From: Vairimorpha ceranae
Lineage: Eukaryota; Microsporidia; Nosematidae
Length of the DNA stretch: 34,922 nt
Direction: 5' to 3'
Assembly (NCBI RefSeq): GCF_000988165.1
Contig: NW_020169341.1
Span: forward strand, 1-34,922
The position numbers and the translations under genes were made by a program. The notes under the pieces are model-generated. The model saw nothing but the letters and a program-made list of their open reading frames with translations, was not told the origin of the DNA and did not search any database. How positions within the stretch are numbered: the stretch's first letter is position 1; every line of letters starts with the position of its first letter. This document shows, in pieces, positions 1 to 34,922 of the stretch.

Positions 1-115
1 GGCCATATCTACTGTAAAACACCGGAACTCGTCAGCTCTCCGAAGTTAAGCCAGTAAGAGCCTTGTTAGTACTGAGATGGGAAACTGCTCGGAAAAGCTA
101 GGTGCCGTAGTTTTT
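1..115 (+). rRNA. 5S ribosomal RNA, 5' end cut by the window edge
   Basis: The sequence follows the eukaryotic 5S pattern. It opens at the conserved GGCCATATCTAC that lies just after the first half of helix I, continues through GAAGTTAAGCC and a TAAGAGCC-type block (loops B/C), then the GAGATGGGAAACTGCTC segment, and ends with AGGTGCCGTAGTTTTT. About six 5' bases of helix I lie outside the window. The run of five T at 111-115 fits an RNA polymerase III terminator. A 5S gene standing alone next to protein genes and transposons, away from visible 18S/28S sequence, fits dispersed 5S genes. Confidence 0.93.
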
Positions 116-469
116 GTTAAATAATTGACTGTTATGGTTATGAACAATATAATTTATTTGATTTCAATATATAATTGTTTATCCCTTTATTCCCTAAAGG
201 TAATTGTTAATTGTTGGGTTTACTTACAGAAGAGTTAAATTTCTTATTTAATATTATTTATTAAACCTTATTAAATACTTTTATTCTCACTCTGAAACTT
301 TTGTGTTTTAGAATTCAGTTTTATATTCGATGGTTTTACTTTAAACCAGATTATTGGTTAAATCTTTGTCATTGTGACAACTATACTTTTAATCATTCAA
401 TTTACCAATCTTTTCTTGAATTTTTTACTATAAATTTTTTTTTAATTTAAAATGTTTGTTCTTGGGGAC
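116..469. other. AT-rich spacer, nothing recognised
   Basis: No open frame, tRNA-like arm or repeat shared with the rest of the window was seen between the 5S gene and the first transposon end. Confidence 0.5.
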
Positions 470-608
470 AACTAGCGAATTTTGGCTACCTAAAGTTTTT
501 TTAAAAATTAGGTGTTAAAAAATAATTATTTTAAGATTTCTACTCTAAATAAAGATAAATTCTTATACAAAAAGTGTTTTTTTAAAAGGTAGGCAAAACT
601 CGCTAGTT
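470..608. repeat. 139-bp MITE-like element with 22-bp inverted ends
   Basis: Positions 470-491 and 587-608 are inverted copies with only two mismatches (aactagcgaattttggctac then ct, against its inverse ending in ctcgctagtt). The interior is short, AT-rich and noncoding. The ends resemble the right end of the adjacent Merlin element at 1606-1625, so this is probably a non-autonomous derivative mobilised by the same transposase, or a rearranged left end of that element. Confidence 0.6.
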
Positions 609-816
609 AAGCAAACTTGCCGATATAAGCATATAAATCGAGAGAAAATTGCAAAATAAAAAATAGCTTTTTTTTTGATATTTATTTTTTTTCTTAGTAT
701 TGGCTGTTTATTTTAACCCTTAAATAAGGAAGATCAATATGCACTATAGTACTTTTTAGATGTAAATATACTATTGTAATGGTTGATCGAAAACAATATT
801 ATCTCTGAAAATATTT

Positions 817-1560
817 TATGTTTACGTTGTAACAGCAGATGTTCAATGAAACCAGTTGTAGGCGAACAAAATTTTGTAATTTACTGATGTAGCAAAAAAG
901 AGAGACAGAGGAGACATTCACTTTTTCATTCAGTGATACTTTAACCAAGGTAATTAACCTAATTTATTTTTTACTCTTGGGTTTAAATTATAATCAAATT
1001 TATCAGACTTTATTTATTGCTGACACAGCAATAGCAGATATAAAAAACTTCTGTTAGATTATTACAAAAAATATTTGTATGAAAGGCCTGTATTACTAGG
1101 AGGAAAAAATATAATTGTAGAAGTTGGTGAAAGCGTTCTGTCAAGGCGTGGTACTATTAAAATCCAACCATTGCATCTGAATTATTAAGATTACTGTTTG
1201 GACAGTCGAAAAAGTTGAAAATAGAATAATATTGACTTTAATAGATGTTTTAAGGAATGTAATTTTACCAAATAGTGTACTTCATACTGATGGTTTTGTC
1301 TTCTACCCTGTAGTTGCTCGTAATTTAAATTAAAATCACCATGTAGTGAATCATTCAGAGGGATTTCGTTTAATTGATAACACAAACAAACTACATTGAA
1401 GGATTTTGGTCTCATCTAAAGAGTACAATGAGGAAAGAAAATGGTGTGCAAAGAAATTTTATAGATAATTGGATTGCTCAGTATACCTTAAGCGTAGATT
1501 TTTAATAAATACAAAACCTGAAGAGTTTGCTCGGCGGTTTGTATAAATTGTAATGGTTTT
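817..1560 (+). pseudogene. Merlin/IS1595-type transposase, broken
   Basis: Conceptual translation in several frames recovers the family landmarks in order. There is a zinc-ribbon remnant (CLRCNSRCSMK, about 817-850), the first catalytic block as VEVGESVLSRRG (about 1113-1148; the family Asp before Glu-Ser is Gly here), HTDGF (about 1282-1296, second Asp), a VVNHSEGF block (about 1343) and IEGFWSHLK (about 1395-1421, the final Glu). Frameshifts and stops separate the blocks. The family cuts and pastes DNA through a DDE catalytic triad. This copy is dead because both the reading frame and the first catalytic Asp are lost. Confidence 0.75.
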
Positions 1561-1625
1561 TTTGAATTAAATCAATAATTTTTTTAACTTTTTTCTAAAA
1601 ATTCAAGGTAGGTAAAAGTCGCCAG

Positions 1626-2559
1626 AAGACCATACTAATCTTTTTTAACCCCGATTCAATGTACGATCAGTTGTACTTTTAATAATAATATTTTTTTTAT
1701 TGTTGCATGCCTACTAAATTAAGTTATTAGCTCAAATATATGGATTTTAAAGTGTGATAAAAATTTTTTATAAAACATTTAATTTAAGAAAAATGACGCA
1801 TTAAAATTATCAATAATATTATTTTATTTGCAATTTAAAATCTTATGTCACTACACACGAATAACTAAGAATTATTTAATTTAGTTTAGAAGAAGGTCAT
1901 ATAAATAATGTACTTTTGGCTTTTCTTATTATTGTGATACAAACGCTAGACAATAAAAAAATAAAATTATATTGTTTTGAACTCTAAAATATTTTAGACT
2001 TCTAAGGATATATATAATTAAACGTTGCTAGTTTTAATTAATATTAAATTCTTTATCAATTTCTTGACGTCTATTCTTAAAGATACCATTTCTTTATCCC
2101 TTATAGCATTAGTATGCAAATATTATCACCAGAGCGTTAATAATATCCTTTTTTAATAGTTAAAATAATTTTATTGCTAAATTTCAATTCATACATAAAT
2201 TTTTAATTAAAATAAGTGCTATTTATAGCTAAATGCTTTAATATGCAGCAATGAGAAAATAAAGGTATTTATTTTAAATCATAAGAGAATATTATTAATC
2301 CTTTCTTAATATGTGCTTATCATAACAAGTTTAATTATTAATGTATATAAAAATTGGGTAAAAATATTATAAGAATAATTTATTTTTTTGTTTTTTAATA
2401 TAATATAAAATGCCAAAATAAGTTTAAAATGATGCCACGGTGTTATGAGAAAATTGTTTAAGATTTAAAAACCTTAAAGTAAAAATATTCAAAGCACAAA
2501 AAAAAAAATTCCTGGTCCGTTTCGTTTTTAAATAAATATAACTTTTTAAAAAAATTAAA
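1626..2559. other. AT-rich stretch, nothing recognised
   Basis: This stretch of more than 900 bases has no open frame of note and no RNA-gene signature. It may be old transposon debris beyond recognition. Confidence 0.5.
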
Positions 2560-2907
2560 TCTTCTATATATATAAAAAGTTTGAATCTTAACATTTATTT
2601 ATTTTTTAACCTTTTTTTTAAAATTTGTAAAATTCTTTGTATTTTTTGTTAAGAACGAGTAATTTCATTTAAGGGCTCATTTCTCTAAGCACGGAACGAT
2701 GTTTTTGTGCATTTTTCCTTGCTTTTATTTAGTTAAGATAACCTTATACAAGGTGTCTATAGCAAATTTTTATTTATAATAAAAAGGACCAATTTGTATG
2801 TAAAAACAATAAAATAAGTACATACATAAAGGCACATCAAATCCATTAAAAATAATAAGCATACATTAAATTTATGAACCCGTTTTAAACGGGATAGCGC
2901 AAGCTTG
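2560..2907 (+). mobile_element. Non-autonomous Helitron-like element A
   Basis: The 5' end starts with TC (tcttctatatatataaaaag) and continues into the family motif gtttgaatct. The 3' end carries the hairpin cccgttttaaacggg at 2879-2893, a 10-base spacer and the terminus CTTG (CTAG in other copies). This is the Helitron layout of 5' TC, a subterminal hairpin and a 3' CTRR-like end, with no terminal inverted repeats. Interior words are shared with element E at 28058-28406, which is almost the same length. No Rep/helicase is encoded. Confidence 0.7.
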
Positions 2908-3006
2908 TAAATTTTATAAAACAACATTTTTCATAACCGAAATATTTAACAAGGGCCCAATAGAGTTTCTTTAAAACATGTGAACATACCCCCAGGGACG
3001 GATCAG
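2908..3006. other. Junction between Helitron-like element and Merlin copy 2
   Basis: This stretch holds a 16-bp motif at 2984-2999 (acatacccccagggac) that reappears with two mismatches at 4041-4056, directly beyond the other end of the Merlin copy. Confidence 0.45.
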
Positions 3007-4041
3007 TGCGGTTATTTCCCGCTGGAAGTTGATACTTAGGTTACTTCCCCCCAGAAAGAAATAAAAAAAATAATAAAGAAATTTAATCATTTTTGTTCAC
3101 TTCAGTCAAACATTCTAATATTTTATAAAACTCGTTATTTCTAAATCTTTCACGCCACATATATTCAGCAAGATATGAATTTAAAAATCTTCCTTTTTAG
3201 CGCCTTTCATTTTTTTAATATAAATTTTATTCTTATTCCAATACGATTCAATATGTTGCGTATGGACACCATTATCAGGATTAACAAAATTTAAAGAATG
3301 GTTTACTGTATAGTATTGAAAACCTAAGCCTTAATATACCTATTTGCAGCCCATTGATCTGAATAAATAATCGTACCAGGCAAACACATTCCTCGAATAG
3401 TATACAGAAGGGAGGCTTTGTCTCTTTGGGCTACAATCTCTATGTATCCTCTTACAGGTACATAATTTGCATTAACTATCCCAAAAACCTAGACTTGATG
3501 TTCTGACGTTCGTCCCCTATGATATTTTTGCTTGTGAAAATACAAGCTTTCATCAATTTGGTATATAATGCCAGGACCACCAAGAGAAGCCGGACTTCTA
3601 ATAAAGAACTCTACACATGCATTTCTAAAACTTCTACACATGTCAGCTACCTAATCGTGTCCTAGTCGCGTTAAAACGTCAATGTTTTTATGCGAAGTGT
3701 TTTTTTTAAAATAAATTGCGTATACTCCCATTTGTAAATCAATTCGTGTTTTTTTCAGAAAACGAATTGTTTCTGATTGAAAGTGTAGTTTTAAACTTAA
3801 GACATTGTTTGTTTCCGCACTTCCAAACAAATTTGTCTTTAGTCTTACTACAAGCTAGCCAGTCTATACCTCTAGAGCAATATACACAACACATGCTCCT
3901 TTTGATCAATCCAGTGGATTTGAGAAAGTTGATAGTACAATTTATATCAGTACCAATAATTGGCAAAATTTCTTCTAATATAAGGGTAAAATATTAAAAA
4001 AAATTATACTGCGATTATTTTCCCTGGTGGAAATAACCGCA
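3007..4041 (-). mobile_element. Merlin-type transposon, copy 2
   Basis: The inverted ends are tgcggttatttcc at 3007-3019 and its exact inverse at 4029-4041, with weaker pairing just inside. The unit is about 1.03 kb and carries a minus-strand transposase. The ends differ from those of copies 1, 3 and 4, so this is a separate lineage. A direct repeat with the same CCCC core lies outside both ends (2984-2999 and 4041-4056). Confidence 0.75.
3083..3966 (-). pseudogene. Merlin/IS1595-type transposase, lightly broken
   Basis: Reading right to left, the N-terminal zinc ribbon (CCVYC, then WKCGNKQC, and an S-I-R-N-N-S-F motif) lies at about 3770-3900. All three catalytic landmarks survive: IDES (about 3551-3562), YSDQWAA (about 3349-3371) and HTQHIESYW (about 3238-3270). 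The C-terminal YMWRERF block and a TAA stop at 3083-3085 follow. Frames are broken by a few indels and stops, including one between the second Asp block and the NHS block. The protein would be a DDE transposase acting on this element's own ends. Damage is modest, which suggests relatively recent inactivation. Confidence 0.8.
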
Positions 4042-4550
4042 CATATCCCCAGAGACATTTCAACTAGCACTTTTTTCTAATTTTTGGTGTATTTTCTAAA
4101 CATATTATTTTTTAACAAAATTTCAATTTAGTTAAAATTTTATATTTAGTTTAGTATCAAAAATGACATTATCATTAATTTAACTTTTAAAAATTGAATT
4201 GTTTTTTATGTAAATTTTTATCAAAAATTAAGGTTTATAAATAATCTGTGTTTTCTTCGCCAGGGATATAACTACTAAATTTCACGCATCCAGCTCGTGA
4301 CCGAACCCCAGAGAAGCAAAGGACTTCTCGTACACATTTTACAGTATTTATATTTTTTACTTTACAAATTCCTGACTTTAAATCTACATAAAAATGTTTT
4401 ATACAGATTCGAATCCTGCATACTTTTGTAATATAACAAGACAAAGCCCTTTGTGGCATTATCCATCTATGCTCAAATAAAAATTTTTAAGGGTAATTTT
4501 ACAAGTAGAGGAGTGTCGGACAATAATATGTTGTTAAAAATTTGGTTAAT
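4042..4550. other. Spacer between two Merlin copies
   Basis: A 74-codon minus-strand frame (4235-4459) is open here but has no CCC-type motif at its start and matches no family I know. It is more Cys-rich than its surroundings, so it may be a fragment of an older element. Nothing else was recognised. Confidence 0.4.
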
Positions 4551-5549
4551 ATAACCCGATTGACTAGAAAAGTGGATTTAATTTTTTTGTTTTTTATCCC
4601 AAAAAATAAAATTCAGAAGATTGAGAACAAAAAAGCTTTAATATAATATTTTAGAAAAATATAGAAATATATACGGATCTTTGTGTAAATTTTCACAGAC
4701 ATTGTTTGATTAAAAAAGAAATGAATTTTGAACATGAAGATTTCAGAATAAAATTTTCCTAGCTATAGTAAAAAAGTTCAGATAGAAAGGACACAATTTT
4801 TGCTAATGTTGAAATTTTAAAAATAACGTTTTCGAAAATAATAGAGCTCTGGTTAGCTAATACTAATTTAATAGCTTTATATTACGAATTTTAAGAAAAG
4901 GTGTTTTTAAAGTTTTAAAGACGAAAGTTCAAAGGGATTGTTAAAAGTTTTATCCTAATCTAAATTACATAAAAAACCAAATCATTGGAATAAACGAATC
5001 AAAAATTGGAAAAATTAAGTATAACAAAGGACATCTGGTAAAAGAAGTTTAGATTTTTAGGATGGTTGAAAGAGCATATAACAAGAAAATATTATTATTT
5101 CAGGTTAATGATAAGACAAAATCGACCTTAATGCTTTATTTAAGTAATAGTGTATGTATGGCGCAATTCGATAGTATATAGCGATTGTTGGGAAGTTTAC
5201 ACCAATTTACAAGAGATTGGTGTAAAACGCTCAACATTTAATCATTCTAAATATTTTAAAGATCTAGTACAAGCGTTTACACCAACATAATAGAAGAATT
5301 TTAGTCTGCTTTAAAAAAAGATATACATTAGGTGTAGAACTAGGAAGCTTATAAATCCTTATTAAGTTCAATTTATGCTGTTGAAAAATTACAAATTAGT
5401 CCCTTATATAGTTGTTTTGGCCTTTATTAAATCAAAACTTAAAAGATTAAATTTTTATATAATATACTTACTGTTCTCAATCTTCTGAATTTTATTTTTA
5501 AATAAAAAATAAAAAATTTTAGGACCAACTTTTCTGTCAATCCGGGTTA
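4551..5549 (+). mobile_element. Merlin-type transposon, copy 3, with ~78-bp inverted ends
   Basis: The left end at 4551-4628 (ataacccgattgactagaaa, ending attcagaagattgagaac) is the imperfect inverse of 5473-5549. The innermost 26 bases are nearly identical, and the outermost block taacccggattgac is shared with one gap. The enclosed plus-strand transposase is degraded. The ends differ from those of the other Merlin copies. Confidence 0.75.
4960..5335 (+). pseudogene. Merlin/IS1595-type transposase core, broken
   Basis: Recognisable blocks are GINESKIGKIKYNKGH (about 4987-5034; the first catalytic Asp is Asn here), MVERAYNKKILLFQV (from about 5061), YSDCWEVYTN (about 5177-5206, second Asp), NHSKYFKD (about 5239-5262) and IEEF-stop-SALKK (about 5289-5320), where a TAG replaces the expected Trp codon. 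Several frames are needed to read it. The first catalytic Asp is changed and stops interrupt the frame, so it is inactive. Confidence 0.75.
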
Positions 5550-5628
5550 CAAACTCCTAGAAAGTGTTGTTACACAAAACCACTTTTTAATATAAGAAAT
5601 TTAAAAAGATATTTTACTTAAAATTTTA

Positions 5629-6777
5629 TTATAAGTATTCAATTAAATCAATATCAGACGATTTGTAGAGTTTATTGGGGGTTTTAACTATGCAATCAAT
5701 TTGTGTAATATTGGACTTTTTCAGATTATTCCCGTTAAACATAAAAAAAATTTTTCTTTTCGTTGAATCAATCATTAGTTTAAAGTCTAACTTATTCTTC
5801 TTCCTGTCGAAAGCGAAACATTCTAAATTTTTTTCATCAATATCTTCTTGAAAGTTAAATAAAACGGCAATTAATGGATAACCAAAAAGTGCTCCGATGT
5901 ATTGATCATAATCAAAATGTCTGAATTTGTAATTTGGATCCTCAACTAGACAAAATAAGTTACGTAGATCTTCAAAAAAGCAATTCGATAAATGAATATC
6001 TTTAAAATATTCAAAATCCTCATCGGAGCGCATAAGTTCATTTTTCCAAAAGGTATTTAAATTGTTTTTCATAAAATTTGTAAAAAATATAGATAACCTA
6101 TATTGTAACAGTTCATTAACTTCTTGTAATATCAAAATAAATTTTTCTAGAAAATTAATAATCTTACTATAATCTCTGTCAAAAAATGCTAAAATGTAAT
6201 CTTTATTTTCTAAAGCATGCATAATTCTTGATGCAGATTTATTTGTTAATCCGTGAAGAAGTTGACAGGACAATGAAATTGTTTTTCTCTTATTTAACAA
6301 TACAAGTTCTATAAAACGATTTTCTATTTTCAAACTCATATCACCCACATTTTGAAAATTTTTTTCGACTACAATACCATACTGAGATTGTGATGCATTA
6401 TTAAGCAACATTGAAGCAATTTGTATGTAAAGAATATTGTTTTGCCCTAAGGATGTAATAAAATTTAATTGGTGAAATATCTTGTCAGTATTTGTAAAAT
6501 CTTTTGAAAAGCAATACAAACTTTTAATGTACGTATTAGTTACTCGATTAAAATAAATACAAAAAAATCCAGAAATATCAGAGTGCGGTGATTTGACTTC
6601 CGTTATAATTAAAATATTATTGTTAGATGAATAATAGTTTTTTATAAAAAAGTCATATTTTGCTGATGAAGTACCTTTTAAATCAATATCATACATTTTA
6701 TGTATTTGTGGAACTACTGGGAATATTTGTGATGAAAAAATATAAGACATCTTAAATAATACATTTAGTTTGTTCAT
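5629..6777 (-). CDS. Conserved-looking 382-aa protein of unknown function
   Basis: I do not recognise the family. The frame is long for such AT-rich DNA and shows coding-like composition: Lys/Asn/Ile/Phe-rich, with scattered Trp, Cys, Gly and Pro. I chose the second in-frame Met (MNKLNVLF) because CCC lies immediately before its ATG, as in other genes here; the first Met, two codons upstream, would sit across that motif. The stop TAA runs into AATAAA. No signal peptide or clear membrane span is seen, although the N-terminal 20 residues are hydrophobic. The middle (about residues 200-270) looks helical. It lies alone between a Merlin copy and Helitron-like elements, so it could be lineage-specific. 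Confidence 0.7.
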   Translation of the reverse strand: MNKLNVLFKMSYIFSSQIFPVVPQIHKMYDIDLKGTSSAKYDFFIKNYYSSNNNILIITEVKSPHSDISGFFCIYFNRVTNTYIKSLYCFSKDFTNTDKIFHQLNFITSLGQNNILYIQIASMLLNNASQSQYGIVVEKNFQNVGDMSLKIENRFIELVLLNKRKTISLSCQLLHGLTNKSASRIMHALENKDYILAFFDRDYSKIINFLEKFILILQEVNELLQYRLSIFFTNFMKNNLNTFWKNELMRSDEDFEYFKDIHLSNCFFEDLRNLFCLVEDPNYKFRHFDYDQYIGALFGYPLIAVLFNFQEDIDEKNLECFAFDRKKNKLDFKLMIDSTKRKIFFMFNGNNLKKSNITQIDCIVKTPNKLYKSSDIDLIEYL

Positions 6778-6795
6778 GGGCATTTTTATTGTTTA
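6778..6795 (-). promoter_or_regulatory. CCC start-proximal motif deciding the start of the 382-aa gene
   Basis: On the minus strand the sequence reads aaaaatgcccATG, with CCC (6778-6780) touching the ATG. The same kind of motif precedes most other genes in the window within about 0-12 bases. Confidence 0.55.
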
Positions 6796-7358
6796 ATATT
6801 TATAAAAAAATTTATTTTTAAAGTATAAAATGCTTTGTATCATATGTACGTATTTATTTTTTAAAAATTTAATTATACTGCTAATAAATATTTTTATATT
6901 ACTTTGTTAGTTTTTACATTCATCATAGATTTGTTAAAAGTCATAATTTTTTGTTTTTCTTTTGATTTTTTATTAAATCAAAAAAGGAAAATTTTAAACT
7001 TTTTTTTAAATAAGTTGTTGGGATTTGTGGTATAAGAATTATACCACATTTTAAGATGACCAATGATTTACAATATCACGTTAAAACGTCATTCGTTTTA
7101 ATGATTAAATTAATATATTGGACCATTTTCTAAACAAATATGTTTATTGGTTTACTATAAATATAAATAAGAAAATTTAATTTAAAAAATGATAAATCAG
7201 AGTAGCCACTACAACAAAAATTCTTCTACAAGTACAAAGTCCGATTTCAATAAAAACACTTTATTTAAACATATTTCCCTCAGCATCCTAGAACGTTTTT
7301 TAGCCACAGGGGCAATTCCTGGCAAACACGCCAGGATTTAACATGGATTTAATTAATC
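6796..7358. other. AT-rich spacer with one small hairpin
   Basis: Nothing coding was recognised. A perfect 6-bp stem hairpin, cctggcaaacacgccagg, lies at 7318-7335 inside a locally GC-richer patch; its role is unknown. Confidence 0.45.
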
Positions 7359-7692
7359 AAAATATATTGATATTTTGAATCTGAACATTTATTTATTTCT
7401 TAATTCTTTTTTAAAAAATTTGTAAAATTCTTTGTATTTTTCATTATTAAATAGTAACAAACAGCATAAAGTTATTACTCTATGGACGGTACAAAATTTT
7501 GTAAACATTTCCCTTTAGTTAATTAATTATTCAAGTTGTAAAGTGTGTGCACTATTGCCATTTTTTAATGGAAGAATGTAATTTTTAAATTTTCAACAAT
7601 ACATTATATGCATAAAGAAATATACACATAATTTATAAAGAAAGCATGTATCGTATTTGTAGTCCCGTTTTAAACGGGAAAGCGCAAGCTAG
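7359..7692 (+). mobile_element. Non-autonomous Helitron-like element B
   Basis: The 5' end is degraded (tcaaaatatattgatatttt) but continues into the shared gaatctgaacatttatttat. The 3' end is intact: hairpin cccgttttaaacggg at 7664-7678, a 10-base spacer, then gcaagCTAG ending at 7692. The next element begins at the very next base. Confidence 0.7.
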
Positions 7693-8022
7693 TCTATATA
7701 TATAAAAAGTTTGAATCTGAATATTTATTTATTTTTTAACCCCTCCTTTTTAAAAAATTATGAGAAATGTTTTTTTAAAGAAATAACATTTTTTTATAGC
7801 TATCTTTATAATGGACAGCTTAATATTTTAAATGGATTTTTTTAAGTTTCATTCAATTGTTCAAATTGTAAAATGTGCGCCATTACTGAATTTATTTATT
7901 TAAAAAATACAATTATCAAATTAATAACGATACATACATAAGCAATGATATATATACATAATTTAAACAAAAAGCATGTATCGTATTCGTAGTCTCGTTT
8001 TAAACAAGGTAGCATAAGCTAG
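7693..8022 (+). mobile_element. Non-autonomous Helitron-like element C, joined to B
   Basis: It begins TCTATATATATAAAAAG directly after the CTAG of element B, with no intervening base. It ends with a worn hairpin (ctcgttttaaacaagg, about 7993-8009) and aagCTAG at 8019-8022. Its 3' half resembles B closely (shared gcatgtatcgtatt and tagt words). Confidence 0.7.
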
Positions 8023-8937
8023 TATTTATATAATTTTTTATGAGGATATCTATAATTTTGTATTTTGATACTATTTAATTAATCTTTCTTCTGAATAAAT
8101 ACAATCAGTTAAGATATTATTTCTTAATATTAATGGTTTAAATAAGTAATATTTACATATATACAAATGTATACTATTTTATATATTCATACATTAAAGT
8201 TCTTACAACAAAGTATTTCATTTATCTTTTTTATATTAAGCTGTTAAGAATCTTAACTACAGGATGTTATTATTAGAATTAAAATGGTCATGAAGTTCTA
8301 AACATTTTATATATAACTGCAATTTAAAAAATTTATTTCTTAAAGGTATCTAAAGAGGATGTTTTACACAGCTTTTTTTACAAATACATAAAAATAAAAA
8401 TTCGTGTATGCCTATAAAACATGTGATACACTAATAATTGGCGAGGTTAATTACAGAAAATTCATTATACTGTCGCAAATGAGGGCTTTTATAGTTCACA
8501 GTAGCTAAATCTTTGCAAGAAAAATGTTTTTATTTTATAAATAAATTTTTTAGCAGCAAATGAGGAGTAAAATGTGCTATACTTATTTTTTTGTTTATCT
8601 TAAAATTACTTTTTATAACATTAATTCTGAGTACTTTCTTTATAACAACGACAAATAATACTCGTGTAACGTCTAGTGAGGTGGCCAAAACGAAAATATT
8701 GTTACAATATGGAACTAATAAAAGGTGATTTCATAATTTTATAAAATTTATTCTTTCTTTTGGTTTCTATTTTTGTAAACCCGTTTATGGTGCTGTTGCT
8801 AATTTAAATATTCATGTTCTTCTTTTATAAAACTTTATTTATAATAAAAAAAATTCTAGAAGGTTTATTTTTGGGTATTTTAAAAGATAAAAAAAATGTG
8901 GTGGATACCGCAAATACATAACTAAATTTATAATTGT
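8023..8937. other. AT-rich spacer, nothing recognised
   Basis: No open frame or RNA-gene signature was seen. A stretch at about 8898-8928 (gcaaatacataactaaattt) has a diverged direct copy at about 9083-9110, so the DNA on both sides of repeat R1 is partly duplicated. Confidence 0.45.
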
Positions 8938-9049
8938 TGGGATAAAACATGGGTTTATTTAGTAATTATTATTTACATAACAGATATGTCAAAGCCCTCC
9001 ATCCAATACAGCTGATTAACATGTCTACATCTTTACTGTCCTACAATAA
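8938..9049 (+). repeat. Dispersed ~110-bp hairpin repeat, copy R1
   Basis: It shares an ordered set of words with R2 and R3: ggataaaacatgggtttatt, taattattattta, cagatatgtc, ccaata, catgtctacatctttactgt and cctaca. Two potential hairpins are retained with mostly wobble-compatible changes. It lies about 190 bases upstream of the OLA1 start. Confidence 0.7.
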
Positions 9050-9230
9050 TATCTCTTATTTTTTTGTAAAAAATAAATATGATTAATATCACAAATACAC
9101 AACTAATCTAAACAATCTCTTATCTTTTTTATATATTTAAAGATAATTAAATAAATCAAACAGACTGTACAAACACCAGTATACATTTATGTAATTACAT
9201 GAAAAAAATTCTTTATTTTATAAAATTTTT

Positions 9231-9240
9231 ACCCTTTATG
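9231..9240 (+). promoter_or_regulatory. ACCC start-proximal motif deciding the OLA1 start
   Basis: The sequence tttttaccctttATG places CCC three bases before the ATG at 9238. The upstream in-frame ATG at 9199 lacks such a motif and would add 13 residues that the family does not have. Confidence 0.6.
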
Positions 9241-10344
9241 GCAGTACAGTACACCAGATCTAATAAATCAAATAACTTAACAGTTGGTATTGTAGGTCTA
9301 CCAAATACTGGTAAAAGTACATTATTCAATTTTCTAACTAAAAATTCAGTTCCTGCTGAAAACTATCCATTTTGTACTATTGATCCTTCACACGGTAAAG
9401 TAGAAATTGATGATGTAAGATGTGACAACTTAGTAAATATTTGTAAACCCAATAAGGTTGTAAAGGCATGTCTTAATGTAACAGATATTGCTGGATTAGT
9501 CAAAGGCGCCAGTGAAGGATTTGGTCTGGGAAATTGCTTTTTGAGCCATATTCGTAGCGTCGATGCCATATTTCACGTAGTTCGATGCTTTGAAGACAGC
9601 GAAATCTTGCATGTAGAAGACTCTGTTGATCCCATTCGTGATATAAAGGTTGTTAACGATGAATTACGAAAAAAAGATTTAGAAACGCTTACAAAATTTC
9701 GCGAGAGAATGATTAAAGAAAGTAGAGGCAAAGCCTTAGATAAAAATTTTAAAGATAGGTTAGACCTAATTGAAAGACTTCTTAAGATTTTAGAAAGTTC
9801 TTGGGTTAATGAACATCAATATTCAGATGAAGAAGTGTCGTTTATTTCTACTTTAGATTTATTAACTGTCAAAAACGTTGTTTATTTAGCAAATGTTAGT
9901 GAAGAAGATTACAATAAGAAAAAAGCCAATAAGCATTTAAAAGCTTTATTTAAGTTTACACGCAATGTTATTGTTTTCAGTGCAATTTTCGAGCACGAAT
10001 CAGAAAAACGATCAATATTTATTAGCAAATTGGCTAAAAAAGGATATGAATTATTAGATTTAATAAACTTTTTTACTATAGGTAAGGATGAAGTGCGCAG
10101 TTGGACTATTAGACGTGGATGTACTGCACCACAAGCAGGTGCTGTCATACATAGCGATTTTATGAATTATTTCATTATGGCGGAAGTTTGTTCTTATGAT
10201 GACTTAATTAAACTTGGCTCTGAAGCAGAAGTAAAAAAACAAGGAAAGTATCATCAAAGAGGTAAGCAATACGTTGTATGTGATGGTGATATAATATTAT
10301 TTAAACATAATCCGCCTACTTCGAAAACTAAAAAAAAGAAATAA
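9238..10344 (+). CDS. OLA1: Obg-like ATPase 1 (YchF/OLA1 family)
   Basis: This 368-residue protein has the full YchF/OLA1 layout. The P-loop GLPNTGKS is at residues 20-27, followed by ENYPFCTIDP and the switch-like DIAGLVKGAS at 83-92. An N-x-S-E motif (ANVSEEDY) replaces the usual NKxD and marks ATP rather than GTP preference in this family. A coiled-coil insert follows, and the C-terminal TGS domain runs FFTIGKDEVRSW through GDIILFKHN. The protein binds ribosomes and acts in translation and stress responses. I start at the second Met because of the ACCC motif and family length. The tail is Lys-rich, and the stop codon is embedded in AAATAAA. Confidence 0.95.
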   Translation: MAVQYTRSNKSNNLTVGIVGLPNTGKSTLFNFLTKNSVPAENYPFCTIDPSHGKVEIDDVRCDNLVNICKPNKVVKACLNVTDIAGLVKGASEGFGLGNCFLSHIRSVDAIFHVVRCFEDSEILHVEDSVDPIRDIKVVNDELRKKDLETLTKFRERMIKESRGKALDKNFKDRLDLIERLLKILESSWVNEHQYSDEEVSFISTLDLLTVKNVVYLANVSEEDYNKKKANKHLKALFKFTRNVIVFSAIFEHESEKRSIFISKLAKKGYELLDLINFFTIGKDEVRSWTIRRGCTAPQAGAVIHSDFMNYFIMAEVCSYDDLIKLGSEAEVKKQGKYHQRGKQYVVCDGDIILFKHNPPTSKTKKKK

Positions 10345-10708
10345 ATCAAAATATTTTTTATTTTAAAATTATAAGTGGATATTTTTATTACTTCTTCACA
10401 AAAATATTTTATTTAAATTTAAGTGTATATCTTTATAAACTTATGTATTTTAATATAAGTTATATTCTATAAAATATTCTTATGTCAAATATTTCTCTTT
10501 TTAATTTTTCTTTATCATAATATTTTATATTAAAATTTTTATTTAAAATATAAATAACTATTTCAACTTTATCTATTCATAATTATATTGCTCAATTTAC
10601 TTTTTCTATTTGTACACTCTAAACACTTAATAACAAAATATATGCTTATAAATTCATTAAAAATGAATATTATAACTGTATAAAAGTAAAAATTTCTTTT
10701 TGTAACTG
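10345..10708. other. AT-rich spacer downstream of OLA1
   Basis: Nothing was recognised apart from an AATAAA-type signal overlapping the OLA1 stop. Confidence 0.5.
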
Positions 10709-10822
10709 TTAGTATAAAATGTGGGTTTATTTAATAATTATTATTCATATAACAGACATGTCAATGCCATCGACCCAATACTGCTGATTGACATGTCTAC
10801 ATCTTTACTGTCCTACAGTAAT
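10709..10822 (+). repeat. Dispersed ~110-bp hairpin repeat, copy R2 (best conserved)
   Basis: Two hairpins are exact here. A 10-bp stem is formed by agacatgtca (10754-10763) and tgacatgtct (10789-10798). A 7-bp stem, ttactgt-cct-acagtaa, lies at 10806-10822 and is followed at once by TTTTTT. The 8-mer GACATGTC, itself a palindrome, occurs on both sides of the first stem. The layout suggests a small structured transcript with a T-run end, but no known RNA family was recognised. Confidence 0.7.
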
Positions 10823-11269
10823 TTTTTAAATTTAACTTGTCCTTTACTGATATTATTTTTAAAATTGTTAAGCCTTTATTTTAAAACTTTTTTCGTAATA
10901 TTATTATTTATTTGTGAAGTACTATCAACTAAGTTTTTGTTCTGTAAAGGATTGTGTTCACTTTGTTCTCTAATCGGGACCATTGCCATAGCTATATTTT
11001 CCTCACCAGATCCTTAAAAATCTAAGCCCTCTTATATCCCAAAGAAATGACTATTAGCGTTTTCTGACAAAACTTTAAATTATAAAATAACATGATTTTA
11101 AAAATAATTTTTCTTTTAGCTGTTTAAAAAATTTCATCAATAAATTGATTAATTTTTAACTGCAATTTTTCATGTATTTTAAATACTAAAAATAGAATTT
11201 CTTCTTTTTCTTACCATTAATGGTACTTGATATTATTCCTTATTAATTTTAACATTTTTTACCCCTCGA
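10823..11269. other. Spacer upstream of NEMF with a possible relic reading frame
   Basis: About 10870-11020 is less AT-rich than its surroundings and reads open for some 45 codons on the minus strand (for example AMVPIREQSEH). No family is recognised and there is no start motif, so it may be a decayed gene fragment. The rest is AT-rich leader. Confidence 0.35.
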
Positions 11270-13204
11270 ATGAAACAAAGATTTAACTTTTTAGACATTC
11301 GTGCAATAATTAACGAAATTAAGCCAAAATTGATAAACAAGTTTATACAGAACTTTAACACCACACAACAGAGAATCATTTATATTAAATTCAGTTCAAA
11401 AGATATTTTGTTAATTGAACCAGGAATAAGAATTCATCTTACAAGTGAAGCCGATGATGGTATTAGCCATTTTTGTAATATTTTAAGAAAAAAAGCTAGA
11501 CGTGATAAAGTAGTCGATATCTATCAAGTAGGTTTTGATAGAGTAATTGTTTTTGAATTGTCGCGTCAAAAAATCGTAATAGAATTTTTTAGTGGTGGTA
11601 ATGTGTTTATTTTAGATGAATTTGATAAAGTTGTGGAAGTATTTCGTGTTGTTAAAGAACTTGATATTATAAAAAACACTCAGTATGTTTTTAATCCTGC
11701 AGAATTTGATTTTAGTTGGGAAAATTTTTGCAATATGGAGTTTAAAGAATTTTTACCGTTTGAAAAAGAATTGGTTGATAATTTAATTAAAAAAATAAAT
11801 AAGTTAACTGGTACAGATATACTGGTAGACAAAGATCCTAAATATAAAACAATCTTTAATGATTGTTTACAAGAATTTAATGAATTTATAAGTAATATCG
11901 GTGGTTTTGGAGCAGTTCAGATGAAAAAAGGAAAACCTTTTTCATTTTTTCCATTTGATATTGAAATTGACAATAAAAAAACATTTCAGTCTTTTAATGA
12001 AGCTGTAGAATTTTTTTTTATGGATAGAAGAAAGAAAAAAATTGAAAAAGTAGATAAATTACAGAAAATAAGAAATAAGCAATATGAACATATTAAGGAA
12101 CTAGAAAATATGGTTAAAGATATGACAATGAAGGCCGATCTCATTCTTAAAAATGCGGATATTGTAGAGAATGTTCTTGATATTCATAATTACGTTATAA
12201 AAAATAAGTTAAATTGGAATGATTTTTTAAAATTTAAAGAGGACGAAAAATCCAAAGGAAATGAAATTGCAGATATAATTGTTAAATCGGATTTTAAGAA
12301 TAAATCTTGTATAATCGATTTAAAGGATAATGAAGATTCTCATTTTATAGAAATTAGTTTTGATAAATCACTACATTCTAATGCACAAAATTATTTTGAA
12401 AAACGTAAAAAATTTGAAGAGAAGATTTTAAAGACTGAAAAAGCTATTGATACAATTAAAATTAAAACGTACACAAAAGAAGAAAAAATTAAGATTCAGC
12501 GCTCAGTTTTTTGGTTTGAAAAATTTAATTTTTGTTTTACAACCGATAAAAAGTTAGTTATAGGAGGAAAGAATGCGCAACAGAATGAAATTATTGTTAA
12601 AAAACATCTAACACCAAATCATTTGTATTTTCATACAGAGTCTTCGGGTGGCTCTAGTGTTATTTCTGAAGCAGATGTCAATATTGACGAGGTTGCTCTA
12701 GTTGCATTGTGTAATTCCGCTTGTTGGGAAGTAAATGTAGTCTCTCCTGTTTTTTATGTGAAAAGCGATCAGGTTAGTAAGACCCCTCCTACTGGACAAT
12801 TTCTACCTAAAGGATCTTTTTTAATTAGAGGTACAAAAACTTATGTAAATGTTTATAAATTAGAATATGGAGTAGGGCTGTTATTTAAAACATCTGATGA
12901 TATTCAAGAAGGAGATTATTTTATTAAATATGAAGATGCGGTTTTTGTTACTAATCCTTCCAATTATGAAATAGACTACGCTTTACCACTTTCGGCACCT
13001 TATAAAGTTTTAAAAGACTTGTATAAGTTTAGAGTGCGTATTTTACCTGGTAAAGACAAAAAAGGAAAAGTTATTCAAGGAATTATATCTCATTTTATAA
13101 AAGATACTGAAGAGAGGATAATAAAGATCATAAAAAGGATATCAGTAGAAGAGTTTATGAACGTACTACCTACAAATATTAAAATAGGAAAAGATATTAA
13201 ATAA
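11270..13204 (+). CDS. NEMF/Rqc2-family ribosome quality control factor
   Basis: At 644 residues this is shorter than yeast Rqc2 (about 1,040), but it keeps the NFACT order. An N-terminal NFACT-N domain starts with RFNFLDIRAIINEIKPKL and includes SRQKIVIEFFSGGNVFILDE. A coiled-coil middle lies at about 260-430. The NFACT-R domain has RSVFWFEKFNFCFTTDKKLV, NHLYFHTESSGGSS and PPTGQFLPKGSFLIRG. A short NFACT-C-like end includes YKFRVRILPGKDKKGK. Known family role: it binds stalled 60S-peptidyl-tRNA complexes with the Ltn1 ligase and directs CAT tailing. The start is preceded by TTTTTTACCCC at 5 bases. The acidic linkers of larger homologues appear lost. The stop sits in AAATAAAG, which is repeated downstream. 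Confidence 0.93.
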   Translation: MKQRFNFLDIRAIINEIKPKLINKFIQNFNTTQQRIIYIKFSSKDILLIEPGIRIHLTSEADDGISHFCNILRKKARRDKVVDIYQVGFDRVIVFELSRQKIVIEFFSGGNVFILDEFDKVVEVFRVVKELDIIKNTQYVFNPAEFDFSWENFCNMEFKEFLPFEKELVDNLIKKINKLTGTDILVDKDPKYKTIFNDCLQEFNEFISNIGGFGAVQMKKGKPFSFFPFDIEIDNKKTFQSFNEAVEFFFMDRRKKKIEKVDKLQKIRNKQYEHIKELENMVKDMTMKADLILKNADIVENVLDIHNYVIKNKLNWNDFLKFKEDEKSKGNEIADIIVKSDFKNKSCIIDLKDNEDSHFIEISFDKSLHSNAQNYFEKRKKFEEKILKTEKAIDTIKIKTYTKEEKIKIQRSVFWFEKFNFCFTTDKKLVIGGKNAQQNEIIVKKHLTPNHLYFHTESSGGSSVISEADVNIDEVALVALCNSACWEVNVVSPVFYVKSDQVSKTPPTGQFLPKGSFLIRGTKTYVNVYKLEYGVGLLFKTSDDIQEGDYFIKYEDAVFVTNPSNYEIDYALPLSAPYKVLKDLYKFRVRILPGKDKKGKVIQGIISHFIKDTEERIIKIIKRISVEEFMNVLPTNIKIGKDIK

Positions 13205-13320
13205 AGCAATTGTTATTTTTTTAACTAAGTGACTATTCAAATAGAAAAAGATATTAAATAAAGTATGTGTTATTTTTTTAACTAAGTGTACTATTTACAA
13301 ATAGGAAAAAATATTAAATA
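13182..13320 (+). repeat. Tandem repeat copying the NEMF stop codon and poly(A) signal
   Basis: Units of 57 and 60 bases plus a 22-base partial unit begin aaatagg(or aaa)aaa at 13182, 13239 and 13299. Each contains gatattaaata, so the 3' end of the gene, including stop and AATAAA, is present about 2.3 times. Changes between units are few. Confidence 0.9.
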
Positions 13321-13356
13321 GTTCAAAATATAATAAATTAAATAATTTATATTATA

Positions 13357-13698
13357 TTATTTATTAAATTTTACATTTTTAATTAAATTCAATATATCTT
13401 TATTACTTCGTTTAAAATAATATTTCTGCGATATTTCACTTACATCAGCGCTTTCTTCTTTAGTATCGCACACTGGTGTAAAAATTTCACATTCTTTATT
13501 TTCTTTATCTTCTAAATTTTCTATATAAATTAAATATTTAAAAGTATCAATTTCATTCTCTAAATCAGTTACTTTTGTACAAACAAGTTTTTTATCAGAA
13601 TCGTATACAGTTATTTTATTATTAAAATATTTATAAAATCCTTCCTCCCATTTTTTAAGCTTTTTCTTTTTATCTTTTGTGTAAAGACAATGATGCAT
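13357..13698 (-). CDS. DUF2439-domain protein (ZGRF1/Mte1/Dbl2 N-terminal type)
   Basis: This 113-residue protein opens MHHCLYTKDKKKKLKKWEEG followed by a short segment ending ITVYDSDKKLVCTK. That is the DUF2439 pattern of a YTK start, a Lys-rich turn, a WxxGF/Y motif and a later L/VYD strand, and it ends with a strand like the family's ylV-I-E (KYLIYIENLED). The family includes yeast Mte1, fission yeast Dbl2 and human ZGRF1, which act in homologous recombination and D-loop processing. Here the domain stands almost alone. CTCCC lies 4 bases before the ATG, supporting the start. The gene converges on NEMF, whose tandem 3' repeats end 37 bases away. The identification rests on eye-level motif matching. 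Confidence 0.6.
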   Translation of the reverse strand: MHHCLYTKDKKKKLKKWEEGFYKYFNNKITVYDSDKKLVCTKVTDLENEIDTFKYLIYIENLEDKENKECEIFTPVCDTKEESADVSEISQKYYFKRSNKDILNLIKNVKFNK

Positions 13699-14185
13699 AA
13701 AAAGGGAGATGAAAAATATATTAATTTATTAGAAGATATAAATTTACAGCTTTTATAACAAAAAAATTAAGAATTGCTTTACTATCACTCATACATATTA
13801 TTTATGTATTAAATTCAAATAAAAAAAAATATAAAATATTTTTAAGATACACTACTAACTATTAAAAAAAATTTATATAAAAATGTAACTACCATCAGGT
13901 GTCCAGCTGTTACAAAACAGTATGGATGTTTTACAAGTAGTTTTAATATTTAAGTAATAAAAGAACTTTTTATAAAATACATTCCTTCTTCTACTTATTG
14001 AGGGTTAAAAAAAATTTATATTTTATAGAATTTTTATTAATGGTTCGAGTCTGAAATAAAAGATATAAATATTTCTATGTAAATTATAACAACCTGTAAT
14101 ATAATAAGTTTAATATATGGTTTATACTTCTATAAAAAATTAATTGAATTTATTAATTTTAAGACATATATTTAATTTTTTATTA
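13699..14185. other. AT-rich region between DUF2439 gene and ABCF gene
   Basis: This is a divergent intergenic region, likely holding the upstream sequences of both genes. No additional gene was recognised. Confidence 0.5.
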
Positions 14186-14316
14186 TTTAATTATCATTTC
14201 TAGCACTCTACATTTTTATTACACTTTAATAAACATTTTTAACATTTTATTCTTTAATTATCATTTCTACCACTCTACACTTTTATTACACTTTAATACA
14301 CACTTTTAACACCTTA
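14186..14316 (+). repeat. 67-bp tandem duplication just upstream of the ABCF gene
   Basis: Two copies start tttaattatcatttctanca at 14186 and 14253 and run through cactttaata to just before the TTACCC motif at the gene. The second copy ends about 10 bases from the start codon, so the whole leader/promoter region is duplicated. Confidence 0.9.
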
Positions 14317-14326
14317 CCCTTCTGTT

Positions 14327-15994
14327 ATGAATCTTGATCAAGTAAAAAAAGAATTTTTAGAAAAATTAAAAACTTATCCATTTGAAACAGATGAAGAAGC
14401 TTTATCATGGGGTATCACAGATTATAAACTTAATTATGCTAGTAAACCTATACCTCTTGAAACACCATTTTGTATCCAACCGAAAAAAGTAAATAAAAAA
14501 ATGGCAAGTACATCTGAAATATTAGAAAATGATACAATCTTTTCTGAATCTACAGAAGATGAGTATTCTTCTACTGATGAAATATATCATGATGATATTG
14601 TTATGAATATTAATTTAAGTATTAAGAGTAAATTAATTATTGATTCTTGTAATTTAACAATTAATAGAAGTAAAAAATACGGATTAGTCGGTAGAAATGG
14701 AATAGGAAAAACTACTTTTTTAAAAAATATTAAAAAAAGGAAATTTGGTATACCTAGAGGTATTAAAATATACATGATTGAACAAGAATGTAATCTTGAT
14801 ATCACAGTACTAGAACATGTGGGAGAGAATGGTGGTCGTATTTTATCAGGATTTGGGTTTACAAAAGAAATGTTTAATTTTAATTTAAAAGATCTTAGTG
14901 GTGGCTGGCGTATGAGGGCCCATCTAGCAAAGGCCATAAATATAAATCCTGATTTACTTTTATTAGATGAACCCACTAACTATTTGGATATTAATGCCCT
15001 AAATTGGCTTGAAAAACAAATAAAAGATCTTAAGACCGTTATTATTGTCTCGCACGATAGAACATTTCTAAATAACGTAGTCGACGAAATTTTACATTTA
15101 AATGACTACAAGATTGATATTTACAAGGGAAATTACGACGCATTTGTAGCACAGAGAAATAATCGATTGTTACAGTTGAAAAGAGAATATGAAAATCAAT
15201 TAAGACAGAGAGAGCATTTGCAAAGTTTTATCGATAGATTTAGAGCTAGTGCTGCAAGAGCAGCACTAGCGCAATCTAAAATTAAACAACTGGCCAAAAT
15301 GCCACCACTTATTCCTCCTAAAAAAGATCCTATTATTAAATTTACCTTTGATTGTACAGTGTGTAAAGGTATTCTAGTTGAAATGCGTGATGTAAAGTTT
15401 TCGTATGTACAAGGTAAGCAGATTTTTGAAAATGTTACTATTTCTATAACTAATAAATCTAGAATAGTAGTAGTAGGTGCTAACGGACAAGGTAAATCTA
15501 CATTTTTAAAGATGTTAACTAATAATTTACAGAATTGTGATGGTTATATTATTAAAGCTTCATCACTCCGTGTCGGATATTTCGCACAGCATCATGTAGA
15601 CAATCTAAATATTAATGAAAAAGTTTTAGATTTAATGCTTAAGAAATATACGTTGGAAGAAAGCAAGCGTTCGTTGGCGAATTTCGGTTTAAATGTAGAT
15701 AATCAAAGAATAGGTACTTTATCAGGCGGACAAAAGAGCAGGTTGACTATGGCACTTATAAATGGTCTTAAGCCCAACTTATTGGTGTTTGATGAACCTA
15801 CTAATCATCTTGATATGGAATCTATAGAAGCATTGGCTGAATGTATACGAAAGTTTGAGGGTGGTGTAGTTTGTGTTAGTCACGATCTTAATTTTGTAAG
15901 TAAAGCTTTTTCTGAGGTATACGTTTGTGAAAATAAGACACTTAAGTATTTTAGGGGAAGTGCCGCTGATTATAAAGAGAGTATTAAAAGTTAA
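14327..15994 (+). CDS. ABCF-family ATPase, Gcn20/ABCF3-like
   Basis: A 555-residue protein with twin ABC domains and no membrane segments. NBD1 has Walker A GRNGIGKT (about 122-129), signature LSGGW (about 190) and Walker B LLLLDEPTNYLD. NBD2 has GANGQGKS (about 384-391), LSGGQ (about 465) and LLVFDEPTNHLD. The linker carries the ABCF Arg-rich helix (FRASAARAALAQSK). The wording of NBD1 (GLVGRNGIGKTT, then IYMIEQE) favours Gcn20/ABCF3 over Arb1/ABCF2. Gcn20 acts with Gcn1 on ribosomes to activate Gcn2. The helical stretch of NBD1 between EQE and the GFGF motif is very short, about 20 residues, where larger homologues have many more. TTACCC lies about 7 bases before the ATG. Confidence 0.9.
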   Translation: MNLDQVKKEFLEKLKTYPFETDEEALSWGITDYKLNYASKPIPLETPFCIQPKKVNKKMASTSEILENDTIFSESTEDEYSSTDEIYHDDIVMNINLSIKSKLIIDSCNLTINRSKKYGLVGRNGIGKTTFLKNIKKRKFGIPRGIKIYMIEQECNLDITVLEHVGENGGRILSGFGFTKEMFNFNLKDLSGGWRMRAHLAKAININPDLLLLDEPTNYLDINALNWLEKQIKDLKTVIIVSHDRTFLNNVVDEILHLNDYKIDIYKGNYDAFVAQRNNRLLQLKREYENQLRQREHLQSFIDRFRASAARAALAQSKIKQLAKMPPLIPPKKDPIIKFTFDCTVCKGILVEMRDVKFSYVQGKQIFENVTISITNKSRIVVVGANGQGKSTFLKMLTNNLQNCDGYIIKASSLRVGYFAQHHVDNLNINEKVLDLMLKKYTLEESKRSLANFGLNVDNQRIGTLSGGQKSRLTMALINGLKPNLLVFDEPTNHLDMESIEALAECIRKFEGGVVCVSHDLNFVSKAFSEVYVCENKTLKYFRGSAADYKESIKS

Positions 15995-16088
15995 TTTTAT
16001 ATTTATTAGAGTTTTTTTATGTACACTTTCGTATTTATTAGGAGAAATATCTCCTGATTATAAAGAGAGTATTAAAAGTTAATTTTAT
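15966..16088 (+). repeat. 88-bp duplication of the ABCF gene 3' end
   Basis: The last codons, stop and beginning of the 3' flank (ctgattataaagagagtatt then aaaagttaatttta) at 15966-15999 recur exactly at 16054-16087. The copy keeps the stop in place but has no upstream coding sequence. Confidence 0.9.
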
Positions 16089-16125
16089 TTGTTGTTATTA
16101 AATTTATTTATTAAAAATATTTTTA

Positions 16126-16400
16126 TATACACACTCGTGTTAGATACTTCGTATTATCACGAATGTGTAAGATGTAAAATCTAATCTGAGACAGGCACCA
16201 CTTTTAGTCAAAAATGCTACCACAAGGTCTACCAACTACAAGGCTTTTATGGTTTTTAAATACTCAGATAAAATATTATTTTAGCTTATTTGTTTGACTA
16301 TTGAAAGACGCAGAGAAATCTTTAGCCCCGAAAATACATTGTTAAGTTCAAGAGGTTAACCTAATCGATAAGCAGGTGCTAACTTAAAAATAAGTGGTAT
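16126..16400. other. GC-elevated block with a strong hairpin; possible RNA gene
   Basis: This block of about 270 bases is clearly richer in G/C than its surroundings and has no open frame. A hairpin with stem acacactcgtg (16130-16140) against cacgaatgtgt, one mismatch, encloses a second small stem, atac-ttc-gtat. A downstream hairpin has gttaa/ttaac arms at about 16342. An internal string GCAGAGAAA recalls the U6 ACAGAGA box, but the rest does not follow U6. No RNA family is claimed. Confidence 0.35.
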
Positions 16401-16589
16401 ATAATAAGTAAATCATACTTATCCTTATAAGTAAACCATTTTTAGAATTATTTGTTTACTTTAAAATTTATTAATTAATTATTTTAAATGTTACTTTTTT
16501 TAATTTTTAAACAATAACGTCAATCTGTGCACTAAATAATTTTAAAGCCAAAATACATAGCTTATTATTTATTTCCATTTATACACCCT

Positions 16590-17417
16590 ATGTTTCGCAG
16601 ACTCAATAGAAATTTAAATAATTTTAAAAATGACATTTTAAAACAAAACATAAGAGGACATTTTGTCTCTAGATCCTTATCAAAACATACACTTGTGCTA
16701 CTAGTTCTTAGTATTACTTCCCTTACAATGGGTTGTATTATGACATATACATATTACAACCTATATGAGACATTAATAAGTTACAGTGATAGCACTACTA
16801 TTCCAATATATTTCCCGCAATCTACAATGTACTTTTACATTCAGATAGATGACTTCTACCAGACCAATCTAAAATATTCTAAAAGTATAAGTTATAATCA
16901 ATTAAAAGGCGATAGAGAGACTAATTCTAATGTTACAGATCCTTTAAGTAGTAGAAGAGGTAAAGTGTATTATCCAGCGGGTATTCTTCCCAATACATTT
17001 TTTCAAGACGGGTTTACTTTCTCAAATTTAAATATCAATACTTCTAATATATCATGGAATAGTATGAGAAAGAAGATAAAACCGAGTGGATATGATAGAA
17101 GTGAAGTAATACCACCACCATTATGGGATAGATATAGAAATATACCTAATTTATCTGATAATGAAAGATTTATTAACTGGATTTATACATCACCTTTTTA
17201 TAACTTTAGAAAGTTGTGGGGGACTATTAATGTCAGAGAAGCGGGTGTGTACAATTTAGAAATAGATTCTAAATACCCATACGGTAACAAAAAGGTATTT
17301 TTTAGTCAAATGTCATGGGCAGGTACTAAAAATTACTTTTTATCAATAGCACTAATAACAATGGGTATTATTGGATTATTATTTACATATCTGTTGTATA
17401 GAAAAGTGTTAGATTAA
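16590..17417 (+). CDS. CDC50/LEM3-family P4-ATPase chaperone subunit
   Basis: A 275-residue protein with two membrane spans (about 33-58 and 249-271) and a luminal loop between them, as in CDC50/LEM3. Family landmarks are VYYPAGILPNTFFQDGF, SWNSMRKKIKPSGYDRSE, PPPLWDRYRNIPNLSDNERF then INWIYTSPFYNFRKLWG, and FSQMSWAGTKNYFLSIALI. Several N-x-S/T sites lie in the loop. The protein pairs with P4-type flippases, allowing their export from the ER and their lipid transport. It is shorter than yeast Cdc50 (391 residues), with most loss at the N-terminus and loop. CACCC ends one base before the ATG. Confidence 0.95.
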   Translation: MFRRLNRNLNNFKNDILKQNIRGHFVSRSLSKHTLVLLVLSITSLTMGCIMTYTYYNLYETLISYSDSTTIPIYFPQSTMYFYIQIDDFYQTNLKYSKSISYNQLKGDRETNSNVTDPLSSRRGKVYYPAGILPNTFFQDGFTFSNLNINTSNISWNSMRKKIKPSGYDRSEVIPPPLWDRYRNIPNLSDNERFINWIYTSPFYNFRKLWGTINVREAGVYNLEIDSKYPYGNKKVFFSQMSWAGTKNYFLSIALITMGIIGLLFTYLLYRKVLD

Positions 17418-17532
17418 ATGTAATATATTAGTGGAGTAAAACGTAGATTTGAATAAATTTTTATTAAAATTTATAAGTTATGATTTTTTAAATAAAAATT
17501 TTTAAAATAAAATTCTAAAAATAAGTTTTTAT

Positions 17533-17650
17533 AAATAAGTAATAACTTAGTATTTGTTAGTAATTCATAAGTAATTTTCTACATTAAACTATTTATTAGT
17601 ATTCTTAAGTAACTTTTTACTGTAAATAAGTAACAACTTGCTATTTGTTA
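17533..17650 (+). repeat. 91-bp-spaced direct repeat upstream of RPS26
   Basis: The 27-base word aaataagtaataacttagta plus tttgtta at 17533-17559 recurs with two changes at 17624-17650, about 34 bases before the RPS26 start. The intervening sequence contains a further weaker repeat (ataagtaattttctac and ttaagtaactttttact). Confidence 0.85.
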
Positions 17651-17671
17651 ATTTTTTTTATGTTTAATTTT

Positions 17672-17686
17672 CTACCCCCAAAAATG
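17672..17686 (+). promoter_or_regulatory. TACCCCC start-proximal motif deciding the RPS26 start
   Basis: The sequence ctacccccaaaaATG puts the C-run four bases before the ATG at 17684. The longer in-frame start at 17645 would add 13 residues foreign to the eS26 family and would place the motif inside the coding region. Confidence 0.65.
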
Positions 17687-17998
17687 CCAGTAAAAAGAAA
17701 AAATCACGGTAAAAACAGAAAAAATAGAGGATCTTGTAAACCTGTCCAATGTGATAAATGTGGTAGACTTGTACCAAAGGATAAGGCCATTAAAAGGTTT
17801 AAGATTGTTCCACTTGTAGAAGCAGGATCTATGGATGATGTAAAAGTAGCATCTATTTATGATGTATTTGAAGTGCCGAGAATTTCGTATAAAAATCAGT
17901 ACTGTGTTTCATGCGCCTGCCATGCAAGGATTGTGAGAGTGAGAAGTAGACAAGGAAGAAAAATAAGATATGATGGAGAGAAAAGGATGGTAAAATAA
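17684..17998 (+). CDS. RPS26: 40S ribosomal protein eS26
   Basis: A 104-residue protein beginning [20 protein letters not shown], the eS26 N-terminus. The zinc-binding Cys pairs CDKC and CVSC are present, with the conserved segments [12 protein letters not shown] and [17 protein letters not shown]. eS26 lines the mRNA exit channel of the small subunit, near bases upstream of the start codon. The length is close to the family norm (about 115-119). The stop codon is part of AAAATAAA. It converges with the eRF3 gene, leaving only 33 bases between the two stops. Confidence 0.97.
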
Positions 17999-18031
17999 AT
18001 TATTAATAATTAATTGTTTTTAAAAATTTAT

Positions 18032-19288
18032 TTATAAAATGTTTCGCACTACACCAACACCCAACGTCTTTTCTCCTAACCTTAATGCAAATTTCTCTTT
18101 ATTTTTTTCACTAGACAGCGCAATTTCTTTTTCTGTCCTTATTTTTACTAATACTTTATTACCGGCTTTTGTAAATCTAACCTTTTTATTATCTAATGTT
18201 CTAATTCCTTCCACTTTACATTGAATACTTAATACACCGATATGTAACATACAAGTAAATCCAGAACATATTATATTATCACATTCTAATAAAGTAAGTT
18301 TACATGTAAATAATTTTGTCTTTTTATAAATATCATCTGTTAATTCAACAAGATGGCTTCCAAGTTGTAACTCTTCTTCTTCTGACTTAACTTTCATTTT
18401 CACTGTGTCACCAGGAACCCCTTCATCAATTTCTACATCATCTAAATTGTAAAGTCCTACAATCTGTACATTAAAATTTTGAGGTACAGCTTTAACAAAA
18501 GTATCTTTTCTAATTATTCCACTATCAATCTTCCCGCAAATTAAACTGGATCCTAATGCTTTTAATTTTTCTACAATAATAATATTTAATTTATCAGTAC
18601 ATCTTTTATTGATTTTTATACTATTTAAATAATCAAAAAATGTCGGACCGGTGTACCAGTTATCTTCTAACTTATTAATATTAGAACCAGTTAAACCACT
18701 AACGGGTATAAAAATAGTATCGTTAAATAAAAACTTAATGTAAGATCCGATTTTAGTTTCAATCTCTGTAAATCTTTCTTTGGACCAGTTGACACTAGGA
18801 TCATCCATTTTGTTAACTAATACTATTAATTTTTGAATAGTACCACTCTTCATCAGTAAAATGTGTTCTCTAGTCTGTCCGCCTTTTTCGAAGCCCGCTT
18901 CAAATTCGTTAATACGTGCACTAACAACAAGGATTCCAACATCCGCACAGTTTGCTCCACTGATCATTTCGAAAACGTACTGTTTATGACCTGGCGCATC
19001 AAGAATATTAATTTTTTTATCTGGAAGCTCAAAAAATGCAGTACCAAGTTCAACTGTCTTCCCCTTTTCCCTTTCCTCGGGATTTGTATCCATACACCAG
19101 CTTAAGTACCAATTTTCTCTGCCACTTTCTTTGGCAGATTCTCTGTATTTTTCTATAGTTCTAGTATCAACAATATTTCTTAACATTAAAATCTGTCCAC
19201 AGATAGTCGATTTTCCTGCATCTACGTGCCCAACAAAAACAATGTTTATGACTTGTTTAGAGATCTTTAGATTTTCTAGTTCTTTCAT
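18032..19288 (-). CDS. Translation release factor eRF3 (Sup35-type GTPase)
   Basis: A 418-residue protein that is essentially the GTPase core plus domains 2 and 3. G1 is GHVDAGKS (20-27), then ENWYLSWCMDTNPEEREKGK, G3 DAPGHK (97-102), EFEAGFEKGGQTREH and G4 NKMD (159-162), followed by DPSVNWSKERF, which is specific to eRF3 rather than eEF1A or Hbs1. eRF3 works with eRF1 to end translation. The N-terminal PABP-binding/prion-type extension of larger homologues is absent; the gene starts directly before the G domain, with CGCCCTC touching the ATG. The stop overlaps TAAATAAA. The NKMD and DAPGHK motifs are complete, so it should be active. Confidence 0.94.
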   Translation of the reverse strand: MKELENLKISKQVINIVFVGHVDAGKSTICGQILMLRNIVDTRTIEKYRESAKESGRENWYLSWCMDTNPEEREKGKTVELGTAFFELPDKKINILDAPGHKQYVFEMISGANCADVGILVVSARINEFEAGFEKGGQTREHILLMKSGTIQKLIVLVNKMDDPSVNWSKERFTEIETKIGSYIKFLFNDTIFIPVSGLTGSNINKLEDNWYTGPTFFDYLNSIKINKRCTDKLNIIIVEKLKALGSSLICGKIDSGIIRKDTFVKAVPQNFNVQIVGLYNLDDVEIDEGVPGDTVKMKVKSEEEELQLGSHLVELTDDIYKKTKLFTCKLTLLECDNIICSGFTCMLHIGVLSIQCKVEGIRTLDNKKVRFTKAGNKVLVKIRTEKEIALSSEKNKEKFALRLGEKTLGVGVVRNIL

Positions 19289-19575
19289 GAGGGCGTAAAT
19301 TGAAAATATTGTCTAAAAATTAGTAGACTGTTAAAACATTACAATTTGTAATAAGAAGTTTTAGAATAGTAAAAATTACTATTGTGATAAAATGTATTTA
19401 AAACGAGTTAGTTAATACTGGTTGTAAATTTATGGTATTTTAAAAGTGTTAGTAAACAGTACTTTAGTAACTAAAATTTTACTCTAAAATATAAATTTAT
19501 AATATAAAATATAAATTTATAATAGATGTATTAAACTGTAATTATAATAAATAAAAATTTACACTAATTGTTTAT

Positions 19576-20856
19576 TTACATGCGGAATACTATCTCATGT
19601 AACTCCAGACAACCCAATTTTTCTTTATGTACAATTTCCAGTTTTATATTGTTATCTGTTGTATCAACTAAGAATAGCTTTCCGTTGATCATTGCGAACA
19701 ATTGATCATCATCGGATATGTAAAGACACGCTTTAACACGGTGATCCCTACTAATCCTACGTTTTAACCCATACAGGAACCATGGATCATACAACTTCCT
19801 AGGAATATCAAATAGTTTTCCTTCATTTACTGCTATTACCATCTCTTTTTTCCTAACTTTATTAAGTTCCTCTTTGGCTAAAAGAGTAAAGAAGTTTTCA
19901 TTGATAGACTCAATTTCGAATGATTTGGATTCTGTTGTTAAGCACGACGTAATAACCGGTGCTGGTGAGAAAGGTACTTCCTCTGCATATTCTTCAAACC
20001 TAATGGTAGGTATTGGATAACATCGATAATAAGGCGAAGAACTTTCGTTATTTGAATTATTTGTACTTTCATTTGATGATGATTCATTTCTTCGTTGATG
20101 TCTTTTACGTCTGCGCAATCTTCGTTGTCTACGATTTCGGCGGTAAGCATTAGATTCATTCTGTTGGTTAGATAGTGCACAGCATGACTTACAATCTTTA
20201 TCGGGTTCTCTGACATAACTTGGTGTTCTTTCTGATGTGCAACACGGCGAAGCAATTTTGATTTGATCTTTTTTACCACAACACGGCGAAGCAATTTTGA
20301 TTTGATCTTTTTTGCCACAACACGGCGAAGCAATTTTGATTTGATCTTTTTTACCACAACATGATTCCACAACTGGCTTATCCTTTTTACCACAACATGA
20401 TTCCACGACTGGCTTATCTTTTTTACCACAACACGATTCCACGACTGGCTTATCTTTTTTACCACAACATGATTCCACAACTGGCTTATCTTTTTTACCA
20501 CAACACGACGTATTACTATCTGCACCCAATATTTTCGGTTTACACGGACAATCACCAACACACAAAGCATATTTACTAGTAATCCTATCTTTGATATACG
20601 GCACAAGCGTACCATTAGAGTACAAGACATACAAATCTTTATGATCTTCCCATCCATAAACATAAGCTTTCTCCACATCTTTTTCAGTAAGCAGATCTGT
20701 AAGTATCTTCAGGTTAGTAGAATTGGCCAATACACCTGTCCTATTCACAGCAGTACAAATCTCATAAGGATTCTGATCACATGTTCCTTCAGCAATAACA
20801 GCGGTAAATGATTTTACAATCTCTACTAAGAGTAAAAGCAAGCTAAGACGATTCAT
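19576..20856 (-). CDS. Secreted Cys-Cys-Gly-Lys repeat protein, family not recognised
   Basis: A 426-residue protein. Residues 1-22 form a signal peptide (MNRLSLLLLLVEIVKSF then small residues). A domain with N-glycosylation motifs follows. An array at 118-206 has four 12-residue units CCGKKDKPVVES and three 13-residue units CCGKKDQIKIASP. Next come a further Cys-rich stretch, a strongly basic block (about 239-256) and a Ser/Asn-rich acidic-polar run. A C-terminal domain (about 290-426) contains DPWFLYGLKRRISRDH and ends in ELHEIVFRM. The two halves each contain a strand set like DxLYxLxNGxLVP / DQLFAMINGKLFLV, so they may be related domains. A spore wall, polar tube or host-facing role is plausible but unproven. 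The start is preceded by CACCT, a weak form of the usual motif. The stop overlaps TAAATAAA. Confidence 0.85.
   Translation of the reverse strand: MNRLSLLLLLVEIVKSFTAVIAEGTCDQNPYEICTAVNRTGVLANSTNLKILTDLLTEKDVEKAYVYGWEDHKDLYVLYSNGTLVPYIKDRITSKYALCVGDCPCKPKILGADSNTSCCGKKDKPVVESCCGKKDKPVVESCCGKKDKPVVESCCGKKDKPVVESCCGKKDQIKIASPCCGKKDQIKIASPCCGKKDQIKIASPCCTSERTPSYVREPDKDCKSCCALSNQQNESNAYRRNRRQRRLRRRKRHQRRNESSSNESTNNSNNESSSPYYRCYPIPTIRFEEYAEEVPFSPAPVITSCLTTESKSFEIESINENFFTLLAKEELNKVRKKEMVIAVNEGKLFDIPRKLYDPWFLYGLKRRISRDHRVKACLYISDDDQLFAMINGKLFLVDTTDNNIKLEIVHKEKLGCLELHEIVFRM
20239..20505 (-). repeat. Coding tandem repeats: 4 x 36 bp then 3 x 39 bp
   Basis: The array encodes CCGKKDKPVVES four times and CCGKKDQIKIASP three times. 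Units share the first 18 bases (encoding CCGKKD) across both types and are almost identical within a type, with a few silent changes. This suggests recent expansion from one ancestral unit. Confidence 0.95.
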
Positions 20857-21347
20857 AGGTGTACAAAAATTTTTTTCTTTTATACTTTTTTTACAATATT
20901 TACTTTTAGACCATCACTTTCTAAATTAAAAAATAAATTAATTTTGTTAAAAAAGGTAGCATTTTATCAATAAAAAGAAATGAAAGGCCGTTTATATAAA
21001 AAAAATTATTGTTTACCAATTTTTGATTTTTTTGACAGTTGTCAATACACAATGTAATATTTTAAAATGTATCAATTTGACATTTTACTTTAAATATAAG
21101 GAGAATTTACTTATTATAAAATATTTTTTTTTATAAAACTTTTTAATAAAACTTATTTACTTTAAAATACCATAGTATTAGAATTGGGTTATGAAACGCA
21201 ATATATATTTAAAAAATAATTAAATATTATAAATAACCTGTTAATAATTATATTATAGATGTACATGAAATAATATATTATATTTTCTTTTACACTCTAA
21301 AAAAAATGTAAACAAACAAAAAACAATGAAATTCACATAAAAAAACT
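20857..21347. other. AT-rich upstream region of the Cys-repeat gene
   Basis: About 490 bases between the Cys-repeat gene start and the 3' end of the Cdc23-like gene. No gene or shared repeat was recognised. A short near-tandem T-rich segment lies before 21150. Confidence 0.5.
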
Positions 21348-22664
21348 TTAATCAATTTCCTTAGCCATATCAAAATATTTTTTACTCTTTTCATTATCAC
21401 ACATTTTCCTAAAATACTCTTCTAAAAATAGACATATTTTCTTTACATCCCCGTCTTTTTCTTTACTGGCATTTACAAACTTTTCATAAAATTCGGCGCT
21501 CTCACTGTACATCTTCATTGTTTTATAAGTCTCAGCAATATATAAATATCCAAGTGAATCATTTAGCTTTACACTCCGTTTAAAACATTTAAGACCATCT
21601 TCATATAACTGTAAAGTAATGTATACATTTCCAAGGCTAAGCCAAACAAGTGTGTCATCTTTTTTATATTCTACAGCCTTTTTATAGTAAAATAAACTTG
21701 TTTCAATCATATTTAGTACTTCACACACTTTTCCTAAGGAATACCATCCTCTATAATCATCTTCTGATATCCTTAAACTTTCAGTGTATGACTCTATAGC
21801 CTTTTTATATTCTTTCATTTCCAAATATTCGTGGCCCAGTAAAGTGAAGTAAATAGAACAAGGAGAGAGTTTAGTACACACAGTGTAATATTCTATAGCC
21901 TTATTATGAACCTTTTTAAAGCTGTATGTATTTGCAATACAACAGAATGTTTCCGCTCTGTATCTATTCATATTTATTAATTTATATGCTATGTCATACA
22001 CACAAGGATCTTTTTTAATATACAAAATATTAGAATGCAGATCGAGATATTCAGAATACACATTACATCCTTCAAATATTTTTTGCGCTTTATTAAATTC
22101 ACGTCTGTAATATAAAACAGCTCCTTTTAAATTTAAATATTCATCTCGTAACCTAAATGTTTTCTTATAAATTTGTTTTTTAACAAATAATTTCATATAA
22201 AAAAATTCACTCAGTGGACCAGTAATATCAGGTACTGTTTCTGATGTCACTAGATCTATTATAGCAAGATATGCATCCCAAAAGTAGGGTTGTTTATTCA
22301 CTACTTCTAGTAATACGTTAATATCTTTATTTACCAGCCCTACTAAATATAACAAAAAATCATCATTACAATTTTTAGTATTAATTTTTACAGGGTTTCC
22401 TTTTTTATGCATAAACAGTGCATAATTTCTCATAAAATTTTTTAGATTCCCACAGCAGGTACAAAAGATGATAGTATCAGTAAAAATTTTACTCTCATCA
22501 CACAATAATAAGTTATATGCTATAAAATATTCTTTTAAGTTCATATACACTGTATATTGTACATCTGTAGGTGAAAATAATATTTTTAGTGGTGGAATAT
22601 CTATTTTTATTTTATTAAGAAAATCAATGGTCCTGTAAAGTCCCCTTACAAAAAATGAGTCCAT
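21348..22664 (-). CDS. TPR protein, Cdc23/APC8-like anaphase-promoting complex subunit
   Basis: A 438-residue protein whose C-terminal half is a run of TPR units (about residues 235-400). The units AETFCCIANTYSFKKVHNKA, FTLLGHEYLEMKEYKKAIES, DDYRGWYSLGKVCEVLNMIE and DTLVWLSLGNVYITLQLYED closely track the Cdc23/APC8 TPRs (C-x-I-G-N-Y-Y, GHEYxExKN, YRAWYGLGQ). The N-terminal half is divergent and reduced. The protein would scaffold the ubiquitin ligase that triggers anaphase. Other APC TPR subunits (Cdc16, Cdc27) are alternatives, but the GHEYLEMK and YRGWYSLG wording favours Cdc23. AACCC lies 4 bases before the ATG. Confidence 0.82.
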   Translation of the reverse strand: MDSFFVRGLYRTIDFLNKIKIDIPPLKILFSPTDVQYTVYMNLKEYFIAYNLLLCDESKIFTDTIIFCTCCGNLKNFMRNYALFMHKKGNPVKINTKNCNDDFLLYLVGLVNKDINVLLEVVNKQPYFWDAYLAIIDLVTSETVPDITGPLSEFFYMKLFVKKQIYKKTFRLRDEYLNLKGAVLYYRREFNKAQKIFEGCNVYSEYLDLHSNILYIKKDPCVYDIAYKLINMNRYRAETFCCIANTYSFKKVHNKAIEYYTVCTKLSPCSIYFTLLGHEYLEMKEYKKAIESYTESLRISEDDYRGWYSLGKVCEVLNMIETSLFYYKKAVEYKKDDTLVWLSLGNVYITLQLYEDGLKCFKRSVKLNDSLGYLYIAETYKTMKMYSESAEFYEKFVNASKEKDGDVKKICLFLEEYFRKMCDNEKSKKYFDMAKEID

Positions 22665-22739
22665 AAAAGGGTTAAGAATTGATCTAAAAGATAATATTTA
22701 ATAAATAAAAATAATTCTTTAACTGTAATATATAACTGC

Positions 22740-22919
22740 CTATAAATCTTTTGGATATGCAGAAATCCATGCTAGAGTAAGTAATTCATCCTTCTCCATG
22801 TCATCTAATTGTACTTTAATGTTATTATTAAGTTTACAAACTTCTATAATTTCTTTTTCAAGAGATTCTATAACTGCATCAAGTTCAGAAACTAGTTTTT
22901 CTTGTTTTTCTAAATTCAT
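22740..22919 (-). CDS. Small coiled-coil protein (59 aa), unknown
   Basis: I start at MNLEKQEKLV because GCCCTC touches that ATG on the minus strand; a longer frame begins 12 codons earlier but lacks the motif. Residues 3-48 form heptad-like helix (LEKQEKLVSELDAVIESLEK), followed by a short aromatic tail WISAYPKDL. Size and shape suit a small subunit of a larger complex such as a kinetochore, prefoldin-like or Mediator component, but I cannot assign one. It lies between the Cdc23-like and VTC genes on the same strand. Confidence 0.6.
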   Translation of the reverse strand: MNLEKQEKLVSELDAVIESLEKEIIEVCKLNNNIKVQLDDMEKDELLTLAWISAYPKDL

Positions 22920-23147
22920 GAGGGCTATGTTTATTGATCTACAAAAAAATAACAATCTAATGTTTTTTTATAAACTAGTCAATAAATAAATAATATTATT
23001 GATCTACAAAAAAATAACATTGTAACAAATAACCTTAAATTAAACTGTTAACCAATATAAACAGGAAATATAAAAACCAACTATGTACCTCATTAAATTA
23101 CTACAATGTATTTTTTATCTAAAAATATTTATATTGAAAATTTTAAT

Positions 23148-24884
23148 TTAAAGTACTTTTTTTAATGGAAATTTAAATATAATTGCAAGAAACATAGCAA
23201 ATAAAAAAACACATACTAAAATAGGTGGACCGTATATATCATCATATGGTCCTGATTCCCTTCTTCTTATCATCCCAGCACGCCATAAATACAAATACAA
23301 GGCGTAGAAAGCAAATACAATACTTACACCTATAAGTGTTATCCCGCCCAACAGAGCTCTTTCTCTTTCCATTCCTAAAAGTGCTGTACCTATTCCGCCT
23401 AGAAATATGGCGAATTGTACCCACGAAAGAAATGTCCTTTCATTAGCGAAAAATACTTTAGGTTCAACTCTAACAGGTATAGATATCTTTTTATTTGTAG
23501 TATCAAATGTACTTAAATATTCACTGTCAACAAGGCTATCCTTATCTTCAGGTAGAATATCAATTAATACTTGATTGTTATCAAACTCTTTGTACGATGA
23601 TTTATTTTCAAATGGATCTTTTAAGATTTTAGTTGCCATTTGTGGGAGCCAGTAAGGAATTTCCGTTATGTTGGGGTAGAGAACAGCCATACCGTGCAAA
23701 TATTTACTAAATTTATGAACATGTTCTACAAGACTTCCAGTCGTCATATCAATAATCCAGTCTGGTTTGTTTTCTTCAATACACTGGGTCTTTACTTCAA
23801 GTATACCGTATGGAAATCTCACTATTTCTTCTTTAGGTAGATATTTTATATTAATACGTCGCCAGTTATCATTTTTATCAATATTCTCTTTTACCATACA
23901 CAAGTCAGTGTCTAATGATATTCGCACAGTTGTATCGTTAGGCAACTGAAAGGCTATCCTTTTATAACATGTACGCACCATCGGTCTAAGATTTTTAGTA
24001 ACAATTGTTTCTTGTATTTCTTTGTATAAAATTTTTAAGTCATCTGTCACATCATTCAGTTCTACAACATAATTCCATACATCTTCTCCTGATATAAAAT
24101 CATTAACCTTAGATTCATACAATCTAAATCGTAATTTCTTACTAACCTCACCTGTCCATCCATCTTCGTGTCTTTTCCGCTCAATAAAGACGATATCATC
24201 GGCATCACCATACCATCTAATTCGTATAGCTTCAGAATTTTGTAGTTTTCTTAGTCTGTCGTAGTACAGACAGTAATCAGTACTATCAAAGTAAACACTA
24301 GATATGTTTGTATCATGTGTCTCTGGATCATATACATTATTAAAAACGTACAAAGGAAGGTGTTGTAATATTAGAAATTTAAGGGTAGTTACATTATTTT
24401 TATGTACCCAATACTTATCAGTTTTCCTTACAAAGCAAGAATTATCTATTGAAGCTTTTTTCGTATTTTTTAACATAAGCTCACTTGATTTATAAATCAT
24501 ATCAGATAACTTGTCTACATCATCTTTAATAGCATATATTACTTTTTTATATTCTTTGTAAAGGCAGTTATTGGTTTTTTTATCATATCGTTGTATGACT
24601 TTTTTTAACCCTCGTGTGTTTATTCTTACGTATTCAGTAAATTCCTTCATTTCTTTAAGTAACTTTTTTAGACTCTTTGAATTTTTTGCGCAGTTTGATA
24701 GTCTCTTTCTTAATTCTTCGATTTTTAATTTAATAAATCCACTTACTAGTTTTATGTTTTCATTAAGTAACTGTTTATATTCGCACACATCTAAATTTAT
24801 ACTTTTACTTAGTGTTGAGTAATCTATATAGTAATATTTATAAGGAGTGTACATATTTCTCTCAAGATATTTTTCAAATTTCAT
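23148..24884 (-). CDS. SPX-VTC polyphosphate polymerase (Vtc4-like)
   Basis: A 578-residue protein in three parts. An N-terminal SPX domain (1-~145) carries the inositol-phosphate-sensing Lys patch near NTRGLKKVIQRYDKK. A central VTC tunnel domain (~155-410) includes KYWVH (Lys 157), SVYFDSTDY, RIRWYG (Arg 221, Arg 223), FIERKRHEDGWTGE (Lys 237), ILEVKTQ (Glu 363, Lys 365) and VEHVHKFSKYLHG. A C-terminal DUF202-type domain has PKVFFANERTFLSWVQ and three membrane spans (about 486-503, 511-533, 553-572). The catalytic Lys/Arg/Glu set of Vtc4 is present, so this is likely the active subunit making polyphosphate from ATP at a vacuole-like membrane. It is shorter than yeast Vtc4 (721 residues), mostly in linkers. 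The start motif is weak (ACC about 17 bases upstream). Confidence 0.92.
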   Translation of the reverse strand: MKFEKYLERNMYTPYKYYYIDYSTLSKSINLDVCEYKQLLNENIKLVSGFIKLKIEELRKRLSNCAKNSKSLKKLLKEMKEFTEYVRINTRGLKKVIQRYDKKTNNCLYKEYKKVIYAIKDDVDKLSDMIYKSSELMLKNTKKASIDNSCFVRKTDKYWVHKNNVTTLKFLILQHLPLYVFNNVYDPETHDTNISSVYFDSTDYCLYYDRLRKLQNSEAIRIRWYGDADDIVFIERKRHEDGWTGEVSKKLRFRLYESKVNDFISGEDVWNYVVELNDVTDDLKILYKEIQETIVTKNLRPMVRTCYKRIAFQLPNDTTVRISLDTDLCMVKENIDKNDNWRRINIKYLPKEEIVRFPYGILEVKTQCIEENKPDWIIDMTTGSLVEHVHKFSKYLHGMAVLYPNITEIPYWLPQMATKILKDPFENKSSYKEFDNNQVLIDILPEDKDSLVDSEYLSTFDTTNKKISIPVRVEPKVFFANERTFLSWVQFAIFLGGIGTALLGMERERALLGGITLIGVSIVFAFYALYLYLWRAGMIRRRESGPYDDIYGPPILVCVFLFAMFLAIIFKFPLKKVL

Positions 24885-25716
24885 AATATTATTTAGAAGG
24901 TTCTATATAAATAAAGCATGAGACTTGTTTTACAAATTTGATATGAAGTAAAGCACATAAAAAAATATTATTTAGTATTTATATTAACAAAAAACCAAAA
25001 TAAAAATTTTTATTATGTTTTAGATCAGAAAATACGAAACTAAGTAATTACTGTCAGGTACTAGATATGTATGTGATAGTAAAAAAATTGAAATTAATAT
25101 AAAAAAAATAAATTTAAAAATAAAAATAAATTAAAAAGCAAGAGTAAAATTTGATATTGAAATTATGTACAATTGGTATTTAACAGGAAAGTTAAAGTAT
25201 TACAATATTGTAAATAGAATTAGAACACAAAAATAAAATGTATATTCGGGTATTTAAATATTATTTGAATACTAAAAATTTGTGATTTATTTTTTAATAA
25301 ACTATCATTGCTAATAAAACTTAATATCATGGATTCCATAAAAGAAGAATAGAGGCAATAGACTATATTAAGATTTAAACTTAATCGGTAGCGTTTAAAA
25401 AAATATCTCTTCAGGATATAAATAAATAATATTATTTTTAGCTTAAACAAAAAGGTAGCATCTTTATGTTTAAGTACAATCTAAAAGACAAGTTTTGCTT
25501 CAGGAAAAAATAAATAAAGTAAAACTGCTTCATAAATATATTACTTTCTTTCTGTTAAAATATGTCGTATAATCTGCACATTTTGTGTTAATATATGTCA
25601 CAATCCAGTTAAGTTCTTAATAAATCTTTACTCTACAGAATGTATAAAAGCAATTTTAATAGATTCCATTTACTTAGTAAAGTATAATATAAATATATAC
25701 ATATTATACAATATAA
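24885..25716. other. AT-rich spacer upstream of VTC
   Basis: No gene was recognised. A 76-codon minus-strand frame at 25220-25450 has no start motif and has random-looking AT-rich composition. Confidence 0.5.
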
Positions 25717-25880
25717 AATCCGGATTGTGGCTTACATCTAATCGGTGACACTTAAGAAGACCTTGAGAGTATCTCGTTGGAGTACCGAAGAAGAGATGAA
25801 ATAAATGTACCAGAGAAAGGGTAAGAGCTGAATCTATCACCAAATTTGTTCAGTGGTGCCACTGAACCAATAAGTCAAAA
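25717..25880. other. GC-elevated block with palindrome; possible RNA gene or relic
   Basis: The block stands out from very AT-rich surroundings. It contains distal pairing of ggtga (about 25744) with tcacc (about 25837), small internal stems, and a near-perfect palindrome gttcagtggtgccactgaac at 25848-25867 at the 3' side. No tRNA, snRNA, SRP or RNase P pattern was convincing. A minus-strand frame is open for about 35 codons, so an old coding fragment is an alternative. Confidence 0.35.
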
Positions 25881-25969
25881 ATAAAAGAAAAAACTAACCT
25901 TTAAATAAATAATTTAAATAACAATATAAAACTAAATGTTGAAATATAGTTTACAAAACTAGTAAAAAA

Positions 25970-26035
25970 CAGACATGTCAAGGCTATCATTTCAATAGTG
26001 CTGATTTACAGCCTGTCTATATCAATCCTATGCAA
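25970..26035 (+). repeat. Diverged partial copy R4 of the ~110-bp hairpin repeat
   Basis: It shares acagacatgtcaa, a tgctgatt word and gtctat(a)atc in the same order and spacing as R1-R3. The final hairpin is not preserved. Confidence 0.45.
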
Positions 26036-26185
26036 GAAATCAAATTATTAATAAATTAAACAAGATAACACATATAAATCTGTTTAAAAGATTACTGTTA
26101 TATTGCTATTTTTAAAAATAACATATTTATGATGGCATTTAAATCCACCTTTCCTTGCTGTTTATTAATAAAGTATCATCAATCA

Positions 26186-26752
26186 TCAATATATATAAAA
26201 AGTTTAAAACTGACCATTTATTTAATTTTTTATATTTATAAAAAATTTAAACCTAAAAAATATTTTATTTAAAAATTAAATTTGTTATGAGTTTTTATGT
26301 TATCAAAATATGACTTTAACGTGGGTAAATTTCTGCCTAAGATTCTCTTCCCTTCTAGGTTCCTCAATTTTCAGACCTGCTCCTCGTCTGAACTCCATCG
26401 AAACACTTTCAAGAGTTCTCTTTAGAGTGATTGATTGAAAAGATTTAAACCTAAACAGTTATTTATTTTAAAACATTTATATAAAAATTAAAAAAATTGT
26501 TTTTATTAAGAAAAAGTAACATTATTGAAAAGCTTAATATTTTATCACAGCACAATATTTTTTGCTTTTACTATAGTTTTATTTAATTATTCAAATCGTA
26601 AAAAATGTGATTTTGCAAATTTTAATTTATCAAAATGAGCTATTTTGTGTTTAAAAACAATACATACGAGCCCAAAGATGTAACATACATTTTAAAAGCA
26701 AAAAAACTATAAATGTATTTGTAGTAAGTTTTAACGAAATAGTGTAAGCTAG
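26186..26752 (+). mobile_element. Helitron-like element D with an interior insert
   Basis: The 5' end tcaatatatataaaaagttt matches other family members. The 3' end has a worn hairpin region (agttttaacgaaat) and gtgtaagCTAG at 26749-26752. It is longer (567 bp) than A, B, C and E because of a GC-richer interior segment. The 5' family motif appears to recur inside at about 26440-26480, so nesting is possible. The last ~78 bases also belong to the 1.05-kb duplicated segment. Confidence 0.6.
26311..26436 (-). other. GC-richer, open-frame segment inside Helitron-like element D
   Basis: About 43% G+C by eye against roughly 20% around it. It is open on the minus strand throughout, reading TLKRTLESVSMEFRRGAGLK and onward to KFTHVKVI. 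Helitrons are known to capture gene pieces, and this has the look of one. The parent gene was not recognised. Confidence 0.4.
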
Positions 26753-27727
26753 TCATTAATATAAAATTTTAAAAGGCGGGAGATTTTTTCGAAAAAAAAA
26801 AGAAAAGATGGTAACTGGGCGAAAGAACAAGCAGGAAAATGAATCTTAAATTTTTTTAAAATACGTATAGTATCTGCAATGACATAACAAATAAAATATA
26901 AATAATTTTTATTTTTCCTCCTTTTTTCAATAAGTTAAAAATATACTATTTTACCCATATATGTCATCAAAAAGGAGAATTTATATTTTATCAATGTGTT
27001 CAGTATTACTAACAGTTTTTATATTTATACTTCTCAGATACACTAGCATTTTGGGGTCGTATTTTAATGCATTTCATAAGATATCTCTTAAAGATACTGT
27101 ATTAGGAAAATTTGATACTGATATTGCATTTAATGAATACTCAAAAGCAATTCAAACACCCGAATTTACTAAAGAAGAATTTGTTTTTATGGCTAAATCT
27201 TATTATTGTATTTCTAAAATACCTAGAAAAGTTTTGGTAAATTATTTTTTAAATGTCTATAATGAATTCCTTTTAAATTCATCGATAGTTAAATCTCCTG
27301 AGAAAGTCAAATTTCTTATGCCCATTTTGACTGAAACTTGGCAAGTAGCTTTTAATTTTATTTTTTCCAATTTTATTGCTAAAATCTATGCCAATTTTGT
27401 CACAAATATAATGAACAAGTTTAACACGCCTAGAAATAGCAACGATTTACTTATGATTAAATTATTGCAAAAATATATTGGTACTTTAGATACAAGTTTT
27501 AACAGTCTTTTAGAAGATGATTTAAAAAGCAAATTAACTGAAAGGAAACTAAAAAAGGAATCATTAATGTTATCTTACATTGAAGAGACACTAATTGAGA
27601 TAATTCCTAAAAGCAAAGAGTTTAAATAAAGATGTTAAACATTAATTTATTTCTAACCCTTTAGTACATTAATTTGGCTTCGAGTTTGCTTTTTTATTGT
27701 GTATTTAGTATTAAAATTTGTCATCAT
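26675..27727 (+). repeat. Segmental duplication, copy 1 (gene intact)
   Basis: It is homologous to 29307-30361 over about 1.05 kb. The left breakpoint lies inside a Helitron 3' terminal region and the right breakpoint just before the 5' end of the next Helitron-like element. Flanks and the gene ends are nearly identical between copies; the middle of the gene differs strongly. Confidence 0.9.
26961..27629 (+). CDS. Membrane-anchored 222-aa protein, lineage-specific, duplicated
   Basis: Not recognised. Residues 8-26 form one hydrophobic segment (YILSMCSVLLTVFIFILL), which would be a signal anchor or uncleaved signal peptide. The rest is a mostly helical, Lys-rich soluble domain with FTKEEFVFMAKSYYCISKIP and a C-terminal helix. 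TTTTACCC lies 4 bases before the ATG. The stop is embedded in AAATAAAG. A second, frameshifted copy lies 2.63 kb downstream. The position between Helitron ends suggests that this segment was moved or copied with those elements. A role in export to the surface or endomembrane is possible only by inference from the anchor. Confidence 0.75.
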   Translation: MSSKRRIYILSMCSVLLTVFIFILLRYTSILGSYFNAFHKISLKDTVLGKFDTDIAFNEYSKAIQTPEFTKEEFVFMAKSYYCISKIPRKVLVNYFLNVYNEFLLNSSIVKSPEKVKFLMPILTETWQVAFNFIFSNFIAKIYANFVTNIMNKFNTPRNSNDLLMIKLLQKYIGTLDTSFNSLLEDDLKSKLTERKLKKESLMLSYIEETLIEIIPKSKEFK

Positions 27728-27734
27728 CTATCTA

Positions 27735-28057
27735 TCTACTATATTATAAAAAGATAAGAAAAAATTTTCTTTTGATTTTTAGCCTTTCTTTTTGAAATTT
27801 TATGAATACTTTTTTATTAGCTAACACTATGGTAAAGCTATAATGTTCGCACAAAACATTATTACGCTGTATTCTTGTAAGTTGTATTTTTAATCAAACT
27901 GTTGAGAATATAGACATTGTAGAATTTAATTCATAGAAAAATATAGTAAAATTTCAAATTTATTACAACGACATACTATGCATTTGAAACAAAAAAATCA
28001 TAAGCAAGCCAACATCAAATCCAGATTTCTGTTTTCGGAACGGGTTGCTTTAGCTAG
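27735..28057 (+). mobile_element. Helitron-like element D2 (first of four in a row)
   Basis: It begins tctactatattataaaaaga and ends with gttttcggaac-type pairing then gctttagCTAG at 28054-28057. The 5' end is a variant of the family start, and the interior differs from element A, so it may be a separate subfamily. Confidence 0.55.
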
Positions 28058-28406
28058 TCTTCTATATGTATAAAAAGTTTGAATCTAAACATTTTTTTAT
28101 TTTTTAACCCTTCTTTTTTAAAAATTTGTAAAATTATTTGTATTTTTTATTAAGAATGAGTAGCATAAGTGTTAGGTTTATTTCTCTAAGCATGTAACGT
28201 TGTTTATGTGCATTTTTCCTTTCTTTTATTTAGTTAAATTAGTCTATACAAGGTGTCTACAGCAAATTTTAATTTATGATAAAAAGGGACAACCTGCAAT
28301 TAAAAATAATAAAATAAGTACATACATAAATGCCCAACATACAAATAAAAATAAAGAACATACTTTATATTTATGATCCCGTTTTAAACCGGATAGCGCA
28401 AGCTAG
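28058..28406 (+). mobile_element. Helitron-like element E
   Basis: It starts tcttctatatgtataaaaag immediately after the CTAG of D2. It ends with hairpin cccgttttaaaccgg (28378-28392), a 10-base spacer, then CTAG at 28403-28406. It is a 349-bp sister of element A (348 bp) with long shared interior words such as acaaggtgtctac(t)agcaaat and aataagtacatacataaa. Confidence 0.75.
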
Positions 28407-28927
28407 TCTATATGTATAAAAAGTTTAAATCGGAACATTTTTTTATTTTTATCCCTTTTTTAGTTTAATTGTAATTTCTGTTTAGATCTTTTATTTGAAG
28501 ACAGTAAAATATAACCGAAAATTATTATAGAATTTATACTATATGGACGTTGTCGGAGGTAGTTAAAAACATCTTTATTGGTAAAAAAAAATTTTAATAT
28601 TTATTAGAGATTAATAAACTGTGAAGTTTTGATGTATCAAGGCCAGAATACCTAAAGTACTAATCACAACCGTTCATACTAAAGTTGTGTTGTTTCACTA
28701 AACCGGTCTTCTTTTCAATTGGTTATATTTCTATTCCAACAGACGTTACAAATTTTTTTTTATTAGTTTTAATTTTTTCAATTATTTTAATTTCCAAATA
28801 TAATTTTAATATTTATGATTTTGCAATTTAAACCGTGCAAACAAGCCCAAAGGCGTATCATACATGAACAAAGAAAGAACACACACCGTGTTTGTAACCT
28901 CGTTTTAAACGGTATAGCATAAGCTTG
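28407..28927 (+). mobile_element. Helitron-like element F with divergent interior
   Basis: It starts TCTATATGTATAAAAAG directly after CTAG of E and ends tcgttttaaacggtatagca then taagCTTG at 28924-28927. The interior (about 28550-28740) is GC-richer and unlike A or E, so it may hold captured DNA. Confidence 0.65.
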
Positions 28928-29385
28928 TCAATATAAATAGAAGGTTTGAATTTTAATATTTATTAATCTTTTAACCTTTTTTTTAAAAAATTTGTAAAAT
29001 TTTTTTATTTTTAGTAAAAAAAAAATTTATTATATCTGTTTGGATAAAACATAGGGTTATTTAATAATTATTATTTATATAACAGATATGTAAAAGCCAC
29101 CAACCCAATACTACTGATTGGCATGTCTACATCTTTACTGTCCTACAGTATCTTTTATCATATTAATCACGGCACAATATCTTTGTGCATTTTTTTTATT
29201 TTATTCGGTTATTTTAATTTTAAATTGTGTATTATTGGAGACTTCATAAAATTTAAAAAAACAAATTTTAAATTATTAATGTTAATTTATTTTAAAATTT
29301 GCTTTTAAGATGTAACATACATTTTAAAAGCAAAAAAACTATAAATGTATTTGTAGTAAGTTTTGAACGAAATGGTGTAAGCTAG
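28928..29385 (+). mobile_element. Helitron-like element G, carrying repeat R3
   Basis: It starts TCAATATAAATAGAAGG directly after CTTG of F and continues into ggtttgaatt. It is interrupted by hairpin repeat R3 and ends gtgtaagCTAG at 29382-29385. Its last ~79 bases belong to copy 2 of the 1.05-kb duplication. Confidence 0.6.
29040..29150 (+). repeat. Dispersed ~110-bp hairpin repeat, copy R3
   Basis: It is aligned with R1 and R2 through ggataaaacat, taattattatttatataaca, cccaatact, ctgattg and catgtctacatctttactgt, then cctacagta. The second hairpin keeps all but the outermost pair; the first keeps most pairs through wobbles. It sits inside Helitron-like element G, showing that the repeat itself is mobile or was carried. 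Confidence 0.7.
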
Positions 29386-30361
29386 TCATTAATATAAAAT
29401 TTTAAAAGGCGGGCGATTTTTTCGAAAAAATAAAAGAAAAGAGGGTAACTGGGGTGGAAGAACAAGCAGGAAAATAAACCTTTAATTTTTTTAAAATACG
29501 TATAGTATCTGCAATGACATGACAAATAAAATATAAATAATTTTAATTTTTTCTCCTTTTTTCAATAAGTTAAAAGTATACTTTTTTACCCATATATGTC
29601 ATCAAAAAAGGGATTTTATATTTTATCAATGTGTTCAGTATTACTAACAGTTTTTATATTTATACTTCTCAGATACACTAGCATTTTGGGGTCGTATTTT
29701 AATGCATTTCATAAGATATCTCTTAAAGATACTGTATTAGGAAAATTTGATACTGATATTGCATTTAATGAATACTCAAAAGCGACTCAAACACCCAAAT
29801 TTACTAAAGAAGAATTCGTTTTTATGGCTAAATCTTATTATTGTATTTCTAAAATACCTAAAAAAGTTTTGGTAAATTATTTTTTAAATGTCTATTCCGA
29901 ACCATTTTTTAAAATATCATTATTTGGTTCCCCTGAAAAAGCCAAGGTTTATTTTTACCTATTCTTAAGGTATTGTATGAAAATTCAGATCATATTTTTT
30001 TCAATTGTTGCGCTAAAGTAATGTACGTACATAATGTTGAAGAGATTATGGAACAGTTTAATGTACTTGAAATGCTGGATGAACCTAAAGTTGAATTATT
30101 ACAAAAAACAATTGGTACTTTAAATACAAGTTTTAACAGTCTTTTAGAAGATGATTTAAAAAGCAAATTAACTGAAAAAAAACTTAAAAGAGGATCATTA
30201 ATGCTATCATATATTGAAAAAGTGCTAATTGAGATAATTCTTAAAAGCGAATAATTAAAATAAAGATGTTAAACTTTAATTTATTTCTAACTCTTTAAGA
30301 CACAAACTTGGCTGCAAGCTTGCTTTTTTATTATGTATTTAGTATTTACACTTGCCATCAT
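29307..30361 (+). repeat. Segmental duplication, copy 2 (gene frameshifted)
   Basis: It matches 26675-27727 from the Helitron 3' terminal region through the gene and its 3' flank, and ends immediately before a Helitron 5' terminus at 30362. Confidence 0.9.
29596..30254 (+). pseudogene. Frameshifted paralogue of the 222-aa membrane-anchored protein
   Basis: The first 93 codons are nearly identical to the intact copy at 26961, including the membrane anchor. A single frame change around 29945-29960 (a T-rich run) moves the reading into another frame. That frame then recovers the conserved C-terminus (IGTLNTSFNSLLEDDLKSKL and onward) and ends at a stop at 30252-30254. The central third differs strongly from copy 1, although both sides match closely. 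As read, it would give a truncated 141-residue product. A sequencing error or programmed shift cannot be excluded. Confidence 0.8.
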
Positions 30362-30413
30362 TCAATATATATAAAAAGTTTGAATCTAAATACACTTTTT
30401 TACCCTTCTTTTA
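30362..30413 (+). promoter_or_regulatory. Helitron 5' terminus forming the PSF2 leader and promoter motif
   Basis: Positions 30362-30391 read tcaatatatataaaaagttt then gaatctaaat, the 5' start of the Helitron-like family. They run on through ttttttacccttcttttaATG into PSF2. In full elements the same position reads tttttaacccttctttttt. The element's own CCC-containing sequence therefore sits as the gene's start-proximal motif. No Helitron 3' end follows. Confidence 0.7.
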
Positions 30414-30938
30414 ATGCTGACACCCCAGGAATTAAAATTTATCACATTAGAAGAATTAATAGAAATCGAACCCTGTTCAAATATCAATACATTATCACTG
30501 ATACATAATACATACACAAATATAAAGCCTCTCTCAATTATTAAGATACCATTGTACATAGCATTAGAACTTAAAAAAGGGAATTTGGCTTACTTAAGAA
30601 TACCAGCTTGTTACACTTACCAGTATTTAAATAACTTGATAGATGAAGAGATAAATAATCAGCATGAGTATATTTCAATACCTAAGAATATATTTTGTAC
30701 CGGTAAACTTGTGATAAGAGAAAGTTATAATAGTGAACGGAAAGAGGAGTGCATTGGATTAATTGACAAATTAAAAGAAATAAGATTTAAGAAGACACTG
30801 ACAGGTCTTAGTAAAATGGAGGGTAGAGCACTAACACTTAATAATCTAACTATGTTTGAATGGTATGAAATACGTGAAATATTAATTAAGCCCATGGAAG
30901 AAAGAAGGAAGATTATTGAGAAATATTCTAAAGTGTAA
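30414..30938 (+). CDS. PSF2: GINS complex subunit Psf2
   Basis: A 174-residue protein starting MLTPQELKFITLEELIEIEP, the Psf2 N-terminus (TPxElEFiAeeelIeIiP). It continues with IKIPLYIALELKKGNLAYLR then IP, YLNNLIDEEIN, and the C-terminal LTGLSKMEGRALTLNNLTMFEW, ending near REILIKPME. The length is near the family norm (about 185-215). Psf2 is one of four GINS subunits; GINS joins Cdc45 and Mcm2-7 in the replicative helicase. Its leader is a Helitron 5' end, a recent-looking junction. The gene is followed at once by a minisatellite and then by a Cdt1-like gene on the same strand. Confidence 0.88.
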   Translation: MLTPQELKFITLEELIEIEPCSNINTLSLIHNTYTNIKPLSIIKIPLYIALELKKGNLAYLRIPACYTYQYLNNLIDEEINNQHEYISIPKNIFCTGKLVIRESYNSERKEECIGLIDKLKEIRFKKTLTGLSKMEGRALTLNNLTMFEWYEIREILIKPMEERRKIIEKYSKV

Positions 30939-30980
30939 GGGACATGTTTAAGCTTTTGAGATTTATCGGATTGGATATCT

Positions 30981-31165
30981 TTTTATTCTATTTATATATT
31001 TTTATTGTTATTCTTTTATTTTTAGTTATATATTCTTATTATTATTCTTTTATTCTAGTTATATATTCTTATTATTATTCTTTTATTCTATTTATATATT
31101 CTTATTGTTATTCTTTTATTTTTAGTTATATATTCCTATTGTTATTCTTTTATTCTATAAATTAA
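30981..31165 (+). repeat. ~33-34 bp minisatellite, about 5.3 units
   Basis: Units read ttttattctagttatatatt followed by cttattattattc, with two alternating variants (ttctattt and tttttagt). The array begins about 40 bases after the PSF2 stop. An open frame across it is a by-product of the repeat period. Confidence 0.92.
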
Positions 31166-31478
31166 TTCTTATTTTTTATTTATATTAGCAATTTAAAGGT
31201 TACTTGCATTTTTTTAGAGAAGTTTTTTACCGAAGGCAATTAACAGCATTTTTATAAAACTCACTAATTTCTCTCTTCTTTACAGTAAATTATAAAATAG
31301 TACAAGATTGGATGTATGCTTCAATTCGGCCTTTAATTATTCTACAAACTAAAAATATTATTTACAATTTAGTTATTTACTAAACTTTTTTAAATAAATA
31401 ATATGCTTTTTTTCTTTATTCTGATCTTTTTTCCAAAATATTCTCCTTTAACTTTTTTTTCATTTATGCACCATAAAA
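31166..31478. other. Upstream region of the Cdt1-like gene
   Basis: AT-rich, no gene seen. A CACC motif lies six bases before the ATG at 31479. Confidence 0.5.
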
Positions 31479-32501
31479 ATGAAAGAAAATATTTATAAAT
31501 TTCTTAAAAATAAAAGAAAAGCAAGTTTAATTAAAGAAAGTGATATGAGTACAGAAATAACAGTAAAAGAGATTAAAATGAGTAATAATACAATACAAAG
31601 TGATAAATTAATAATCAATAATATACATAGTGATGAATTATCACTTAGAGAAAGGGTTTTATCTTTTACTCCTGTTTCATCTACATCTCTTTACTCTACA
31701 GAAACTAATTACCACTGTTTACTTCCTAAAAAATATTTAAAACTTACTAAAATATTTAGAGTAATGATGACAATACAGAAATATAACACTAATAGAGGCT
31801 TATCTAATATTTTTATAAAATGTAAAAAGTGTATAGAAGATGTTTTAAAAATAAGAGTAAATATTAGTGATATTGAAAAAATAAGGTTTTTGATACCAGA
31901 AAAAATAACAGTAAAAATAATTGAACTTGAAGGAGAGAAAACTTTTACTTATAAATTATTGTGTACACCAGAAGAATTCAATAAAATAGTTTGGGATTAT
32001 TATAAATTAAAAAATAAAAAAGAAGAGTGTAGAGTGAATGAAGATGTGGAAGATGTAGAAAGATTAGAAATATTAAAAGAAGATGACGTAAAAATATTAG
32101 CATTAGAAAGGATTACTAAGCAAAAAGAAGGATACAAAATAAAAGAAAATTTGGGACCAGAAAAGATTACTGAACAAAAAGAAAATGTAAATAATAAATT
32201 AGAAGTAGAAATACAAACTAAAAAAAAATATTTTAGTATCTTAGACCGAATAAGAGAGAAAGAAAGATTAAGAAAGGAGTCATTTATAAAAAAGGCTAAG
32301 GATGAAGATAATTCTGTATTTTTAAGGAAACTAGATTTGTATTTAAAAAAGGATGACAAAAAATGTGTAAAGCTTAAAGAACTAATAAAAGTATTTAATT
32401 TATACGATGGTGACAGGTACATAAGAAAAGTGGTAGAACAAGAAAAAGCGTATGATATTAAAGAAATATTTGGAGATGAATATTTAATTAAATTAATTTA
32501 A
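31479..32501 (+). CDS. Cdt1-like replication licensing factor
   Basis: A 340-residue protein. Residues about 80-175 follow the Cdt1 middle winged-helix domain (the one that binds geminin in animals): LPKKYLKLTKIFRVMMTIQK, then a NTNRGLSNIFIKCKKCIEDV segment, VNISDIEKIRFLIPE and a strand pair ITVKIIE/FTYKLL. After a charged linker, residues about 245-340 resemble the C-terminal winged helix that contacts Mcm2-7: KKYFSILDRIREKERLRKES, LRKLDLYLKK, then a helix-turn-helix end IFGDEYLIKLI. Cdt1 loads Mcm2-7 with ORC and Cdc6. The disordered N-terminus of larger homologues is short. The neighbouring Psf2 gene also serves replication initiation. Both domains match only loosely by eye, so this is a moderate-confidence call. 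Confidence 0.6.
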   Translation: MKENIYKFLKNKRKASLIKESDMSTEITVKEIKMSNNTIQSDKLIINNIHSDELSLRERVLSFTPVSSTSLYSTETNYHCLLPKKYLKLTKIFRVMMTIQKYNTNRGLSNIFIKCKKCIEDVLKIRVNISDIEKIRFLIPEKITVKIIELEGEKTFTYKLLCTPEEFNKIVWDYYKLKNKKEECRVNEDVEDVERLEILKEDDVKILALERITKQKEGYKIKENLGPEKITEQKENVNNKLEVEIQTKKKYFSILDRIREKERLRKESFIKKAKDEDNSVFLRKLDLYLKKDDKKCVKLKELIKVFNLYDGDRYIRKVVEQEKAYDIKEIFGDEYLIKLI

Positions 32502-33696
32502 TATTTTTTATTTCTGAATGCAACTTGTTTTATTAATTTGTTAATATATTATTGTGTTATTATTTTCAATGTATTTTTTCTTATTATTCGTTATCTTTAT
32601 TGCCATACATTGTCAATATATTAAAATATTTATTGTCAAATAAACAATATTTGCTAGTGTAAGATGAAAATTTTTTGATTGGTTCAAGGAAAAAAGGATA
32701 AGCCGCTTGTAAATCAAAAAAACAAAAGAAACGATTCTCAGACAATGTAAATAAAAGGCTTGGTATGATATGGTTAAAATTTAAATTTGACAAAAGCAAG
32801 CATCCTTGAGACAAATGGTAAAAGAAATATAAACATCGAGTGTAGTACAACCACTAGAACAGCCAATATATAAGTAAAAGATGAAACCTTACATAGTTAT
32901 GACAAAGGCATATCACTATTTAAAACAATTTTTATAGATTGTTTTAAATAAAAATTTATAAAAAAAAACAAATTATATAAATTATACTCTATATTGTGGA
33001 CAAGGCAACTATTATACACACGATTACAATAGAAGAAAAAGAGCTACAATAAAACAAGTCAAACTATATATATCGTAAAACCGCAATATTTGACGTTTTA
33101 TTGGCTTTTGCGTTCAAAGCTTATATTTAATCTTAAGTCTATAAACGTTCACTTAAAATTATTGTTTGTAATTTTTTGTCTTTCTAATATTTTACTTTTT
33201 TTCTGCTCTTTAATTTTATTCTTGTAAGAAGTATTTTGAAAAACAAGTGATGAAAAAAGAGACCAAACAGTTCTATAAACTTTTTAATAGTAGATTATAA
33301 TTTTAAATTAGCTCTAGTTATGTAATTTTGTAATAAAAAAATTATTTTTTATATTTTTTTGAAAATATTGCACTAAAAAAAAAGACAATTTTTATAAGTA
33401 AGTATACAATCCCATATTAACAAAAAAAATTTATACAAATTAACTTTCAACCATTTTAATTTTAATGTGACATTAATGTAAACAAAACATAAATAATTTG
33501 GCCTAAAAGAGGGACGTGATAAATTTAGATAAAACTAAAATAAATCATATTTATTCTATCATACTTATTGAACAATATTTCAAATGTGGATCTGTCAGTT
33601 AGATAAGAATTCAACAAAACTCACTAAACATAATTGAATAAATCTTTTTTTATATTAGCTAAAAAATAGAATTTTGTAACTATAAAATTTTTATTA
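32502..33696. other. AT-rich region between the Cdt1-like gene and a Merlin element
   Basis: No gene, RNA signature or member of the window's repeat families was recognised in about 1.2 kb. An 88-codon minus-strand frame (32584-32850) lacks a start motif and is not considered real. Confidence 0.5.
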
Positions 33697-33987
33697 GGAC
33701 TTAATCGGGCAGACTGGTATTTTTTGATATTTCCAAAATTTGAAATTTTTTAACTCCTAAAATGAAAACTCAAAGAAGAAGAGGAGTACCAAAAATTAGC
33801 AAATGAGATCAATAACCATTATAACAATCGAAAATGTTATAAATGAGGTTCAGATACACGTAAACTGAAGAAAAAGATTAGGATTGTCTGTTATTTTCCT
33901 GCATGTAAGTGTAAGTTCACTAGCTATAAAGAAACAATTTTTGAAAACACGTCACTTCCTATTATTACTTTAATAAAAGTAATATAT

Positions 33988-34587
33988 ATGTGGATCGAGA
34001 ATGTTCCTTGCGATCTTATCGCCAGAATTGCAGGAATTCATAGATCTTCGGTCTTTGAAATCTGCGATAAGCTACGATCACTAGGTGGATTAGACTTATA
34101 TTTAAATAAGTTTGATAGAATTGGTGGAAATAATGCGATAGTTGAAATTGACGAAAGTAAATTCGGCAGGAGAAAATACAACAGAGGCCACAGAGTAGAA
34201 GGCGTTTGGGTTGTGGGCGCCGTCGAAAGAATTAACAAAAGAATCGTGCTAAGACACGTAGAAAAAAGAGACAGCCTTACTTTAACGACGTTTTGTAAAA
34301 AATACATTAAAAAAGAAACGACTATTTATAGTGATTGCTGGAAAGGCTATTCAAATCTTTCCAAGGAATTTTTTAAACATCAAACTGTAAACCACTCAAA
34401 ACATTTTGTTAACAGGCAAACTAACACGCATACCAATACTATAGAAGGTAACTGGAGTGGAATAAAAAGAACAATTCCAATAAGAAGCAGAACATGGAAA
34501 TTAATTGACATATACTTATTAAGATTTATGTTAAAAAGAAACGAAGGAAGCAACAGTCTAGAGGTCTTATTAAAATTATTTTATTAA
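33988..34587 (+). CDS. Merlin/IS1595-type DDE transposase, 5' part disrupted
   Basis: The open 199 codons contain the helix-turn-helix-like segment (CDLIARIAGIHRSSVFEI) and the complete catalytic set: Asp in VEIDESKFGRRKYNRGHRVE, Asp in IYSDCWKGYSN, and Glu in HTNTIEGNWSGIKR, with the VNHSKHFVNR block between. The same frame continues upstream of 33988 for about 70 more codons and shows the zinc-ribbon region (CYFPACKCKF and a KCYK block), interrupted by one TGA at 33844-33846. No in-frame ATG is found before it; an ATG at 33762 is in another frame. The full transposase was therefore probably about 275 residues and this copy has lost its N-terminus to one stop plus a frame change. Confidence 0.82.
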   Translation: MWIENVPCDLIARIAGIHRSSVFEICDKLRSLGGLDLYLNKFDRIGGNNAIVEIDESKFGRRKYNRGHRVEGVWVVGAVERINKRIVLRHVEKRDSLTLTTFCKKYIKKETTIYSDCWKGYSNLSKEFFKHQTVNHSKHFVNRQTNTHTNTIEGNWSGIKRTIPIRSRTWKLIDIYLLRFMLKRNEGSNSLEVLLKLFY

Positions 34588-34679
34588 TATTTATTTATAA
34601 ATGATTTGTTTATTTGTTTATTTGTAAATTTATTAATTTTTTATTTATTTACTTATTATTTATTTGTTAATTATGCATT

Positions 34680-34758
34680 AATTTTTCAGTTTTAAAATGA
34701 ATTTACACTTTTAAGACTTCGTCTTGCAAGTGTAAATCCATTTTAAAACTGAAAAATT
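34680..34758. repeat. 31-bp-arm snapback hairpin inside Merlin copy 4
   Basis: The left arm 34680-34710 and right arm 34728-34758 pair at 30 of 31 positions (left arm begins aatttttcagttttaaaatg). The loop itself contains a five-base-pair stem aagac-ttc-gtctt, making one long cruciform-prone structure of about 79 bases. It lies about 90 bases after the transposase stop and directly inside the right inverted end. Confidence 0.93.
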
Positions 34759-34922
34759 GGGGTTAAAAAATTTCAAACTTTGGAAATATCAAAAAATACC
34801 GAACAGGCCGACTTTAACCAATTAAACTAAAAAGAACTATATTACACCATTAGCTATAGTTATTTTAAAAAACTTATAGAAAATACTAAATAAGTTTTTA
34901 TTTATTAACTTTTTCTAAGAAC

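Follow-up and report, generated by a model that had tools for sequence, protein, structure and literature searches.

Animals and plants offer well-known examples of promoters that derive from transposons. In Caenorhabditis, the repeated transposon end CERP2/CELE2 occurs at many gene promoters, and its description reports demonstrated promoter activity and a regulator, HIM-17 (PMC9757741). For the bat Helitron Helraiser, the report describes a 5′ end (LTS) that is essential and a 3′ end that is dispensable, joining of the TC to an A, insertions with lost 3′ parts, and enrichment at promoters (PMC4778049). On the microsporidian side, three reports document the CCC start motif in N. ceranae, E. 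cuniculi, and T. hominis (PMC2685015, PMC2803860, PMC3486916), with a TATA element near −27 accompanying CCC in N. ceranae genes (PMC2685015) and 5′ UTRs shorter than 7 nt for those E. cuniculi genes that were mapped by RACE (PMC2803860). N. apis is reported to be without Helitrons (PMC5012567). Here, we describe a microsporidian locus at which these two subjects meet, i.e., a gene leader that carries the CCC start motif and aligns with the 5′ end of a Helitron. In our literature search, which covered titles and the openings of abstracts outside subscription papers and preprints, we found no paper describing a microsporidian promoter of Helitron origin.

The window, i.e., the whole 34,922-nt stretch of DNA that was analyzed, corresponds to contig C58 in an assembly of 4.56 Mb and 116 contigs, and the span of interest (30362-30938) consists of the gene for the GINS subunit PSF2 and its leader. 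Features of the locus are collected in Table 1. Protein alignment placed the first Met of PSF2 at that of all three homologues found, which share 99% (P0001), 69% (Vairimorpha necatrix), and 65% identity with it; the identity to the V. necatrix protein points to a microsporidian source near the Vairimorpha/Nosema group. The PSF2 protein found no relative's DNA in the viral contig collection, an alignment-based search of the genome and viral contig collections found none either, and the core pattern described below had 0 matches in the viral contigs. An AT-rich tandem repeat with a unit of ~33 to 34 nt lies directly 3′ of PSF2 (30976-31175), and a CDT1-like ORF (31479-32501; E 7.5e-7) adjoins the gene on the same strand, making two neighboring replication genes. 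Elsewhere in the window, an ORF on the minus strand (19576-20856) without Pfam match contains repeats at 36- and 39-nt spacing (20240-20523), and an ISXO2/IS1595-like transposase ORF (33988-34587) is located between inverted repeat arms at 33690-33757 and 34759-34826. This transposase is of the Merlin type.

Table 1. Coordinates of the PSF2 locus, the neighboring Helitron array, and the reversed short 5′ pieces (window positions unless a locus is named)
Feature	Position	Strand	Details
PSF2 (GINS subunit) CDS	30414-30938	+	174 aa; Pfam PSF2_N PF25005, E 1.3e-11
Helitron 5′ end = PSF2 leader	30362-30412	+	nhmmer 30.8 bits; profile positions 1-57, ~6 nt missing inside
5′ core TATATATAAAAAGTTTGAATCTAAA, TATA-like sequence inside	30366-30390	+	matches core pattern exactly
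T-tract + CCC start motif (TTTTTTACCCTTCTTTT)	30396-30412	+	first C at −11 from PSF2 ATG
Segment X, first copy	26675-27727	+	intact 222-aa ORF at 26961-27629
Segment X′, second copy	29307-30361	+	BLASTN 85.9% over 1064 columns to 26675-27727
Degenerate Helitron after X	27767-28057	+	profile positions 32-343, E 5e-9
Nearly complete Helitron, same tandem array	28061-28406	+	247 bits
Partial Helitrons between X and X′	28407-29385	+	profile matches 28407-28548, 28740-28925, 28928-29012, 29155-29385
Reversed body-less pieces	L035:4618, L040:4982, L044:9677, L048:2587, L052:4996, L053:4839	reverse	29-75 bp upstream of starts; several in divergent intergenic regions

The Helitron profile was built from 56 distinct copies with both ends, taken from the window and 45 loci. 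The resulting consensus is 340 nt long, runs from TCAATATATATAAAAAGTTTGAATC... to ...CCCGTTTTAAACGGGATAGCGTAAGCTAG, and belongs to a non-autonomous element that shares with canonical non-autonomous Helitrons the 5′ TC, the 3′ hairpin (CCCGTTTTAAACGGG), the CTAG end, and the arrangement of many copies in tandem arrays. Allowing ≤3 mismatches, the core ATATATATAAAAAGTTTGAATCTNAA matched the assembly 121 times, at least 51 of the matches listed being exact copies, and the 3′ end pattern (hairpin and CTAG) matched 85 times; the backwards control of the core and the control of the 3′ pattern both gave 0. Positions 1 to 50 are the best conserved part of the element, with a mean identity of 0.93. The 5′ TC was found where expected in 20/24 first-in-array and 33/40 in-array copies, and an A precedes it in 13 of the 24 first-in-array copies. 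A Rep/helicase search with PF14214 was uninformative (0 matches, and no signal from the controls either), and the four matches to PF05970 (PIF1) had no linkage to the family.

The first-pass annotation had proposed that the bases upstream of PSF2 are the 5′ end of such a Helitron, and the profile search bears this out. The match has an E value of 1.2e-8 in 211 kb and of 6.1e-10 in a small set, and the best score in the reversed-sequence control was 7.7 bits (E 0.12) versus 30.8 bits for the leader. The homology extends through TTTTTTACCCTTCTTTT, a single base separates its end from the PSF2 ATG, and 'ttttttaccctt' is present in the leader. At the site of the start motif the family consensus is TTTTTTAACCCTTCTTTTTT, as the same annotation had read in other family members; the equivalent in PSF2 lies ~6 nt closer to the 5′ end. 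The exact pattern of core, CCCTTCTTTT, and an ATG within 14 bases occurs three times in the assembly, with a long ORF behind that of PSF2 only, the other two being ordinary Helitron copies whose ATG frames span 8 and 58 aa. Downstream of the leader neither a Helitron 3′ end nor a Helitron body was found, in keeping with the absence of the 3′ part that had been claimed for this site. The PSF2 leader is thus a fragment limited to positions 1 to 57 and not a complete element, and it differs from canonical Helitrons in running directly into a host start codon.

Upstream of the leader, the window contains two copies of a segment, X and X′, with Helitrons of the tandem array between them (Table 1). 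The gene of X′ is frameshifted, with ORFs of 141 and 77 aa (29596-30250) in place of the 222-aa ORF of X. Similarity between the two segments stops at 30361, one base before the Helitron TC of the PSF2 leader. At the equivalent point of the X flank sits the degenerate Helitron, which is longer than the PSF2 leader and whose first ~30 positions fall below profile detection but are alignable by eye in the junction alignment. A Helitron origin of the PSF2 leader is well supported. In the order of events that we infer, gene X would first have been situated among small non-autonomous Helitrons arranged in tandem. A rearrangement of this array would then have joined positions 1 to 57 of the Helitron behind an X copy to the ATG of PSF2. 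An unequal exchange within the array would be the simplest account, with the Helitron cut after position 57 beside PSF2; the cut may have preceded the exchange and may reflect either a truncated insertion or a deletion. Two origins had been proposed at the outset, recruitment of a transposon end as the gene's leader and capture of a promoter by the Helitron family. The former fits better, since the homology starts at the Helitron TC and a longer degenerate Helitron occupies the paralogous point beside X; the captured promoter is the less likely of the two. Our best explanation as a whole, which we consider reasonably probable, is that an array rearrangement fused a Helitron 5′ end to PSF2, which would have acquired its leader and core promoter in this way.

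Promoter use was considered against other ORFs. A CCC at −3 to −20 precedes 51 of the 79 ORFs of ≥150 aa, and 59/96 ORFs of ≥100 aa show one no farther than 22 bases from the ATG, most commonly at −6 to −8. The expectation that the start motif is correctly positioned in the leader was borne out: the PSF2 CCC at −11 is within this range, albeit off the −6 to −8 peak, and within the about 15 to 20 bases of the ATG that characterize the microsporidian motif. PSF2 shows the same arrangement as other microsporidian genes, with a T-tract and CCC no more than about 15 bases away from the ATG, but its motif belongs to a transposon end. The TATA-like sequence is at −44, i.e., 33 to 37 nt upstream of CCC. 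A TATA pattern 15 to 35 nt upstream of CCC was only weakly commoner in genes (12/59) than in a background stretch (9/59), so that a role of TATA draws no support from this genome's own counts. Only ~160 bases separate the end of the X′ gene from PSF2, and their non-Helitron part is mostly X flank, which places the PSF2 promoter in either the leader or the flank; the leader is the likelier location. The Helitron 5′ end already has the microsporidian core promoter layout of TATA-like run, T-tract, and CCC, and PSF2 could therefore be transcribed from Helitron DNA. PSF2 likely uses this end as its promoter; its transcripts are predicted to start near CCC and would then have a 5′ UTR of only a few bases. 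Most other copies carry the same Helitron sequence with no ORF behind it, and the core of the PSF2 leader is too short a stretch for its conservation to serve as proof of constraint.

The point at which Helitron homology ends is relevant to an alternative in which only the first ~31 to 36 bases of the leader are Helitron and the T-tract with CCC is native to PSF2. Such a hybrid would have arisen when a deletion joined two T-rich ACCC tracts of similar sequence; the Helitron would have given the upstream DNA and perhaps the TATA box, and the junction would have formed easily, since a T-tract with CCC is common before genes. The ~6-nt alignment gap located immediately 5′ of the tract and the absence of a significant match when the PSF2 stretch downstream of the core was searched alone against the whole Helitron profile (E 5) are both consistent with this origin. 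Nonetheless, we consider it unlikely, as CCCTTCTTTT is identical to the Helitron at 10/10 bases and the PSF2 tract, compared with Helitron positions 40 to 57, scored 21.8 bits, the top value among 91 gene upstreams, where the next scores were 11.6 and 5.9 bits.

Evidence bearing on the opposite direction of descent comes from Helitron copies near other genes. The first-pass annotation had proposed a search for further genes with this leader; the whole 57-nt leader was found before a long ORF only at PSF2, and shorter pieces, mostly reversed, precede several genes. We read 74 distinct copies from the window and 48 loci, to which the following counts apply; the loci were chosen for having the core, near-perfect ones first, from among about 100 of the 121 core matches, and several of their flanks are short, three having only 191 bases. 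A CCC part or a 3′ end is present in 64 of these copies, PSF2 included, and the remaining 10 have neither (body-less copies). Seven of the 10 lie ahead of an ORF start at a distance of ≤90 bp, six of them reversed (at 29, 53, 62, 71, 75, and 75 bp) and one forward (at 89 bp), versus 0/63 of the other Helitron-type copies (Fisher p 7e-8). Approximately 6.9% of intergenic bases are that close to a start, giving a binomial chance of 7e-7 for 7/10. The other three body-less copies (L044:4822, L051:4975, and L054:62) have no ORF start scored at ≤90 bp; L054, where the 191 bases read contain no ORF, was counted as not near. One copy with a CCC part (L056; C95:60550-60740) is 27 bp from an ATG that has CCC ahead of it on the opposite strand and is a likely start, but was left unscored, its ORF exiting the 191-base stretch after 37 codons; counting it as near gives p 6e-7. 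The genes next to the body-less pieces encode a PUA-domain protein, an unknown protein, a V-type ATPase subunit (presumably B), a synoviolin-like RING protein, an MCM, a MUS81-like ERCC4 protein, and a DnaJ protein. MCM genes gave eight matches genome-wide, and only that of C27 adjoins a core among the matches listed.

This distribution could mean that the promoter came first, a host element consisting of a TATA-like run and TTTGAATC having been taken up as the Helitron 5′ end, while PSF2 and other genes keep the original. Besides the proximity of body-less copies to starts, this would explain why these copies are kept over 26 to 45 nt with flanks devoid of Helitron likeness and why 4/10 have no Helitron TC. 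Yet 6 of the 10 start exactly at A|TC, which is the Helitron insertion junction, and in PSF2 the homology continues into Helitron positions 40 to 57. Furthermore, core scores in gene upstreams are bimodal (33 to 38 or ≤3 bits), as expected of copied pieces, although these upstreams had been chosen for near-perfect cores. We therefore favor the Helitron as the ancestral state and regard a captured host promoter as rather improbable. Chance likeness or an assembly artifact is very improbable: the genome is AT rich, the junction lies beside tandem repeats, and the draft assembly is in 116 contigs, but the reversed control stayed far below the score of the leader and the pattern controls gave 0.

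Other identities for the conserved core were rejected. A degenerate transcription factor motif fits poorly with the bimodal core scores. As to a Pol III or small-RNA element, none of the copies had a tRNA next to it in an ARAGORN search (one tRNA-Phe in 21 sources), and Rfam found nothing near them, its two matches in 10 sources being the tRNA-Phe and the 5S rRNA gene that occupies the left edge of the window (1-113) without its first bases. Two gene-free stretches searched with Rfam at E up to 1 gave 0 matches, and no RNA family was found near L044:4822 or L051:4975. The TATA-like run with GTTTGAATC slightly resembles a tRNA B box.

With descent from the Helitron as the preferred reading, the short pieces may be compared with the described systems. 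They share with Helraiser the loss of 3′ parts and the proximity to genes, whereas the body-less pieces here span only 26 to 45 nt and may have arisen by truncated insertion or by later deletion. Copies near genes may be short since selection would remove long insertions at such sites. The contrast in distance to starts is by itself no proof of function. As with CERP2/CELE2, a repeated transposon end is placed near several gene starts; the present case concerns sequence and position, in a microsporidian, and a Helitron end. Tentatively, Helitron 5′ ends might have seeded a set of promoters, with pieces of 26 to 57 nt placed at a fixed, close distance ahead of housekeeping genes under a possible common control, although we hold this wider proposal to be doubtful. 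Three of the piece-bearing genes function in DNA replication or repair, namely, PSF2, an MCM, and a MUS81-like nuclease.

If the proposed origin is true, PSF2 would be a sharp case of a core replication gene whose entire leader, start motif included, comes from a transposon end. The setting is a parasite genome that has undergone reduction and whose promoters are short enough for a transposon end to take the place of one completely. The several genes with the same 5′ end close upstream would provide a test set for exaptation of Helitron ends across a clade whose members gain and lose Helitrons.
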